Shown piece by piece: positions 1 to 64,000 of a stretch of DNA of 64,000 nucleotides. Within the stretch, counting starts at the first letter, position 1, and each line of letters begins with the position of its first letter. The translations under genes were made by a program, and so were the position numbers. The notes beneath the pieces are model-generated. The model had not been told where the DNA came from, made no database searches, and was given only the letters and a program-made list of their open reading frames with translations. Source of the stretch: an uncultured Clostridia bacterium (GTDB lineage Bacteria; Bacillota; Clostridia; Oscillospirales; Acutalibacteraceae); contig CANQGT010000001.1 of assembly GCA_947623505.1 (NCBI GenBank), positions 186,001 through 250,000 of the forward strand, given 5' to 3'.

Positions 1-541
1 TCAGCGTCGGCATTGCCTCGTTGTATTGATTTGTATAAACAGAAAATGTATCTGTTTTTTGCAATCTGAATCCAAGTGAAATATAAAGCAAGATCGCTTT
101 CCAACTCCAGGGCTGCGTATGGATATAAATCGGTTTTTGATTGCGAAGATAAAACCGGTTCATTGTCTCTGTGCAAAGCGCTCGTCCAAATCCTTTCCCT
201 TGAAATGCTTCATCCACAACCAACCAATGAAGCGAATTTACTTTCCTCCCATATCGTTTATCCATCCAACTGATGCAGGAACCGATGGCTTGACTTGTGT
301 TGTCAAGCAGAAACAAAATCTTCTCCGAATTATTTCCTTTTGCGTAATTATCCGTAAAATAGCGTACAGCTTCTTTGTAGGACGCAAAATCTCCAATTGC
401 ACATTCAAGCCTTGCCCAATCTGTTTCAAGCCCTTTTTCATACGGTACGATTGTATAACCGGCAGTCAGTTGAATTTGTCTAAGCGGATATTTATCACAA
501 CGAAGAATCAGATTGTAAAACGGAATCGACCTGTCAAGCAT
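1..541 (-). CDS. GNAT-family N-acetyltransferase, C-terminus cut by window edge
   Basis: The minus strand is open from an ATG at 539-541 to the left edge, giving 180 codons without a stop, so the gene continues outside the window. Near residue 118 the protein reads VVDEAFQGKGFGRAL, the acetyl-CoA pyrophosphate-binding loop (Q/RxxGxG/A) of GNAT acetyltransferases. A beta strand (IYIHTQPWSWKAILLY) and an LGF motif follow, as in motif B of the fold. The substrate cannot be read from the sequence. It is a single gene with no close upstream partner; tRNA-Ala lies behind it on the same strand. Confidence 0.75.
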   Translation of the reverse strand, partial: MLDRSIPFYNLILRCDKYPLRQIQLTAGYTIVPYEKGLETDWARLECAIGDFASYKEAVRYFTDNYAKGNNSEKILFLLDNTSQAIGSCISWMDKRYGRKVNSLHWLVVDEAFQGKGFGRALCTETMNRFYLRNQKPIYIHTQPWSWKAILLYISLGFRLQKTDTFSVYTNQYNEAMPTL

Positions 542-639
542 AGAATCCCTCTTTCAAATTGCGATTTTTCAAGTATTTTTTATTATATCAGACAATGAAA
601 CGAAATTGAAGGCGAGCGTCGGCTCCAAAGAGAGATATG

Positions 640-675
640 CGCGGCGGCGAAGAAAGAAAAGCCGCCGCGAACGTT
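640..675 (-). terminator. GC-rich hairpin downstream of tRNA-Ala
   Basis: A perfect gcggcggc / gccgccgc stem with an A/G-rich loop lies just 3' of the minus-strand tRNA-Ala. No clear T-run follows, so it may be a processing or pause hairpin rather than a strong intrinsic terminator. Confidence 0.35.
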
Positions 676-692
676 CAAAGCCCGCGGCGGCG

Positions 693-768
693 TGGTGGAC
701 ACGAAGGGAGTCGAACCCTCGACCTCTGCAATGCGAATGCAGCACTCTCCCAACTGAGCTACGCGCCC
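693..768 (-). tRNA. tRNA-Ala (anticodon CGC)
   Basis: A 76-nt cloverleaf with encoded CCA. The acceptor stem GGGCGCG/CGTGTCC contains the G3:U70 wobble pair that is the alanine identity element. The anticodon loop is TTCGCAT (anticodon CGC, reads GCG), and the T loop is TTCGACT. Both anticodon and G3:U70 agree on alanine. Confidence 0.95.
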
Positions 769-884
769 TTATTAAATGCAGATATATTGTAGCACTAACA
801 GGGCGGTATAATCAAGTATAAATTTCATTTTTTCGCAATTTTTTTATTTCCACTAAAATCAGAGCGGATTTTACGTATATTACA

Positions 885-1583
885 CTAATCGCTCCACTTT
901 ACGAGGATATCCTTTTCCGCCTTTGAGGCGTCAAACCGAAAATGGAACGAAACTTTTCCCCAATCGAGATAATTTTCCTCGCGGTTCGGCTGTCCGCCGT
1001 TATGTATAATATAAGTGCGCCCGATGCTGTCCCTTCTGTCCGAAACGATGCCGATATGCTTATCGCCGTTAAATATAACTATATCGCCGCCCTGCCATTG
1101 TTCAATATCGTCAATATCGGTAGTAAGGGAGACGGCGTGCTTTTCAAAAAAGGTCAAAAGATTTCTCACCCGCCGAAAATCAATATTTTTGTCCCTTGTG
1201 CTCACCGAAGAATAAGCAAGCGGCCTTTGCCGTATATCACGGTCCACCATTTCACGCAGGTCGTAGCCCGCATTTTTGAAAGCGCGCCACACCACGTCCG
1301 TGCATACGCCGATATTATCGGGAGGAAACCCGCCGTCAAAATACCGCCCGTCGTATTTCGGGTGATTTTTCGCGTCCTTTCTTGCTCCGAGAACGAAATC
1401 GGAATAATCGTCCGCTCCGTTTTCATTGAAATCAACGGAGCTTTTCAGCCGTTCAAATCCGAAATCCTCGGCCGTGTAAAACTTTTCGGAAGTGTTTTTA
1501 AAACATACCGCCGCGATAAGCACCGCCGCTACTAAAACCGCCAAGGCGGCAAAAACCGCGCCCCGCGCCTTACCTTTTTTCAT
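885..1583 (-). CDS. DUF1287 family exported protein
   Basis: A 232-residue protein. The start at 1583 is chosen because a good ribosome binding site (GGGGAG) lies 8 bases upstream and the protein then begins with a basic N-terminus (MKKGKAR) and a hydrophobic segment at about residues 8-25, a signal peptide or anchor. The body has the DUF1287 hallmark GVCTDVVWRAFKNAGYDL with its invariant Cys and, near the C-terminus, HIGIVSDRR and IIHNGG. These resemble the Cys/His arrangement of NlpC/P60-like papain folds. The family is unassigned; a cell-wall role is inference. It lies 177 bp downstream of nfnB but is separated from it by a terminator. Confidence 0.85.
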   Translation of the reverse strand: MKKGKARGAVFAALAVLVAAVLIAAVCFKNTSEKFYTAEDFGFERLKSSVDFNENGADDYSDFVLGARKDAKNHPKYDGRYFDGGFPPDNIGVCTDVVWRAFKNAGYDLREMVDRDIRQRPLAYSSVSTRDKNIDFRRVRNLLTFFEKHAVSLTTDIDDIEQWQGGDIVIFNGDKHIGIVSDRRDSIGRTYIIHNGGQPNREENYLDWGKVSFHFRFDASKAEKDILVKWSD

Positions 1584-1670
1584 AAATCCATCTCCCCTTT
1601 TCTTTATTATGCGGTTCTGCGCGATAAAATACAATGAACCGATGATTGATTTTATCCGCCGAACGTGGAT

Positions 1671-1701
1671 AAAAAAGAAACAAAGAGCGCGTCTTTGTTT
1701 C
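1671..1701 (-). terminator. Rho-independent terminator of nfnAB
   Basis: On the minus strand GAAACAAAGA and TCTTTGTTTC form a 10-bp stem around a 5-base loop, followed directly by six T. It lies 59 bases after the nfnB stop. Confidence 0.85.
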
Positions 1702-1759
1702 TTCGTATTTTCTTTCCGCATTTTCGGCAAAAAACCAAAAGGTCAGAACCGTTTTGTTT

Positions 1760-3142
1760 TCATTTTTCTTTTTCTGACAAATATTTGTCAATGGCGGCCG
1801 CCGCCTTTTTACCCGCTTCCATCGCTTTTATAACGGTCGCCGCTCCGGTTACGGCGTCTCCTCCCGCGAAAACGCCCTCTTTTGAAGTCCTGCCGCTCTC
1901 GTCCGTAACGATCCCGCCGCGCTCGTTTACCTCAAGGCCAAGAGTGGTATTTTTTATAAGCGGATTCGGCGTTGTGCCGATCGCTATAATCACCGTATCC
2001 GCGTCTATCGTGTGTTCGCTGCCTTTTATGGGGATCGGGCTTCGCCTGCCCGAGCCGTCAGGCTCGCCAAGCTCCATTTCAACGCACTCCACGGCGCGTA
2101 CATTATGGTTTTCATCACCAAGAATACGAACGGGATTCGTAAGCGTTCTGAACTCTATCTGCTCCTCGGCGGCGTGCTCCACCTCTTCCGCTCTCGCGGG
2201 CAGTTCATCGCGTGAACGGCGGTAAATCACATATACGTTTTCCGCGCCGAGGCGTTTTGCGCAACGCGCCGCGTCCATAGCTACGTTCCCTCCGCCGACT
2301 ACCGCGACGTTTTTGCCTTTTTGAACGGGCGTTCTGGCGGAGCTTTCATACGCCTTCATCAGATTTACCCGCGTGAGAAATTCGTTTGCGGAATAAACAC
2401 CGTTCAGATTTTCGCCCTCAATGCCCATAAAGCGAGGCAGACCCGCGCCCGAGCCGATAAACACCGCGTCGTAATCCTGCAAAAGATCGTCTATCGACAG
2501 ACTTTTTCCGATAATCACGTTCGTTTTAAAATCGACTCCCATCTCTTTTAGCCCGTCGATCTCTCGCGCGACTATCGATTTCGGAAGCCTGAATTCGGGT
2601 ATGCCGTAAACCAAAACGCCGCCTGCGACGTGCAGCGCCTCGAAAACCGTTACCTCATATCCCAGCTTCGCGAGATCGCCCGCGCAGGTCAACGAGCTCG
2701 GCCCCGAACCTATAACGGCCACTTTTTTTCCGTTTTTTTCAGCGATTTTCGCTTTCGCTTTTCTGTGCTCGTTATGGTAGTCGGCGACAAAGCGTTCCAG
2801 CCTGCCTATCGCTATAGGCTCGCCCTTTATTCCGCGAACGCATTTTGACTCGCACTGCTTTTCCTGCGGGCACACTCTGCCGCAAACCGCGGGCAGCGAA
2901 GAGGAGCGGCTGAGCACCTCATACGCTTTTTCAAAATCCCCCTCGGCGGTATATTTTAGAAAATCGGGTATAAGAATATTCACGGGGCAGCCGCCGACGC
3001 AAGGCTTATGCTTGCAATTAAGGCAGCGCTTAGCCTCGGCCATAGCGGTTTCGGCATCGTAACCGAGCGCAACTTCTTTGAAATTTTTGTTTCTCTCAAG
3101 CGGGTCTCGGCTCGGCATAGGGTATCTTTTGTTCGCGTCCAT
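1760..3142 (-). CDS. nfnB: NfnB-like subunit of NADH-dependent ferredoxin:NADP+ oxidoreductase (GltA-like)
   Basis: A 460-residue flavoprotein of the glutamate synthase small-subunit family. The N-terminus carries two cysteine clusters (CLNCKHKPCVGGCP and CGRVCPQEKQCESKC) that bind two [4Fe-4S] clusters. Two Rossmann dinucleotide motifs follow: VAVIGSGPSSL at about residue 140 for FAD, and VAVVGGGNVAMDAAR at about 280 for NADPH. The upstream gene encodes the partner FAD/[2Fe-2S] subunit, which makes the electron-bifurcating Nfn complex more likely than glutamate synthase, and no glutamate synthase large subunit is present. Two adjacent ATGs exist. The one at 3142 has better spacing (7) from GGAGG; the one at 3145 would overlap the upstream stop as ATGA. 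Confidence 0.85.
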   Translation of the reverse strand: MDANKRYPMPSRDPLERNKNFKEVALGYDAETAMAEAKRCLNCKHKPCVGGCPVNILIPDFLKYTAEGDFEKAYEVLSRSSSLPAVCGRVCPQEKQCESKCVRGIKGEPIAIGRLERFVADYHNEHRKAKAKIAEKNGKKVAVIGSGPSSLTCAGDLAKLGYEVTVFEALHVAGGVLVYGIPEFRLPKSIVAREIDGLKEMGVDFKTNVIIGKSLSIDDLLQDYDAVFIGSGAGLPRFMGIEGENLNGVYSANEFLTRVNLMKAYESSARTPVQKGKNVAVVGGGNVAMDAARCAKRLGAENVYVIYRRSRDELPARAEEVEHAAEEQIEFRTLTNPVRILGDENHNVRAVECVEMELGEPDGSGRRSPIPIKGSEHTIDADTVIIAIGTTPNPLIKNTTLGLEVNERGGIVTDESGRTSKEGVFAGGDAVTGAATVIKAMEAGKKAAAAIDKYLSEKEK

Positions 3143-3975
3143 CATTTTACCTCCGTTTTCAAAAGCCTGCAATCGGCCTCTCTCTCAAACTTTCTGTAAG
3201 CGCCGCCGCGCTGTATTGCCTCGTCAAAATCAACAAGATGGCCGTCAAATTCGGGGCCGTCAACACACGCGAATTTTGTTTTTCCGCCCACGGTCAGTCG
3301 GCAGCCGCCGCACATTCCCGTGCCGTCCACCATAATGGGATTCATTGAAACAACCGTCTTTATATTATATTTTTTCGTAAGCTCACACACCGCTTTCATC
3401 ATCGGCAGAGGCCCTACGGCAAACACAAGCTCATATTTCTCGCCGCTTTTTATCAAGCCTTCAAGAGCGTCCGTTACAAAGCCCTTTTCACCTGCCGTGC
3501 CGTCGTCCGTGACAAGAAGACTTTTATGTGAAACGTTTTGAAAATCCTTTTCAAGAATAATCAGATTTTTTGTTCTGAAGCCTATTATGCTGTGAACCTC
3601 CGCGCCGCCCTCATAAAACTTTTTTGTTATGGGCAGGGCGATCGCGCAGCCTACTCCTCCGCCTATCACCGCAACCTTTTTATAGCATTCCGTTTTTGTG
3701 GGATTTCCGAGCGGCCCCGCGAAATCGCATATAAATTCGCCTTTCTTCTTCTCGTTGAGACGAGCGGTTTCTGCTCCGGCTATCTGAAAAATCACGGTGA
3801 CCGTTTCGTTTATCCTGTCAAAATCCGCTATCGTAAGCGGTATTCTTTCGCCGTCCTCATCCACGCGAAGTATTATAAACTGCCCCGCCTGCGCCTTTCT
3901 CGAAACGAAAGGCGCTTTTATCACCATTTTTGTAACGGAGCCGTTAAGCGGTTCTTTTTCAACGATCTCATACAT
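3142..3975 (-). CDS. nfnA: NfnA-like ferredoxin-NADP reductase subunit (FAD, [2Fe-2S])
   Basis: A 277-residue protein of the sulfide dehydrogenase / dihydroorotate dehydrogenase electron-transfer family. It has an FAD-binding barrel (GQFIILRV and ERIPLTIAD), a nucleotide-binding half (VAVIGGGVGCAIALP) and a C-terminal iron-sulfur segment DGTGMCGGCRLTVGGK...ACVDGPEFDGH with four cysteines for the [2Fe-2S] cluster. With nfnB it forms the NfnAB complex, which couples NADH and reduced ferredoxin oxidation to NADP+ reduction in anaerobic clostridia (family knowledge). The ribosome binding site AGGAG is 8 bases before the ATG. Its TGA overlaps the nfnB start region, so the two genes are translationally coupled. 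Confidence 0.87.
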   Translation of the reverse strand: MYEIVEKEPLNGSVTKMVIKAPFVSRKAQAGQFIILRVDEDGERIPLTIADFDRINETVTVIFQIAGAETARLNEKKKGEFICDFAGPLGNPTKTECYKKVAVIGGGVGCAIALPITKKFYEGGAEVHSIIGFRTKNLIILEKDFQNVSHKSLLVTDDGTAGEKGFVTDALEGLIKSGEKYELVFAVGPLPMMKAVCELTKKYNIKTVVSMNPIMVDGTGMCGGCRLTVGGKTKFACVDGPEFDGHLVDFDEAIQRGGAYRKFEREADCRLLKTEVK

Positions 3976-4103
3976 TATATCAACTCCTGTTTTTTGCGCC
4001 GAAAGTGCGGAAAAATCCCATAATAGTATTACCCATAAATATTAGAAGCAAATAAAAAACGCCGATAAAATTGTGCAGACGGGCAAAAATCATAAAGCCC
4101 GAT

Positions 4104-4700
4104 TCATTTTCTCTCACCGGCGGAATGGGCAAGATCGCCCGTTTTAAGTCTTTGCCATTCGCTTTTGATAATACCGTAAAATGATATATCAAGAAATTCG
4201 CCGCTCAATGATTTAAAGTATTCACGCTTTGTTCCCTCATAGGTGAGACCGCATTTTTGGGCAACTCTGCCCGAAGCGGGATTTTTAACGGCGTGGGATA
4301 TTTCAACACGGTTCACACCGACTTCGGAAAACAAAAAATCAACAACTGCTTTTGCGGCTTCGGTCATAAGGCCTTTATTCCAATAATCATAACCCATACA
4401 GTAACCGAGCTCCGCGCGTTCGCTGTTTTCATTCAATTTAACAACGCTGATACCGCCGATGGGCTCGCCCTCATATTCCATTGCCCAATTATATGTGTTT
4501 GGCTCCTCATAGGAAGCGCACCAAGCTTCCAAAAACTGTTTTGTCACATCAATTGATTTGTGAGGGCGCCAGGTCAAAAAGCGTGTGACCCTTTCGTCGT
4601 TTCCCCAATTTTTAAACATCGCCCGCGCGTCGTCAAAAGCGAACTTTCGTAATATAAGCCTTTGTGTATGTATTGTTTGTGTTCCTTTATGAGTAATCAT
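4104..4700 (-). CDS. GNAT acetyltransferase, RimJ/RimL type
   Basis: A 198-residue protein starting TQRLILRKFAFDDARAMF, the typical opening of RimJ/RimL-like GNAT proteins. It continues with IGGISVVKLNENSERAELGY, a compact W-N-K-G-LMTEA acetyl-CoA loop, and VEISHAVKNPASGRVAQKCG near the C-terminus, where an Asn-x2-Ser helix is conserved in the family. The substrate could be a ribosomal protein N-terminus, an amino acid or an antibiotic; nothing in the sequence decides. It lies 6 bp downstream of a methyltransferase on the same strand and is probably co-transcribed with it. Confidence 0.85.
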   Translation of the reverse strand: MITHKGTQTIHTQRLILRKFAFDDARAMFKNWGNDERVTRFLTWRPHKSIDVTKQFLEAWCASYEEPNTYNWAMEYEGEPIGGISVVKLNENSERAELGYCMGYDYWNKGLMTEAAKAVVDFLFSEVGVNRVEISHAVKNPASGRVAQKCGLTYEGTKREYFKSLSGEFLDISFYGIIKSEWQRLKTGDLAHSAGERK

Positions 4701-4706
4701 TATAAA

Positions 4707-5495
4707 TCAATCCTTTCTGAATATATCAAGTGTATGATGTGAGTAGCCGACCATATCTTGCCTTTCACAAACGGCAAGATGGTATTTCAAATACAACTCA
4801 AACATTCGATCGTCCATTTGATCTACGGTCTCGCGCATATGATTTGTATAACCGTCCGCAGCGATAAAATGGAGCTGTGTGACATTAAAGCTTGAACGGA
4901 GTTTATCAATATCTTCTTTTCTGTATAGCTCGAATATGTCCCACGGATTTGAAAAAGTGTCAAACGTCTCCGTGTCGATCATACATTTTTCAATAAGCTC
5001 GTAGATACCGCCGCGGATAAAACCGTATGATAAAACGCTCGCGTCTCCCATACAATATGCCGCGAAAATTATACCGCCTTTCTTTGTTACCCGTATTGCC
5101 TCCGATAAGGCTTTCAGCTTATCGTCGGTTGTAAACAGATGATACATCGGGCCGAGCAGCAGAGTAATATCATAAGTGTCGCTCCCGAAAGCGGACAAAT
5201 CAACGGCGTTGCCTTGCGTTATCGTGACGGGTTCGCCGTCAAGCGTGTTTTGCCTGAAGATTTCTATATTATGCTCAATCAATTCTACCGCGTCAACACG
5301 ATAACCTTTTTGCGCCAAAGCGTGACTGTATCGCCCTGTCGCCGCGCCGATCTCCAAAACTCGCATATTTGGCTTTAAATACTTATCTATATATTTCATA
5401 GTAGTGATATACTCTACCGTTCCGTGTCTTGAGATAAGACGCCCTTTTTCGTCGTGCGTTTCATAATAGTTCGTTAAATAGTTTTTCGTTTCCAT
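4707..5495 (-). CDS. Class I SAM-dependent methyltransferase with attenuated leader
   Basis: A 262-residue Rossmann methyltransferase. Motif I is VLEIGAATGRYS at about residue 45, followed by the acidic loop VDAVEL, ITQGNAVDL and DITLLLGPMYHL (motif IV region). No rRNA- or DNA-specific NPPY-type motif is seen, so the target is not known. The start has GGAGG seven bases upstream. About 320 bases ahead are a strong promoter, a 37-codon leader reading frame and an intrinsic terminator, an arrangement used by inducible ribosome-protection and resistance genes; a resistance role here is inference. A GNAT gene follows after 6 bp. Part of a dispersed repeat (5514-5592) lies between terminator and start. 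Confidence 0.8.
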   Translation of the reverse strand: METKNYLTNYYETHDEKGRLISRHGTVEYITTMKYIDKYLKPNMRVLEIGAATGRYSHALAQKGYRVDAVELIEHNIEIFRQNTLDGEPVTITQGNAVDLSAFGSDTYDITLLLGPMYHLFTTDDKLKALSEAIRVTKKGGIIFAAYCMGDASVLSYGFIRGGIYELIEKCMIDTETFDTFSNPWDIFELYRKEDIDKLRSSFNVTQLHFIAADGYTNHMRETVDQMDDRMFELYLKYHLAVCERQDMVGYSHHTLDIFRKD

Positions 5496-5513
5496 ATCGA
5501 AACCTCCTATAAA

Positions 5514-5592
5514 GTATTGACAAGGGGTTTGAAGCGGTATTTGCGTAAATGAGCCCGCAAAAACCTTATTGTGTTCGACTCCCCTCAGCTTT
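5514..5592 (+). repeat. Half copy of a dispersed TIR element
   Basis: About 78 bases from gtattgacaaggggtttg to cgactcccctcagctt are nearly identical to 42249-42326, where they form the right half of a longer element with terminal inverted repeats. It is non-coding and sits in the untranslated leader of the methyltransferase. Confidence 0.85.
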
Positions 5593-5601
5593 AAAAAATA
5601 T

Positions 5602-5645
5602 AAAAAAACAGCGCAGGCTGAGAATGACTCAAAGCTTGCACTGCG
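5602..5645 (-). terminator. Intrinsic terminator / attenuator before the methyltransferase
   Basis: On the minus strand cagtgcaagct pairs with agcctgcgctg (10 of 11 pairs, one G-T, one mismatch) around a 13-base loop, followed by seven T. It follows the stop of the 37-codon leader frame by 27 bases and precedes the methyltransferase ATG by about 105 bases, so it would stop transcription before the gene unless an alternative structure forms. Confidence 0.75.
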
Positions 5646-5672
5646 TTTAACTCAATCGTATCAGATAAAAAT

Positions 5673-5786
5673 CTAATTTCTTGAATAAGGATACAGCAAT
5701 GTAAGCCCGTCGCTCTGCCAATAATAAGCAGGGACTACGAGCTGCATAAGAGCCGTATTATTAAAGCGGTCTATACGATTTAACAT
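5673..5786 (-). CDS. Putative 37-residue leader peptide
   Basis: A short frame starting MLNRIDRFNNTALMQLVV and ending YPYSRN, with AAGGAG eight bases before the ATG and a consensus promoter immediately upstream (-10 about 28 bases before the start codon). It is followed by an intrinsic terminator and then by the methyltransferase gene. The position, strong expression signals and small size fit a regulatory leader peptide whose translation state controls read-through. I do not recognise the peptide, and it could instead be a free-standing small protein. Confidence 0.6.
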   Translation of the reverse strand: MLNRIDRFNNTALMQLVVPAYYWQSDGLTLLYPYSRN

Positions 5787-5813
5787 TGCCTTATCTCCTT
5801 ATAATTTATGTTT

Positions 5814-5842
5814 ATTATATATTTCTTCATTTTGATTGTCAA
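5814..5842 (-). promoter_or_regulatory. Consensus sigma-A promoter for leader peptide / methyltransferase
   Basis: TTGACA (5842-5837) and TATAAT (5819-5814) are separated by 17 bases on the minus strand, a perfect vegetative promoter. Confidence 0.85.
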
Positions 5843-5930
5843 GGAATTATGGCAAACCGCTCCGATTTCGGGCGGTTTGCCATATCCGGCGCGCTCCTAT
5901 TGTGAAAAACATAGTAGAAACGCATATATC

Positions 5931-6598
5931 TCAATCGGCTGTACCCTCTCTTATCAAGGTAAACTCTCCGCTTTTCAGCACAAAAAGCAAATCATCATTG
6001 CTTTTTATCGGCTTTTCCGTGATAATTCCGCCTTTGGCAAGATTTTTTTCCGTGTGAAAATCGGAACCCGCCACCATAAGCTTGCCCGTTTTTTTCGCCC
6101 AATCATACGCTTTGGCGTTTTCCTCGGCCGAACACTTGCCGTTATAGACCTCTATGCCGTCGAGATATTTCACGCCGACACGGGTGATGTACGGCCTGAA
6201 CGGGTGCGCCTGATAGAGCAGAAAGCCGTTTTCGGCGCAGAACTTTTTCATTTTCGCAACGCTTTTTAGCATAAGATTGCCCGCGTTACAGAGAAAATCC
6301 TCCGTAACACCGTAAATGAGATAGTCGTTGCCCGAGGCGTAGTGGCGCAGCTCCATACCGAGAAGAACGGTGAAATCATCGCCTGCCGCCGCTTTCATAC
6401 GCCTGTAGCCCTCCAGATAAAAATCAATGTTTTTCTGAGGCAGCCAGCGTTTTCTGAAAGTTAGGGGGCTGTAGTGGTCGGTGGCGACTATGCCGCTGTA
6501 GCCCTTTGCTTTGTAAAGCTCAACTATCCTTTCGGGCTCCACCCTGCCGCACATAGAGGTGCAGGCGGTGTGGCAGTGCATTTCATATTTATAACTCA

Positions 6599-6599
<1 letters not shown>
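5931..6599 (-). CDS. PHP-domain metal-dependent phosphoesterase
   Basis: A 222-residue PHP fold. Metal-binding motifs are visible in order: the N-terminal MHCHTACTS (HxH), ATDHYS (motif II), a central GMELRHY glutamate, YQAHPFRP histidine and a C-terminal GSDFHT (DxH). This set binds the trinuclear metal site of PolC/histidinol-phosphatase-like phosphoesterases. The substrate is unknown. Its ATG overlaps the stop of the GH51 arabinofuranosidase gene (TAATG), so the two are translationally coupled; a link to sugar-phosphate metabolism is inference from that. Confidence 0.82.
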
Positions 6600-8143
<1,544 letters not shown>

Positions 8144-8272
8144 TCATTTATATTGTAAAGCGTAATTTCATAATTTTTTATTGTCTTAAAATTCCAAACC
8201 GTTCGTTGTATTTTCATCTGTTTCCTGTGCAAAATATTACAGAGAAAATTACAAATTAAGGGAGAATTGCAA

Positions 8273-8809
8273 ATGAAAGCAACAGGTATAGTAAGGCGAA
8301 TAGACGACTTGGGCAGGATAGTAATACCCAAGGAAATCAGGCGTTCTTTTCGTATCAGAGAGGGCGACCCGCTGGAGATATTCACGGACGCGGAGGGAGA
8401 AGTGATTTTTAAGAAGTATTCGCCTATCGGCGAATTGTCCAACTTCGCGAATCAATACGCCGAAGTACTGCACAAAAGCGGCGGGCTTCCCGTTGCGATA
8501 ATGGATAACGACCACGTTATCGCCGCATCGGGAATAAGCAAACGCGAGATACTTGAGAGGCGCATAACGAAAAACATCGAGGAGCTTATGGAAAACAGAG
8601 CGATACACATTGCCACAAACGATGTGCCGCCGATAAACGCCGTTGAAGGCTTTAACCGCAAGGCAAGCGTTGTTTACCCGATAATTTACGGAGGAGACGT
8701 TTCCGGCGCCGTTGCGCTTATGGAGGACGAGGGAAATCAGCTTCCGAGCGAAACCGATATAAAACTCGTTCAGGTTGCCGCCGCTTTTCTCGGAAAACAA
8801 ATGGAATAA
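8273..8809 (+). CDS. spoVT: Stage V sporulation protein T, AbrB-family regulator
   Basis: A 178-residue regulator. The first 50 residues form the swapped-hairpin AbrB DNA-binding domain (ATGIVRRIDDLGRIVIPKEI), followed by a linker and a GAF-like C-terminal domain of about 120 residues (VAIMDNDHVIAASGISKREI, VVYPIIYGGDVSGAVAL). This two-domain layout is that of SpoVT, the sigma-G dependent forespore regulator, rather than of the shorter AbrB. The start at 8273 has GGGAG eight bases upstream. It is divergent from the GH51 gene. A GC-rich hairpin follows the stop. Confidence 0.93.
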   Translation: MKATGIVRRIDDLGRIVIPKEIRRSFRIREGDPLEIFTDAEGEVIFKKYSPIGELSNFANQYAEVLHKSGGLPVAIMDNDHVIAASGISKREILERRITKNIEELMENRAIHIATNDVPPINAVEGFNRKASVVYPIIYGGDVSGAVALMEDEGNQLPSETDIKLVQVAAAFLGKQME

Positions 8810-8813
8810 TTAA

Positions 8814-8844
8814 GCCGCCCCGCGTTGCATTCACGGGGCGGCAT
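8814..8844 (+). terminator. Hairpin after spoVT
   Basis: GCCGCCCCG and CGGGGCGGC form a strong 9-bp stem immediately after the stop codon. The T-run is short (att), so efficiency is uncertain. Confidence 0.6.
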
Positions 8845-8955
8845 TACATATAATTTACATATAAATTAAATCTTAATTATTTTAGTGATTTTGTCTATTT
8901 TATTTTGCGAAAATACGTAAATTATATTTATAAAGCAGAATATTGCATAAAAATA

Positions 8956-8983
8956 TTGACTTTTTCCCATACACGGATATAAT
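8956..8983 (+). promoter_or_regulatory. Sigma-A promoter of a short RNA gene
   Basis: TTGACT (8956-8961) and TATAAT (8978-8983) with a 16-base spacer. No reading frame with a ribosome binding site follows before the terminator at 9081. Confidence 0.75.
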
Positions 8984-8989
8984 AAAAGC

Positions 8990-9081
8990 AACAAAGCGAG
9001 AAACGCTTTGTTGAAGCCTTTGGCTTTCACATAAATTTTTACCCCTTTGGAAAAACCGCTGACAAAATCGGCGGTTTTTTC
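8990..9081 (+). ncRNA. Candidate small RNA (about 92 nt)
   Basis: A self-contained transcription unit with a promoter at 8956-8983 and an intrinsic terminator at 9049-9081. In between, caacaaagcg/cgctttgttg forms a 10-bp hairpin with a five-base AGAAA loop, aagcc/ggctt forms a small second hairpin, and an unpaired AT-rich stretch (cataaatttttacccct) could pair with targets. There is no start codon with a Shine-Dalgarno. I do not recognise it as 6S, tmRNA, SRP or a known riboswitch. It lies between spoVT and the convergent PurF-like gene. Confidence 0.6.
9049..9081 (+). terminator. Rho-independent terminator of the small RNA
   Basis: aaaaaccgc and gcggttttt form the stem around tgacaaaatcg, ending in a T6 run at 9075-9080. 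Confidence 0.85.
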
Positions 9082-9093
9082 ATTATGCCGAAT

Positions 9094-9139
9094 AAATAAA
9101 TCCCGCCTAAAGATATTTCAGGCGGGATTTATTTATTCT
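9094..9139 (-). terminator. Terminator of the PurF-like gene (bidirectional)
   Basis: An extended palindrome (ataaataaatcccgcct ... aggcgggatttatttat) overlaps the stop region of the minus-strand PurF-like gene, with a T-rich tail on both strands. Confidence 0.75.
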
Positions 9140-10539
9140 TTTCCGTTCCAGCAGTATGTGCAGAGCTTTTCGGGCTCGATTCCGACAGACTCAAGCATAT
9201 CGTCAAGTCGGTTATACCGCAGTGAGGTGAAATGCAGCTTTTCGCATATTCTGTCTATCATTTTCTGATATTTCTCACTGTCGGGATCGGCATATTCCGC
9301 AAGCACTTCTTTGCTTACGTTTTTGCCCTCAAATTCCTCAATCACCCTGCGTGTTATCAATTCAAGTTCCGATGATGAGCGAGAGAAATTAAGATATTTG
9401 CAGCCGAAAAGCAGCGGCGGGCAGGCGGGGCGAATATGTACTTCCTCGGCTCCGCTCTCGTAAAGAAATTCAGTTGTTTCACGCAGCTGCGTGCCCCTTA
9501 CGATCGAATCGTCTATCAAAAGAAGCTTTTTGCCATCTATCAAATCGCGTATCGGTATTAGTTTCATTTTTGCGATAAGATTTCTGTTGCTTTGATTTAC
9601 GGGCATAAACGAGCGCGGCCAAGTGGGGGTATATTTGACGAACGGCCTTGAAAACGGCACGCCCGATTCATTCGCGTAGCCCACCGCGTGAGCAGTTCCC
9701 GAATCCGGAACACCCGCCACAATATCCGGTTTAACGTTATCCCTGCGGGCAATGGCCCTGCCGCAGTTGTAGCGCATAGTCTCAACCGTCACGCCCTCAT
9801 ACGTTGATGACGGATAGCCGTAGTAGATCCACAAAAAGGTGCATATTTTCATTTTTTTGCCGGGAGCCGCGAGCGTTTTTATGCCATGCGCGTCCATAAC
9901 GGCAATTTCCCCGGGGCCAAGCTCTTTAAACGGCGTATAGCCGAGATTCAGATAGGCAAAGCTTTCAAAGCTGAAACAAAAGCCGTTATCCTTTTTTCCT
10001 GCTACTATCGGGGTTCTGCCGAATCTGTCTCTTGCGGCGTAAATTCCCTTCGGCGTAAGGATAAGCATACTCAAAGAGCCGTCGATAATCTCCTGCGCAT
10101 ATTTAATACCCTCGATAAAATTCTTTTTCCTGTTTATTATGGCGGCGACAAGCTCCGTCGGATTTATCTCGCCGTTTTGCATTTCAAAAAAATGCGTGTT
10201 TGAGTCTATTATGCTGTCCACAATCTCGTTGGCGTTATTTATTTTGCCGACCGTTGTAATGGCAAATGTGCCGTGATGCGAACGCACAAGAATCGGCTGT
10301 GCCTCAAAATCCGAAATGCAGCCTATTCCGAGAGTTCCTTTCATAGAATTTGATTCGGAATTGAATTTTGTTCTGAACGGCGCGTTTTCGATATTGTGAA
10401 TGGCCTTTTCAAAGCCGTCCTTTTCACTGTAAACCGCCATTCCGGCACGCCGTGTGCCGAGATGGGAATGATAATCGACCCCGAAAAACAGATCGAAAAC
10501 GCAGTCTTCCTTAGAAGCAACGCCGAAAAATCCGCCCAT
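9133..10539 (-). CDS. PurF-like amidophosphoribosyltransferase homologue lacking the N-terminal cysteine
   Basis: A 468-residue protein with the two-domain PurF layout. The N-terminal glutamine-amidotransferase (Ntn) domain begins MGGFFGVAS where true PurF has MCGI, so the nucleophilic Cys is replaced by Gly; other landmarks (YHSHLGTRRAGMAVY, ARDRFGRTP) are retained. The C-terminal phosphoribosyltransferase domain has an intact PRPP loop, KLLLIDDSIVRGTQ, plus VAGVPDSGTAHAVGYA. The likely reading is a paralogue that binds PRPP and possibly nucleotides but cannot hydrolyse glutamine, so it may use ammonia or act as a regulator. It is a single gene with GGAGG six bases before the ATG and TATAAT at about 10587-10592 upstream. 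Confidence 0.85.
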   Translation of the reverse strand: MGGFFGVASKEDCVFDLFFGVDYHSHLGTRRAGMAVYSEKDGFEKAIHNIENAPFRTKFNSESNSMKGTLGIGCISDFEAQPILVRSHHGTFAITTVGKINNANEIVDSIIDSNTHFFEMQNGEINPTELVAAIINRKKNFIEGIKYAQEIIDGSLSMLILTPKGIYAARDRFGRTPIVAGKKDNGFCFSFESFAYLNLGYTPFKELGPGEIAVMDAHGIKTLAAPGKKMKICTFLWIYYGYPSSTYEGVTVETMRYNCGRAIARRDNVKPDIVAGVPDSGTAHAVGYANESGVPFSRPFVKYTPTWPRSFMPVNQSNRNLIAKMKLIPIRDLIDGKKLLLIDDSIVRGTQLRETTEFLYESGAEEVHIRPACPPLLFGCKYLNFSRSSSELELITRRVIEEFEGKNVSKEVLAEYADPDSEKYQKMIDRICEKLHFTSLRYNRLDDMLESVGIEPEKLCTYCWNGKE

Positions 10540-10636
10540 AATGATCCTCCGCTTTTAAAAATTTGTCCCGTATCGAAATACTTTGCTATTATAGCAAAAA
10601 AGAAATCACATTTAAAGGGTAAATTTTATTTTTTTA

Positions 10637-12124
10637 TTATTTTCCATGCGTCTGTTCATCGCGGCCGCCAAAATAATTTACTCCCTGTGAAACGGCAAAC
10701 TCGTTTTCGCCGTCTGCGGTAAGTTTTTCGCCGAAAACGGCGCCGTTTTCAGTTATTCCGTAAGAATCCGTGCCGCCGTTATCCGAAACATAAAGAGAAT
10801 AACTGCCGCTTTCAAGTTCATTTGTGCTTATAATTATCGTTTTAAAACCTTTCGGTGCGGAAAAGGAAACAACGCTCTTGTCTCCGCACGCAAGCGTTAC
10901 GGCGGCGCCGCCCTGAATAATCTTATCCAAGCCGAAAGAAACGGTGCTCTGCCGAGATTTTGCCTTTGGCAGCTGGAGCATATCTATTCCGAGCGCAACG
11001 ACCGTTCCGCCGTTTATCAAATAACCGTCGTCCGTATCTATTGCCGCGTTTCCGCCCGCTTCGCTGCCCATTACAAACAGCGTTCCGCCGTTGATAACCG
11101 CGTTTTTGTTGGAATCTATTCCGTCGCCCGAAGCGTCAATATAAAACTCTCCGCCGTTAATCGTTATCGTCGCTCCGTCGCCTCCGGTATTGATACCGTC
11201 GTCATTTGAGGTAATTGTGTACGAGCCTCCGTTAAATATAATGTTTTTCTCCTCCGTTGCTATTCCCTCGCCGTTTTTCTGAAAACCTTTAACGGTAAGT
11301 TCGCCCTCGCCCTCAAAAACGAGTTCCGAGTTGCTGTAAATACAGGCGTTATAATCGGAATCGCCATCGGAGCTTAAAATATTTTCACTTCCGTCGGCAA
11401 GTGTTACCGTAATTTTTCTCGCGGCAAGGCCTAATATAGCCGCTGTACTGTCGCTGCTGATATTTGCGCCGTTGAGAATAAGCTCCACGTCTTCGTTTTC
11501 AGCGTCGATTATAACGGAATGGTCGAACGAGCCCGTGAGCGTATAGCTTCCGCCTTTTTTCACCGTAATATCGGAAAGCTGATCGGAAAGATTTATATTT
11601 TCGCCTTGAGCCGTGTTGCTTTCGTCAAGCTGAACGTCTCCGTTTTCAGATGAAGAAGGATCCCGCTCAGTAGGCGCCGAACCGAAAAGCGCCGCATTTG
11701 CGCCGAAAACAACCGCCGCAGAAAGGACCGCCGTAAGAAGAACCGAGCTTAAAGCAAATATTGCGGACTTTTCCTTATTAAGAAAAAACTTATTGTTTTT
11801 GGCGCTGAAAATCAAAAACAGCAGGCAGACCGAAAAGACGGCGCAGCAAATCAAAATCAACGCCGCGTGACCGCCGCTCAGACGAGAGCCCGAGGCGATA
11901 TAATTTAGATAATCGCCTACAGCGTTACGCGGTTTTTGCGGACCGACGCCGTTATCGTTGGGAATTTGAGGCGCTGACGGAATTTCAAAAAATCCGCCGA
12001 GATCCTGCGCCTGATGCTTTTCGTGAGCGTTTACCGCCGCGTCATAAACGGTAAACGCGCCGCAGGCAAGAGAAATAAGCATCAACAAAATTAAGACGGC
12101 GTTAACGAGCTTTTTGCTTATCAT
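10637..12124 (-). CDS. Membrane-anchored beta-helix carbohydrate-binding protein (DUF4353/Cthe_2159-like)
   Basis: A 495-residue protein with an N-terminal membrane segment (about residues 6-28), a second at about 83-103 and a third at about 120-145. An acidic linker follows, then a right-handed beta-helix domain from about residue 170: repeated ITVTLADGSENIL, INGGTLFVMG, IIFNGGSYTITSNDDGINTGG and ASGDGIDSN. These N-G-G and DGI repeats are typical of the calcium-binding Cthe_2159 (DUF4353) family, described to bind acidic or cellulosic polysaccharides. Here the domain should face outward. The start has GGGGGAG six bases upstream. It appears monocistronic. Confidence 0.8.
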   Translation of the reverse strand: MISKKLVNAVLILLMLISLACGAFTVYDAAVNAHEKHQAQDLGGFFEIPSAPQIPNDNGVGPQKPRNAVGDYLNYIASGSRLSGGHAALILICCAVFSVCLLFLIFSAKNNKFFLNKEKSAIFALSSVLLTAVLSAAVVFGANAALFGSAPTERDPSSSENGDVQLDESNTAQGENINLSDQLSDITVKKGGSYTLTGSFDHSVIIDAENEDVELILNGANISSDSTAAILGLAARKITVTLADGSENILSSDGDSDYNACIYSNSELVFEGEGELTVKGFQKNGEGIATEEKNIIFNGGSYTITSNDDGINTGGDGATITINGGEFYIDASGDGIDSNKNAVINGGTLFVMGSEAGGNAAIDTDDGYLINGGTVVALGIDMLQLPKAKSRQSTVSFGLDKIIQGGAAVTLACGDKSVVSFSAPKGFKTIIISTNELESGSYSLYVSDNGGTDSYGITENGAVFGEKLTADGENEFAVSQGVNYFGGRDEQTHGK

Positions 12125-12366
12125 AACAAACTCCCCCTGATTGAAAACTTAAACAATAAAATCAGAAACGCGCGCTGCGGCCCGACCGTATTGCCCACAA
12201 AATAATTATAACACTTTTTATCTATATAAATATACAATTTCTTTAACACAATTCAAATAAAATATTAAAATTATTATCTGAACCTCCCCTGCGCGGGAGG
12301 AACCTATAAAGTTGAGGAAAATGCTCGGCAAGACGGTTTTATTTTCGATAAAGCGAAAACGTGAAT
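12125..12366. other. Intergenic region without gene
   Basis: About 240 bases of AT-rich sequence upstream of the beta-helix gene. It holds only a small cctccc/gggagg hairpin near 12282-12299; no coding frame or RNA was identified. Confidence 0.6.
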
Positions 12367-12397
12367 AAAAAAGCCGCAAGCGATAAACGCTTGCGGC
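12367..12397 (-). terminator. Terminator after tRNA-Gly
   Basis: gccgcaagcg / cgcttgcggc stem with an ATAAA loop, then T6 on the minus strand, two bases after the tRNA CCA end. The same hairpin recurs after the tRNA-Tyr gene at 20131-20165. Confidence 0.9.
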
Positions 12398-12400
12398 GCA

Positions 12401-12476
12401 TGGTGGAGTATAGGGGACTTGAACCCCTGACCCCCACACTGCCAGTGTGGTGCGCTCCCAGCTGCGCTAATACCCC
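12401..12476 (-). tRNA. tRNA-Gly (anticodon GCC)
   Basis: A 76-nt cloverleaf with encoded CCA: acceptor GGGGTAT/ATACTCC, anticodon stem CCACA/TGTGG with loop CTGCCAG (anticodon GCC) and T arm GGGG-TTCAAGT-CCCC. Confidence 0.95.
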
Positions 12477-12636
12477 GTTGAATTTAACATTGTGATTATA
12501 ACAGGAACCAAAGAAAAAATCAAGTGAATATTTGCAGTTTTATTATATATTTTAAAAAATTAAAATAACTATTGCAAAAAGCTTTGAAATATGGCATAAT
12601 ATTTTAGCGAAACAAATACAGTTTCGGTTTCGGATT

Positions 12637-12713
12637 CGAGGTGTGGCTCAGTTTGGTAGAGCACCACGTTCGGGACGTGGGGGTCGCAAGTTCAAATCTT
12701 GTCACCTCGACCA
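12637..12713 (+). tRNA. tRNA-Pro (anticodon CGG)
   Basis: A 77-nt cloverleaf with encoded CCA: acceptor CGAGGTG/CACCTCG, anticodon stem CCACG/CGTGG with loop TTCGGGA (anticodon CGG, reads CCG) and T loop TTCAAAT. C1:G72 fits proline tRNAs of bacteria. Confidence 0.95.
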
Positions 12714-12718
12714 TTATC

Positions 12719-12750
12719 GCCGCAGGCATTTATCGCTTGCGGCATTTTTA
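12719..12750 (+). terminator. Terminator after tRNA-Pro
   Basis: GCCGCAGGC / GCTTGCGGC hairpin followed by ATTTTTA; closely related in sequence to the other two tRNA terminators in the window. Confidence 0.88.
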
Positions 12751-12758
12751 TTTTATTT

Positions 12759-13012
12759 TGTGCAGGGTGTTGAGTGAGAGCGAAACGGATAGGTTGTGCA
12801 TATGATATTCCTTATTGCCTTCCCTGTGTAAGGGAAGGTGCCGAACGTATGTGAGGCGGAAGGGTTGTAGCGTTCTGTTAAAATGGCGTTATTGTAACTG
12901 ACCAACCCCTCAGTCTGCCTGACGGCAACCAGCTCCCCTTGCACAGGTGAGCCAAAGCGGTTAAAGATTATATCACCAACCCCTCAGTCTGCCTGCGGCA
13001 GCCGGCTTTGCC
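12759..13012 (-). repeat. Dispersed palindromic repeat, copy A (with partial duplications)
   Basis: Contains the core tccctgtgtaagggaaggtg ... caacccctcagtctgcctgacggcaaccagctccccttgcacagg, whose ends are inverted repeats. Related copies are at 19965-20100 and, inverted, at 57089-57222. Extra partial copies lie at 12759-12800 and 12973-13012. It contains no supported gene; the whole 12750-13060 interval is repeat sequence. Confidence 0.85.
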
Positions 13013-13059
13013 TATTCCGTGGAGCCTATCATTTCAAAATAATTTCAGAAAACATAAGC

Positions 13060-13088
13060 CAAGGCCGGCGCGTTTGCGCCGACCTTGT
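13060..13088 (-). terminator. Candidate terminator of the giant surface protein gene
   Basis: caaggtcggcgc / gcgccggccttg form a stem with an AAAC loop 40 bases after the stop on the minus strand; the T-run is weak. Confidence 0.5.
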
Positions 13089-13128
13089 TTAATCATTTAT
13101 TATTCCGTTTACGGTTTGGGCTTTCGAT

Positions 13129-16100
13129 TCAGTCGCCGTCGTTTTTTCTCTTTTTGCTTCCAAAGAGTATATACGCGCCTACGAAAGCTACGGAGAGGAA
13201 CGCGGGGACAGCAACCTTTATGCCGGTTTCGGGGCTGATGGCGCTCCCTCCGTTTGCGGCAAGCTTATCTTCCGCCGTGCCGGGCTTATCGTCCGCAACG
13301 GGATTGGTTACGGTGCTGCCTGTATTATCGCCCGAACCGCTGTTGCCCGCGTTGGGATCAACCACCGGCGGTTTTTCCGGTTCGGTTTCGCCGTTGGTGC
13401 CGTAAATCGTAAGATTCGTTGTGATGGAATCATATGTGTAGAGAAGCACTACCTCGTGCTTGCCGAGCCTGAGTCCGTCAAGATAATCGGAATGGAACGA
13501 AACGAGCGTGGAGCCGTCGAAAAGATCATATTTGCTTTCGTCAACAAGCTTGCCGTCCATCATTACGGCGATAAACATATCTAACGGGCCTGAGCAGTGA
13601 ATATCCGCGCCCGTGCCCGAATATTCAAGATACGTTGAATCCGTAACATCATAGATTATCTCAAGATCAACATCATCATCGGGATCTGAGCCGGTAGGCT
13701 GAATGGGAACTCTCTTTTGAGAAAGTACCTTTCCGCATACCGTGCATTTAATGGTTTTGAGATAAGAGCCTACTCTGTCCGCCATGGGAGCAACGTATTC
13801 CGAAATTATCGGATCGCCCGCGGTGTGGGGCTTAAGATCAAGTTCCGAAGTAAAGGAGCTGTAGTTCTGGCCGCATACCTTGCAGAAGAGCTTGTTTTCC
13901 TGCCGGCCTTTTTCCGTGCAGGTGGATTCTTTTATAACGCTCTTTTCAACCTTTCCCTGAGTGTGCGGGATCATCGGCTGCGTAACGGTGGCGGATTTAC
14001 CGTAAACCTTGCCGCACATATTACAGGTGTATTCGTCATAATATTCGCCCGTTTGAGTGCAGGTGGCCTCTTTAAGAACAACTCTGTTTATGGAGCCTGT
14101 TCTATGGTAAATCTTCGGAGTTTCCCTGTCGGGAGAAACATTGTATTCCTCGCCGCAGATAACGCATACAAGCGCGTCATATTCAAGGCCGGTTTCACGG
14201 CAGGTGGCCTCTTTCTTGGTTCTTGTTACCTTTGTGCCGTCGGGGTGCGGAAGCTTGGCTACTGTTCTCTCTGCGGACTTATTATATTCCTCTCCGCAAG
14301 TATCGCATACGTTCGCATCGTGTTCCTTACCTTCGGCATAACAGGTTGCCACTACATCGGTTATCGTTTTGCGCGGGCCTTTATGCGGGATCATAGGAAT
14401 GTCTTTAGCGTTTTCGCTTTCTATGAACTTATTCTTGCAGACCGAGCAATAAACCTCATCGTGCTGCCTGCCCTTTTCCTTGCAGGTCGCATCCTTGTCA
14501 ATAACGGTTTCGACCCTGCCGCGGGTGTGCGGAGTCATAGGAATGTCTCTTACGTTTTCACTCGCTATAAACTTTTGTCCGCAGACCTTGCAATAAACCT
14601 CATCGTGCTGCCTGCCCTTTTTGGTGCAGGTCGCTTCATCGTCGATAACGGTTTTGACGTCGCCGCGCGTATGGTCGATTTTCGCTATCTCAAGGGCCTT
14701 AAGCGTGGTTGCTTTTTTGCCTTGATTGTCCGTAAAGAGTTTTTCGCATACGGAGCATTTATAATGCTTTTCATAGCCGACCGCCGTGCAGGTGGGAGCC
14801 ACCCTCGGTATCTCGCTTAAAGTGTGCTTATAAGGATCGGCGAGCGCGGAAAGCGTAGTCGGCTTTTGGCCGTCTTTATCGGTGAATATGTCCTTGCAGT
14901 CGCTGCACTGATAATGAGCCTTAACGCCGTTCTTTTGAGTCTTGCAGTCGGAGGGAACCGCCGCAACGGGAACGATATTCACATGGTTGTTCTCGTCTAT
15001 GCCGAGCTTCATATCATTAACATCGTCCAGCGGCTCCGTGTCGTTCTTATTTTCAAAAAACTTGCCGCATTTCTCGCATTCCCAATAAGCCTTCCAGCCT
15101 TCAACAACGCAAGTTGCCGTAACGGCTTTATGCTCTTTCGTAATAACGTGATGCGCGGGTATTTTGAGCTGTTCGTCCGTTGCCTTGTTAAGCCCTTTAT
15201 CGTCGGTGAACTTGGTTTTGCAGCCGCTGCAATAATAGTGAGCCTTAACACCGTCCTTGTCGCAGGTTTCGGGTTGTATCGCAACAGGCTTCAAATCGGT
15301 GTGATTTGCGGGATCTTTGGCGCGCAGCTTAGTTGATTCTTCGATTATATGATCGTCACTACCGTCGGGATTATCGAAGCAAGTGCCGCAGGTGTGGCAT
15401 TTCCAATACGCGTAATTGCCGCCTTCGGCGCAGGTCGGATCTTTCGCCTCAACGGGATCTATCGCGTGGTTTTTGGGGATAGCGTAAGTGGAATCATCGG
15501 ACTTCGCGTTTCTGTTCGCCTTAGCGTCTTCCATACTATCGTAATAATTGCCGCAGGCGTCGCAGTAAACGTGCGCTTCCATACCCTCCGCCTGGCAGGT
15601 CGGCCTTTGGTAGGCGACTTCCTTGGCGTTCTTATGATTCTTGGGATTGATATTCTCCTTAAGTTCGGGATTGGTTTCGGGATTTTCAACATAAACCTTG
15701 CTCGTGGTGCCTGTTGCATCCGTTTTGAATGCTTTGTGGCAATAGTCGCAGGTGTAGTACTGCATTCTGCCCTCGTCTTTGCAGGTGGCAGGATTCTCTT
15801 TTACCAACGTGCATTTGTGCCCCGTTGCCTGCAAAACCTTCGGCGCGTCAAATCCCTTTTCTTCTGTGGTGGGGTTATTTGTTGAATAATACTTCTGTCC
15901 GCAGCTGCCGGCGCCCTCTCTTGTGCACTGCCAGCATTTCTCAAGTCCGTTTTCAACGCAGGTCGCGTCTTTGCCCTTTACCTCTGTGAGCTCATGGCAT
16001 TTCGGCACGATATAAGAATTATCCTTTATCTCCTGAGTAGCGGCGGCGTTTGTGTATCTCCTTTTGCACTGCGTGCACTGATAGCCCGTTTCGCCGTCCT

Positions 16101-19100
16101 TTGTGCAGGTTGGGGATATATTTCTGCTTACAAGCGTTCCCTGATTTTTGCTAATGTCATAATGACCATTGAATGTGGTATCTATCGGAGTGTTAACGGA
16201 ATTTTTATCCTCTATTTTATCCGTAAGAGAATCGTCGTTGAAATAATCATGGCAATCTTTGCATTCGTAATATAGCTTGTTGCCGCCCTCCATGCACGTT
16301 GCGCGCTTCTCATCGTGAGTTATCACATCGCCGTGGGAGCGTGGGATAACGATATTATCCATCGGCTCTGTTCCGGCCTCATCGCTGAAGTTCTTTTTGC
16401 AGGTTTCGCAGTAATAGTGATCCTCTACGCCGTCCTTGTAGCATTCTTTTTCCTGTCTGTCGATGTGCTTCAGCGCTGCGGGATGATCCGTGTCGGTGTG
16501 TTTTATCGTTATCTCATCATCGCTCGCCGGCGTTTCGGCGCGCAAATCATCGGATAAGAATTTTTGTTTGCAAGCGGAACATTCATAATATTCATTGTTG
16601 CCGTCCGCAACGCAAGTCGGTTCCTTTTTCTCCGTCTTACCATTGTTGAAGTCGTGCTTCCACTCTACGGTAAACGAATTTGCGTCTTTCTGCGGGTGTT
16701 CAAATCCCGTATCGTCGGCGGCGTAATAATTTTTGCAATCCTTGCAATAAACATATGCCTTGTTGCCGTCCTTCATAGTAATGCAACTCGGAGTTACCGC
16801 GGGGGTAGGAGTCGGCGTTGTCGCATGATTTTTGGGATTTTTAGTTTCCTTAAGTTCGGCATTGGTTTCGGGATTTTCAACATAATCCGTTCTCGTGGTG
16901 CCTGTTGCATCCGTTTTGAATGCTTTTGAGCAAACATCGCAGGTGTAGTACGCCTTTCTGCCATCTGCTATGCAGGTGGCGGGTATCGCTTCATGCAATG
17001 TGCACTTGACGTGCCCCGTCGCATCGATTACTTTCGGCGCATCGAAGCCCGTTTTTATATCTGCGGATTTATCGTTTGTTGAATAATACTTTCCGCAGCC
17101 GCCCTCTCTTGTGCACTTATAGCATTCCTCTTGACCGGGGTCAACGCAGGTTGCGTCTTTGCCCTCAGTTTTTGCCCCGAAAATATGGCACTTCGGAATT
17201 TTAACGGAATTTTTGTCGTCTATCTTATTCTCGTTCACAAGAGAATCTTTGCTGAAATATTCACCGCAATCCTTGCATTCCCAATACTGCTTGTTGCCGT
17301 CCGTTGTGCAGGTTTCCTTAACGGCGGGATGCGGTATCGCCTCGCCGTGGGAAGCGGGGATATTGATATAGTTGTCGTCCGCCGGATCTGTTCCCGCCGC
17401 ATTCTTAAATTTCTGTTTGCATACCGAGCAGGTGTAATACTCATTGTTGCCCGGGGTGGTGCAGGTCTTAGCCTTAGCTTCCGTCTTATCCTCATCGGGA
17501 TCTATGGTATGCTTCCACTCTACGGTAAACGAGCTTGCGTTATTCTGCGGGTGTTCAAATCTCGTATCGTCGGCGGCAAAATACTTGCCGCAATCCGTGC
17601 AATGAACATACGCCACATTGCCGTTCGTCTTGGTGGCGCAATCTGGATCGTTCGCCTCGGTGCGCTCAAGATTTTTATGCTGCGTGCCGGCTGTTCCGAT
17701 AACGGCAAGTATAGCCTCTTCGCTTTCGTAAGGCATACCGCTTCCGTCAGGCTCTTCGAAATACTTGTGGCATGGAGCATAATAGGTGGGATCAAGTCCG
17801 TCGCGCCCGCCTACGACTACATTGCACTGATAATATGCGGGATAGTTCTTTTCATTGCAATACGCGTCTGTTTTTGCCTCTATTTTTGTCATCTGCGAAG
17901 AATGATCGATCTTCGGTATCGTGATATTCTCACTGGTCTTATCATCTATTGATTGATGGCAGTTTTGGCACATCCATAAGAAATCAAAATGCCCATCTTC
18001 GGTGCAGGTCGCCTTTTTTACATTTTCTTCTGAGACAGCACCTATAAGTCCATCATTTGCTTCTTGATATTTTCCTGCGTTACGCAGTTCTTCTTGCTCC
18101 GGGGTAAGTTCATGCTTTGTGAGCTTTGCGTATGCGTCGTTCAACGCGGTCGCGAGACTTTGAGCCTGCGCCGGGTCGCTGTAATTCCCGGTTTTTCCGC
18201 TATCCGCTATAAAATCCTGAGCGTTTTTAAAAGCTTTGGCAAAACCAATATTACCTTCCGAATCCCCATTCCATGTCTCGTCGCAGTAAACGATAGGAGT
18301 GTTGCCCGCATCGTAGGTAACCAATGTATCCTTTATCGCTTTGCGGAGTGATTCAAAGCCGTCCCCGTCCTTGGTCATCGCTCCGCTTAACGCGTTGTTT
18401 ATGCCGTCAACGGCGTTTTTAATATCGTTGCCGATAGCGTCTACCTCACCGCTAAGCGTGGGAATAAGCGTAGATTCATTTGTTCCGCTCGCGGTGATTT
18501 TGCCGTTGTAATCGTAATCCATCGCGGTTTTAAAAGCGGTAAGCACATTGTTAAGCCCGCCCTCGCTGTAATCGGCGATATTTTTGAGACAATCCGTAAC
18601 GCGGGTGTCTTTAACGCCGCTTTTTACGGCGTCTATAAGCAACTTATAATTTATAACATATATATCGGTATCGCCGGTAATCGTATCAAAAATATCTCCA
18701 GTCCAATTTCCGCCGTTATCTTGTTGGGGATTTGCTGAACCGCCGGCGTAAAGTGTAAACGACGGGCGGAGTTTCTCAACATATACGCCGGAATCGGCGG
18801 GATTTAAATAATCTATATATGTTGCGGCGTAGGCATAGCGGTTATTAGAATTATTTTTATGTTGTAGAGAGGTAGTCGTACTATCAGTTGGGGATGAAGC
18901 GAGTATTATACTTCCGGTATAATTCCAGTAATAGTCTCTCGTAGATGTACCGCCTTCAAAATGGGAGCGCCATGGTCTTGTTATTTTAAGGTTGCTGTTA
19001 TTTACCGACGCGCCGTAAAAATAGCGCTTTTTATTATTAGTCCAGCCCGTACCGCCTTCACCTCTCGCGCCGACAAGGACGGGGAAGGTGGGAGTTGTAG

Positions 19101-19692
19101 TACCGTCATAAACCATGACCGAAATGGGATAGTTGATTTCTAATATTGTATATTTTTCATTAGCAGAATGATCAACCCAACCACGACCATATGAATCGGT
19201 GTTATAGCCTTTTTCAAGCCACAACAGATTCTTATGGTCGTTTTTTATATTGCCCCAATCACCGGAGTCGTAGCTAAACAATCTGTCGGTGTCCGTCATA
19301 TTGTTGCCGATTACGGTTTTTGGAGACCAAGAAGTCCATGTATCGATTTTGTCGGTCACTTCGTTGAGCTGAGTAATATATGACTGGACAATACCCTTAT
19401 TTCCCAAGTCATCGATATTGTTGCCGAGATAATACTGATCGTAAATTTTGGAAAGAGCAACATATTTACTGTAAGCGTCCGGCAATTCAACATACACTTC
19501 TCCGCTTGCCGCCATTTTTGCGTTAAACTTATTTTCAAAATTGGTAAGAGCGGTCTCGATATCCGATTTCAATCCGTAGGTGTCACGCGCGTAAGCCTTA
19601 GGCGTTGACAAAACGGACGCGATGCAAACAGACGCCGCGACAATAAACGCGACTGCGAAGAACGCTATTCGCTTTCCTGTTTTACTCCTCAT
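13129..19692 (-). CDS. Giant sortase-anchored surface protein with about 26 CxxC repeat modules
   Basis: A 2187-residue exported protein. The start at 19692 has GGGGG seven bases upstream and opens a signal peptide (RSKTGKRIAFFAVAFIVAAS, cleavage near AYA-RD). Residues ~40-540 are a non-repetitive head. From ~550 to ~1990 there are about 26 modules of 45-65 residues with the pattern (K/E)-A-T-C-x5-G-x5-Y-x-C-x2-C-x2-x-F, each closing with a His-containing PH/GH turn; each holds three Cys and could bind metal or form disulfides. Blocks of several modules are themselves duplicated: EHPQ..SFTVEWKH and CYKCTREGGCGKYYSTN-like units recur. A non-repeat Ig-like domain, a Pro/Gly/Ser linker and SPETG at residue 2153 follow, then a hydrophobic stretch and KKRK, the (S/P)PXTG signal of clostridial class B sortases. 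Adhesin role is inference. Expression is probably phase-variable (see promoter). Confidence 0.85.
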   Translation of the reverse strand: MRSKTGKRIAFFAVAFIVAASVCIASVLSTPKAYARDTYGLKSDIETALTNFENKFNAKMAASGEVYVELPDAYSKYVALSKIYDQYYLGNNIDDLGNKGIVQSYITQLNEVTDKIDTWTSWSPKTVIGNNMTDTDRLFSYDSGDWGNIKNDHKNLLWLEKGYNTDSYGRGWVDHSANEKYTILEINYPISVMVYDGTTTPTFPVLVGARGEGGTGWTNNKKRYFYGASVNNSNLKITRPWRSHFEGGTSTRDYYWNYTGSIILASSPTDSTTTSLQHKNNSNNRYAYAATYIDYLNPADSGVYVEKLRPSFTLYAGGSANPQQDNGGNWTGDIFDTITGDTDIYVINYKLLIDAVKSGVKDTRVTDCLKNIADYSEGGLNNVLTAFKTAMDYDYNGKITASGTNESTLIPTLSGEVDAIGNDIKNAVDGINNALSGAMTKDGDGFESLRKAIKDTLVTYDAGNTPIVYCDETWNGDSEGNIGFAKAFKNAQDFIADSGKTGNYSDPAQAQSLATALNDAYAKLTKHELTPEQEELRNAGKYQEANDGLIGAVSEENVKKATCTEDGHFDFLWMCQNCHQSIDDKTSENITIPKIDHSSQMTKIEAKTDAYCNEKNYPAYYQCNVVVGGRDGLDPTYYAPCHKYFEEPDGSGMPYESEEAILAVIGTAGTQHKNLERTEANDPDCATKTNGNVAYVHCTDCGKYFAADDTRFEHPQNNASSFTVEWKHTIDPDEDKTEAKAKTCTTPGNNEYYTCSVCKQKFKNAAGTDPADDNYINIPASHGEAIPHPAVKETCTTDGNKQYWECKDCGEYFSKDSLVNENKIDDKNSVKIPKCHIFGAKTEGKDATCVDPGQEECYKCTREGGCGKYYSTNDKSADIKTGFDAPKVIDATGHVKCTLHEAIPATCIADGRKAYYTCDVCSKAFKTDATGTTRTDYVENPETNAELKETKNPKNHATTPTPTPAVTPSCITMKDGNKAYVYCKDCKNYYAADDTGFEHPQKDANSFTVEWKHDFNNGKTEKKEPTCVADGNNEYYECSACKQKFLSDDLRAETPASDDEITIKHTDTDHPAALKHIDRQEKECYKDGVEDHYYCETCKKNFSDEAGTEPMDNIVIPRSHGDVITHDEKRATCMEGGNKLYYECKDCHDYFNDDSLTDKIEDKNSVNTPIDTTFNGHYDISKNQGTLVSRNISPTCTKDGETGYQCTQCKRRYTNAAATQEIKDNSYIVPKCHELTEVKGKDATCVENGLEKCWQCTREGAGSCGQKYYSTNNPTTEEKGFDAPKVLQATGHKCTLVKENPATCKDEGRMQYYTCDYCHKAFKTDATGTTSKVYVENPETNPELKENINPKNHKNAKEVAYQRPTCQAEGMEAHVYCDACGNYYDSMEDAKANRNAKSDDSTYAIPKNHAIDPVEAKDPTCAEGGNYAYWKCHTCGTCFDNPDGSDDHIIEESTKLRAKDPANHTDLKPVAIQPETCDKDGVKAHYYCSGCKTKFTDDKGLNKATDEQLKIPAHHVITKEHKAVTATCVVEGWKAYWECEKCGKFFENKNDTEPLDDVNDMKLGIDENNHVNIVPVAAVPSDCKTQKNGVKAHYQCSDCKDIFTDKDGQKPTTLSALADPYKHTLSEIPRVAPTCTAVGYEKHYKCSVCEKLFTDNQGKKATTLKALEIAKIDHTRGDVKTVIDDEATCTKKGRQHDEVYCKVCGQKFIASENVRDIPMTPHTRGRVETVIDKDATCKEKGRQHDEVYCSVCKNKFIESENAKDIPMIPHKGPRKTITDVVATCYAEGKEHDANVCDTCGEEYNKSAERTVAKLPHPDGTKVTRTKKEATCRETGLEYDALVCVICGEEYNVSPDRETPKIYHRTGSINRVVLKEATCTQTGEYYDEYTCNMCGKVYGKSATVTQPMIPHTQGKVEKSVIKESTCTEKGRQENKLFCKVCGQNYSSFTSELDLKPHTAGDPIISEYVAPMADRVGSYLKTIKCTVCGKVLSQKRVPIQPTGSDPDDDVDLEIIYDVTDSTYLEYSGTGADIHCSGPLDMFIAVMMDGKLVDESKYDLFDGSTLVSFHSDYLDGLRLGKHEVVLLYTYDSITTNLTIYGTNGETEPEKPPVVDPNAGNSGSGDNTGSTVTNPVADDKPGTAEDKLAANGGSAISPETGIKVAVPAFLSVAFVGAYILFGSKKRKNDGD

Positions 19693-19770
19693 TTTAATGC
19701 CCCCAAATAACAAATAACATATAAGGTAAATAATACTAAGCCTCTTAAAAGAGACTATTATCCAAATATA

Positions 19771-19798
19771 ATTATAGCACCCCCCCCCGAAAAATCAA
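19771..19798 (-). promoter_or_regulatory. Promoter with a nine-G tract in the spacer (candidate phase-variable promoter)
   Basis: On the minus strand TTGATT (19798-19793) and TATAAT (19776-19771) are separated by 16 bases: TTTC, nine G, TGC. A run of G between -35 and -10 is a classic slipped-strand switch that changes spacer length and promoter strength. The predicted start of transcription is about 70 bases before the ATG of the surface protein gene. Confidence 0.75.
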
Positions 19799-19964
19799 GA
19801 CGTGCAGCGCCGATTTAGATGTAATATTTTATATAGTTTTTTTGTGCAATTTCACTAAATTTTGTGAACTTTACCTATTTGCAATTATTTCCTTTTCGGC
19901 GCCCTTGCCCGCCGCCTGCCCTGTGTAAGGCCGCGGTAAGCGAATAATCCCCCTCTCCCAATGC

Positions 19965-20100
19965 CTCCCCTGTGTAAGTGGAGGTGTTGAGCGTAAGCGA
20001 AACGGTGGGGTTGTAGTGTTTTGTTACAACAGCGTTATTGTAACCGACCAACCCCTCAGTCTGCATAAATGCAGACAGCTCCCCTTACACAGGGGAGCCA
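19965..20100 (-). repeat. Dispersed palindromic repeat, copy B
   Basis: Begins ctcccctgtgtaagtggagg and ends agctccccttacacagggg, so its ends pair as inverted repeats; the interior (ggttgtagtgttttgttaca ... accgaccaacccctcagtctg) matches the copies at 12.8 and 57.1 kb. Non-coding. Confidence 0.85.
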
Positions 20101-20130
20101 TAAAGCGGTGGGAAAAACTATAGGGAGCCG

Positions 20131-20165
20131 AAAAAAATGCGCCGCAAGCGTTTATCGCTTGCGGC
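20131..20165 (-). terminator. Terminator after tRNA-Tyr
   Basis: gccgcaagcg / cgcttgcggc stem, then GCA and T7 on the minus strand, four bases after the tRNA end. Confidence 0.9.
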
Positions 20166-20168
20166 GCG

Positions 20169-20253
<85 letters not shown>

Positions 20254-20279
20254 ATATATAAACTTTAAAGCAACTAAAT

Positions 20280-20355
20280 TGGAGCTGGTGAACGGACTCG
20301 AACCCCTGACCTGCTGATTACAAATCAGCTGCTCTACCAACTGAGCTACACCAGC
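20280..20355 (-). tRNA. tRNA-Thr (anticodon TGT)
   Basis: A 76-nt cloverleaf with encoded CCA: acceptor GCTGGTG/CACCAGC, anticodon loop TTGTAAT (anticodon TGT), T loop TTCGAGT. It lies 26 bases upstream of tRNA-Tyr on the same strand, forming a two-gene tRNA operon with one shared terminator. Confidence 0.95.
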
Positions 20356-20466
20356 ATTTCTCAATGCCATAATAATATAGCATACCCGTTTGACTTAGTC
20401 AAGCGTTTTTTTCATTTTATTGCCCTTTTTTCGGCAAGGCGCATATAATAATCAGAGGTGATTACT

Positions 20467-22287
20467 ATGTGCGGAATCGCAGGAATGTTATCAAAAAGCA
20501 AAGATCTTTCACAAAGAAAAAGCCTTATTGAAAACATAAGCGAAAGTCTGAAAATGAGAGGCCCCGACGGCAGCGGGGAATTTATAACCCCCTACGCGGC
20601 GCTGATACACCGAAGACTTTCGGTAATAGACCCCGAAAACGGCGCGCAGCCGATGCGCTTTGGGAAATACATTATAGTTTACAACGGCGAAATATACAAC
20701 ACCGACGAAATACGGGAGGAGCTTGAACATTTCGGATATGAATTTGAAACGCACTGCGACACGGAGGTGGTGCTGAAGGCATATCACAAATGGAAAGAGC
20801 GCTCCTGCGAAAAGCTAAACGGCATTTTTGCCTACGCGGTTTGGGACGATGAGGAAAAAGAGCTGTTCGCGTGCAGAGACAGGATAGGCGTAAAGCCGCT
20901 TTACTATGCCGAAAAGGGCGGGATATTCGCCTTTGCCAGCAGAATAAAAAGCCTGCTTTTGATCGACGAAATAAGCGCCCGGGTTGACGAGGATGGACTG
21001 AACGAAATATTTATGCTCGGCCCCGCCTCCACGATAGGAAAAGCCGTTTTCAGGGATATAAACGAACTGCCGCCCGCCTCGTATCTGACATACCGTGACG
21101 GCAAAACGAGCATAAAAGAATATTGGAGCCTTGAAGCAAAGGAGCACCGCGAAAGTGAAGAGCAGACAATAGAGCGCACACATTTTCTTGTGACCGACGC
21201 CATAGAGCGCCAGCTTGTCTCCGACGCTCCCCTTTGCACCTTTTTAAGCGGAGGGCTTGATTCCTCAATCATAAGCGAAATTGCCGCGAAGCGTTTCAGA
21301 GAAAAAGGAGAGGTGCTTGATACTTATTCGGTTGACTATGTTGACAATGACAAATACTTTAAATCAAGCCTATTTCAGCCGAATAAGGACAGCGACTATA
21401 TTGATATGACAGCCGATTATATCGGCAGCAGCCATCACAATATCGTGCTTGACAACACCGATGTTGCCGACGCGCTTATCGACAGCGCTTTCGCGCGAAC
21501 CGTGCCCGGCTTTACGGACGTGGATTCATCGCTGCTGCTGTTTTGCAGAGAGGTGAAAAAAAATCACAAGGTTGCCCTTTCGGGCGAATGCGCCGACGAA
21601 ATATTCGGAGGCTATCCGTGGTATCACAACAAGGATATTTTGTTTGAAGAGACTTTTCCGTGGAGCCGTTCAACGGACGTGCGCAAAAGCATACTGCGGC
21701 AGGGCTTTCTCGAAAACGGCGAGGAATACGCCCACTCCCGCTATCTTGAAACGGTTAAAAAAACATCTTATCTTGATACGGACAGCAAAACGGAAAAACG
21801 TATGCGGGAAATGTTTCGCCTGAATCTTGACTGGTTTATGCAGACGCTGCTCGTGCGCAAGGACGTTATGAGCATGGAGAGCTCGCTTGAGGTGCGCGTG
21901 CCGTTTTGCGATTACAGAATAGTGGAATACGCCTACAATATGCCTTGGAGCATAAAAGCGCTTGACGGCAGAGAAAAGGGCGTTTTGCGAAAGGCGTTTG
22001 AAAACGAACTGCCGTATGAGATAGCCTGGCGCAAAAAGAGCCCCTACCCGAAAACGCACAATCCCATATACTTCGCGCGCGTTTGCGAGCTCACCCGCAG
22101 AGTGCTGGCGGACAAGGAATGCCCGCTTTACGAAATGCTGAACGTTAAAAAAGTGCACGAGCTTATGAGAGATCCTAACGCCCTTGACGCGCCGTGGTAC
22201 GGCCAGCTTATGCGCGGCCCGCAGGTGCTTGCCTATATCGTTCAGATTTATTGGTGGATAAAGGGCAATAATGTTGAATTTGTTTGA
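20467..22287 (+). CDS. asnB: Asparagine synthetase (glutamine-hydrolysing)
   Basis: A 606-residue enzyme that makes asparagine from aspartate, glutamine and ATP. The protein must start MCGIAGM because Cys2 is the glutaminase nucleophile; GAGGTGAT lies six bases upstream of that ATG. The N-terminal class II amidotransferase shows RGPDGSGEF and GEIYN. The synthetase half begins near residue 235 with the ATP-pyrophosphatase P-loop FLSGGLDSS, followed by ALSGECADEIFGGYPWY and LEVRVPFCD. Length is normal for the family. Its stop overlaps the region preceding a Ser/Thr kinase gene, which probably shares the transcript. A TATAAT at about 20446 is preceded by a weak -35. Confidence 0.95.
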   Translation: MCGIAGMLSKSKDLSQRKSLIENISESLKMRGPDGSGEFITPYAALIHRRLSVIDPENGAQPMRFGKYIIVYNGEIYNTDEIREELEHFGYEFETHCDTEVVLKAYHKWKERSCEKLNGIFAYAVWDDEEKELFACRDRIGVKPLYYAEKGGIFAFASRIKSLLLIDEISARVDEDGLNEIFMLGPASTIGKAVFRDINELPPASYLTYRDGKTSIKEYWSLEAKEHRESEEQTIERTHFLVTDAIERQLVSDAPLCTFLSGGLDSSIISEIAAKRFREKGEVLDTYSVDYVDNDKYFKSSLFQPNKDSDYIDMTADYIGSSHHNIVLDNTDVADALIDSAFARTVPGFTDVDSSLLLFCREVKKNHKVALSGECADEIFGGYPWYHNKDILFEETFPWSRSTDVRKSILRQGFLENGEEYAHSRYLETVKKTSYLDTDSKTEKRMREMFRLNLDWFMQTLLVRKDVMSMESSLEVRVPFCDYRIVEYAYNMPWSIKALDGREKGVLRKAFENELPYEIAWRKKSPYPKTHNPIYFARVCELTRRVLADKECPLYEMLNVKKVHELMRDPNALDAPWYGQLMRGPQVLAYIVQIYWWIKGNNVEFV

Positions 22288-22328
22288 TTGCGCGCCCGAT
22301 ATATGCTAAAATATATTCGGTGAAAAAA

Positions 22329-23033
22329 ATGACTTGCGACGGTGCTCTTTCCGAAATAAAAAAAGAATATTCACTTGTAAAACTTCTGTCCGATAAAAAC
22401 GATTCGCTTATAATGCAAATGAGGCACAAACGCACGGGCAGGGATATTGTTTTGAGAAAGTACCGCATTTCCGTGCCCGCCTATGATTTTTTAAAGGGCT
22501 TTACTCATAAAAATCTGCCCGAAATCTACGATACTTACAACTGCGAAGACGGGCAGATCGTGCTTGAGGAATTTATCGGCGGTATAACAGTTGCCGAAGT
22601 GCTTGAAAGCGGGAGATATACGGTTTCGGGCGCTTTGAAGATATTGAATCCCGTTTGCTGTGCTCTTGAGTTTCTGCATATGTGCGGAATAGTCCACAGG
22701 GATATAAAACCCGAAAATATAATCGTTTCGGACACGGGAGCGGTAAAACTCATAGACCTGAACGCCTCCCGCATTTTCGATTCCGAAAAAACGGGTGACA
22801 CCGTTGCGTTAGGCACCGTCGGTTACGCCTCGCCGGAGCAATTCGGCATAACGCAAAGCGATCTTAGGGCGGATATCTATGCCTTGGGAATATTGCTCAA
22901 TGTTATGCTTACGGGAAAACACCCGAGCGAAAAGCTCGCTCACGGCAGATATGGCAGGATAGTGCTTAAATGCACGCAGATAGATCCGTCCAAACGCTAC
23001 CAAAGCATTGACGAATTTCTGTATAATCTTTAA
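22329..23033 (+). CDS. Small Hanks-type Ser/Thr protein kinase
   Basis: A cytoplasmic kinase of 234 residues with no transmembrane or PASTA segment. A lysine is present in the VAIK position (IVLRKYRI), the catalytic loop is intact (VHRDIKPENII), and GTVGYASPEQFG and DIYALGILLNVMLTG mark the C-lobe. The metal-binding DFG triplet reads DLN, with the Asp retained. The glycine-rich loop is poorly conserved, so activity may be low. The ATG at 22329 is preferred because the kinase fold starts soon after; the ribosome binding site is weak and translation may be coupled to asnB 41 bases upstream. The substrate is unknown. Confidence 0.85.
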   Translation: MTCDGALSEIKKEYSLVKLLSDKNDSLIMQMRHKRTGRDIVLRKYRISVPAYDFLKGFTHKNLPEIYDTYNCEDGQIVLEEFIGGITVAEVLESGRYTVSGALKILNPVCCALEFLHMCGIVHRDIKPENIIVSDTGAVKLIDLNASRIFDSEKTGDTVALGTVGYASPEQFGITQSDLRADIYALGILLNVMLTGKHPSEKLAHGRYGRIVLKCTQIDPSKRYQSIDEFLYNL

Positions 23034-23043
23034 TATTGCGAAA

Positions 23044-23074
23044 GGCACGGCAAATACAGCGCCGTGCCTTTTTT
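23044..23074 (+). terminator. Terminator of asnB-kinase
   Basis: GGCACGGC / GCCGTGCC stem with AAATACAGC loop and a T6 run, 11 bases after the kinase stop. Confidence 0.9.
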
Positions 23075-23411
23075 AATATTCGCCCGCATTAAGCGGATTT
23101 GTATTTATTTTAAAAATTTAAGATTTCTGACGATCGCCGGCTCAATCGCTTTTCCCGAACAGATTTGGAAAAAGCAGATAAAAAAGCCATTGATTAAGCC
23201 GAGCGCCGATAAAGGCAGTATTTCTTTAAAACACGAAATTTTTGCACAATAACGCGTTAAAAGCCGCCGATATGCGCCAGCATTATCGGCGGCTTTTGTT
23301 TGGCACCCATTTGGGCATAAAAATGCGCCCCCTTGTCAGATATTATATACAATGTCTAACTTCGGAGGCGCATTTCATATCCATCGCGCATGGATTTTTA
23401 ATAATAACTAT
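23075..23411. other. Intergenic region with two hairpins, no gene
   Basis: Contains a strong bidirectional hairpin at 23259-23298 (aaaagccgccgata / tatcggcggctttt). A wider inverted repeat at 23321-23379 (aaatgcgcc / ggcgcattt) encloses a second pair (gtcagat / tgtctaac) and, with the T-run it has on the minus strand, may terminate the metallophosphoesterase transcript. Short open frames here lack ribosome binding sites. Confidence 0.55.
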
Positions 23412-24119
23412 TTATAATTGAAACTCTTTATAATCATCAAGTCTTAGAAGTATCGGTTCATTACCGGCGGATACGCCGATGTCTATATCGATCCAGGTTT
23501 TTGTTTTGATAATTTTACCGTTGTACTCATCACCATAATACAAGGTTGGGGTATGCCCAAACACCGTGATAATATTATCAAAATACTCATCATCAAGTTC
23601 AGGCCACGCCCACAGAAAATCATCGCTTGAATACTGCGCCGGCTTCTTACCTTTATCAAAATTATCCACGCCCGAATGAACGAGGAAAAAATCATTTTCC
23701 CCGACTGTAATTGCCTCATAAAGCGGCGCATTGCGCAGATAGTCAAAAATATCACTTACCATTTCAGGTGATTTTTTTGAAAGCTCCCGCAGATATGCAA
23801 GCGTAAGATCTCCGCCGTTTAACATATAATTGTTCAGAATTTCAAGCTTTTCACTTGTTATTTTGTCAATGCTTTCATTCGTGATTTCATCAAAAACAAA
23901 TTTACAGGGCAGCAGCATCGCCTCGTGATTTCCGAGAATTAGCTGAACATTAGGCTGCTCCAAAAGCCAGCAGAGCATTTCAACCCCGCCGTCTCCGTTT
24001 CTGTCAATCACATCGCCTAATATGTATAAAAAATCATTGTCTGAAAACGCGGCTTTTTCAAGTAATTTTTTAAATTTTTCAAGCGGATAACCGTGTAGGT
24101 CAGAAATTACATAAGTCAT
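23412..24119 (-). CDS. Calcineurin-like metallophosphoesterase (PPP/ApaH type)
   Basis: A 235-residue phosphoesterase with the PPP-family metal motifs in order: YVISDLHGYP (DxH), LYILGDVIDRNGDGG (GDxxDRG-like; Gly replaced by Asn after Arg), LILGNHEAML (GNHE), then HSGVDN and VFGHTP. Such proteins hydrolyse dinucleoside tetraphosphates or act as Ser/Thr phosphatases; which one cannot be decided here. It starts 2 bp after the stop of the PD-(D/E)XK gene with a weak ribosome binding site, so it is probably coupled to it. It may be the last gene of a small accessory cassette. Confidence 0.82.
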   Translation of the reverse strand: MTYVISDLHGYPLEKFKKLLEKAAFSDNDFLYILGDVIDRNGDGGVEMLCWLLEQPNVQLILGNHEAMLLPCKFVFDEITNESIDKITSEKLEILNNYMLNGGDLTLAYLRELSKKSPEMVSDIFDYLRNAPLYEAITVGENDFFLVHSGVDNFDKGKKPAQYSSDDFLWAWPELDDEYFDNIITVFGHTPTLYYGDEYNGKIIKTKTWIDIDIGVSAGNEPILLRLDDYKEFQL

Positions 24120-24121
24120 AA

Positions 24122-25360
24122 TTAGTGTATCTTTTTGTAAAAATCATCCAATCTTTTGTCCCAATTTTTAATCAAGAGTTTCATTTTACCTACTACTTCG
24201 TTTGACAGTTGAATAATCGACTCTTTGTCAATAATTTTCTTTTCCGCACTATCACTTTCTATTTCAGTATTTTTAATATTTTGTGCAATATTTTGGTCTT
24301 TCAGATATTTTTTTAGTTGTTCTTTTTCACTGTTATCTTCAACATGTAAAACAATTTTAACCTCAACATTCCCATCTTCAGTAAAAAAAGTATCATTATT
24401 AAAAAGTATTTCATAGTGTATATTTCTATTATTATTCCAATCTTCTTTGTACCATAAATTATACCTTTTGTTGGATAAATCTTTTGATTCTAAATACTTT
24501 GCCGTATAACCGCTTTGGCAGGAGTCAAAGCATTCTTCATTAACGGATTTATAAATAAAATACCTTATATTATTTTCAATTTTTTCTTTTTCTGAAAAAA
24601 TTGTTTTAATTATTGATATGTTATTTGCAATTAAACTAATATCTTCGTCCACAAGCTTTTCAAAATCCTCGTCATACTGATTATTCACGATATAATCCTC
24701 CATATTGTTTATATATTCATTTATCAAAAACGATGCTCTCAAATTATCCAACGGATTTGTTGGTATTTTCTTTAGTTCTTCAATAAAGGTTTTGTGAGCA
24801 AATGCTTTAAATTCACCGGGGTTATCTGGACTAAATCCGTCTTTGGTTAAAAAAATTAAAAGAATATTTTTATAATTATCATACTTTTTCAATTCGGGAA
24901 TTTTACTCTTTCCCTTTGTTATCAAGTTTATTAAGTTTGAGTAAGTTTCTAATTGTTCAGGCTTGCTTAATCCGGAGTTAATTTTGTTTTCTATTCCGAT
25001 TAAATATTTTTCCTCTGAATTGTTATCAATTACCGAAAACAAAAAATCTATTCGATTGTTTGAATCTAAATATACCTCTCTGCAAGCGCTATATTCCCCG
25101 ACGTCTCCCATATCTGTTTCACAATTTTCTGACAATTCAATATTAAACAAGGGCTTTAATAAAATGTTTAATGGTTTTGTTCCCAAAGAATTGATTTTAG
25201 GATTTAGTATGTATGCCAACCAATCCGATAAAAAATTCTCGTCTGTTGTTTTTTTAAATATCATTGGCATTAGATGCTCAATACTTTTACCGCTATTGTC
25301 GTTCTTAATATTTGCGTTATTCAAAAATTCAGTTAACTTAGATCTCAATTCATCATTCAT
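24122..25360 (-). CDS. PD-(D/E)XK nuclease superfamily protein
   Basis: A 412-residue protein, conspicuously AT-rich compared with neighbours. Residues ~100-150 carry the nuclease core: RIDFLFSV (the Asp), IGIENKINSG (the ExK) and QLETYSNL (the following helix Gln), matching the PD-(D/E)XK_20-type domain. The first 60 residues include FLSDWLAYILNP, typical of the same group. The C-terminal half is Lys/Glu/Asn-rich and unassigned. GGAGATATTGTT precedes the ATG, and the start overlaps the stop of an upstream DUF2779 remnant by ATGA. Relatives occur in mobile and defence contexts; a defence role here is inference. Confidence 0.75.
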   Translation of the reverse strand: MNDELRSKLTEFLNNANIKNDNSGKSIEHLMPMIFKKTTDENFLSDWLAYILNPKINSLGTKPLNILLKPLFNIELSENCETDMGDVGEYSACREVYLDSNNRIDFLFSVIDNNSEEKYLIGIENKINSGLSKPEQLETYSNLINLITKGKSKIPELKKYDNYKNILLIFLTKDGFSPDNPGEFKAFAHKTFIEELKKIPTNPLDNLRASFLINEYINNMEDYIVNNQYDEDFEKLVDEDISLIANNISIIKTIFSEKEKIENNIRYFIYKSVNEECFDSCQSGYTAKYLESKDLSNKRYNLWYKEDWNNNRNIHYEILFNNDTFFTEDGNVEVKIVLHVEDNSEKEQLKKYLKDQNIAQNIKNTEIESDSAEKKIIDKESIIQLSNEVVGKMKLLIKNWDKRLDDFYKKIH

Positions 25361-25554
25361 AACAATATCTCCTTTGCTGTATTATAACAAATATCATACA
25401 GTTTTTCCAGCGTTTTAATCATTGCAAGAGTATCAAGTCTGCAATAGTAAAAGATGTTTTTGCGAATAACTGCCTGCTCCTCCGGTGTACGGGATACAAA
25501 TAACGCGGGGATTTGCTCTGCCGTTTCGGGCTTATACTTATCCATCAAAAGCAT
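25357..25554 (-). pseudogene. C-terminal remnant of a DUF2779-type protein
   Basis: About 65 codons ending KNIFYYCRLDTLAMIKTLEKLYDICYN resemble the very C-terminus of DUF2779 proteins, in which a Y-C-x-x-D-T-x-A-M motif closes a nuclease-like domain. The several hundred residues that should precede it are absent: the homology stops at about 25555, where a plus-strand XRE fragment begins. There is no ribosome binding site. Its stop overlaps the PD-(D/E)XK start, so the intact ancestor was probably the first gene of that operon. Confidence 0.6.
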
Positions 25555-25556
25555 TT

Positions 25557-25829
25557 AATTATTTGAATATTGCACCGTCAACAATTGGCGGTTATGTTCA
25601 GGGAAGTAGTGAACCTGATTTTGAAACCCTTAAAATACTTGCTGATTATTTTGATGTTTCAACGGATTATCTCTTGAATGTCAAAACAGGAAATGTAAAT
25701 AATTTATTGGAAGATGAATTATTAAGAGTCTTTCGCTCGATGACAACTGAACAGCAATCGTTGTTTATTGAACAGGGCAAGGTTTTTGTTAAAGCTAATG
25801 TTACAAAAGAAAAGGTAAAATCACCATAG
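25557..25829 (+). pseudogene. 5'-truncated XRE-family repressor
   Basis: The frame enters in the middle of a helix-turn-helix domain (NYLNIAPSTIGGYVQGSSEP) and continues DFETLKILADYFDVSTDYLLN, the typical second half of phage/ICE-like XRE repressors, then about 45 further residues to a TAG. The first helix pair and start codon are missing. The break coincides with the break in the DUF2779 remnant, marking a rearrangement junction at about 25555. Confidence 0.75.
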
Positions 25830-26016
25830 GAAATTTTAATAAAACATAATTTCAAGCCATTGAAATGCTTTCAGTTTGTAACGGTTAGGCATAATCAATG
25901 GCTTTGTATTTTTATCAGAAAGGCGAAGAATAAAGCCCAAAATCGGCATTGCATTTATTACAATAATTCACTTTTTATTTCCTAATTTTCTTATCAGTTG
26001 CCGATAACTGTTATAC
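25830..26016. repeat. Intergenic stretch with a copied gene tail
   Basis: From 25903 to 25952 the sequence (tttgtatttttatcagaaag-like, then gcgaagaataaagcccaaaa) repeats the last codons and 3' flank of the zinc-ribbon protein gene found at 27980-28032. It is the 3' end of a lost homologous gene. An aagccattg / caatggctt hairpin lies at 25855-25903. Confidence 0.7.
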
Positions 26017-26382
26017 TTACCAATCTATTTTTTCTTTTGCTTCACTTTTGGTATCGGCAATCGCATAATGATAAGTGCCGCCATATCCATCAGAGTAAGC
26101 ATAATATACTGTATCAGACCCATAAATTCCTTCATATATTTCTTTTGCATTTTCTGATTTTGCCTTGCATTTTATAATGAATTTCTCATTATCCTTTGCA
26201 TCAACAAATTCAAATTCTACTTCGTCGTTCGAAAATCCCGATGCCATTGCATATTGCGCATTGTTTTCAGCTACAGCAGCTTCCGGAGTATCATATTTTC
26301 CGCTACCGCCGAAAATAACTTCGCACCCGATTAAAACTATTGCAATTAATACAATTATTTTTACTAATTTCTTTTTATCCAT
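26017..26382 (-). CDS. Small lipoprotein-like exported protein
   Basis: A 121-residue protein with a basic start and a hydrophobic segment (KIIVLIAIVLIGCEVIFGG) ending in LIGC, which fits a lipobox. The exported part has two similar Tyr- and Asp-rich halves (EFEFVDAKDNEKFIIKCKAK, YYAYSDGYGGTYHYAIAD). AGGAGG lies five bases before the ATG. It follows a 54-codon gene after 13 bp and is co-transcribed with it. No function can be assigned. Confidence 0.65.
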   Translation of the reverse strand: MDKKKLVKIIVLIAIVLIGCEVIFGGSGKYDTPEAAVAENNAQYAMASGFSNDEVEFEFVDAKDNEKFIIKCKAKSENAKEIYEGIYGSDTVYYAYSDGYGGTYHYAIADTKSEAKEKIDW

Positions 26383-26395
26383 AATATCCTCCTTT

Positions 26396-26560
26396 TCAGC
26401 AATAATATCCCATTTTCAAATCTTTACAGTTTACAATAGAAACTCGTTGTCCGCTATATTGAGATAAAATTGCTCTTTTTGCATCTGTTGGACTTGACGC
26501 AATAATTGTTTGCTGATATTTTTTACTGTTTACGGTAAAAGTAATTAAATATTCTCTCAT
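26396..26560 (-). CDS. 54-residue conserved-looking small protein
   Basis: The frame starts MREYLITFTVNSKKYQQTII and ends SIVNCKDLKMGYYC. The ATG is preceded by cGGAGG six bases upstream, a strong site. The pattern of an Y-x-I/V-T-F beta strand followed by ASSPTDAKRAILSQY (helix) and a last strand suggests a compact beta-beta-alpha-beta fold like small accessory proteins of Firmicutes mobile elements. It is the first gene of a pair with the lipoprotein-like gene. Function unknown. Confidence 0.6.
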   Translation of the reverse strand: MREYLITFTVNSKKYQQTIIASSPTDAKRAILSQYSGQRVSIVNCKDLKMGYYC

Positions 26561-26689
26561 AAAAAACCTCCGTTATTAAATCAATTAGTCGAATACAAGC
26601 AAATTTCAGCAAATGTCAAAAAGCCACAGCAAACGGATAGCGAATGCGAGCCAAATGACCTTTTTGTTTTTGAAAAACAAGCTGAAAAT

Positions 26690-26731
26690 AACCCGATATG
26701 GTGATTATACCGTATCGGGTTTTCTTTTTCT
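26690..26731 (+). terminator. Hairpin in the divergent intergenic region
   Basis: aacccgatat / gtatcgggtt stem followed by TTTTCTTTTTC. It lies between two divergent gene pairs, so it may be the terminator of a lost gene. Confidence 0.5.
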
Positions 26732-26818
26732 TATGCCGGCAGCATAAAATCAAAAATAATTTTGTCGAATATTGCAAACTATGCGAAAATATGATATTTT
26801 TTTCTTGGAGGCGGGATC

Positions 26819-27241
26819 ATGGCAAAAGACACTTCTGCTCTGCTTGAGGAGCTTAAAAGCTGTTCTGATTTCACGAAATTCTACAATGAAAACAGCGAGG
26901 TTATAAAGAATATTTCCCTTTCTGAGCATCTTAACGGGCTTTTGATTAAAAAGGGGCTGAAAAAATCGGATGTTGTCCGCGCCTCTGAAATGAGCGAAGT
27001 TTATGTATATCAGATTTTTTCGGGATTAAAAACACCGAAACGCGAAAAGCTGCTGTGCTTGGCATTCGGAATGGGGCTTGATTTCAAGGAAACGCAGGAG
27101 ATGCTCAAAATCGCGGGCTACCCGCAGCTTTACCCTAAAAAGCCGTTTGACTGCGTGATAATTTACGCTCTTTGCAACGGATATTCAATTTTGCAGACTA
27201 ACGAGCTTTTGTATGATTACTCTTTGGATACGATAGGATAA
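26819..27241 (+). CDS. XRE-type helix-turn-helix protein
   Basis: A 140-residue protein with GGAGG seven bases... upstream of the ATG (GGAGGCGGGATC-ATG). Residues ~35-80 form a Cro/XRE-like domain: LNGLLIKKGLKKSDVVRASE (helices 1-2) and SEVYVYQIFSGLKTPKREKL (recognition helix and turn). A C-terminal helical part (LGFKETQEML-like, then PQLYPKKPFDCVIIYAL) follows. It is 5 bp upstream of a zinc-ribbon membrane protein and is likely co-transcribed. Likely a small DNA-binding regulator; its target is not visible. Confidence 0.72.
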   Translation: MAKDTSALLEELKSCSDFTKFYNENSEVIKNISLSEHLNGLLIKKGLKKSDVVRASEMSEVYVYQIFSGLKTPKREKLLCLAFGMGLDFKETQEMLKIAGYPQLYPKKPFDCVIIYALCNGYSILQTNELLYDYSLDTIG

Positions 27242-27246
27242 GAATT

Positions 27247-28011
27247 ATGAAAAACTGCCCATATTGCCACGCCGAGCTGCACGATGAGGCGACTTTCTGC
27301 CTTTACTGCATGCGCAGCCTTGAAGAAAAAGAAAAGGTTGAAACGCCGAAAAGGCGTATGCCGAAGCGTATAAAAATACTGATATGCGCCGTCGCCGCGT
27401 CAGCAATAGCGATAGGCTCCGTCTGCGCGGTGCTTTTGAGCGGCAAACCGAAAATATGCGATTACGATAAATTTTATGACGCTGTTCAGCTTGTGTCCGA
27501 ACGTTTAGAATGCGGCGAGTTGTGGGATATTTCCGAGCTTAAAGATGTACAAAGCTCTCAGTCGGGCGAATGGATTCTTTATTCCGCACCGCTCAATGTG
27601 GAAAACGCCGATTTTTCCGTTTCTTTTTACAATGACGGCGAAGAAATTCTCGCGGTGCTTGAAAATTTTACGGACGATAATTTTGACAGCGCAATCAAGC
27701 TTGCCGTTTGTGTAACCGACGCTGTTTACAGTAATTATCTGACCGATATAGAAGAATTTTTTGAGGGTAACCGTTTTTTAACTTTTATCGACTGCGATTA
27801 CGCTTACCATAACTATATCTCCGAAGCGATCGGACTGCCCGACACACTGCCCGAAGAGGAGAAAAACGGCGCAATAATAACCTCAAAGTTTAAAAAAGCT
27901 GAAGTGGAGAATACCGAATGGGAAATGTACTATGAGCTGCGCACCAAGGATTACGGAAATAAGAAGCTCTATGATTTGACTTTGTATTTTTATCAGAAAG
28001 ACGAAGAATAA
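27247..28011 (+). CDS. Zinc-ribbon membrane protein of unknown function
   Basis: A 254-residue protein. The first 20 residues form a double CxxC zinc ribbon (CPYCHAELHDEATFCLYC), followed by a basic linker and one transmembrane segment at about residues 41-60 (IKILICAVAASAIAIGSVCA). The remaining 190 residues should be outside the cell and are acidic and Tyr/Asp-rich, with no recognised domain. Its last codons and 3' flank are duplicated at 25903-25952. It forms a two-gene unit with the HTH gene. Confidence 0.65.
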   Translation: MKNCPYCHAELHDEATFCLYCMRSLEEKEKVETPKRRMPKRIKILICAVAASAIAIGSVCAVLLSGKPKICDYDKFYDAVQLVSERLECGELWDISELKDVQSSQSGEWILYSAPLNVENADFSVSFYNDGEEILAVLENFTDDNFDSAIKLAVCVTDAVYSNYLTDIEEFFEGNRFLTFIDCDYAYHNYISEAIGLPDTLPEEEKNGAIITSKFKKAEVENTEWEMYYELRTKDYGNKKLYDLTLYFYQKDEE

Positions 28012-28046
28012 AGCCCAAAATTCGGCATTGTATTACAAGATACGGA

Positions 28047-28082
28047 AACGCCGCCCTATGTTTAGCCATAGGGCGGCGTTGT
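28047..28082 (+). terminator. Strong terminator hairpin
   Basis: aacgccgccctatg / catagggcggcgtt stem with a five-base loop, followed by gtttg, 35 bases after the zinc-ribbon gene. It also stands some 190 bases downstream of the convergent iolC-like gene. Confidence 0.75.
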
Positions 28083-28272
28083 TTGCTTTTTGCAAATTGC
28101 GGATCACCGTAAATAACGACGCATTGCGGGAAAAGGCGCATTTTTAAATAAAATCGGCGCATTTTTTCGCAAGGCAAGGCTTGGACGGGATTTTTGCGAC
28201 GGGAGCATACGCGCTGTATGTGACCGAGAAAAATCACGGCCGTAACGAAGCATTGCGGGAAAAGGCGCGATT
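28083..28272. other. Intergenic region with a short direct repeat
   Basis: The sequence gcattgcgggaaaaggcgc occurs twice, near 28121 and 28250. No gene was identified in this interval. Confidence 0.5.
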
Positions 28273-29289
28273 TTATGCTCTGGCAACCATTTCGCCGTAC
28301 TTTTCCTTGCTCTCCCTTATAAACTGCTCAACCTGCATAACCGTTGGCATAGCGTCGGAACAGCTGTGGGCGGAAATCAGTATCGATGCGGAGGCGGAGC
28401 CGAATTCAAGGCAGTCGATTATCTCTTTGCCCTGAAGCAGGCTGTAAAGGAACGAGGAGCCGTAGCCGTCGCCGCCGCCGAAGCCCTTGAGCTTTACGGC
28501 GGGGAAGGGCTTTATCGTGTAGAATTTACCGTCGTTTGTGTAAGCGGTGGAGCCTTCCTTGCCGTGCTTAATTACGCATATGGAAGCGCCGAACGACTGC
28601 CAAAACTTGGCGGATTCGGGATCGGAGGATTTAACGCCGACTATGCCCTCGGTTAAATCAAATTCCTCGCGGGAGCCCATAATTATATCGGCGTTTTGCG
28701 CGGCGATGCTGTAATAAACGGCGATCTCGTCCTTTGATTTCCAGGTATATTCGCGGTAATCAATGTCAAAAATAATTCTTACATTATTCTTTTTAGCGAG
28801 GGTTATCGCTTTGAGGACCGCCTCGCGGCTGGGGCTTTTCGCAAGCGCCGTTCCGCTTACCACAATAGCCTTAGCGGAGGAAACGTATTCCTCGTCCACA
28901 TCCTCGGGAGAAAGGCAGAAATCGGCGACGTTATCGCGGTACATAAGTATTGAGGATTCCTCACGCGAGAGTATCTCGGTGAAGGTGAGACCTATACATT
29001 CGCCGTTTTTGGCGCGTGTGATATGGCTTGTGTCGATACCTTCGTTTTCAAAATATTCCGTTACGAAATCGCCGAACTGATCGTTTGAAACGCAGCCGAT
29101 GAAACCTACCTTGCAGCCGAGACGGGCAAGGCCGACGGCGATATTCGCGGGCGAACCGCCGACATATTTATTGAAATTTGACGATTTTGAAAGGGGCATA
29201 TACATATCCGTTGGGTTAAAATCTATGGCGATTCTGCCTATCGGGATAAAATCGAGCGGTTTGGAGCTGTCAAACTCTATGTATTTCAT
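28273..29289 (-). CDS. iolC: PfkB-family sugar kinase, 5-dehydro-2-deoxygluconokinase type
   Basis: A 338-residue ribokinase-fold protein. The N-terminus FIPIGRIAIDFNPTDMYMPL and NKYVGGSPANIAVGLARLG is that of IolC, which phosphorylates 5-dehydro-2-deoxy-D-gluconate in myo-inositol breakdown. The catalytic GAGD-type motif reads GFGGGDGYGSSF, with the base Asp retained. It follows a class II aldolase gene whose family includes IolJ, the next enzyme in that pathway; the other iol genes are not in the window, so the physiological substrate is inference. An ATG at 29289 and a GTG at 29295 (overlapping the aldolase TGA) are both possible starts. Confidence 0.8.
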   Translation of the reverse strand: MKYIEFDSSKPLDFIPIGRIAIDFNPTDMYMPLSKSSNFNKYVGGSPANIAVGLARLGCKVGFIGCVSNDQFGDFVTEYFENEGIDTSHITRAKNGECIGLTFTEILSREESSILMYRDNVADFCLSPEDVDEEYVSSAKAIVVSGTALAKSPSREAVLKAITLAKKNNVRIIFDIDYREYTWKSKDEIAVYYSIAAQNADIIMGSREEFDLTEGIVGVKSSDPESAKFWQSFGASICVIKHGKEGSTAYTNDGKFYTIKPFPAVKLKGFGGGDGYGSSFLYSLLQGKEIIDCLEFGSASASILISAHSCSDAMPTVMQVEQFIRESKEKYGEMVARA

Positions 29290-29291
29290 AA

Positions 29292-30143
29292 TCACAATAC
29301 CTCCGTTTTATTATCGGAGCCGAAAATCAGGATATGGCGCTTCGCGTTTTGATACGCGCCCTCCACTTCGGCCGCCTGAAGATCATAATAGCCTTTTATG
29401 CTGTTTTCATTATAACAGCCATGCACCGTTTTTTCAACACTGTCAAAAGTCGCGGTGGCAATATTTATTTTTTTAATGCCCGTTTTCGAGCATCTTACGA
29501 AATCATCGGGGCTAATGCCCGTTCCCCCGTGCAAAACAAGGGGAGGCTCAACGGCTTTTGCGCACTTCTCAAGGATATCGAAGCGCAGATTCGGAGTCGA
29601 TTTATAATTGCCGTGGGCGTTTCCTATCGCTATGGCAAGGGCGTCAACGCCCGTTTCACGCGCGAAGCGAACGGCGTCGTCTGGATCGGTGCAATTTATC
29701 GCTATGTCCTCGCTGCCGTCCTCGGAACCGCCGACGCAGCCTATCTCCGCCTCAACGGCGGCGCCGTATTTTGAAGCGATATTTATCACTTCGTTAGTTA
29801 CCGCTATGTTTTCTTCGAGCGGAAGATGGCTGCCGTCAAACATAACGGAGGTGAAGCCGAGTTCAAGCGCCTGAGAAATTTTTTCAATCGTTTTGCCGTG
29901 GTCAAAGTGAACGGCGACGGGCGTTTTTGCCGCCTTTGCCGCCGCAACCATAAGCGGGCCTATCACCTCAAGGGGCGACTGCTTCAGCCTCACCTCGGCA
30001 ATTTGGAGTATCACGGGAGCCTTGAGCTCCTGCGCCGCCTTTAGCACGCCGAGCACCATTTCCATATTGGCGACGGAAAAAGAGCCGACAGCGTAATTTC
30101 CTTTTTGCGCGTCCGATAAAAGATTACGCATATTGACAAGCAT
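29292..30143 (-). CDS. Class II aldolase (fructose-bisphosphate / DKGP type)
   Basis: A 283-residue zinc aldolase. Zinc and catalytic motifs are seen: VAVHFDHGKT (first zinc His and catalytic Asp), VEAEIGCVGGSED, IAIGNAHGNY and VLHGGTGI (second zinc His and phosphate loop). The compact length matches GatY/KbaY/IolJ rather than the longer FbaA type. Coupling to the iolC-like kinase suggests 2-deoxy-5-keto-gluconate-6-phosphate aldolase, but fructose-bisphosphate activity cannot be excluded. GGAGG precedes the ATG by seven bases. It starts 29 bp after the rnpB 3' end on the same strand. Confidence 0.85.
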   Translation of the reverse strand: MLVNMRNLLSDAQKGNYAVGSFSVANMEMVLGVLKAAQELKAPVILQIAEVRLKQSPLEVIGPLMVAAAKAAKTPVAVHFDHGKTIEKISQALELGFTSVMFDGSHLPLEENIAVTNEVINIASKYGAAVEAEIGCVGGSEDGSEDIAINCTDPDDAVRFARETGVDALAIAIGNAHGNYKSTPNLRFDILEKCAKAVEPPLVLHGGTGISPDDFVRCSKTGIKKINIATATFDSVEKTVHGCYNENSIKGYYDLQAAEVEGAYQNAKRHILIFGSDNKTEVL

Positions 30144-30171
30144 ATCAAAACCTCCGACAGCTTCAAAATAG

Positions 30172-30510
30172 GGCGAGTTGATCTGTAAGCCGAGTTCTGT
30201 CGAGGGCAGTTATCTGTCTTGATGCGCCATTGCTGACGCATTCCAGCCACATTTCGGGATTATGTGCCGAGCAGGCATCCTCCCGGTCTGTGTTGCAGCG
30301 GATAGGGTTTACATGGCAGCGGGTGTCTCCATCCGCTCGGTGAGCTCTTACCTCGCCTTTCCATCCTTACCGCAAAACGCGGCGGTTTATTTCTGTTGCA
30401 CTTTCCCTAAGGTCATCCTCGGCGGCCGTTAGCCGTTATCCTGCTCTGTGCTGCTCGGACTTTCCTCACGAAGCGGCTTCGCCGCCCCGCGCAACTGCCC
30501 GATCAACTCG
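30172..30510 (-). ncRNA. rnpB: RNase P RNA, bacterial class A
   Basis: About 339 nt. The ends pair (gcgagttgatc / gatcaactcgc = P1). The universally conserved GAGGAAAGTCCGAGC (5' CR-I region) and, further on, AGGGAAAGTGCAACAGAAA, GTAAGAGCTCACC and GTAAACCC are all visible in the expected order, together with CAGAACTCGGCTTACAG at the 3' end. It is the catalytic RNA that matures tRNA 5' ends. Confidence 0.97.
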
Positions 30511-30515
30511 CTCAT

Positions 30516-30544
30516 TTATTTTAAGGTATAAAATAAGGAGTGTC
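30516..30544 (-). promoter_or_regulatory. Promoter of rnpB
   Basis: TTGACA (30544-30539) and TAAAAT (30521-30516), spacer 17, with the predicted start at the rnpB 5' end. Confidence 0.85.
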
Positions 30545-30656
30545 AATATTTTTCGGAAAAGGAAAAACGATTTTTTTATTTACCGTTGAAAACAGACGGG
30601 ATATATTGTATATTATTAACAAGATTTTATAAAGCAAGACCGCAAGAGGTGATCAG

Positions 30657-32006
30657 ATGGATTTTAACGACAAAAGATTCGGCGGCTCGCCCGGCAACGG
30701 CAGAGACGAAAGAGACAGAACCGTTCCCCCCGACGAGAATTATTACGGCGGATACGATCTTGATTTTAACAACCGCAGCCGTGACGACATACGAAACGGC
30801 GTTAATCGCCAAAACGCGGAAAGAAGCGGCGAACGCTATTACCGCGGCGGCCAAGGCGATTTTGAAGACGTTTACAGCGGCGGGCAAAACGGCAAAGACG
30901 ACGGCGGATTCATCGATCCGTTCGGATTCACAGATTTCAAGGACGACGGCGAAAGCGTATCTAAAGAAGATTACGAAAACGGCGGCAGACGCTATTCGGA
31001 CCGAAAAATCGAAAATCGGCCTCGCAATTCGGAGCGTTACGAAAGGCCCCGCAAAAAAGCCGATGAAAAAAAGCGGAAAAAGAAAAACGGGCTTGTTCCC
31101 GTTATCGCGGTGCTCGCGGCGCTTATAATCCTTATAGGCGGCGTTTCGGCAGCGGGTATGTCCGTTTTGGGAAAAGTAAATTACAATGAAAAAAAGGAAA
31201 ATCCCTACGTATCGTCAAGCGGGCTCGTCTCTTCATCGGAGGTTACGAACGTTCTGCTTATCGGCGTTGACGCAAGGGAGGGCGAACAGGGAGAAAACAC
31301 ACGTTCGGACACGATGATGCTTATCTCCCTCGACTCGGCAAACCACTGCGTAAAAATGACTTCGTTTTTAAGAGATACTTGGGTGTATATTCCGTTTATC
31401 GACAAAAACGCCAAGCTGAACGCCGCTTGCTCAAACGGCGGCTACAGCGGAGTGGTAAATACGATAGAATATAATTTCGGCATAGATATAGACGGCTATC
31501 TCGTAACCGATTTTGAGCTTTTCACCGTTATGGTGGATTCGATAGGCGGAGTTGAGGTGGAGATAAGCGAGGCCGAGGCGAAAGAAGTTACTAATCACCC
31601 CGGAAGATACGGCAACGTCACTCTTGAATCAGGAAAGCAGAATCTTACCGGAAAGCAGGCGCTTGCCTATTGCAGGATAAGAAAAATAGACACCGACTGG
31701 GTGAGAACGAAACGCCAGCGAACCGTTATGGAGGCAATAATCAAAAAAGCGCTTATGTCGGGCCCGATAAAGGCGTTTTCGGCGGTGCAGAATATCGCGC
31801 CGTATTTTGAAACGGATCTTTCCAAAGCTCAAGCTGCGTCAATCGCGTTTAAGTCGCTCGGCTGCCTTTCGGGGGGATTCAAGCAAAATTCCTGCCCGTT
31901 TGAGGGAACTTGGGAATACGGCACGAAACGAGGCGCGTCCGTTATACTTATGAATACCGATAAAAACAAGGAAAAGCTGAAAGATTTTATATATTCAAAA
32001 CAATAA
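30657..32006 (+). CDS. LytR-CpsA-Psr (LCP) family phosphotransferase
   Basis: A 449-residue type II membrane protein. The first ~135 residues are a charged, low-complexity cytoplasmic region rich in Asp/Arg/Gly/Tyr. One transmembrane helix (LVPVIAVLAALIILIGGVSA) follows, and the LCP domain fills the outside: NVLLIGVDAREGEQGENTRSD (substrate Arg/Asp), DTWVYIP and NAACSNGGYSGVVNTIEYNF, and RKIDTDWVRTKRQR. LCP enzymes transfer teichoic-acid or other polymers from undecaprenyl carriers to peptidoglycan. The long charged cytoplasmic tail is unusual and may be a regulatory target. GAGGTGAT lies 4 bases upstream of the ATG. Confidence 0.9.
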   Translation: MDFNDKRFGGSPGNGRDERDRTVPPDENYYGGYDLDFNNRSRDDIRNGVNRQNAERSGERYYRGGQGDFEDVYSGGQNGKDDGGFIDPFGFTDFKDDGESVSKEDYENGGRRYSDRKIENRPRNSERYERPRKKADEKKRKKKNGLVPVIAVLAALIILIGGVSAAGMSVLGKVNYNEKKENPYVSSSGLVSSSEVTNVLLIGVDAREGEQGENTRSDTMMLISLDSANHCVKMTSFLRDTWVYIPFIDKNAKLNAACSNGGYSGVVNTIEYNFGIDIDGYLVTDFELFTVMVDSIGGVEVEISEAEAKEVTNHPGRYGNVTLESGKQNLTGKQALAYCRIRKIDTDWVRTKRQRTVMEAIIKKALMSGPIKAFSAVQNIAPYFETDLSKAQAASIAFKSLGCLSGGFKQNSCPFEGTWEYGTKRGASVILMNTDKNKEKLKDFIYSKQ

Positions 32007-32025
32007 AGCAAACACGCTCGGATAA

Positions 32026-32063
32026 AAGCGCCCTCTGACGATCGTCGGCAGGGGCGCTTTTGC
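32026..32063 (+). terminator. Terminator after the LCP gene
   Basis: gcgccctctgacgatcgtcggcaggggcgc-type stem (quoted in parts: gcgccc / ggggcgc with inner tgacgatcgtcg) followed by TTTTGCC. Confidence 0.7.
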
Positions 32064-32155
32064 CGTTTGAGAGTTTCTCGGCAAATTAGGCTTGTATAAT
32101 TGTTTTTAATAGTGTATAATATCACCGTATGTGAACAAAGCTCGGTGGTGAAATA

Positions 32156-32875
32156 ATGCTCGGAAAGTATGCCAGAGTTAAGGTTGTTAAACCGATAGGC
32201 TCTAAAGACAGCGTCACGGGCTATACCTATCCGCTAAATTACGGAACAGTTTACAACGCCGAAAATCAATGGGCGTTCATTATGGGGATTCATCATCCCG
32301 TAAACAATTTTGACGGAAGGGTAATAGCGGTTTTAAGCGACAAAAAAGCCGGAAAATATATATGGATATTGGCGCCAAAAAGCACCCGCTTCATTATCAA
32401 CGATATACGCGAATATATTGATATTGAAAGGGATTTTCCGGATTACAAAATAGAATGCCTTTACGAAAGCAGCTGCGGCGCCGTTGTTTTCAGAGATATA
32501 AAGGGCGAGATACTCTATCTTCTTATAAAGAACAAGCGCTCCTCACATTGGGGATTTCCAAAGGGGCATATGGAGGCCGGCGAAACGAAGGAGGACACCG
32601 CAAAGCGCGAGGTGCTTGAGGAAACCGGCATTCACGTAAAGCTTATCGACGGATTTGAATGCGTTTCAAAATTCAAAATTCAAAACAAAATTCAGAAAAA
32701 CGTTTACGTTTTCGTAGGCACAACGCAGGACGCGAGCATCTCCATACAGGCGGAGGAAATAGAGGACTTTATATGGCTTACATATGAAAGGGCGCTCAGC
32801 TTGCTGAAGTTTGACAACGACAAGGATATTCTGACCGCCGCCAACAATTTTTTAAATGAAAACAATTATATTTAG
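32156..32875 (+). CDS. Nudix hydrolase with N-terminal pyrophosphatase-like segment
   Basis: A 239-residue protein. The N-terminal ~100 residues resemble a degraded inorganic-pyrophosphatase strand (RVKVVKPIGSKDSVTGYTYP and LNYGTV). Residues ~110-239 are a Nudix domain with a complete Nudix box, GHMEAGETKEDTAKREVLEE then TGI (G-x5-E-x7-R-E-x2-E-E-x-G). Similar Nudix domains cleave Ap4A or nucleoside diphosphate derivatives. The combination of both parts suggests pyrophosphate-bond substrates, but the substrate is unknown. GGTGGTGA precedes the ATG. The next gene starts 11 bp downstream. Confidence 0.82.
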   Translation: MLGKYARVKVVKPIGSKDSVTGYTYPLNYGTVYNAENQWAFIMGIHHPVNNFDGRVIAVLSDKKAGKYIWILAPKSTRFIINDIREYIDIERDFPDYKIECLYESSCGAVVFRDIKGEILYLLIKNKRSSHWGFPKGHMEAGETKEDTAKREVLEETGIHVKLIDGFECVSKFKIQNKIQKNVYVFVGTTQDASISIQAEEIEDFIWLTYERALSLLKFDNDKDILTAANNFLNENNYI

Positions 32876-32886
32876 GAGAAAATTTT

Positions 32887-33390
32887 ATGCATGAGCTATG
32901 CCAGACTATTCAGGAATTTTTATCTGCTCACGGAATACCCGATTGGCTCGTCGTTTTTATAATATCCCTTTTCCCCATTCTTGAATGCAGACTTGGAATG
33001 TTTACCGCGATAGTTTTATTGCAGATGAATCCGTTCGTTGGCTTCGCGATAAGCTTTCTCGGCAATATAGTGCCTATCCCGTTTATTCTGCTGCTTATAA
33101 ACTGGATATTTGAGGTACTCAAAAAGGTGCCTGTTATAAACAAGCTCGTTTTCTGGCTTGAGGACAAGACGCTGAAGAAAAAGGATAAAATAGACAAATA
33201 CGGCATATGGGGGCTGCTTATTTTCGTGGCGATACCTCTTCCCGGCACAGGCGGGTGGACGGGCGCGCTGCTTGCCTCCCTGCTTCATCTTGACAAGAAA
33301 AAATCCTTCGGCGTTATCGCGCTCGGCGTATTCATCGCCGGACTTATAGTGACCGTTCTTTCCCTCATTGTGGGAAACGCGATATTCTGA
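32887..33390 (+). CDS. Small multidrug export family membrane protein (COG2426)
   Basis: A 167-residue protein with three or four hydrophobic helices (LVVFIISLFPILECRLGMF, GFAISFLGNIVPIPFILLLI, the C-terminal GVIALGVFIAGLIVTVLSLI). It has the family signature IPLPGTGGWTGALLAS preceded by YGIWGLLIFVA. The family is annotated as putative small multidrug export proteins, but transport has little experimental support. GGAG lies upstream of the ATG, and it is probably co-transcribed with the Nudix gene. Confidence 0.82.
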   Translation: MHELCQTIQEFLSAHGIPDWLVVFIISLFPILECRLGMFTAIVLLQMNPFVGFAISFLGNIVPIPFILLLINWIFEVLKKVPVINKLVFWLEDKTLKKKDKIDKYGIWGLLIFVAIPLPGTGGWTGALLASLLHLDKKKSFGVIALGVFIAGLIVTVLSLIVGNAIF

Positions 33391-33463
33391 AAAGCAAAGA
33401 AACACAATTTGAAATCAAACGTTAAAAACCTAAAAACTCAGACAAATAAGAAAGGAATTTAAA

Positions 33464-35197
33464 ATGGGTTTTCTTATCACACTGCTCATTCTGCTGCTTA
33501 TCGCGGCCGCCGCGTTCGTCTGCTGGTTTATCACTTACAGAAAAAACGGCAGATGCCCGATATGCGCCCTTGAAAAAATGGGCAAACCCACGCGGGTTAC
33601 AATAAACACCGACGGCGAGGACGATTACGGCAACGGCGCCGCGTTAACTCCGCCTATGGGCTGGAGCAGCTGGAACACTTTCAGGCAGAACATAAGCGAG
33701 GATCTTATTCTCAGCACCGCCGCGGCAATGAAACTTTCAGGACTTCAGGACGCGGGGTATCAGTATATCAATCTTGACGACTGCTGGCACAGCTCGCTTC
33801 GTGACGAGGAAGGAAGACTTCAGGGCGATCTCGGAAAATTTCCCTCCGGCATTCAGAACCTTATAAGCAAAATAAATCTTATGGGGCTGAAAGCGGGGCT
33901 TTATTCCTCAAACGGAACGCTTACCTGCGAGGATCTGCCCGCGAGCCTCGGCAACGAGGTAAAGGACGCGGAGACGATAGCCTCCTGGGGATGCGAATTT
34001 TTCAAATACGATTTTTGCCATAACAAAAGGATAAGCGGCGACGCGCCCGCCATAGAGGGCATAGAAATAAGCCGCCCGGGAAAATCCGCAGAGATTACGT
34101 TACGGCCGGAGGACGCGGTATTTGAGGGAAGAGCGAGAGTTGTAAAATTAAACCGCCTGCCGTCCAAAAAAGCGGTAGGTCTGCTCAATCACGGCGCGGG
34201 CTCCGCATCGTTCACTTTCAAAGTGGATATAAGCGGCGAATACGTTTTGACTATGCTCACCTACAAGAGTATGAACCTCACGCACGAACAGTACCTTCAG
34301 GTTATAGTAAACGGCAAAACATATGAGATGTTTTTCCCGAAAACAAAGGGCTTTACTCCTACGGGAAGAGCCCAGCTCAAGGTCACTCTTCTCAGCGGTG
34401 AAAACACTTTGGTTATTAAAAATCCCATACGCACCATGGCGGACAGTTCATTCGTTCAATACACAAGAATGGGTAACGCTCTGAAAGAAGCGGCCGTAAA
34501 AGCCGCTGAGAAAGAGGGGCGCGCGGTAAAGCCCATACTGTTTTCGATATGCGAATGGGGCACGGCCTTCCCGTGGAACTGGGGCGCAAAAGCGGGAAAT
34601 ATGTGGCGCACCACCCACGACATATTCCCGATGTGGAAAAGCATATATCTTATCTACCGCCATAACGTAAAACTGTATACGCACGCCGGACCCGGCGCGT
34701 GGAACGATCCCGATATGCTTGAAGTGGGCAACGGAAAGCTCACCGAGGACGAAAACAAGGCGCATTTTTCGCTTTGGTGTATGATGGCCTCTCCGCTTAT
34801 TTTGGGCAACGATATAAGGCAGTTTGTAAGCGACGACGCAAAGCCGATAGAAAATCACCCGATCCTAAACATAGTTACAAACAAAGAACTCATTGCGATA
34901 GACCAGGATCCTCTCGGCAAGCCCGCCAAGCTCATAACAAGATTTCACGGCATAGATATTCTTGCGCGCCCGCTTGAAAACGGGGAGCTCGCGCTCTGCT
35001 TTTTCAACACGAGCTCAAAGAGCAAGGGCATTTCGTTTGACATAAACGAGCTTGCCGACGATGAATACGTTGATTTCCACGCAAATCAATCTCTCTACTC
35101 CGTAAAAGAACTGTGGAGCGGCGAGGTCTTCTCCGCAAAAGTGCTCTCCGCCTCCATACCGAAGCACGGCGTAAAGGTTTACAGAATAAGCAAATAA
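33464..35197 (+). CDS. GH27 alpha-galactosidase with inserted beta-sandwich domain and membrane anchor
   Basis: A 577-residue enzyme. An N-terminal hydrophobic anchor (residues 2-25) precedes the catalytic barrel: PPMGWSSWNTF, INLDDCWHSS, LKAGLYSSNGTLTCE and FFKYDFCHN, where the Asp is the GH27 nucleophile. At about residues 200-325 the barrel is interrupted by a beta-sandwich (AEITLRPEDAVFEGRARVVK ... LQVIVNGKTYEMFF ... TLVIKNP) resembling a CBM35-like module. The barrel resumes with ILFSICEWG, RTTHDIFPMW (acid/base Asp expected) and GAWNDPDMLEVGN, then the C-terminal sandwich. It should release alpha-galactose from oligosaccharides at the cell surface. AAAGGA lies upstream of the ATG. Monocistronic. 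Confidence 0.88.
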   Translation: MGFLITLLILLLIAAAAFVCWFITYRKNGRCPICALEKMGKPTRVTINTDGEDDYGNGAALTPPMGWSSWNTFRQNISEDLILSTAAAMKLSGLQDAGYQYINLDDCWHSSLRDEEGRLQGDLGKFPSGIQNLISKINLMGLKAGLYSSNGTLTCEDLPASLGNEVKDAETIASWGCEFFKYDFCHNKRISGDAPAIEGIEISRPGKSAEITLRPEDAVFEGRARVVKLNRLPSKKAVGLLNHGAGSASFTFKVDISGEYVLTMLTYKSMNLTHEQYLQVIVNGKTYEMFFPKTKGFTPTGRAQLKVTLLSGENTLVIKNPIRTMADSSFVQYTRMGNALKEAAVKAAEKEGRAVKPILFSICEWGTAFPWNWGAKAGNMWRTTHDIFPMWKSIYLIYRHNVKLYTHAGPGAWNDPDMLEVGNGKLTEDENKAHFSLWCMMASPLILGNDIRQFVSDDAKPIENHPILNIVTNKELIAIDQDPLGKPAKLITRFHGIDILARPLENGELALCFFNTSSKSKGISFDINELADDEYVDFHANQSLYSVKELWSGEVFSAKVLSASIPKHGVKVYRISK

Positions 35198-35223
35198 ATT
35201 AAAACTATAATATATAGGTTTAA

Positions 35224-35263
35224 GGCGCCGCGCCCTCTTTTTCGAGGTGCGCGGCGCCTTTGC
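35224..35263 (+). terminator. Terminator of the alpha-galactosidase gene
   Basis: ggcgccgcgc / gcgcggcgcc long stem with CCTC/GAGG continuation and T-rich loop, followed by TTTGCTTTT. Confidence 0.85.
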
Positions 35264-35324
35264 TTTTGGCGGAGAGTTTGCTAAACGGGGCGGTGAATGT
35301 TATAATATAATCAGGTGATAATTT

Positions 35325-36008
35325 ATGAAAAGAATACTTATTGTTGATGACGACATACATATCGGGAATATGCTTGAGGAGGCGCTCGCCCGTGCCGGCT
35401 ACGGTGTTATGCGCGCGTATTCGGGCACTGAGGCAAAAATGCTGCTTAAATCAGAAACGCCCGATCTTGTGCTGCTTGATCTTATGCTGCCGGGAATGGA
35501 CGGCGAGGAGCTGCTGCCTTTGATAAAAGGCATTCCCGTTATAGTGGTGAGCGCGAAAATCGGGGTGGACAATAAAGTGGATATGCTCCTAAGCGGCGCG
35601 GCGGATTATGTGACAAAGCCGTTTGATTTAAAAGAACTGCTGGCAAGGATCGCCGTGCAGCTGCGGAAATCCTCCTCCCCCGCCGAGCGTGAAATAACGG
35701 CTTTTGAAGATATTGCGCTTGATAACCTAACGCGTACCGTGACCGTTCGTGAAAAAAGCGTTAAGCTGACGAGAACGGAATACGCTATACTCAAACAGCT
35801 TATGGAAAACCCGAACGCTGTTATAGCGAAATCCGTTTTGTTGGAAAGAATAAGCAATGACACGCCCGACTGCACCGAGGATTCGCTAAAGGTGCATATA
35901 AGCAACCTGCGAAAAAAACTTTCTGAGGCAACGGGTAAAAGCTATATTGAAGCGGTTTGGGGAATAGGCTTTAAGCTCTGCCGGGGCAACGGCGACAAAG
36001 ATGAATAA
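35325..36008 (+). CDS. OmpR-family response regulator of an antimicrobial-peptide-type ABC system
   Basis: A 227-residue regulator. The receiver has the acidic pair VDDD, the phosphoacceptor Asp in LVLLDLMLPGMDG, VVSAK and TKPFD. The C-terminal winged helix (VKLTRTEYAILKQL, VHISNLRKKL, IEAVWGIGFKL) places it with OmpR/PhoB proteins. Downstream, on the same strand, are four direct repeats and then ABC ATPase, two permeases and a short histidine kinase, the standard layout of bacitracin or lantibiotic sensing and export systems. CAGGTGAT precedes the ATG. Confidence 0.9.
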   Translation: MKRILIVDDDIHIGNMLEEALARAGYGVMRAYSGTEAKMLLKSETPDLVLLDLMLPGMDGEELLPLIKGIPVIVVSAKIGVDNKVDMLLSGAADYVTKPFDLKELLARIAVQLRKSSSPAEREITAFEDIALDNLTRTVTVREKSVKLTRTEYAILKQLMENPNAVIAKSVLLERISNDTPDCTEDSLKVHISNLRKKLSEATGKSYIEAVWGIGFKLCRGNGDKDE

Positions 36009-36012
36009 TAAT

Positions 36013-36054
36013 CTTAACGAAATCTTAACGCTTTTCTTAACTGCTTTCTTAACG
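36013..36054 (+). promoter_or_regulatory. Four direct CTTAAC repeats, candidate response-regulator operator
   Basis: CTTAACG/T occurs at 36013, 36024, 36036 and 36048, spaced 11, 12 and 12 bases, so all sites face roughly the same side of the helix. OmpR-family dimers bind such direct repeats at about one-turn spacing. A TAAAAT -10-like hexamer follows at 36063. The array separates the regulator from the ABC genes. Confidence 0.75.
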
Positions 36055-36112
36055 GTTGAGCGCTAAAATATCCCCGAAACGGGAACGACCCGTTCGGAAA
36101 GGAGAACGGCCT

Positions 36113-37027
36113 TTGGAATACGCTTTACAAACAAAAGGTCTTTCAAAGACATATAAAAAATTCAACGCGCTCAGCGGGCTTACGATGAATGTGCCAAGGG
36201 GCTCCGTTTACGGTATTATCGGCAAAAACGGAGCGGGTAAAACTACGCTTATGCGCCTTATCTGCGGTCTGCAGAATCCGACTGCGGGCACATATTCGAT
36301 TTTCGGGGCGGACAGAAAAAGCCCCGATATTTACACAATGCGCAGAAGGATGGGCGCTGTTGTGGATTCGCCCGCCATAGATTTTGATATGACGGCGAGA
36401 GAAAACATCGTTCACCAGTGCATAGTGCTCGGCCTGCCCTCGTTTGAAACGGCAGACGAAATTTTAGCGCTTGTGGGGCTTAAAGACACGGGAAACAAAA
36501 AGGCAAAAGATTTTTCGCTCGGTATGAAACAGCGTCTTGGCATAGGCAAGGCGCTTGTGGGCAATCCCGATTTTCTTGTGCTTGACGAGCCCGCAAACGG
36601 GCTTGACCCCGAGGGAATAGTCGGCATAAGGGAGCTGATTTTGAAGCTTAACAGAGAAAGGGAAATAACCTTTCTTATTTCAAGCCATATTCTTGACGAG
36701 CTCTCCAAAATGGCAACGCATTACGGATTTATCGACGGCGGCCGTCTGCTCAAGGAGATAAGTGCCAAGGAGCTTGAGGCTATTTGCAGAAAATACACAA
36801 GGCTGAAAGTCAGCGATATTGCGGCGCTCTGCCTAACCCTTGAAAAAATGGGAATCGAATATCAGGTGGTATCCGAGGACGAGGCCGATCTTTTCTCGCT
36901 GAGCAATGTGACGGAGCTTGTGCTTGAGCTTGCGAAAATGAATTGCGAAGTGCTTTCCGTAAAAGAACACGACGAAAGCCTTGAAAGCTACTATATCAAT
37001 CTGGTGGGAGGCGGCGCGAATGCATAA
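36113..37027 (+). CDS. ABC transporter ATP-binding protein (LanF/CprA type)
   Basis: A 304-residue ATPase. Walker A is GIIGKNGAGKTTLMRL, the signature reads FSLGMKQRLGIGKAL, and Walker B is FLVLDEPANGLDPEG, with the switch His in ISSHILDEL. A C-terminal ~80-residue extension is typical of lantibiotic immunity ATPases. The start is taken as TTG at 36113 because AAAGGAG lies 8 bases upstream; an in-frame TTG at 36056 has no ribosome binding site and overlaps the operator. Its stop overlaps the first permease by 8 bases. Confidence 0.88.
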   Translation: MEYALQTKGLSKTYKKFNALSGLTMNVPRGSVYGIIGKNGAGKTTLMRLICGLQNPTAGTYSIFGADRKSPDIYTMRRRMGAVVDSPAIDFDMTARENIVHQCIVLGLPSFETADEILALVGLKDTGNKKAKDFSLGMKQRLGIGKALVGNPDFLVLDEPANGLDPEGIVGIRELILKLNREREITFLISSHILDELSKMATHYGFIDGGRLLKEISAKELEAICRKYTRLKVSDIAALCLTLEKMGIEYQVVSEDEADLFSLSNVTELVLELAKMNCEVLSVKEHDESLESYYINLVGGGANA

Positions 37028-37916
37028 TCTTATACTTTCAAACCGCTTCGCTATGAATAAAAAGCGTTTTTTGCTGACCGTTTGCGCAATGGCGGCTGCT
37101 TCCTTTATAATCACCTGCGCATCATATATAAGGATAACGGAAGCTCTTGAAAGTAGACCGCACAATTTTCTTCCCGAGTTGAGCGATCATTTGGGCTTTA
37201 CCGAGGCGTATTGCTGGGACAGATATTTTCTGTATCCTCTATACTGCCTGCCGTTTGTTTTATTCGTGTTCAACGCGTTTTTCATATGCCGTGAATTGGA
37301 GAATAAAACGATACGAAACAAGCTTACGGTCGGTTACAAAAGGCGGGAGATATACCTTGCGAATTTCGTAACGGCGGCCGAAACGGGAATCGCGCTTTAT
37401 ATCGCCGTTATTCTCGGCAGCCTTGTCGGCATAATTCTCGCGGGCAAAAATGCCTTTACGGGTATGAATATTCCGCTTCATCTGCTTATCGGGCTTACGG
37501 AGGTCATTTCCTGCTCCGCGCTTTCCTCTTTCATATGTATGCAGTTTCAAAAAAAGGCGGCTGCACTGTTTGTTTCAATAGCAGTATGCTGTATTCTTTG
37601 CTTTGTTGCCTCTTATATCGGCAACAGAGTGCAACAACCGGAATTTTCATACGATTTAGAAGGTTCAAGCGAAGGCGTTATAACATTAGTGCGCAATGTG
37701 AATATTCATTATATCAAAGAGCCTTTGCGCACTGATTGCTACGCGTTGTTGGGCTTTTTACCGTTTGGGAATATACCTCTTTTGAGCAAATATGAGTACT
37801 CTTTAAATTACGGTTTTGTGGAGCGTCCTCTTCTTTCGGCTCTTCTTCCGCTTCTCTTTACGGCGACGATAACCTCCGCCGGCATATTCTTATTCAACCG
37901 TAAGGATTTAAAGTAG
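37020..37916 (+). CDS. ABC transporter permease (lantibiotic-immunity type), first copy
   Basis: A 298-residue permease with about six hydrophobic helices. It starts MHNLILSNRFAMNKKRFLLT and has ENKTIRNKLTVGYKRREIYLANF, the cytoplasmic coupling loop shared by LanE/LanG and CprB/CprC-like permeases. GGGAGG lies 8 bases before the ATG at 37020. The next gene is a diverged tandem duplicate (same start, same coupling loop, same NRKDLK C-terminus). The two should form a heterodimeric membrane unit with the ATPase. Confidence 0.85.
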   Translation: MHNLILSNRFAMNKKRFLLTVCAMAAASFIITCASYIRITEALESRPHNFLPELSDHLGFTEAYCWDRYFLYPLYCLPFVLFVFNAFFICRELENKTIRNKLTVGYKRREIYLANFVTAAETGIALYIAVILGSLVGIILAGKNAFTGMNIPLHLLIGLTEVISCSALSSFICMQFQKKAAALFVSIAVCCILCFVASYIGNRVQQPEFSYDLEGSSEGVITLVRNVNIHYIKEPLRTDCYALLGFLPFGNIPLLSKYEYSLNYGFVERPLLSALLPLLFTATITSAGIFLFNRKDLK

Positions 37917-37925
37917 GAGGCGCAA

Positions 37926-38771
37926 ATGTATAATCTTATTCTTTCAAACCGCTTTGCCGTAAATAAAAAGCATTTTTGGTTGACCGCGGGCGCAGCGCTT
38001 TCCGCCTCTTTCATAATCACCTGTTGGTTTTACGCATCGATGCCAAAAGAACTTCCGCCTCCTTTTGAACCTGAAATATACTATTGGGATAAATATTTTT
38101 TATATCCGCTTTTCTGCCTTCCTTTCTTTTTATTTATATTCAATGCGTTTTTTATATGCAACGAATCCGAAAACAAGACCATTCGCAATAAATTGATAGT
38201 CGGGTATAAAAGGCGCGAGATATACCTCGCGAATTTCGCGACGGCGGCCGGAACGGGAATCGTGCTATACATTGCCGTTATTATCGGAAGCCTTGTCGGC
38301 ATAATCCTCGCGGGTGAAAACGCCTTTGAGGGCGGCGTGAGCGTTTCCCTTTATCTGCTTATCGGGCTCGCGGAGGTTATATCCTGCGCCGCGCTTTCCT
38401 CTTTTTTATGTATGCAGTTTCAAAGGAAAGCCGTAACGCTGATAATCTCCGTTATCGTCTGCGTTATCCTTGTTTATTTTTCATTTTATTTGGCGGAAGA
38501 TCTATCGATTCCTGAATATTCGCCGGGCAGGGTAGTCAACATTGACGGTATGCCTGTTGAGATGCCGGGATCGAAAGTCGAGGACTATATAGGCGAGCCT
38601 ATGCGCACCGTTTATTATATCCTGCTCAGCTTTATACCGTGCGGAAAAACGCACATTTTGGGCTTGGGCATTGCCGAGCACCCAATTATTGAAATCGTTC
38701 TTCCCCCTGTTTTTTCCGCGCTGATAACCGCCGCGGGAATACGCGCCTTCAACCGAAAGGATTTAAAATAA
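37926..38771 (+). CDS. ABC transporter permease, second copy
   Basis: A 281-residue permease homologous to the preceding gene along its whole length: MYNLILSNRFAVNKK at the start, ENKTIRNKLIVGYKRREIYL in the first loop, FLCMQFQRKAVTLI, and NRKDLK at the end. The extracellular loop between the last helices differs strongly from the first copy, which fits a role in substrate specificity. GGAGG lies five bases upstream. Part of the ABC/two-component operon. Confidence 0.85.
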   Translation: MYNLILSNRFAVNKKHFWLTAGAALSASFIITCWFYASMPKELPPPFEPEIYYWDKYFLYPLFCLPFFLFIFNAFFICNESENKTIRNKLIVGYKRREIYLANFATAAGTGIVLYIAVIIGSLVGIILAGENAFEGGVSVSLYLLIGLAEVISCAALSSFLCMQFQRKAVTLIISVIVCVILVYFSFYLAEDLSIPEYSPGRVVNIDGMPVEMPGSKVEDYIGEPMRTVYYILLSFIPCGKTHILGLGIAEHPIIEIVLPPVFSALITAAGIRAFNRKDLK

Positions 38772-38786
38772 TAAGGAAAGATGAAT

Positions 38787-39677
38787 ATGGAAATTTTTTA
38801 TCTGATAATATTCTCGCTTTGCGCCGTCGTGGCGGCTCTGATATACAAAATAATACTGCTTAAACAAAGCGCGGATAAAATCAATGAAAGATTTTCACAA
38901 AGCTTTTCGGAGGACACGAACATTCCCGTGACCCTGCCCGCAAGAGACAGGCATTTTCTGCGCCTTGCAAACACGCTTAACATTGAGCTTGCGAAAATGC
39001 GGCGGCAACAGATAAAATTCCGCCGAGGCGACGCGGAGGTCAAAAACGCTATCACAAATATCTCCCACGATTTGCGAACGCCTCTCACCGCCGTCGGCGG
39101 GTATCTTGATTTGCTTGAGGACGAGGAAAAATCCGATAACGCAAAAAGGTATCTCAGCGCGATAAGAGACAGAACGGAGTATATGAAACAGCTTATCGAC
39201 GAGCTTTTCAGATATTCCGTGGTCATATCCACGGTGGAGAAGCTGAGTTGCGAGGAGGTTTGCCTTAACGCCGCCTTAGAGCAGAGCATTTCTTCACACT
39301 ACGCCGCCATAACAAAGGCGAATATTGAGCCGAATATTTCAATATGCGGCGCAAAAATAATAAGGCGTCTTGATAAAAACGCCATCTCGCGGATATTTGC
39401 AAACCTCATAAGCAACGCCGTAAAATACAGCGACGGCGATTTGAGCATAACGCTTGCTCAAAGCGGCGCGATAACATTTTCAAATTCCGCGTCAAGACTT
39501 GACAAAACGCAGGCGGGCAAGCTGTTTGACAGATTTTTCACGGTTGAAAACGCCGAAAAGTCAACAGGCTTGGGGCTTTCGATAGCAAAGGCGCTGACGG
39601 AAGAAATGCACGGCAGTATTGAAGCGAAATTCAATGACGGCAAACTTTATATTCTGATAAATTTTCCCGAAACATAA
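38787..39677 (+). CDS. Short sensor histidine kinase of the ABC operon
   Basis: A 296-residue kinase with one N-terminal transmembrane segment (YLIIFSLCAVVAALIYKIIL) and no extracellular sensor domain. The H-box is TNISHDLRTPLTAVGGYLDL, and the ATPase domain shows NLISNAVKYS and STGLGLSIAKAL. Kinases of this form in clostridial Cpr-type operons depend on the adjacent ABC permeases for signal detection (family knowledge). The first ATG (38781) is only 3 bases from AAGGA, so the one at 38787 is preferred. The operon ends here. Confidence 0.88.
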   Translation: MEIFYLIIFSLCAVVAALIYKIILLKQSADKINERFSQSFSEDTNIPVTLPARDRHFLRLANTLNIELAKMRRQQIKFRRGDAEVKNAITNISHDLRTPLTAVGGYLDLLEDEEKSDNAKRYLSAIRDRTEYMKQLIDELFRYSVVISTVEKLSCEEVCLNAALEQSISSHYAAITKANIEPNISICGAKIIRRLDKNAISRIFANLISNAVKYSDGDLSITLAQSGAITFSNSASRLDKTQAGKLFDRFFTVENAEKSTGLGLSIAKALTEEMHGSIEAKFNDGKLYILINFPET

Positions 39678-39682
39678 ATATA

Positions 39683-40009
39683 GCGCCCCGGTAAAAACCG
39701 GGGCGCCCAGACTGTCGATAAAGCGGTCTGAACCGTGCCGAGAAAATAAATATGTTTTCGTTATCGGTATCACCTACAAAAATTCAGTCTGTATAATTTT
39801 TAATAACTACTGCAATAAGAAAGCCGCTTGAATATCGAATTTAAGCGGCTTTCGGCGCTTTCACCTTTCGGCAACTCTACCGTACCTATGTACGCCGACG
39901 AATTGCCGAAAGGCGAATTCAGTTCCGTTTCTCGAAGTCTGCCAGCGTGTAGAAATCTATTTCCCTGACTTTTTCTACACGCTGAGCGCCCCGGTAAAAA
40001 CCGGGGCGC
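39683..40009 (+). repeat. Dispersed hairpin-rich element, copy 1 (about 330 bp)
   Basis: Flanked on both sides by the same 24-base hairpin (gcgccccggtaaaaaccgg then ggcgc) at 39683-39706 and 39986-40009. The interior, from cagactgtcgataaagcggt to tgtagaaa...tttctaca, is about 90% identical by eye to the reverse complement of 62340-62640. It contains at least four internal hairpins. A frame of about 45 codons around 39830 is shared by both copies but has no ribosome binding site and is imposed by the palindromes. No gene is supported here. Confidence 0.85.
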
Positions 40010-40024
40010 CGGTATATTAAGATA

Positions 40025-40777
40025 TTAGAAATAAATCGGTGAGCCTTTGTATGAGCAGGCTCTGTAAGCCAGCCCGGGAGCGAGCGAATCACCGTTTCTG
40101 CAAAGGAGCTCATCGGCGCGAACGAATTTATATCCCCGCGCTTTAAGCTCCCCTACCGCCCGCAAAACGCCTTCCACGGTGGTAGGTTTTGTATCGTGAA
40201 GCAGAAAAATTTTTCCGTCCTTCGCGTATTTCAAAAGATAATTATACACATAATCCGCGTCTTTATGCTTCCAGTCAATCGTATCGTCCTGCCAAAGGAT
40301 CGCTATCTTGTTAATTCTGTTAAGCCTTGCGCCCGTGTAAAAGCCGTGGGGAGGGCGAAAAAAAAGAGTTTTCTCGCCGATTATATCAAATATCTTTTCA
40401 TCGGTTTTCTCAAGCTCGCCTATGTATTCCTCCACGGACGAGTTAAAAAGCGTAATATGATTATATGTGTGATTGCCTATCAGATGTCCGTCCGATTTCA
40501 TTCTTTTAACTTCGGCCTCGTAACCGTCGATATGCTTTCCCAAAAGAAAAAACGCGGCCTTTACGTCTTCGCGTTTAAGGCCGTCGAGCAGCTTCTCCGT
40601 GTACGGCCCCGGCCCGTCGTCAAAAGTCAGCGCTATCATTTTTTCGCTGTTTTCAACGCTAACCGTGTAATTTTTTTCAAACGGAGTGGTAAGAAAAGTT
40701 GCAAGCACGTAAAATATCACCGTAAGCAAAATCACAAGTACGGCAAGCCGTATTCTTTTTTTCTTTTTTCTTCCCAT
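40025..40777 (-). CDS. Polysaccharide deacetylase (NodB domain), membrane-anchored
   Basis: A 250-residue protein with a basic start, one membrane segment (LAVLVILLTVIFYVLATFL) and an extracellular NodB domain. Motif 1 is LTFDDGPGPY with the catalytic Asp and metal Asp, motif 2 HTYNHI gives the metal-binding histidines, motif 3 is RPPHGF, and LLHDT is motif 5. It should deacetylate peptidoglycan or another N-acetylated wall glycan. The start at 40777 has GGTGAT five bases upstream; an ATG at 40795 is possible. Confidence 0.88.
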   Translation of the reverse strand: MGRKKKKRIRLAVLVILLTVIFYVLATFLTTPFEKNYTVSVENSEKMIALTFDDGPGPYTEKLLDGLKREDVKAAFFLLGKHIDGYEAEVKRMKSDGHLIGNHTYNHITLFNSSVEEYIGELEKTDEKIFDIIGEKTLFFRPPHGFYTGARLNRINKIAILWQDDTIDWKHKDADYVYNYLLKYAKDGKIFLLHDTKPTTVEGVLRAVGELKARGYKFVRADELLCRNGDSLAPGLAYRACSYKGSPIYF

Positions 40778-40819
40778 TTCATCACCGTTGCGCATATATG
40801 ATTTCTTAATCCTAAAAAA

Positions 40820-40858
40820 CAAGGAAGCTGTCTCACGAAAATCGCGAGACAGCCTTAT
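40820..40858 (-). terminator. Terminator of ilvC
   Basis: ggctgtctcgcga / tcgtgagacagc stem, then TTCCTTGTTTTTT on the minus strand, 10 bases after the ilvC stop. Confidence 0.85.
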
Positions 40859-40868
40859 TTTAAATTTA

Positions 40869-41942
<1,074 letters not shown>

Positions 41943-41961
41943 TCATTATGTATCAAGAGTT

Positions 41962-41990
41962 ATTATATTACTAAGTATTTAATTCGTCAA
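41962..41990 (-). promoter_or_regulatory. Promoter of ilvC
   Basis: TTGACG (41990-41985) and TATAAT (41967-41962), spacer 17, about 65 bases before the start codon. Confidence 0.82.
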
Positions 41991-42050
41991 GGTGTTTTTT
42001 AAGTGTTTCCCTTGTAAAATGTAACAAAAAGTAGTAATATAACTATGTAT

Positions 42051-42326
42051 AGCTGAGGGGAGTTGAACCAGATAAGTCCCACGGCGGTTCCTTTTGGTTA
42101 TTTTTTCCCTTTTCTTCTTGGCGGGCGCCGGCCCGCCTGCGTCGAAAAAAGCAAAAATCCCTCAAAAACTCCTCGCCGTGGGATGCTAAGCAGTTTTTGC
42201 GGTGAGGATTTTTGCAAAGACAATGAAAACACCGAAGTCAATACTTGCGTATTGACAAGGGGTTTGAAGCGGTATTTGCGTAAATAAGCCCGCAAAAACC
42301 TTATTGTGTTCGACTCCCCTCAGCTT
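42051..42326 (+). repeat. 276-bp element with 18-bp terminal inverted repeats
   Basis: It starts agctgaggggagttgaac (42051-42068) and ends gttcgactcccctcagct (42308-42325), inverted repeats with one mismatch. Inside, cccacggcg/cgccgtggg and gcaaaaatcc/ggatttttgc form nested stems, and caatac/gtattg a small one. Its right half (42249-42326) recurs at 5514-5592. No transposase or supported reading frame is present, so it is a MITE-like element or a structured RNA. It occupies most of the gap between ilvC and the DUF815 gene. Confidence 0.8.
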
Positions 42327-42356
42327 ATCTGATTTTTATTCAAAGAAGTGATGAAA

Positions 42357-43589
42357 ATGAATAAAGCGCAGGAACTGAGATTTTATCTTGAGGCGCTTTG
42401 CGTTTACGGTCTTAAAAACGACACGGTGATTTCTTCCCTGCTTGATCTGCTTCGAAACATCAACAGCGAAAAGGTGCTTGAAAAGCAGAGTGAGTTTTTC
42501 AGGCTGGTGACAAGCCATAAATCCTTTGCGGAATATGTTTCAAGGCTGGTGCTGACGGACGACAACGCGTTTACGAAAGCGGCGGCGAGCGGCGATGCCG
42601 ATAAATTGCCGAAAGCCGTGCTCAACGGAGTGAAAAGCGACCTTGAAAAGCTGGAAGCCATAGCCTTCATACGCCCCGAGGATATATATTCTTCGGTTGA
42701 AAGCGAAGATTTGCGCAAGGTGCTCAAAACACTCCCCGAATGGGAGACGGGCGAGGCGGTTTTGCCGCTTAAACGAAATTGGAAAGGGCAGATAAACGAA
42801 CTTATTGAATACCATAGAAAAAACGGATACGGGGCTTATTCAAAATATACGGCTTTTATTTGGCGCGATCATTCGCTTTGCCCGATCTCCGGATCCGATC
42901 CCGTTCTTTTGAGCGATTTGAAAAATTACGATACCCAACGGCAAAAGGTTATAGACAACACCGAAAGTTTTGTAAACGGCTATCCGTCAAACAACGTGCT
43001 GCTTTACGGAGACAGGGGCACCGGCAAAAGCTCCACCGTTCACGCCGTGCTGAACGAATACGCGAAATACGGTCTGAGAATGATAGAAATATCAAAGGAC
43101 GATATACCCGATCTCAATCTGATACGCGAGCAGCTTGCGATGTGCCCGATGAAATTTATAATTTTCATAGACGATCTTTGCTTCGATTCACACGACGATT
43201 CTTTCGGAAAGTTAAAGGCGGCGCTTGAGGGGAGCCTTTCGGGCAGAAAGCCGAACACGATAATTTACGCCACGTCAAACAGGCGGCATCTTATAAAGGA
43301 AAGCTTTTCCGACCGCGAAAACGACATAAACAGAAACGATATTATGCAGGAGCAGCTAAGCCTCTCCGACCGTTTCGGGCTTTGCGTCACTTTCATCATT
43401 CCCGACAAAAAGGGCTATCTTGACATTGTTGACAAGCTGGCCGCGGACAGAAAGCTTGACACAAACAGAGAAAAGCTGCACCTCGCGGCTGAGCAGTGGG
43501 CGTCACGAAAAGGCGGCAGATCACCGCGCTGCGCAAGGCAGTTCATCGATTATGTTGAAAGCGCTGTAATGAGAGGAAAAGAATGGTGA
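42357..43589 (+). CDS. DUF815-family AAA ATPase
   Basis: A 410-residue protein. An N-terminal helical region of about 190 residues precedes a single AAA module with Walker A VLLYGDRGTGKSST, Walker B FIIFIDDLCF and sensor IIYATSNRRHL, then SDRFGLCVTFIIP and an arginine-rich C-terminal lid (GGRSPRCARQFIDYV). This is the DUF815 / COG2607 family, common in clostridia and of unknown role. The ATG at 42357 is used because AAGAAGTGAT, complementary to the 16S tail, is close upstream; ATG 42351 is an alternative. Confidence 0.85.
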   Translation: MNKAQELRFYLEALCVYGLKNDTVISSLLDLLRNINSEKVLEKQSEFFRLVTSHKSFAEYVSRLVLTDDNAFTKAAASGDADKLPKAVLNGVKSDLEKLEAIAFIRPEDIYSSVESEDLRKVLKTLPEWETGEAVLPLKRNWKGQINELIEYHRKNGYGAYSKYTAFIWRDHSLCPISGSDPVLLSDLKNYDTQRQKVIDNTESFVNGYPSNNVLLYGDRGTGKSSTVHAVLNEYAKYGLRMIEISKDDIPDLNLIREQLAMCPMKFIIFIDDLCFDSHDDSFGKLKAALEGSLSGRKPNTIIYATSNRRHLIKESFSDRENDINRNDIMQEQLSLSDRFGLCVTFIIPDKKGYLDIVDKLAADRKLDTNREKLHLAAEQWASRKGGRSPRCARQFIDYVESAVMRGKEW

Positions 43590-43630
43590 AAAATTGTAAA
43601 AACTATTTAAAAGATTGTTTACAATTTTTA
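43586..43630 (+). terminator. Inverted repeat after the DUF815 gene
   Basis: aaaaattgtaaa / tttacaattttt with a 17-base AT-rich spacer, directly at the stop codon; it could act as a weak terminator or a regulator site for the following operon. Confidence 0.45.
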
Positions 43631-43735
43631 CCGACTGTTAAATAAAACATAAAAAAATAAACAAAAAACCGTGCTATTACTATTAGTGAGCAAAAAAAAC
43701 AAAACGGCGCGCCGTTTATTAAAAAAGGAGAACGT

Positions 43736-44434
43736 ATGAACAGTAAAATACTTGTTGTGGACGACGATTTGAACATATGCGAATTGCTGAAGATTTATCT
43801 TGAAAACGAAAATTTCACCGTCTACACCGCAAACGACGGCCAGGCCGCGGTAAACACATTTAATCAAAAATCGCCCGATCTTATACTGCTTGACATTATG
43901 CTTCCGAAAATGGACGGCTGGCAGGTCTGCCGCGAGATACGCAAAACCTCCGAAGTTCCCATAATTATGATAAGCGCGAAGGGCGAGGTGTTCGACAGGG
44001 TGCTCGGCCTTGAGCTGGGCGCCGACGATTACGTTACAAAGCCGTTTGACGCAAAAGAGGTTGTTGCCCGCGTAAAAGCGGTGCTTCGCAGGACGAAGGA
44101 CGATTCCGACGCGCCCGCCGAAAAAAAGATAGTGAAATACGACAAGCTTGAGATAAACATCATAAATTACGAGCTGAAAGTAAACGGCGCGGTCATAGAC
44201 ACTCCGCCGAAAGAGCTTGAGCTCATTTATCATTTGGCATCAAATCCCAACAGGGTTTACACCCGAGATCAGCTTTTGGACGAAGTTTGGGGCTTTGAAT
44301 ATTACGGAGATTCCAGAACCGTTGACGTTCACGTTAAGCGCCTGCGTGAAAAGCTGGAGGGCGTTTCGGATAAATGGGCGCTTAAAACGGTTTGGGGCGT
44401 GGGATATAAATTTGAATCCAAGGACGATGAATAA
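43736..44434 (+). CDS. OmpR/PhoB-family response regulator
   Basis: A 232-residue regulator. The receiver has VVDDDLN, phosphoacceptor Asp in LILLDIMLPKMDG, IMISAK and TKPFDAKE. The winged-helix half shows IDTPPKELELIYHLA, YYGDSRTVDVHVKRLREKL and LKTVWGVGYKF. It is followed after 5 bp by its sensor kinase and then by an HtrA protease, an order that recalls WalRK- or CssRS-type envelope-stress systems. AAGGAG precedes the ATG by five bases. Confidence 0.92.
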   Translation: MNSKILVVDDDLNICELLKIYLENENFTVYTANDGQAAVNTFNQKSPDLILLDIMLPKMDGWQVCREIRKTSEVPIIMISAKGEVFDRVLGLELGADDYVTKPFDAKEVVARVKAVLRRTKDDSDAPAEKKIVKYDKLEINIINYELKVNGAVIDTPPKELELIYHLASNPNRVYTRDQLLDEVWGFEYYGDSRTVDVHVKRLREKLEGVSDKWALKTVWGVGYKFESKDDE

Positions 44435-44439
44435 GGCTT

Positions 44440-45975
44440 ATGGCGTTTACCGAAAAGCTTAAACCCCTGAAAAAGAAACTTTCGCAGTATTTTCCTATAA
44501 AAACAAATATTTTTACAAAGTATTTTCTTACGTTTGCATTTGTGTTTTTTATTCTTCTGATCGTGCTCGGAACTTCGCTTTTCATATTCGTAAACGATTA
44601 TTCGGACGATATTCAGACAAATCTGCTGAAGGAAAACACCGAATCGATTTCGCAAACCGTCGGCAGTATGCTTTCGGCGCAGGATATGAATAAAAAATAC
44701 AGTATTGAAAAATCGCTGATCTGCGAAACGATTTCAACCATATCTTCTTCGATCGACGCGGACATATTCGTGTGCGATTTGGACGGCAACGTTATTTTTT
44801 GCAGAGAAAGAGCGGACACTCCCCTGTTTTCAAACTCGCTTTCGCAATGCGAAAAGCACGATGATATACGGCTTGACGAGAAAATACTGTCACGCGTTTA
44901 TAATCAGGGTTCTGTAGTTGAAAAAACAACGCTGCTGAATTATCAGTATTTCATCGTGGCGCGCTCCGTCGTTTCCGGAAACAATATAATAGGCTCCGTG
45001 GTGGCGCTTGCGAGCACGGGATTTCAGACGCTCGTTTTCGATATTTTCAGAATTTTTTTGGTTTCCGCGTTTTTCTGCCTTATTCTCGCTTTTATTTGTA
45101 TATACTATTTAACAAAAAGTATGGTTAAGCCTCTTCAACTTATGAGCAAAGCCACAAAGCAGTTCGCTATGGGCGATTTCACCTACCGTATAAAGATACG
45201 CGGAAACGATGAAATGGCCGATCTCTGCCGGGCGTTCAACGATATGGCGGAGGCGCTTGACGTGCTTGAGGGCACAAGACGAAGCTTCGTTTCAAACGTT
45301 TCGCACGAGCTTAAAACGCCGATGACTTCAATCGCGGGCTTTATAGACGGCATACTTGACGGCACGATACCCAAAGATAAGCAGGAATACTATCTGAATA
45401 TAGTAAGCACCGAAGTTCGCAGACTTTCGCGCCTTGTCGTTTCAATGCTCAATATGAGCAAAATAGAAAGCGGCGACGTGGAAATGAAGCCGTCAAACTA
45501 CGATATAAGCGAGCAGATAATCAATATATTGCTCACATTCGAGCAAAAAATTTCCGGCAAAAACATTGAGATAAGAGGATTGGGCGAATTAAAGCCCGCG
45601 TATCTCATCGCCGACCCCGATATGATTTATCAGGCAATATACAATTTATTCGACAATGCCGTAAAATTCACGAACGAGGGCGGATTTATACAGGTAACGC
45701 TGAAAGAGCACAATTCGGAAATCGAAGTTAGTGTAAAAAACAGCGGCGAGGGTATAAAGGAAGAGGATCTGTCCCATATCTTCGAGCGTTTCTATAAAGT
45801 AGACAAAAGCCGCAGCCTTGACTCGAAAGGCTCAGGACTCGGGCTCTATATAGTAAAATTGATGATTGAAATGCACGGCGGACGCGTTTTCGCGAAAAGC
45901 GACGGTGTTGACTCCGCTGAATTTACGTTTATCCTGCCGAAGCAGTTCAGTCCCATATATAAAAAGGAGAAATAA
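44440..45975 (+). CDS. Sensor histidine kinase with HAMP domain
   Basis: A 511-residue kinase. Transmembrane helix 1 is at about residues 25-48 (KYFLTFAFVFFILLIVLGTS) and helix 2 at about 200-228 (IFRIFLVSAFFCLILAFICI); between them lies an extracellular domain of about 150 residues. A HAMP segment (MVKPLQLMSKATKQFAMGDF), the H-box FVSNVSHELKTPMTSIAGF, an N-box NLFDNAVKFT and G-boxes (GSGLGLYIVKLM) follow. It is the partner of the response regulator 5 bp upstream and is 5 bp ahead of htrA. Confidence 0.92.
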   Translation: MAFTEKLKPLKKKLSQYFPIKTNIFTKYFLTFAFVFFILLIVLGTSLFIFVNDYSDDIQTNLLKENTESISQTVGSMLSAQDMNKKYSIEKSLICETISTISSSIDADIFVCDLDGNVIFCRERADTPLFSNSLSQCEKHDDIRLDEKILSRVYNQGSVVEKTTLLNYQYFIVARSVVSGNNIIGSVVALASTGFQTLVFDIFRIFLVSAFFCLILAFICIYYLTKSMVKPLQLMSKATKQFAMGDFTYRIKIRGNDEMADLCRAFNDMAEALDVLEGTRRSFVSNVSHELKTPMTSIAGFIDGILDGTIPKDKQEYYLNIVSTEVRRLSRLVVSMLNMSKIESGDVEMKPSNYDISEQIINILLTFEQKISGKNIEIRGLGELKPAYLIADPDMIYQAIYNLFDNAVKFTNEGGFIQVTLKEHNSEIEVSVKNSGEGIKEEDLSHIFERFYKVDKSRSLDSKGSGLGLYIVKLMIEMHGGRVFAKSDGVDSAEFTFILPKQFSPIYKKEK

Positions 45976-45980
45976 TTACT

Positions 45981-47408
45981 ATGGATGAAAAATTTGAAAA
46001 CGAAAACGAGTATTACACTCCTAACGACGGCGCGCAGCCGCACGTTGAGGAAAACACCACCTATCACTATTCCTACAGCGGAGAAAATCGGCAGTTCGGC
46101 GGCACATATTATACGCCTCCCGGCGATGACTCACACGAAACCGTTTTTAACGGCAGCCCTGTAGGTTCGGCCGAAGCGGCCGTTTCCGCTCCGCGCAAAA
46201 AATCCAAAACGGTAAAAATTCTTGTCATTATACTGATCATCAGTTTCGCCGCGGTCGCGGTCGGTTTGATAATATCGCTGTTCGGCGGCAACAGTTCTTC
46301 CGCGGCTCCGTCTGATAAAAATTCCGGTGCTTCCGTTTCCCCGCAAATAAACGTTCAGTCTCAGGTAACTCAGGATACGGTAAGCAAAAACGGCAGCCTC
46401 ACCGTATCAGGCGTGGCAGAAAACTGCATAGATTCCTGCGTGGGAATTACGGTTTATACAAAAAGGACAAATTATTATAATTTCTACGGCTACGGCTCAG
46501 GTTCTCAAAACAGCGGCGAAAGCGTGGCTTCCGGCACGGGTTCCGGCGTTCTTATGCTTGAAGACAGCGGTAAAACTTATATTATGACCTGCGCCCACGT
46601 TATAAGCGACGGCACCTCATTTACCGTTACCCTCAACAACGGAAAAGAATATGACGCGGAAATGGTCGGTTATGACTCACAAACCGATATAGGCGTTCTT
46701 TCTATCAAAGCAACGGGGCTCAGCGTAGCCGAATTTGCCGATTCCAAAAGCACCGTTCTCGGCGAGCAGGTGGTTGCCATAGGCTGCCCCGGCGGTCTTC
46801 AGTTTATGAACAGCATAACAAGCGGCTATGTTTCGGCGCTCGCGAGGCCGATCTCCTCGTCTATAGGATACAACAACGAATGCATACAGATAGACGCGGC
46901 GATAAATCCCGGAAACAGCGGCGGCGCCCTTTTCAATATGCAAGGCCAGGTTATCGGAATAAATTCCTCCAAAATAGCGAACACCGCGTATGAGGGAATG
47001 GGCTTTGCCGTGCCGAGCAGCACAGCGGTCTCAACGGCTAACAGCCTTATAAAAACAGGCTATGTCGAAGGACGGGCAAAAATAGGCATAACCTATAACA
47101 AGATAACCTCCTATTCAAACGCGGAGGCTATTCTCAGCGCTCTTGAGCAGCTCGGCTATAAGGACGCCGGGGGAACGATCGTTATAAACAGCGTTTCCGA
47201 AGAATCGGATCTCGCCTCAAAGGGAATAAGAAAATACGATATGGTAGTTGCAGTAAACGGCGAAACGCTTACGTCAACCGACGTTTTGACCTCAATACTT
47301 TCCAAAAGCAAGCCGGGCGATACCGTTAAGCTCACCGTGGCGAGAATCGAGGATAACAAGATAGATGATTTTGAAGTAAAATGCGTTCTTATTGAGGACA
47401 AGGGTTAA
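45981..47408 (+). CDS. htrA: HtrA/DegP-like membrane serine protease with PDZ domain
   Basis: A 475-residue S1C protease. A Tyr/Asn-rich cytoplasmic head (~75 residues) is followed by one membrane segment (VKILVIILIISFAAVAVGLI). A Ser-rich linker leads to the trypsin-like domain with the catalytic triad visible as CAHVISDG (His), SQTDIGVL (Asp) and NPGNSGGALF (Ser). One C-terminal PDZ domain (IVINSVSEESDLASKGIRKYD) closes it. It degrades or refolds misfolded exported proteins. Placement behind a two-component system suggests induction by envelope stress (inference). Confidence 0.92.
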   Translation: MDEKFENENEYYTPNDGAQPHVEENTTYHYSYSGENRQFGGTYYTPPGDDSHETVFNGSPVGSAEAAVSAPRKKSKTVKILVIILIISFAAVAVGLIISLFGGNSSSAAPSDKNSGASVSPQINVQSQVTQDTVSKNGSLTVSGVAENCIDSCVGITVYTKRTNYYNFYGYGSGSQNSGESVASGTGSGVLMLEDSGKTYIMTCAHVISDGTSFTVTLNNGKEYDAEMVGYDSQTDIGVLSIKATGLSVAEFADSKSTVLGEQVVAIGCPGGLQFMNSITSGYVSALARPISSSIGYNNECIQIDAAINPGNSGGALFNMQGQVIGINSSKIANTAYEGMGFAVPSSTAVSTANSLIKTGYVEGRAKIGITYNKITSYSNAEAILSALEQLGYKDAGGTIVINSVSEESDLASKGIRKYDMVVAVNGETLTSTDVLTSILSKSKPGDTVKLTVARIEDNKIDDFEVKCVLIEDKG

Positions 47409-47426
47409 AACGGCAAAATTAAAAAG

Positions 47427-47455
47427 GGGTTGTGAAAACAGCCCCTTTTAATTTG
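47427..47455. terminator. Bidirectional terminator between htrA and rpmA
   Basis: aaaaggggttg / cagccccttttaa hairpin located between convergent genes, with A/T runs on both sides. Confidence 0.75.
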
Positions 47456-47460
47456 TAAAA

Positions 47461-47745
47461 TTACTGCTCTACGGGGTAAACGGAAACCTTTTTCCTGTCC
47501 TTACCCATTCTTTCAAATCTTACAGTGCCGTCGATAAGCGCGAAAAGCGTATCGTCCGAGCCGATGCCCACGTTGTTTCCGGGGTGGATATGCGTTCCTC
47601 TCTGGCGATAGAGAATGTTGCCGGCAAGAACGAACTGACCGTCCGCCCTCTTGGCTCCGAGCCTTTTTGATTCGGAATCACGGCCGTTTTTGGTTGAACC
47701 CATACCTTTCTTGTGAGCGAAAAGCTGTAAATCTAACTTAAGCAT
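47461..47745 (-). CDS. rpmA: 50S ribosomal protein L27, with Prp-cleaved N-terminal extension
   Basis: A 94-residue L27. The protein starts [21 protein letters not shown]: the segment before AHKKG is the Firmicutes-specific extension that Prp removes after the Phe of LQLF so that the mature N-terminus can reach the peptidyl-transferase centre (family knowledge). The body has [12 protein letters not shown] and [15 protein letters not shown]. Last gene of rplU-prp-rpmA. Confidence 0.97.
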
Positions 47746-47748
47746 TTA

Positions 47749-48063
47749 TTACACCTCCGTAATAATCACATTTATGTTTGCGGGATAATCCTTTTGCAGC
47801 TCCGTTAAATGCAGGAGCAAGCCGTTCAGAATATCCTGCGCCGATTTTGCGCCGTCTTTTATACTGAGCTTCAGATATCCGTCCTCGGCTCTTGCCGAGG
47901 CTTTCGCCTTAACGACCTCCGTTACGGTGTTGGCCGCCATAAGGCACGCGCTTGAAACGAAAGCGCAAAGAATATCCTCCCCTTTCGGGGCGGTCATCGA
48001 ATGACCTTTTGCCTCAAAGCCCTCCAAAAGACCATGACGCCTGAAAAATTCCACTTTAATCAT
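47749..48063 (-). CDS. prp: Ribosomal-processing cysteine protease Prp
   Basis: A 104-residue protease. The catalytic His and Cys are in EAKGHSM and DILCAFVSSACLM, the family signatures. It lies between rplU and rpmA, as is usual in Firmicutes, and cleaves the extension of L27 that is encoded 3 bp downstream. Spacing within the operon is tight (6 and 3 bp). Confidence 0.95.
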   Translation of the reverse strand: MIKVEFFRRHGLLEGFEAKGHSMTAPKGEDILCAFVSSACLMAANTVTEVVKAKASARAEDGYLKLSIKDGAKSAQDILNGLLLHLTELQKDYPANINVIITEV

Positions 48064-48069
48064 AAAATA

Positions 48070-48378
48070 TCAAGCGTTAATAGCGGTGATCTCAACCTTT
48101 GTGTAGGGCTGACGATGACCCATCTTGCGCTTTTCGTTCTTCTTGGGCTTGTAAGTAAATACAGTAATCTTCTTACTTTTGCCGTTTTTCAGAACCTTAG
48201 CGCTTACCGTGGCGCCGGCACAACCGCTGCCGGCCTTGAGGCCGTCCTCTGCGCCGACCGCAAGAACAGTATCAAAGGTTATCTCTTCATCGGCTTCCTT
48301 ACCGAGCTTTTCAACAAAAAGAACATCGCCCACGGAAACCTTATACTGCTTGCCGCCCGTTACGATAACTGCGTACAT
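48070..48378 (-). CDS. rplU: 50S ribosomal protein L21
   Basis: A 102-residue L21 starting [20 protein letters not shown], with [22 protein letters not shown] as the conserved C-terminal RNA-binding part. GGAAGG lies upstream of the ATG at 48378, and the in-frame extension upstream of it has no signal. First gene of the rplU-prp-rpmA operon, with a promoter about 85 bases upstream and a structured leader. Confidence 0.97.
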
Positions 48379-48454
48379 CAAGTTTACCTTCCTTTTCAAG
48401 ACTCGCTACGATGGGTGTGTGCGCGGCACATCTTGCGAACCCATAATATGCGGC
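48379..48454 (-). promoter_or_regulatory. Candidate L21 leader (structured 5' UTR)
   Basis: Between promoter and rplU, atgggt/acccat closes a stem that contains an inner GTGC-CGC-GCAC hairpin. An autoregulatory L21 leader is known in Firmicutes; assignment to that family is by position and general shape only. Confidence 0.45.
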
Positions 48455-48460
48455 TTAATG

Positions 48461-48488
48461 ATTATAACATAAAATCAGATTATGTCAA
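48461..48488 (-). promoter_or_regulatory. Promoter of the rplU operon
   Basis: TTGACA (48488-48483) and TATAAT (48466-48461), spacer 16. Confidence 0.85.
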
Positions 48489-48588
48489 GCGAAATTTAAA
48501 ATATTCAAAGAAAACGGCGTTTTTTTGCCCCGCCGCGCATAAAATGCCGCCAAAATAAATTATAAATAAAATAAAAGAAATTTTTTTC

Positions 48589-48617
48589 TTTACAAAACGG
48601 CGGATATATGTTATAAT
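48589..48617 (+). promoter_or_regulatory. Promoter of rpsO
   Basis: TTTACA (48589-48594) and TATAAT (48612-48617), spacer 17. It is followed by a ~115-nt leader to rpsO. Confidence 0.8.
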
Positions 48618-48623
48618 CCGCAT

Positions 48624-48737
48624 TGTTCCGTTACGGATTACTCGGAAACGGGTGTTTGCTTCTATTTTGAAGATTTCACCTGTCCCGCTTCTGTGTTTTT
48701 CGCAAATCGGGATAATAATATTAACGAGGTGAAAAAT
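48624..48737 (+). promoter_or_regulatory. rpsO leader, candidate S15 autoregulatory RNA
   Basis: A ~114-nt 5' UTR with several possible helices (e.g. tccgttacgga, and cgcaaatcgggat facing ctgtcccgc). S15 commonly represses itself through structured leaders that differ among phyla. I see structure but cannot match a named class. Confidence 0.4.
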
Positions 48738-49013
48738 ATGACACAGGCTGAAAAGCAGGCTATCATCGCCGAATACGCCACCCACGAGGGAGACACGGGT
48801 TCCCCCGAGGTGCAGATCGCCGTTCTTACCACGAGGATAAACGAGCTTACCGCTCACCTCAAGGTTCATAAGAAAGACAATCATTCGCGCAGAGGTCTTC
48901 TTAAAATGGTAGGTCACAGAAGGAATCTTCTCACCTATCTTTATAAGAGCGATATTGAAAGATACCGTGCGCTTATCGCAAAGCTCGGTATTCGTGACAC
49001 TCTTGACAGATAA
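48738..49013 (+). CDS. rpsO: 30S ribosomal protein S15
   Basis: A 91-residue S15 starting [21 protein letters not shown], with [33 protein letters not shown] and [11 protein letters not shown], the rRNA-binding segments. GAGGTG lies six bases upstream of the ATG at 48738. It is followed by a terminator and by pnp, the usual rpsO-pnp neighbourhood. Confidence 0.98.
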
Positions 49014-49023
49014 GGCTTTACGT

Positions 49024-49055
49024 CGGGCAGACGGCCGCAGCGCCGTCTGCTTTTC
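49024..49055 (+). terminator. Terminator after rpsO
   Basis: gcagacgg / ccgtctgc stem with CCGCAGCG loop followed by TTTTC. Some read-through into pnp is likely. Confidence 0.75.
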
Positions 49056-49069
49056 ATCAATCAATAAAA

Positions 49070-49149
49070 TCTTTAGGAGGATATAGTAGTAAATTGAGCC
49101 CATAAGGATATTGCGGGCCGAATTTATTACTATTTGAACCTCCTTTGGA
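49070..49149 (+). promoter_or_regulatory. Long hairpin in the pnp 5' leader
   Basis: taggaggatatagtagtaaa and the facing tttattactatttgaacctc are largely complementary, closing a ~75-nt imperfect hairpin capped by gagccc/gggcc. It lies 32 bases before the pnp start codon. In E. coli a long pnp-leader hairpin is the RNase III target for PNPase autoregulation; a similar role here is inference. Confidence 0.6.
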
Positions 49150-49180
49150 TATAAAATTTATTAAAAAGTGAGGTAAAACT

Positions 49181-51376
49181 ATGTTTTTCAAAAATTTCAA
49201 AAGATGGGAGACCGAATTTGCGGGCCGCAAATTCGCCCTTGAAACAGGCAAAATGGCGGGGCTCGCCAACGCCGCGTTCCTTGCCCGCTACGGCGAGACG
49301 GAGGTGCTTTGCACCGTAACCGCTTCGGCAAAGCCCAGAGAGGGCGTTGATTTCTTCCCTCTTTCGGTAGATTACGAGGAAAAAATGTATTCGGTCGGCA
49401 GGATCCCCGGCTCCTTTCTGCGCCGCGAGGGCAGAGCGAGCGAAAAGGCGATTCTCACAAGCCGCTGCATAGACAGACCTATCCGTCCCCTCTTTCCCAA
49501 GGATCTTAGAAACGACTGCTCGGTAGTGGCAACGGTTATGTCCGTTGATCCGGACTGCTCGCCCGAAGTTACCGCGGCCATAGGCGTATCCGCGGCGATA
49601 GCCGTTTCCGATATTCCGTGGGACGGCCCGATATCCTCCGTAAACGTGGGACTTGTTGACGGAGAGATCGTGCTAAACCCCACCCTTGAGCAGAGGGCTA
49701 AGACAGACCTTACTCTTACCGTTGCCTCCACCGCCGACCTTGTTGCGATGATAGAAGCCGGAGGCAACGAAATCCCCGACGACCTTATGTTCGACGCAAT
49801 TATGGCCGGCCATGAGGAAAACAAAAAGATGGTCAAATTCATTCAGGGAATCGTCGATGAGATAGGCAAGCCGAAATTTGAATATGAATCCTCCGATCCC
49901 GATCCCGAAATTATGGCTGAGGTTGAGGAATTTTGCATAGAGGACGTTAAAAAAGCCCTTGATACGGACGACAAGCTCGTGCGCGACGAGGCTTTGTTGC
50001 CCGTCTACGCCGCTGTTCACGAAAAATTCGACGAGAGATTCGAGGGCTGCGAAACGAAACTTGACGAGATAATGTATCTTGTTCAAAAGCACGTTGTTCG
50101 TTCGTGGCTCAAGGACGAGCACAAGCGTGTTGACGGCAGAGGAATAGACGAGATACGTCCTTTGAACGCCGAAATAGATCTGCTTTCAAGAGCTCACGGT
50201 TCGGGGCTTTTCACCCGCGGCCAGACTCAGGTGCTTTCCGTCACCACGCTTGGCCCGATGACCGACTGCCAGCTTCTTGACGGACTTGACGAGCAGACCG
50301 AAAAGAGATATATACACCACTACAACTTCCCGTCCTACAGCGTTGGCGAAACAAAGCCGTCACGAGGCCCCGGCAGACGCGAGATAGGCCACGGCGCGCT
50401 TGCCGAAAAAGCGTTGCTCCCCGTTTTGCCCACCGTTGACGAGTTCCCGTACTGTATCAGAGTGGTTTCCGAGGTGCTTTCCTCAAACGGTTCAACCTCT
50501 CAGGGCTCCGTATGCGGCTCCACCCTCTCCCTTATGGCGGCGGGTGTTCCGATAAAAGCGCCCGTTGCGGGTATCAGCTGCGGACTTATTACCGGAGATC
50601 AGGGCGTTTACGGCGACTTTATGACGATGGTTGACATTCAGGGACTTGAGGATTTCTACGGCGATATGGATTTCAAGGTGGCCGGCACCAAAAAAGGCAT
50701 CACCGCGATTCAGATGGATCTGAAAGTTCACGGCCTCACCCCCGAAATAATCAAAGAGGCTTTCGCGAAAACCCATAAAGCGAGAAATTATATACTTGAC
50801 GAAATTATGCTGCCCGTTATAAGCGAGCCGCGCAAGGAGCTTTCAAAATACGCTCCCAAGATGCTCACCACCACCATCGATCCCGATAAAATCGGAGATG
50901 TTATCGGCAAGGGCGGAAAGGTCATTCAGGAAATTCAGGCGGAATACGACTGCAAGATCGATATTGAAGAGGACGGCCGCGTATTTATCAGCGGCATAGA
51001 CGTTGACAAGTGCAAGGGAGCACTTGAGGTTGTAAATCTTATCGCCACCGATCCCGAAGTCGGCGCTTTCTACAACGGCGTTGTTACAAGGCTTATGAAC
51101 TTCGGAGCGTTTGTTGAGATCGCTCCCGGCAAGGAAGGGCTCGTTCACATCTCCAAGCTGGACGTTAAGAGAACGGAAAAGGTTGAGGACGTTGTGAACG
51201 TAGGCGATTCGGTAATCGTTAAATGTATCGAAATAGACGATCAGGGAAGAATCAACCTTTCAAGAAGAGACGCTTTGATAGAGCTTGAGGGTATGAAACC
51301 GGAAAACGACGATGACGACGCGCCGAGAAAGCCCCGCAGGGACGGTTCGAGAGGCGACCGCCGCCAGCGCAGATAA
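49181..51376 (+). CDS. pnp: Polyribonucleotide nucleotidyltransferase (PNPase)
   Basis: A 731-residue 3'-5' phosphorolytic exoribonuclease of RNA decay. Two RNase PH-like domains are seen: the first with GRIPGSFLRREGRASEKAIL, the second with the catalytic core RGQTQVLSVTTLG, SYSVGETKPSRGPGRREIGH, and SSNGSTSQGSVCGSTLSL. A KH domain (IDPDKIGDVIGKGGKVIQEI), an S1 domain (GAFYNGVVTRLMNFGAFVEI) and a short basic tail follow. Length is normal. GAGGT precedes the ATG by six bases. Confidence 0.98.
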   Translation: MFFKNFKRWETEFAGRKFALETGKMAGLANAAFLARYGETEVLCTVTASAKPREGVDFFPLSVDYEEKMYSVGRIPGSFLRREGRASEKAILTSRCIDRPIRPLFPKDLRNDCSVVATVMSVDPDCSPEVTAAIGVSAAIAVSDIPWDGPISSVNVGLVDGEIVLNPTLEQRAKTDLTLTVASTADLVAMIEAGGNEIPDDLMFDAIMAGHEENKKMVKFIQGIVDEIGKPKFEYESSDPDPEIMAEVEEFCIEDVKKALDTDDKLVRDEALLPVYAAVHEKFDERFEGCETKLDEIMYLVQKHVVRSWLKDEHKRVDGRGIDEIRPLNAEIDLLSRAHGSGLFTRGQTQVLSVTTLGPMTDCQLLDGLDEQTEKRYIHHYNFPSYSVGETKPSRGPGRREIGHGALAEKALLPVLPTVDEFPYCIRVVSEVLSSNGSTSQGSVCGSTLSLMAAGVPIKAPVAGISCGLITGDQGVYGDFMTMVDIQGLEDFYGDMDFKVAGTKKGITAIQMDLKVHGLTPEIIKEAFAKTHKARNYILDEIMLPVISEPRKELSKYAPKMLTTTIDPDKIGDVIGKGGKVIQEIQAEYDCKIDIEEDGRVFISGIDVDKCKGALEVVNLIATDPEVGAFYNGVVTRLMNFGAFVEIAPGKEGLVHISKLDVKRTEKVEDVVNVGDSVIVKCIEIDDQGRINLSRRDALIELEGMKPENDDDDAPRKPRRDGSRGDRRQRR

Positions 51377-51393
51377 AGCGAAAAACGGCTTTT

Positions 51394-51423
51394 GCAGGTC
51401 TGAGATCTCAGACCTGCTTTTTT
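51394..51423 (+). terminator. Terminator of pnp
   Basis: gcaggtctgaga / tctcagacctgc perfect 12-bp stem and T6 run. Confidence 0.92.
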
Positions 51424-51465
51424 GCTTTTATTCAGCGGCGATCGCTCAAAAAAAATTATGGGTGA

Positions 51466-51494
51466 TTGACTATCAAAATATAAAATGATATTAT
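51466..51494 (+). promoter_or_regulatory. Promoter of lacZ
   Basis: TTGACT (51466-51471) and TATTAT (51489-51494), spacer 17, about 55 bases before the start codon. Confidence 0.75.
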
Positions 51495-51548
51495 AAATTA
51501 TAGTGATTTTTTGCAGTCAAATAATTTTACTGCTTTGGAGGGCTTCGG

Positions 51549-54500
51549 ATGAAATACAGCATAAGCAGAAATCTGCATACGGATTTTTCTGTTTTCGAGC
51601 AGAACAAGCTGCCCGAACGCAGTTATTTTATTCCGTTTTCCGGTGTAAACGCACTAAAAAAAAGCGATTATAAAAACGAGCGTTATGTTTCCGACAGAAT
51701 CCAAATGCTGAGCGGCGAATGGGATTTCGCGTATTTTGACAGCCTGAGTAAGGTGCCCGAGGAATTTGACACGGACTCCGCCGAATTTGACAGGATAACC
51801 GTTCCGAGCACTTGGCAAAGAACGGGCTACGATCAAACGGCGTACATAAACTGCCGCTATCCGTTTCCCAAAAGGCCGCCGAATATCCCCGCGGACGTGC
51901 CCGTTGGCATTTATCGAAAAAAATTCAATATGGAAAACGCTCAGACGCGCCGAGTTATTACATTTTTGGGCGTTGCCGGGGCGCTTTCGGTTTATATAAA
52001 CGGCGAATATATCGCTTACAGCGAGGGCTCTCACAATTCCGCCGAGTTTTATATAACGCCCTACCTTAAAGAGGGGGAAAACGAGATTGTAGCCGCCGTT
52101 TACAAATGGAGCAACGGAACTTATCTTGAATGCCAGGATATGTTCCGTGAAAACGGCATTTTCAGAGACGTTTATATCACTTCGTTTAAAAGCAATTATA
52201 TAAGCGATTTTCAAATTCAAACGAAAAAAAACATCGATTCAACTTACGACCTTAACATAATCGTTGACGGAGTTTTTTCGGGCGGCGCGAAAATAACCGT
52301 CTGCGTCACCGACGGGAAAGACACTTACAACGCAAGCCTGCTGCCCGAAAAAAAGGTTTCTTTCCCATCTCTTTACGTTGATGAATGGACAGCGGAGACG
52401 CCTAAGCTGTACGAGGCCGTTTTCACGCTTTACAACAACGGCGAGGAGACCGAGGCCATACGCGCGTACATCGGCTTTCGCGATATAGAAATACAGGGCG
52501 AAGTCTTTCTTTTCAACGGAAAGGCAATCAAAATGAAGGGTGTAAATCATCACGACACGCATATGACCAAGGGCTACGCTATGAGCGCCGAAGATCTTGA
52601 AAAAGACGTTTCGCTGATGAAGCAGTATAACTGCAATACCGTGCGCACCTCCCACTATCCGCCCGATCCGCTTTTCCTTACTATGTGCGATTTCTACGGC
52701 CTTTACGTAATAGACGAGGCCGATATTGAGACGCACGGATTTTACGCCGTTCCGGGCACATACAGACCGGGCAGGCTGAGCAACGACCCCGACTGGGCGG
52801 ATCATTATCTTGACAGGGTAAAGAGAATGTACGGCAGAGACAAAAACCACCCCTGCGTTACAATGTGGAGCCTCGGAAATGAATCGGGCGGCCACGTCTG
52901 CCAGGATATATGCTATAACTATCTGAAAAAAGTATGCCCCGGAATACCCGTTCATTACGAGGGCGTCACACGCAGCAAGCGCTGGGCATACGACGTTGTT
53001 TCCCGTATGTACGCCTCCCCGCAGCTTATGAGGGATATACTGAGCGGCAAGGCGGGTAAGAAATACAAGGGCAAGCCCTTTTTCCAATGCGAATACGCCC
53101 ACGCCATGGGCAACGGCCCCGGCGGACTTGAGGAATATATGCGGATATTCAACTCATCGGAGCAGTTTTTGGGCGGTTGCATATGGGAATGGGCCGACCA
53201 CAGCGTTTACGACGAAAACGCGAAATACAAATGGACTTACGGCGGCGATCACAACGAGCCAATACACGACGGGAACTTCTGCGTTGACGGTCTGTTTTAC
53301 CCCGACCGTGAACCGTCGAGCGGCGCTCTTGAAATGAAAGCCGTTTACCGCCCCATACGCGCCAGCTATGTGGGCGACGACTGTTTTGAATTTTGGAACA
53401 CCAACACTTTCCGTTCATCGGATTATATAGATATAGTTTACGATATTCTGCAAAACGGCAAAGTGCTCCGAAGCGGGGTAATTCAGATAGATATACCCCC
53501 GGAGGATAAGCATATTTTCAACATTGACCGCGAGGCGTGCTCCATAAAGGGCGAGGATATTTTCGTAAACTTTACATATAAGGACAGACGCACCGGTTTT
53601 GAAATCGCAAAGGAGCAGATCGTTGTTTCAAGCGCTCCGTTTAAAACGAAGCAGCCGTTTGAAAGCGCCGCTTATAGCGAAACAAAAAAAGAAATATCGG
53701 TTGATTTCAACGATTGCCGCGCCGTTTTTGACAAAAAGAAGGGCCTTGTGAGCCTGCGCCGCAACGGCACGGAATTTGTAAATCCCGCCCCGCGCGACGG
53801 CGCATTCGGCTTTGTGCCCCATATATTCAGAGGGGTTATAGACAACGATAAAATTCCGATGATATTTTGGAGCATTGCCGGTATGCACAAGGCAAAAGCA
53901 AAACTGCGTTCCTGCAAAACGTTTGAGGATGAAAACGGCAATACCGCGGTGCGATTATCATATAAGCTTTTGACAAGAAAAATATTTACGCTGGCAAAAT
54001 CGGAAATCGAATACCGCTTTGCCGCCGACGGCAAGGTGTATATAACCGCGAGTCTTAAAAAATCGAGCCCGTTTACGGTAAAACTGCCGCGCTTCGGCGT
54101 TCATCTTGAAATGCCGTCCGATTTTAACGAAACGGAATATTACGGGCTCGGCCCCGCCGAAAATTACTCTGATTTTAAGGAGCACTGCACACTCGGGATA
54201 TACAAAATCCCTGTTTCTCAAATGGCTCATAAATACATAAAACCGCAGGATTCCGGCAACCGCGGAGAAACAAAGTACGCCCGTCTGAGCGCCGGAGAAG
54301 ATAAAACGATAGGCTTTTACGCCCTCGATAAGCCGTTTAATTTCAACGCCCATCATTTTTCGCTTGAAGAGCTGAAAGCCGCCGGACACATAGAGGATCT
54401 GCCGGATACGGACACCTCGTTTGTAAGCATAGACGGCTTTGTAAGGGGTACGGGTTCCGGCAGCTGCGGCCCGCAGACAGCAAAGGAGCACACGATTGAT

Positions 54501-54557
54501 TTCGGATTCGGCAAGCCGCTTGAATTTACCTTTGAAATAAATATGCGGGAAGATTGA
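51549..54557 (+). CDS. lacZ: GH2 beta-galactosidase
   Basis: A 1002-residue cytoplasmic enzyme (no signal peptide) with the five-domain LacZ layout. The jelly-roll sugar-binding domain has VPSTWQRTGYDQTAY, the barrel has MKGVNHHDTH and CNTVRTSHYPPDP, the acid/base is Glu445 in WSLGNESGG, and the nucleophile is Glu515 in FFQCEYAHAMGNGPGG. The C-terminal domain 5 is complete (YYGLGPAENYSDFKEH ... MREVDWLE-like end replaced by QDSGNRGETKYARL). It hydrolyses lactose or other beta-galactosides. GGAGGGCTTCGG precedes the ATG. Monocistronic. Confidence 0.95.
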   Translation: MKYSISRNLHTDFSVFEQNKLPERSYFIPFSGVNALKKSDYKNERYVSDRIQMLSGEWDFAYFDSLSKVPEEFDTDSAEFDRITVPSTWQRTGYDQTAYINCRYPFPKRPPNIPADVPVGIYRKKFNMENAQTRRVITFLGVAGALSVYINGEYIAYSEGSHNSAEFYITPYLKEGENEIVAAVYKWSNGTYLECQDMFRENGIFRDVYITSFKSNYISDFQIQTKKNIDSTYDLNIIVDGVFSGGAKITVCVTDGKDTYNASLLPEKKVSFPSLYVDEWTAETPKLYEAVFTLYNNGEETEAIRAYIGFRDIEIQGEVFLFNGKAIKMKGVNHHDTHMTKGYAMSAEDLEKDVSLMKQYNCNTVRTSHYPPDPLFLTMCDFYGLYVIDEADIETHGFYAVPGTYRPGRLSNDPDWADHYLDRVKRMYGRDKNHPCVTMWSLGNESGGHVCQDICYNYLKKVCPGIPVHYEGVTRSKRWAYDVVSRMYASPQLMRDILSGKAGKKYKGKPFFQCEYAHAMGNGPGGLEEYMRIFNSSEQFLGGCIWEWADHSVYDENAKYKWTYGGDHNEPIHDGNFCVDGLFYPDREPSSGALEMKAVYRPIRASYVGDDCFEFWNTNTFRSSDYIDIVYDILQNGKVLRSGVIQIDIPPEDKHIFNIDREACSIKGEDIFVNFTYKDRRTGFEIAKEQIVVSSAPFKTKQPFESAAYSETKKEISVDFNDCRAVFDKKKGLVSLRRNGTEFVNPAPRDGAFGFVPHIFRGVIDNDKIPMIFWSIAGMHKAKAKLRSCKTFEDENGNTAVRLSYKLLTRKIFTLAKSEIEYRFAADGKVYITASLKKSSPFTVKLPRFGVHLEMPSDFNETEYYGLGPAENYSDFKEHCTLGIYKIPVSQMAHKYIKPQDSGNRGETKYARLSAGEDKTIGFYALDKPFNFNAHHFSLEELKAAGHIEDLPDTDTSFVSIDGFVRGTGSGSCGPQTAKEHTIDFGFGKPLEFTFEINMRED

Positions 54558-54576
54558 GCTTTAAAAGCTCTTTTTC
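54556..54576 (+). terminator. Terminator of lacZ
   Basis: gagctt / aagctc stem overlapping the stop codon region, followed by T5. Confidence 0.75.
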
Positions 54577-54640
54577 CCGTAATATCCGAAAAATCCCCCG
54601 CTTCACGCAAAGATGATTGTGCTTTCGCGTAAAACAAAGC

Positions 54641-54672
54641 CTATGAGAAGTTTTTCTTCTCATAGGCAATAT
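54641..54672 (-). terminator. Terminator of the ATP-grasp gene
   Basis: gcctatgagaag / cttctcataggc 12-bp stem with TTTTT loop; on the minus strand it lies about 85 bases after the ATP-grasp stop and is followed by TTTGTTTTACG. Confidence 0.75.
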
Positions 54673-54755
54673 TATAAGCAAAAATCCACCGCCGCGGAAA
54701 AGCGCTTAAACAAAAATTTAATTTTTCTTTCCACCGAATACTTTTCGGACGGTTT

Positions 54756-55829
54756 TTAAATTCCCCTTATAAGTTTTTTGTAAACGGGGAGATAACCTGT
54801 ATTATCCGGCGTATGTATAGGCATCTGCGGCAGTATATCGTGGCCGGGCATATTGTTGCCTTCAATGAGAAGCGGGCCGTTTTCCGTTACGGCCACATCC
54901 CATCCGGCATATCCTATCTGAGGCACTACTTTCGCCGCCTCAAGGCACATTTTCTTTGCTTCATCCCAATAGGGAATCTGAAAACCTATTACCGTGCAGC
55001 CCGTTTTGGGGTGCTTTTCATATACCTTTTCATTTTTATCGATGGCGTTGCAGGTAATGCGGCCCGTCTCCATATCAACGGGAGCGAACATTCCGCCGGC
55101 GTTTATATTGTCCACCGGTCTGTCGCTGTTGCCTATCCTTATGGCGGCAAAAAGGATTTCCGCCTTGCCGTCCTGAAGCACGGTCATTATTCTAACGGTG
55201 TTTACAGCGCCGTTAGCCATTCGATCCATTTCCGGGTGCTGCACAACAAATTCTTCGATAAGTTCTACACCGGCCGCTTTAGCGTAATCGCGCAACGCTT
55301 TCGCGTTTTCAAAATTCCCGCTGGTCTGCTTTTCAACTCCTGCGCCGCAACAGGCTCCCTTTGGCTTCAGTATAAACACTTCATGCTCCGAAAGAAACTC
55401 TTCAATTTCCGCGTCCGACGCGCGCTCGAAAGAAAGCCATTTTCGATGAAGATACTGAGAAAAGGTCTCGTAAAATTTCTCCTTATCGTCAAAAACGGGG
55501 TAGTATTCGGGGTCGTTCAAAAGCTTGATCACCGCGTTGTTTATGCCTCTTGTAACAAAGGTGGCGCGCTGAGCGGGAGTTTTGGCGTAAAACGCGCAGA
55601 GCATATAATCCCTGTAACCCGCGCTGTATCGAAAGCCGCATTTTACTATGTCCGTCAAAAGCAGAAACCTCGGCTTTCCGCAGGCGGCGTGCGCGTCTCC
55701 GACGGTTTTAAAAAGATTTTTGTAATCCATATGAAAAATGCAGCGGATTATATAAAACAGCTTTTGAATATAACGACGCAGCTTCCCCGCCGAACCGCCC
55801 AAATTCTGCGTTTTTTCTTCCTTTTCCAT
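54756..55829 (-). CDS. Sugar-transfer-associated ATP-grasp protein
   Basis: A 357-residue ATP-grasp enzyme. The lysine of the nucleotide-binding subdomain is in VFILKPKGACCGAGVEK, LIEEFVVQHPEM follows, NTVRIMTVLQ and AGYAGWDVAVTENGPLLIEGNN carry the Glu/Asn metal ligands. This matches the ATP-grasp group that occurs near glycosyltransferases and capsule genes, presumed to ligate an acid to an amine on a polysaccharide or peptide. No glycan cluster surrounds it here. The ATG at 55829 has GGAGA six bases upstream; earlier in-frame starts lack a site. Confidence 0.8.
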   Translation of the reverse strand: MEKEEKTQNLGGSAGKLRRYIQKLFYIIRCIFHMDYKNLFKTVGDAHAACGKPRFLLLTDIVKCGFRYSAGYRDYMLCAFYAKTPAQRATFVTRGINNAVIKLLNDPEYYPVFDDKEKFYETFSQYLHRKWLSFERASDAEIEEFLSEHEVFILKPKGACCGAGVEKQTSGNFENAKALRDYAKAAGVELIEEFVVQHPEMDRMANGAVNTVRIMTVLQDGKAEILFAAIRIGNSDRPVDNINAGGMFAPVDMETGRITCNAIDKNEKVYEKHPKTGCTVIGFQIPYWDEAKKMCLEAAKVVPQIGYAGWDVAVTENGPLLIEGNNMPGHDILPQMPIHTPDNTGYLPVYKKLIRGI

Positions 55830-56034
55830 ATTTATTCTCCAAATTTCATCCACACGGGTATTTAAGTACATTATAGTCTTGCGGCAGAGCAAAGTCAACA
55901 TCGGTTATATTTGCCGTTTTTTATCCGGCGCGCTTTCAGACCTCCGTTTCACTGAGAACGCGCAAAACGGATTTTGAACAAAAAGCGGAGCCGAATAAAT
56001 TAAAAAATACGTGGGAGGCTTACGTGCGAACAAT

Positions 56035-56982
56035 ATGGATTTTTCAACGGATAACAAAGATCAAATCGAAAGGCTGAAAAACGGTCTTTTCATCGAACCG
56101 TCCTCCTCTATGCCGGCGGGCGGCACAAAAATACATTTTTTGAATACAGGCTTTTCGGACGCGATTTTGCTTGAAAGCCTCGGCCGCTTTGCCCTTATCG
56201 ACGCGGCGGAGGACAGCGATAACCCGAGAGGCTTTCCGGAGCTTGAACTTGAGGGCTATGAAGACAGGGTTCTCGATTATCTGAAAACACACGCCAAAAG
56301 CAAAGACGGCAAGGTGCGGCTTGATTTTATCGTGGGCACGCACAGCCATTCCGACCATATCGGCGGCTTTGACACCATAATCAGCGACTCCGAAATCGAA
56401 ATCGACAGAGCGTATCTTAAAAAATACGACGCCTCTGTTATAAACAAATATGAGCGTGAAAAATGGGACAATCAGGAGGTTTACGACCAGATGGCGGCGG
56501 CGCTTAAAGCAAAAGGCGTTCCCGTTATTCAGAATATGGACTCCGCACCGTTTTTCCTCGGAGAAATGAAAATAACTCTTTTCAACACCGACGATCCGCC
56601 GAAAGAAAAAAACATCGGCGAAAACGACCGTTCGCTCGGGGTTCTTGTTGAAAGCGGAGGCATTCGCGTTTTTCTCGCGGGAGATATAAACGACAAAAGC
56701 GGCGATGAAAAAAGGCTTGGCCCCAAAATAGGCGCGGTTGATATTCTCAAGGTGGGGCATCACAGCTATGCCGGTTCCACCACGGAGGAATGGCTCAAAA
56801 ACCTTTGCCCGAAAGTCTGCATAGTTACAAATAATTATAAAACGGCGGACAAAAGCACGTTAAAACACATAATAAAAACGGCGGGCAGCGCCATCCTGCT
56901 CACCGGTGAGGAAAACGGCATAATAGCCGAGTTTGGCGAAAACGGCGCTTTGCGATTTTTTAACGAACTGCACGGTGCATAA
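56035..56982 (+). CDS. Metallo-beta-lactamase-fold hydrolase (ComEC/Rec2-like domain)
   Basis: A ~315-residue soluble protein. The metal motif is FIVGTHSHSDHIGGFD (HxHxDH), followed by FLAGDINDKSGDEKRL (metal-bridging Asp) and VDILKVGHHSYAGST (late His), the pattern of the ComEC C-terminal nuclease-like family. There is no membrane domain. Substrate unknown; nuclease or phosphodiesterase activity is possible. The start is uncertain: ATG at 56035 lacks a strong site, while a GTG at 56011 would place GGGAGG inside the frame. A decayed copy of its last codons is found near 57385. Confidence 0.8.
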   Translation: MDFSTDNKDQIERLKNGLFIEPSSSMPAGGTKIHFLNTGFSDAILLESLGRFALIDAAEDSDNPRGFPELELEGYEDRVLDYLKTHAKSKDGKVRLDFIVGTHSHSDHIGGFDTIISDSEIEIDRAYLKKYDASVINKYEREKWDNQEVYDQMAAALKAKGVPVIQNMDSAPFFLGEMKITLFNTDDPPKEKNIGENDRSLGVLVESGGIRVFLAGDINDKSGDEKRLGPKIGAVDILKVGHHSYAGSTTEEWLKNLCPKVCIVTNNYKTADKSTLKHIIKTAGSAILLTGEENGIIAEFGENGALRFFNELHGA

Positions 56983-57035
56983 ACACATCATTTACATAGA
57001 AAATGTGCTTACATTCAGCAATAGTTTTTAAAAAA

Positions 57036-57073
57036 ATCCGGTTTCCTACTATAAGGGAAACCGGATGCCGCAC
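57036..57073 (+). terminator. Terminator of the metallo-beta-lactamase-fold gene
   Basis: atccggtttcc / ggaaaccggat 11-bp stem with nine-base loop, T6 about ten bases downstream. Confidence 0.7.
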
Positions 57074-57088
57074 ATTTTTTCCTTTTTG

Positions 57089-57222
57089 GCTCACCTGTGC
57101 AAGGGGAGCTGGCTGCCGTTAGGCAGACTGATGGGTTGGTCGGTTACAATAACACTGTTGTAACAGAACACTACAACCCTTCCGTTTCGCTAACGCTCAA
57201 CACCTTCCCTTGCACAGGGAAG
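57089..57222 (+). repeat. Dispersed palindromic repeat, copy C (inverted)
   Basis: ggctcacctgtgcaagggga ... cttcccttgcacagggaagg, reverse complement of the copies at 12.8 and 20.0 kb. The interior cggttacaataac...ctacaaccct matches both. A partial copy (ccactgtgtaaggtgagg) follows near 57262-57280. Non-coding. Confidence 0.85.
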
Positions 57223-57326
57223 GCTTGTTTTTTTTGGAAACACTTTTTTATAAATTCGGCTCCACTGTGTAAGGTGAGGCAATAAAGATTATTGTATACG
57301 CGGTGAAAACCTTAAGAAACAATGCT

Positions 57327-57436
57327 TTGACAAACGGCGGTATGCCTGATATAATCAATGAAACGAGCAACCCGGAAAACGGCATCGCGGCAGCGTTCGG
57401 CGAAAACGGAGCTTTGCGGTATTATAGCTGAGTCCT
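57327..57436 (+). repeat. Decayed copy of the queuosine-locus promoter/leader fused to a gene tail
   Basis: TTGACA (57327-57332) and TATAAT (57350-57355), spacer 17, plus caatgaaacg match the promoter at 57960-57988 almost base for base. The leader hairpin is deleted (gagcaacccggaaa remains). From gaaaacggcat (about 57378) the sequence instead matches the last ~16 codons of the metallo-beta-lactamase-fold gene (ending FGENGALR-YY). The promoter may still serve the GNAT gene at 57455. Confidence 0.7.
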
Positions 57437-57454
57437 TTTGCAGGAGATGATTTT

Positions 57455-57955
57455 GTGAAAACGGAAATAGTGAGAGTTACAAGAGAGCAGAGAGACACCC
57501 TTGCAAATCTTCTTGAAAAATACAATTATGAATTTTCACAGTATGACAAACGAAAATTCGGCGAAGACGGACTTTTCGGATATAAATATCTTGACTGTTA
57601 TTTTACGGAAAAATCAAGGTATGCCTATTTTATATATTGCGGCGGCGAGCTTGCCGGCTTTGCGCTTTTGAACAAATATCCCGAGCTTGACAGACCTATT
57701 GACTGGTCCGTGGCGGAATTTTTCGTTTCATATAACTTTAGGCGGCAGGGCGTGGCAACGGAAGCCGTAAGGCAGATATTTGAAAAGCACAAGGGCTTTT
57801 ACCACATAAAATATCACAGAAAAAACGAAGCGAGCGTAAGACTTTGGCACAGCGTCGCGAAAATGTATTCAAACGGAAAATATGAGCTTGCGGTCGGGAA
57901 CGAACCGTTTGACGACGGCACACAGGCAAGCGTTCTCTATTTTGAGGTAAAATAA
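57455..57955 (+). CDS. GNAT-family acetyltransferase
   Basis: A 166-residue GNAT protein starting at GTG (GGAGATGATTTT upstream). Core motifs are YFIYCGGELAGFALLN (strands 2-4), WSVAEFFVSYNFRRQGVATEAVRQ (strand 4 and the R-R-Q-G-V-A acetyl-CoA loop) and KYHRKNEASVRLWHSVAK (the Asn/Trp helix of motif B). Substrate unknown. It sits between the decayed and the intact promoter copies, ahead of the queuosine-salvage pair. Confidence 0.85.
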   Translation: MKTEIVRVTREQRDTLANLLEKYNYEFSQYDKRKFGEDGLFGYKYLDCYFTEKSRYAYFIYCGGELAGFALLNKYPELDRPIDWSVAEFFVSYNFRRQGVATEAVRQIFEKHKGFYHIKYHRKNEASVRLWHSVAKMYSNGKYELAVGNEPFDDGTQASVLYFEVK

Positions 57956-57959
57956 TTCA

Positions 57960-57988
57960 TTGACAAGCGGCGGTGTGCCTGCTATAAT
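57960..57988 (+). promoter_or_regulatory. Promoter of the radical SAM/yhhQ operon
   Basis: TTGACA (57960-57965) and TATAAT (57983-57988), spacer 17, directly after the GNAT stop codon. Confidence 0.85.
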
Positions 57989-57994
57989 CAATGA

Positions 57995-58110
57995 AACGGG
58001 CAGTTCGTAACCATCCTGCCCGGGAAATGCCGATAGGTTTTTTCCCAATCAAAACTAAGGGAGTGTGCGGGCTAATTGCGCCCGTCGGCGTCCTTTGGGG
58101 CGCTTTTTTT
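57995..58110 (+). promoter_or_regulatory. Candidate riboswitch leader (preQ1-I-like) with transcription terminator
   Basis: A ~116-nt leader. cgggcag/ctgcccg (57997-58003, 58016-58022) closes a hairpin with loop ttcgtaaccatc, similar to the P1/L1 of type II preQ1-I RNAs. After a second hairpin (gggaaa/tttccc) comes the A-rich tail aaaactaagg (58051-58060), the preQ1-I hallmark. gcggg c (58067-58072) can pair with gcccg (58080-58084), mutually exclusive with the terminator that ends in T7 four bases before the ATG. Ligand class is inference, supported by the queuosine-precursor genes downstream. Confidence 0.55.
58078..58110 (+). terminator. Leader terminator directly before the radical SAM gene
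   Basis: gcgccc (58078-58083) and gggcgc (58098-58103) form the stem, followed by T7 (58104-58110); the start codon is at 58114. Confidence 0.8.
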
Positions 58111-58113
58111 ATT

Positions 58114-58809
58114 ATGGAAAGATATGCGAAAATAGCCGAAAAAAGAAAAAGAGAAATCGTTTTGCTCCGCTCAAAGGGCTGCGTTTACAAAAAATGCGCG
58201 TTTTGCGATTATTATCTTGACAGCTGCGAAAGCGATATGGAAAATTTTGCGCTTAACGGCGAAGTGCTTTCAAGGGTAACGGGCGAATACGGCGAGCTTG
58301 AGGTGATAAACAGCGGCTCCGTTTTTGAGCTTGACAAAAACACGCTTAATCTTATAAAAAAGATATGCCGTGAAAAAAACATTTCCGTAATACATTTTGA
58401 GGCGCACCGGTTGTACGCCGAAAAAATTCCGGCTCTGCGCAGTGATTTTGACGGCTTTACGCTTAAAATGAAGCTCGGGCTTGAGACATTTGACAAGGAT
58501 TTCAGAGAAGGCGTGCTTAAAAAGGGAATACCCGAATCGGAGCCACGTGTAATATGCGAAAACTTTGACGAGGCTAATTTCCTTTTCGGCATAAAGGGGC
58601 AGACGGCCGAATCAATGGAGCGTGATATTCGGCTGGGGCTTGAATATTTTGAGCGAATATGCGTCAACATTATGTGCAAAAACACCTCGGGCATTCCGCC
58701 CGACGACGGAGTTATTGAGCAATTTGTAAACCGTATTTATCCGATTTACAAAGATAATGAAAGAATTGATATTCTTTTAAACAATACCGATTTCGGGGTG
58801 GGTGACTGA
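58114..58809 (+). CDS. Radical SAM protein, candidate queuine lyase QueL
   Basis: A 231-residue protein, short for a radical SAM enzyme. The cluster motif GCVYKKCAFCDYY has C-x4-C-x2-C spacing instead of the usual C-x3-C-x2-C. GLETFDKDFREGVLKKG resembles the strand-4/5 segment of radical SAM barrels. It is 1 bp upstream of a YhhQ-type queuosine-precursor transporter. In gut clostridia a radical SAM subgroup (QueL) converts queuine to preQ1 for salvage; location and size fit that role, but the assignment is inference. The ATG at 58114 is used because the transcript's leader and terminator end just before it; frames further upstream lie in the leader. Confidence 0.65.
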   Translation: MERYAKIAEKRKREIVLLRSKGCVYKKCAFCDYYLDSCESDMENFALNGEVLSRVTGEYGELEVINSGSVFELDKNTLNLIKKICREKNISVIHFEAHRLYAEKIPALRSDFDGFTLKMKLGLETFDKDFREGVLKKGIPESEPRVICENFDEANFLFGIKGQTAESMERDIRLGLEYFERICVNIMCKNTSGIPPDDGVIEQFVNRIYPIYKDNERIDILLNNTDFGVGD

Positions 58810-58810
58810 T

Positions 58811-59527
58811 ATGATAAACGAATTACTGCTTGCGGGTTCATTGATTTTTATATTTTCATCGGCGCTTTTCGCGTACAGATTTTTCGGCAAAACCGGACTT
58901 TACTGCCTTTCGGCTCTTGCAACGGTTTTTGCGAATATAGAGGTGCTGATACTTATAAACGCATTCGGAATGGAGCAAACTCTCGGCAACGTACTGTTCG
59001 CCGTTACCTTTCTTATAACCGATATACTCTCCGAATGTGAGGGAAAAAAGGAAGCGAACAAAGCCGTGTGGATAGGAATGTTCTCTTCCGCATTTTTCTT
59101 ACTGCTCAGCCAAAGCTGGCTTTTATACAAGCCCGCTGAAGGCGATTGGGTATCTGGAGCGATGGAGCAGGTTTTTTCCAACACGCCGCGAATGATGCTT
59201 GCATCGTTTACCGTTTACGCCGTAAGCCAGCTTTTCGACGTTTGGCTCTATCACAAGTGGTGGGAATTTACCGAAAAGAAATCCGGCAGCAAAAGAAAAT
59301 TTCTTTGGCTGCGCAACAACGGCTCAACGCTCATCAGCCAGATAGTAAACACGCTTTTGTTCACGCTTTTTGCGTTTTACGGCGTCTATGACTGGAAAAC
59401 GCTTGTTTCAATATTTTTCTCAAGCTATGTTATCTTCATTTTCACTTCACTGCTCGACACTCCGGTGGTTTACCTTGCGCGCAGGATAAGCGACAGAAAA
59501 AAGGCAAAAGAAAATATAGGCGCATAA
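58811..59527 (+). CDS. yhhQ: YhhQ/VUT-family queuosine precursor transporter
   Basis: A 238-residue membrane protein with about six helices. Family landmarks are LATVFANIEVLILINAFGME, TFLITDILSECEGKKEANKAVW (the D-x-x-S-E motif), RMMLASFTVYAVSQLFDVWL and LRNNGSTLISQIVNTLLFTL. E. coli YhhQ imports preQ0/preQ1, and relatives import queuine. With the upstream radical SAM gene, which ends one base before its ATG, it forms a precursor-salvage operon. Confidence 0.88.
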   Translation: MINELLLAGSLIFIFSSALFAYRFFGKTGLYCLSALATVFANIEVLILINAFGMEQTLGNVLFAVTFLITDILSECEGKKEANKAVWIGMFSSAFFLLLSQSWLLYKPAEGDWVSGAMEQVFSNTPRMMLASFTVYAVSQLFDVWLYHKWWEFTEKKSGSKRKFLWLRNNGSTLISQIVNTLLFTLFAFYGVYDWKTLVSIFFSSYVIFIFTSLLDTPVVYLARRISDRKKAKENIGA

Positions 59528-59565
59528 AATTACGGAGCTGCAAAAAAGCGGCCAAAAGAAAAGTC

Positions 59566-59598
59566 GGGATTCACGGAAAAGTGAACCCCGGCATTTTT
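59566..59598 (+). terminator. Terminator of the radical SAM/yhhQ operon
   Basis: gtcgggattcac / gtgaaccccggc stem with GGAAAA loop and ATTTTTT tail. A near-identical stem occurs at 62328-62358. Confidence 0.85.
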
Positions 59599-59735
59599 TA
59601 CGGAAAATAAGCAGGATCGGAAATTTTTATCCTTTTTAGATTACTTACTTTCTTTTATATTTCTGATTTTTTATCCGCCTCCTTGATGCGCCAAGTTCGA
59701 CCCTTTTTCATAAAATGAATCTGAGGAGAGATAGA

Positions 59736-60818
59736 ATGTCAACAATCAGCTTATGTATGATAGTTAAAAATGAGGAAAAGGTGCTTGCGCGCTGCCTTGA
59801 CGGAATAAAATCGGCGGTTGACGAAATAATCATTACGGACACGGGCAGCACGGACAAAACGAAAGAAACGGCGCTGAAATATACCGATAAGGTTTTTGAT
59901 TATAAATGGAACGACGATTTTTCCGCCGCAAGGAATTTTTCGTTTTCAAAGGGAACGTGCGATTTTCTTATGTGGCTTGACGCGGACGATATAATTACGC
60001 CCGAAAACGCCGAAAAGCTGCTTGAGCTTAAAAACCGCCTTAACGGCGTTGACGCTGTTATGATGAAATACAATACGGCGTTTGACGAAAACGGCAGCCC
60101 TACCTTCTCTTATTACAGGGAGCGCCTTATACGAAGGAGCGCACCGCATAAATGGAGGGGCAGAGTTCACGAGGCGATAGAGTGTAAAGGTAATATACTT
60201 TACAGCGATATTTTTATAAATCACGCTTCGGTAAAAAAAGAATACGGAACAAGAAACCTTGATATATATGAAAAGCAGGCGGCAAGCGGAGAAAAAATGA
60301 AACCGAGGGACGTTTTTTATTATGCCCGCGAGCTTTATTATCACAAAAGATACGGCGAGGCGAAAGAAAAACTGCTTGTATTTTTAAACGATCCAAACGG
60401 CTGGACGGAAAACAAAATAGAGGCGTGCCGGATACTTTCGTACTGCTGCCGTGAAATGGGCGAACACGACAAAGCGGCCGAAGCCCTTTTTATGTCGTTC
60501 AAATATGATATGCCCCGCGCCGAGGTATGCTGCGATATAGGAAATCATTTTATGAACCTAAGCGATTTTGAAAAGGCGGCTTTTTGGTTTGAGCTTGCGC
60601 TTGACTGCCCGAAAAAATCCGAAAACGGAGGCTTTACCGAGCTTGACGCTTACGGCTTTTTACCCTGCATTCAGCTTTGCGTATGCTATGACAGGCTGAA
60701 AAACTATGCGAAAGCCGAAGAATACAACAACAGGGCGGGCGCAGCGAGACCAAATTCAAAAGCGTATCTGCACAACAGGGATTATTTCAATGACCTTCAC
60801 CAACGGGGGATATTCTGA
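59736..60818 (+). CDS. Family 2 glycosyltransferase with C-terminal TPR-like region
   Basis: A 360-residue cytoplasmic GT-A enzyme. The start shows SLCMIVKNEEKVLARCLDGI and DEIIITDTGSTDKTKE (nucleotide binding), then FLMWLDADD, the metal-binding DxD motif, and HKWRGRVHEAI. The C-terminal ~170 residues are helical repeats (YYHKRYGEAKEKLLVF, EHDKAAEALFMSF, DFEKAAFWFELAL) of TPR type. Such SunS-like transferases glycosylate peptides or proteins. The collagen-like Thr-rich protein gene starts 52 bp downstream, so it is a likely acceptor (inference). GGAG lies eight bases before the ATG. Confidence 0.87.
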   Translation: MSTISLCMIVKNEEKVLARCLDGIKSAVDEIIITDTGSTDKTKETALKYTDKVFDYKWNDDFSAARNFSFSKGTCDFLMWLDADDIITPENAEKLLELKNRLNGVDAVMMKYNTAFDENGSPTFSYYRERLIRRSAPHKWRGRVHEAIECKGNILYSDIFINHASVKKEYGTRNLDIYEKQAASGEKMKPRDVFYYARELYYHKRYGEAKEKLLVFLNDPNGWTENKIEACRILSYCCREMGEHDKAAEALFMSFKYDMPRAEVCCDIGNHFMNLSDFEKAAFWFELALDCPKKSENGGFTELDAYGFLPCIQLCVCYDRLKNYAKAEEYNNRAGAARPNSKAYLHNRDYFNDLHQRGIF

Positions 60819-60870
60819 ATAGATTGATATAGATGTGTTATGCATCTATTATTATAAAGGAGTGCAAATT

Positions 60871-62292
60871 ATGCGTTTGAATACAAATGTTTATAACGGC
60901 AACAGCAACTCGTGCGGGCAAAGCCCGAAAGAGGGCTGCGTAACTCAGGTTTACTGCTGCGGCGGCAACGGCGGCGGAGCTTCCGGAATTACCGGTCCAA
61001 CGGGGCCGACCGGACCGACAGGTCCAACAGGAACCACGGGAGCAACCGGAGCCGCCGGCCCAACGGGACCGACCGGACCTACCGGACCGACCGGCGCAAC
61101 AGGAGCCACGGGAGCTACAGGAGCCAACGGAGCCGCCGGCCCAACGGGAGCGACCGGCGTAACGGGTGCTACAGGCCCCGCAGGCGCTACCGGCGCTGTA
61201 GGAGCAACCGGAGCCAACGGAATAACGGGCCCGACAGGCCCGACCGGCGCAGCCGGAGCCGCGGGAGCGACAGGAGCCACCGGCCCGACAGGTGCAACGG
61301 GTGCGGCAGGCGCTACCGGAGCGACAGGCCCGACAGGTCCCACGGGCGCGACAGGCGCTGACGGTGCTCCCGGAGCAACGGGTCCGACAGGCCCGACGGG
61401 AGCGGACGGCGTAACCGGACCGACAGGGGCGGTAGGCCCCACGGGCGCGGACGGACTTATCGGCCTTACCGGAGCGACAGGAGCCACAGGCGCAACCGGC
61501 GCAACGGGCGCGGCCGGAGCGGACGGCGCTACAGGCCCAACAGGTCCCACAGGCGCGACAGGCGCTGACGGTGCTCCCGGAGCAACGGGTCCGACAGGCC
61601 CGACGGGAGCGGACGGCGTAACCGGACCGACAGGCCCCACGGGAGCAACGGGTGCGGACGGTCTTATCGGCCTTACCGGAGCGACAGGAGCCACGGGCGC
61701 AACCGGCGCGGACGGCGCGGACGGCGCTACCGGACCGACAGGTCCCACGGGCGCGACGGGCGCTACAGGCCCCGCAGGTGCTACCGGACCGATAGGCCCG
61801 ACAGGTCCCACGGGCGCGACGGGTGCGACAGGCGCAACGGGTGCAACCGGTCCGACAGGACCCGAGGAAACCGGACTTGCGGCATACGGCGGACTTTACA
61901 ACAACGCCCCGCAGACGGTTGCCCTTACCGAATCCACACCGGCCGAAATTCCTCTTGCAACCGCTATGCCCCTTAACGGAATGACCGACACAACCCCCAA
62001 CGCCATAACCGTAACCGAAACGGGCAACTATGAAATTTCTTATGCCGTTACCGCTTCCGCGCCGTCGGACACCACGCTTACGCTTTCCGTTCGCAGAAAC
62101 GGCGAGGCTCTGCCCGAAGCGACAAACGTGCGCGCGTTGACGGCGGATACCCCCGCATTGTTCAGCGGCAGTATCATCGTTGCGCTTGACGCGGACGATA
62201 CGATTGATTTGGCCTTTTCCGATACCGAGGCGCTTGACGTGACCTTGGGCGACGGAACCAACGCGGTGCTTACGGTCAAAGAGCTTGACTGA
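60871..62292 (+). CDS. BclA-like collagen-repeat protein (spore surface candidate)
   Basis: A 473-residue protein. The ~38-residue N-terminal region is Cys/Gly-rich (ending [10 protein letters not shown]) and has no signal peptide, as in exosporium proteins. About 97 Gly-X-Thr/Asp/Pro triplets (GPT, GAT, GAD; residues 39-332) form a collagen-like stalk in which every third position Thr is a potential O-glycosylation site. The C-terminal ~135 residues ([20 protein letters not shown] ... VLTVKELD) look like the BclA-type jelly-roll trimer domain. AAGGAG precedes the ATG by eight bases. Two ~105-base blocks at 61330 and 61540 are nearly identical at DNA level, a likely site of length variation. 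Confidence 0.88.
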
Positions 62293-62327
62293 TCAATAAA
62301 AAAGGCTGTAAAAAAACAGCCAAAATA

Positions 62328-62668
62328 AAAGCCGGGATTCACTGAAAAGTGAGCCCCGGTCAGCATGTAGAAATCTGTTTCCCTGACTTTTTCTACACGC
62401 CGGCAGACTTCGAGAAACGGAACTGAATTCGCCTTTCGGCAATTCGTCGGCGTACATAGGTACGGTAGAGTTGCCGAAAGGTGAAAGCGCCGAAAGCCGC
62501 TTGAATTCGATATTCAAGCGGCTTTCTCATTGCAGTTGTTATTAAAAATTATACAGACTGAATTTTTGTAGGTGATACCGATAACGCAAGCATATTTATT
62601 TTCTCGGCGCGGTTCAGACCGCTTTATCGACAGTCTGGAGCCATCCTTTCGGATGGCTTTTGTTTTTG
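62328..62668 (-). repeat. Dispersed hairpin-rich element, copy 2 (inverted)
   Basis: Reverse complement of the element at 39683-40009 over about 290 bases, from tgtagaaa...ttctaca near 62365 to gaccgctttatcgacagtctgg near 62637. The loop of the tgtagaaa hairpin is in opposite orientation between copies. A ccggg-type stem bounds it at 62328-62358 and agccatccttt/aggatggct with T-rich tail at 62639-62668. This fills the gap between the collagen-like and pyrophosphatase-like genes; no coding sequence is supported. Confidence 0.85.
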
Positions 62669-62688
62669 CTGCCGTTTAAAATCGGAAA

Positions 62689-63036
62689 CTATCTGCGAAT
62701 CAATATACCTTTCATAAATTCCTTTTCATTATGCGTTTCATAAACTATGGCTTTTTCATCTTCTGTGCAGCCTATCAATATTTTTATCTCGGAATCCCGT
62801 TTTAAAAGATCTACGATACACATAACGGCGTCGACTTTCTTTTCTCCGATCCCGACCCATACATCTATCCCTTCCCCGTCCATGGAAGACGAGTTTTTCA
62901 GATATCCGTAATCCACCCGATAAACTAAATCGGGAAAATTCGGGTGCGCCGTTCCTTTCGGTCTGTCTATCACGATTTCCGAGTTGCTTACCAAATTGTC
63001 CAGCGCTTCCCAAAATTCAATGTTGTAATTATCCAT
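62689..63036 (-). CDS. Truncated inorganic pyrophosphatase-like protein
   Basis: A 115-residue protein starting MDNYNIEFWEALDNLV. IDRPKGTAHPNFPDLVYRVD and YGYLKNSSSMDGEGIDVWVG align with the core of family I pyrophosphatases (K-G-x..., Y-P-x-x-Y-G-Y and D-G-D-x-x-D). The middle aspartate of the D-G-D-P-x-D motif is changed (DGEGID), and the protein is much shorter than the ~175 residues of active enzymes. It may be a degenerate hydrolase or a binding protein. ATTATC-type spacing with GGGAGG seven bases upstream supports the ATG at 63036. Confidence 0.72.
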   Translation of the reverse strand: MDNYNIEFWEALDNLVSNSEIVIDRPKGTAHPNFPDLVYRVDYGYLKNSSSMDGEGIDVWVGIGEKKVDAVMCIVDLLKRDSEIKILIGCTEDEKAIVYETHNEKEFMKGILIRR

Positions 63037-63115
63037 AATTATCCTCCCTTGAATTTTGATTTGTTAAACGGCTGTAATTTTATCATAAGCTTGAGGCGTG
63101 ACATCCGCGCTTAAA

Positions 63116-63634
63116 TCATATTTTTATATGCTCTTTAAGAACGGGCAGAAGCTTTTTGGACATTAAAAGAATTACCGCGAACTGAACGGCGCTCATCGCG
63201 CAGGTCTGCGCGAGCCTTGTCACGAACAGCGGCCAAAACGGACTTCCGTACAAAAACGAAATAAAAAAAGTGTCTACGCATTGGCTCAAAATCACCTTCG
63301 AGGCAAGCACGGAAACGGCAACGCGCCATACCGAAGCGTCTTTATTGCGCAAAAGCACGCCGAAAATAACGCCGGTTAAGAACGCCGTGGCCGTAAAGCC
63401 GGGAAAATACTCGCCCACGGGAAACAGAAACGCCGTTATAACATCGCCAATCGCGCCCACAAGACCGCCCGCGACAGGGCCGTACAAAATCGCCGCCGCG
63501 ACTATCGGTATAAAGCTGAAGCCTATTTTCAGATTCCAAGTGTGAACGGTAAGACCGGGAAGAGCGAGCACGACCTCTGCCGCTACCAAAAGCCCCAAAA
63601 CGCAAACATACTTTAAATCAACTTTTGTTTTCAA
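63116..63634 (-). CDS. folT: Folate ECF transporter S component FolT
   Basis: A 172-residue membrane protein with five to six helices (YVCVLGLLVAAEVVLALPGL, KIGFSFIPIVAAAILYGPVA, AGGLVGAIGDVITAFLFPVG, FPGFTATAFLTGVIFGVLL). These have the FolT/ECF-S pattern for binding the shared EcfAA'T module. The start is taken as TTG at 63634, since AAAGGAG lies 8 bases upstream and no ATG with a site exists. A tetrahydrofolate riboswitch precedes it, confirming the substrate. Confidence 0.9.
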   Translation of the reverse strand: MKTKVDLKYVCVLGLLVAAEVVLALPGLTVHTWNLKIGFSFIPIVAAAILYGPVAGGLVGAIGDVITAFLFPVGEYFPGFTATAFLTGVIFGVLLRNKDASVWRVAVSVLASKVILSQCVDTFFISFLYGSPFWPLFVTRLAQTCAMSAVQFAVILLMSKKLLPVLKEHIKI

Positions 63635-63718
63635 TGGTTTTCTCCTTTCTTCCGCAGCAAAACGGATCAAATTTGTCGATCACAAATGCTGCCGCCGAAA
63701 GGCAAAACCTATAATGCA

Positions 63719-63825
63719 ACAGCGGGATGCGGATCCGATATCGTAAAGCCCTTTTCATCGGCTTTTTCGTTCACACGACAACTCCCCGTTCGCGTGACAC
63801 TTGACGCATCTGATCCTACTCTGCT
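63719..63825 (-). promoter_or_regulatory. Tetrahydrofolate (THF) riboswitch
   Basis: On the minus strand gcagagtaggatcagatgcg, tcaagtgtcacgcgaac, ggggagttgtcgtgtgaacg and the 3' arm ggatccgcatcccgctg match the conserved segments of class I THF aptamers in order (gagtag, aagtgt, gggaNttgtc, acgaa, gcatcc-gct). It lies ~85 bases before the folT start; downstream pairing near gctgcggaagaaaggag may mask the ribosome binding site. Confidence 0.85.
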
Positions 63826-63843
63826 TTCATTATCGACTTGAAT

Positions 63844-63872
63844 ATTTTATCACACCCCGCCGCCATATGCAA
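63844..63872 (-). promoter_or_regulatory. Promoter of folT
   Basis: TTGCAT (63872-63867) and TAAAAT (63849-63844), spacer 17, about 20 bases upstream of the THF aptamer. Confidence 0.7.
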
Positions 63873-63935
63873 CATAAATAAATATTTATATCCTACATTC
63901 CTAAAAGTTTTTTCTTCTATATAATTGGGACTTAT

Positions 63936-63963
63936 AGATGAGCCGGTTATCAATGATAACCGG
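63936..63963. other. Hairpin followed by cagactgtc at the right edge
   Basis: gagccggttatc / gataaccggctc forms a perfect stem and is followed by accagactgtc, resembling the left border of the dispersed element at 39683-39720 (hairpin then cagactgtc). It may be the start of a further copy cut by the window end. The rest of 63873-64000 holds no gene. Confidence 0.4.
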
Positions 63964-64000
63964 CTCACCAGACTGTCAAAAAAGGCTATACAAAGGCCCT

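Follow-up and report, generated by a model that had tools for sequence, protein, structure and literature searches.

A promoter with a G-tract spacer, probably adjustable by slippage, before the gene of a predicted surface protein in an uncultured gut Clostridia bacterium

The window, that is, the whole stretch of 64,000 nucleotides analysed here, comes from an uncultured Clostridia bacterium whose draft genome comprises 1,824,825 bases in 24 contigs and is 96.67% complete. On its minus strand lies the gene of a large predicted secreted protein, preceded by a leader and by a pair of promoter hexamers whose gap contains nine consecutive Gs. The gene stands alone between two pairs of tRNA genes (12404-12476 and 12637-12710; 20172-20253 and 20283-20355), as an insertion beside tRNAs might. 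The features are as follows.

13129..19692, minus strand: gene of a 2187-residue predicted secreted protein with a signal segment, 26 CxxC motifs, SPETG, a membrane segment and KKRK
19739..19756 (region 19739-19764), minus strand: 5' leader stem-loop, AGTCTCT-TTTA-AGAGGCT, directly behind the presumed transcription start
19771..19776, minus strand: -10 hexamer TATAAT; TATAAT or TAAAAT in five aligned promoters
19777..19779, minus strand: TGC, supplying the TG of an extended -10; TG conserved across the five aligned promoters
19780..19788, minus strand: tract of nine Gs (G9) inside the -35/-10 gap, read as nine Cs on the plus strand
19793..19798, minus strand: -35 hexamer TTGATT, 4/6 to consensus; this -35 is also found in the ortholog of genome G019 and in two homologs of genome G034

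The gene start was placed at the ATG at 19692, which yields the 2187 residues; the mechanically called ORF opens at a TTG seven codons upstream (2194 aa). The protein begins with a hydrophobic, signal-like segment, carries its 26 CxxC motifs in a repeating unit about 50 residues long (ATCT..G...Y..C..CG..F), and ends, in the manner of a sorting signal, with SPETG, a hydrophobic membrane stretch and the basic KKRK tail at the C-terminus. SPxTG is a sortase motif of Clostridia, and three sortase hits above cut-off are present elsewhere in the genome; from these sequence features only, the protein is probably a wall-anchored surface protein. No family was found in Pfam and NCBIfam at E 0.01, LRR_5 (the BspA-type LRR) being likewise without a match in Pfam at this threshold, and no family name was given; the repeats of the protein aligned poorly. 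Similar CxxC repeats occur in two proteins that themselves stand behind other G-tract promoters, L198 of an uncultured Clostridia bacterium (E 1.8e-15) and L162 of a genome of the same family as the window (E 1.6e-12).

On the minus strand the promoter reads TTGATT-TTTC-GGGGGGGGG-TGC-TATAAT, has a gap of 16 and is located about 80 bases upstream of the ATG. The original prediction had placed a G run between TTGATT and TATAAT with a 16-base gap, called it the longest G/C homopolymer of the window and assigned the downstream gene to a large anchored surface protein; the first is confirmed at 19771-19798, the second agrees with a next longest G/C run of 6, and the third, a matter of sequence features, is borne out by the signal segment, the SPETG tail and the three sortase matches. 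The extended -10 was absent from that prediction. In the entire draft genome the tract is the sole run of at least 8 Gs (two listed matches are overlaps of it). As in porA-type promoters, a homopolymer of at least 8 lies inside the -35/-10 gap, and the gap, at 16, is within one or two units of 17.

How much the hexamers themselves can tell is limited. The window contains 12 sites of the form TTGA..-(15 to 19)-TATAAT, in whose gaps a 9-mer can be seated at 109 start positions, and with both strands counted a random 9-mer would fall inside such a gap at a fraction of 0.00085 of positions, a figure computed post hoc. A simple promoter scanner found 21 promoter-like sites in the window against 12.4 (sd 3.6) in shuffles; this excess is modest, and therefore the hexamers alone are weak evidence and the weight is carried by recurrence in other genomes. 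The leader stem-loop, common to the window, the G019 ortholog and the G034 homologs, folds weakly better than shuffles (z -1.57, with 18/200 shuffles equally good). The site is very likely a genuine promoter with an adjustable gap.

In the mechanism proposed here, the G9 tract would act as a promoter gap of adjustable length before the gene of a predicted wall-anchored surface protein. Slipped-strand mispairing during replication would cause the tract to gain or lose Gs, each of which would shift the distance between TTGATT and TATAAT by one base and thereby grade or switch transcription, so that the cell could vary its surface. With nine Gs the gap is 16 and the assembled state probably intermediate; with ten it would be 17 and expression probably high. 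Thanks to its extended -10, the promoter should remain partly active at other tract lengths, and gap length may be less important to it. Among the points against such a switch are that the promoter's own -35, TTGATT, is weaker than TTGACA, and that mutS1 is present, which means that slippage would be held down.

Some match to the 2187-residue protein, mostly in its repeats, is present in 40/60 genus genomes. The closest homolog, in G019, has the promoter TTGATT-TTTTTTGTGGGAGAGGTGC-TATAAT, with the same -35, -10, leader and start as the window, a gap of 19 and an interrupted tract (GTGGGAGAGG). The ortholog gene itself (L034, G019:C9) lies in pieces across frames, with two TAG within the match of the first piece, and may represent a pseudogene, a draft error or a switch. 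Three diverged homologous promoters (two of G034, one of G019) lack a G tract and combine TTGATT or TTGAAA with TGA, TAAAAT and a gap of exactly 17. This comparison indicates that a pure G tract is new in the window lineage, within a promoter whose hexamers, TG and leader stem-loop are old. Because the G019 tract is interrupted and its gap 19, the switch, if real, would be recent in the lineage of the window; because the diverged promoters have gap 17, ten Gs are the likely optimum at the window promoter, which strengthens the original claim that one G more would give the optimal 17. The wider claim of a switch is favored by the position of the tract in the promoter, the gap, the anchored protein and the promoter class, and is weakened by the G019 ortholog. 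On balance, switching or grading of the surface-protein gene through slippage of the tract is judged to be quite probable.

The same G019 gap, with GTGGGAGAGG at the same place, is also what would be expected if the promoter is real and its tract static, drift having turned a purine-rich gap to Gs alone without selection for switching, and the presence of mutS1 and of a single long tract in the genome fits this account as well. It is nevertheless considered unlikely, since long tracts recur at this position between strict hexamers, independently and in many genera, related promoters differ in tract length, and the genes behind such promoters show a preference for secreted proteins.

Recurrence was sought at several taxonomic depths. 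In the genus (80 genomes), a loose tract-TATAAT pattern gave 10 matches versus 5 in the control, of which two look like promoters by context and most are apparently inside genes; as proof of design, the loose genus pattern was set aside as weak. Another species of the genus, G061, carries TTGAAT-TTTC-G11-TAC-TATAAT with a gap of 18, upstream of a 1011-aa ORF for a secreted protein. In the family (398 genomes), a fuller but still loose pattern returned 43 rows, representing 38 distinct tracts, versus 24 in the reversed control, and 12/43 rows have TTGAC with TANAAT. In the class (391 genomes), a strict pattern, outside which the window's own promoter falls by virtue of its TTGATT, returned 11 matches in 4 genomes versus 0 in the reversed control, 8 of the 11 coming from G820. 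Clean separation from the control is thus achieved by the stricter patterns only. G820 is a 1.6 Mb Clostridia assembly (loci including L190, L228 and L251) whose eight strict promoters mostly share a TTGACAAAC-G9-TGATATAAT core.

The strict recurrence of 11 versus 0 bears on the suspicion that the window tract is a product of chance or of assembly. Poly-G runs of 24 and 31 that border Ns or the end of a contig do occur in some drafts (L071, L091) and look like artefacts of assembly, and yet the window tract lies in the interior of a contig of more than 250 kb, between ordinary sequence, and its -10 and leader are conserved; such an origin is extremely improbable.

A further scan, of named-species genomes, asked for TTGA and a gap of 11-19, with no reversed control and with the upper gap edge set by the pattern; it returned at least 120 stretches, of which 80 were listed, and together with 4 viral stretches these gave 127 sites for examination. 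Among the matches listed, the gap is 11 at 1 site, 12 at 4, 14 at 8, 15 at 23, 16 at 36, 17 at 14, 18 at 26 and 19 at 15, so that 114/127 sites have gaps of 15-19; the full TTGACA is present at 83/127 sites though the pattern required TTGA only, the tract stands directly against TATAAT at 66/127, and a TGN linker like that of the window promoter occurs at 22/127. The taxa among these listed matches include Clostridia, Bacilli, Lachnospiraceae, Saccharibacteria, Ancillula, Borkfalkia, Pumilibacter, Streptococcus, Treponema and Helicobacter. In one assembly of Candidatus Ancillula (JAIRWY01; L175, L183, L192, L197, L212, L240), there are six G-tract promoters with tracts of 9-13 and gaps of 15-19, and in Treponema sp. 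(L246, JAAVAP010000012.1) a G9-tract promoter, TTGACA-gap 19-TATAAT, lies some 100 bases upstream of a gene resembling Cas12a. A search of viral contigs with the flanks of the window promoter for other tract lengths gave 0 matches. Altogether, the comparative evidence for a class of putative promoters with G-tract spacers is strong.

These sites also speak to the idea that the G run acts by binding a protein or by forming a G-rich DNA structure, its length variation being incidental. In its favor, 10/127 sites among the matches listed reach 12-13 Gs or more. No positive evidence for it was found, many tracts abut the -10, and among the matches listed the gap is 14-19 at 122/127 sites under a pattern allowing 11-19, as a promoter gap demands; this explanation is accordingly regarded as very unlikely.

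If tracts act as adjustable gaps through slippage, related promoters may be expected to differ in tract length. When 138 sites were sorted by relatedness, 11 groups of promoters formed, in 7 of which tract length differed and in 4 of which it was the same, with the limits that members of a group are paralogs or come from different species, not strains, and that draft assemblies may misstate tract lengths, a warning also given for Bifidobacterium breve (PMC9187656). The clearest pair, in G277, consists of two promoters alike on both sides, one with G9 and a gap of 15 and the other with G11 and a gap of 17. The six promoters of the Ancillula assembly have 9, 11, 11, 12, 12 and 13 Gs, and nearly all of the eight in G820 have nine; this uniformity, like that of the 4 groups, speaks against switching. 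Mismatch-repair loss as a cause of tract-rich genomes was rejected, as mutS1 was matched in 30/30 genomes tried, tract-rich and tract-poor, 28 of them above cut-off; the two matches below it belong to G041 and G278, both fragmented or incomplete drafts.

The genes that such promoters precede were compared with other ORFs of the same loci. A signal-like N-terminus is encoded by 56/91 genes behind G-tract promoters (the window's included) versus 65/339 control ORFs, the downstream genes being those of at least 150 residues with a ribosome-binding site, the signal rule and ORF choice being home-made and crude, and some control ORFs perhaps not being genes; under the rule used, 14/134 promoter sites have no ORF. 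In Pfam, which was applied to 70 of 90 other downstream proteins with 20 left out, LRR_5 matched 10/70, followed by Listeria-Bacteroides repeats (5), InlB B-repeat-like domains (4), ABC transporter ATPases (4), collagen (3), dockerin (3), YSIRK signals (2) and Cas12a (one). Predicted surface proteins thus predominate behind G-tract promoters, in the company of others.

Long G tracts also occur within coding genes of the genus, where runs of at least nine Gs are carried by 24/80 genomes and absent from 56. For 74 such runs examined, 4 near locus ends were dropped, as was one more with N from the count of flanks. Among the tract-spanning ORFs, 38 of 42 were scanned for families (4 left out), and these include acyltransferases (8), glycosyltransferases, LicD (3), cytidylyltransferases (3), DNA methylases (2) and others; surface-glycan and DNA-methylase genes are the usual targets of phase variation, and a set of switchable tract-bearing genes in the genus can be likened to that of Campylobacter. 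Loci with coding G tracts include L062, L063, L066, L069, L100, L104, L106, L113, L121 and L122. At several loci, L122 and L113 among them, the open frame stops just past the tract and another frame continues, the usual picture of slippage-switched genes; since frames are broken at coding tracts, slippage in the genus is likely.

The flanks of these tracts are biased. In the genus (L055-L122), C precedes and T follows the Gs in 47/69 tracts of at least nine Gs versus 12-13% for runs of 4-5, and with one tract per similarity group the C..T flanks are found in 15/18 with G on the coding strand, 7/7 with C on it and 6/20 without a long ORF. Family-wide, C-G9-T occurs 42 times (11 of them in one genome) versus 11 for T-G9-C, and the window tract is C-G9-T. 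It is conceivable, if rather doubtful, that long G tracts of the genus have a constant, strand-oriented frame, with C ahead of the Gs and T behind them (often GC..TA), whichever strand codes. Such a frame would suggest that a dedicated factor, or biased repair or replication, makes, keeps or slips the tracts as one genome-wide switching system for promoters and coding genes.

If the proposed switch is true, uncultured gut Clostridia and several of the other lineages scanned would use the G count of a promoter to vary their surface lipoproteins, LRR proteins and sortase-type proteins, in parallel to host-adapted Gram-negative bacteria. The downstream genes would be candidate phage receptors, adhesins and immune targets that look 'on' in one strain and 'off' in another with no gene gained or lost, and metagenomes would offer a simple sequence rule for switchable surface genes, with strain-level tests possible from existing reads.

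The literature searched, to which subscription papers and preprints did not belong, yielded no description of a clostridial promoter with a G-tract spacer; this agrees with the original remark that the design is little described in commensal Clostridia, although it occurs frequently in genome data. G-tract slippage is known from Bifidobacterium breve, in a study reportedly by Penno and colleagues. In B. breve UCC2003, it affects sortase-dependent pili, and promoter-spacer tracts are only mentioned (PMC9187656); B. breve resembles the window in being a gut commensal with surface structures and G tracts, and differs in being one of the Actinobacteria and in that the tracts studied lie inside coding sequence. 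A survey of homopolymers in prokaryotes is centred on coding genes (PMC2831843). According to a 2025 review, the invertible promoters of Clostridioides difficile switch transcription by a reversible DNA change (PMC11868660); they share with the present proposal a reversible DNA switch within Clostridia, and use site-specific inversion rather than slippage. The fimbrial promoter of Haemophilus influenzae has a repeat that is a dinucleotide, as opposed to the single-base tract here, and a Gram-negative host. As in the proposal for the window, slippage there changes the length of the -35/-10 gap (PMC9187656). The closest precedent is porA of Neisseria meningitidis, in which poly-G lies between -35 and -10 and variants of 9G, 10G and 11G alter the level of expression (PMC3639595). 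Like it, the window has a G tract between the promoter hexamers of a predicted surface-protein gene; unlike it, the window belongs to another phylum, combines TTGATT with an extended -10, encodes a sortase-type protein and is known here from sequence alone. A porA-like switch is a known device, and what is unusual is its apparent breadth in Clostridia, beyond the reports found in the literature searched.
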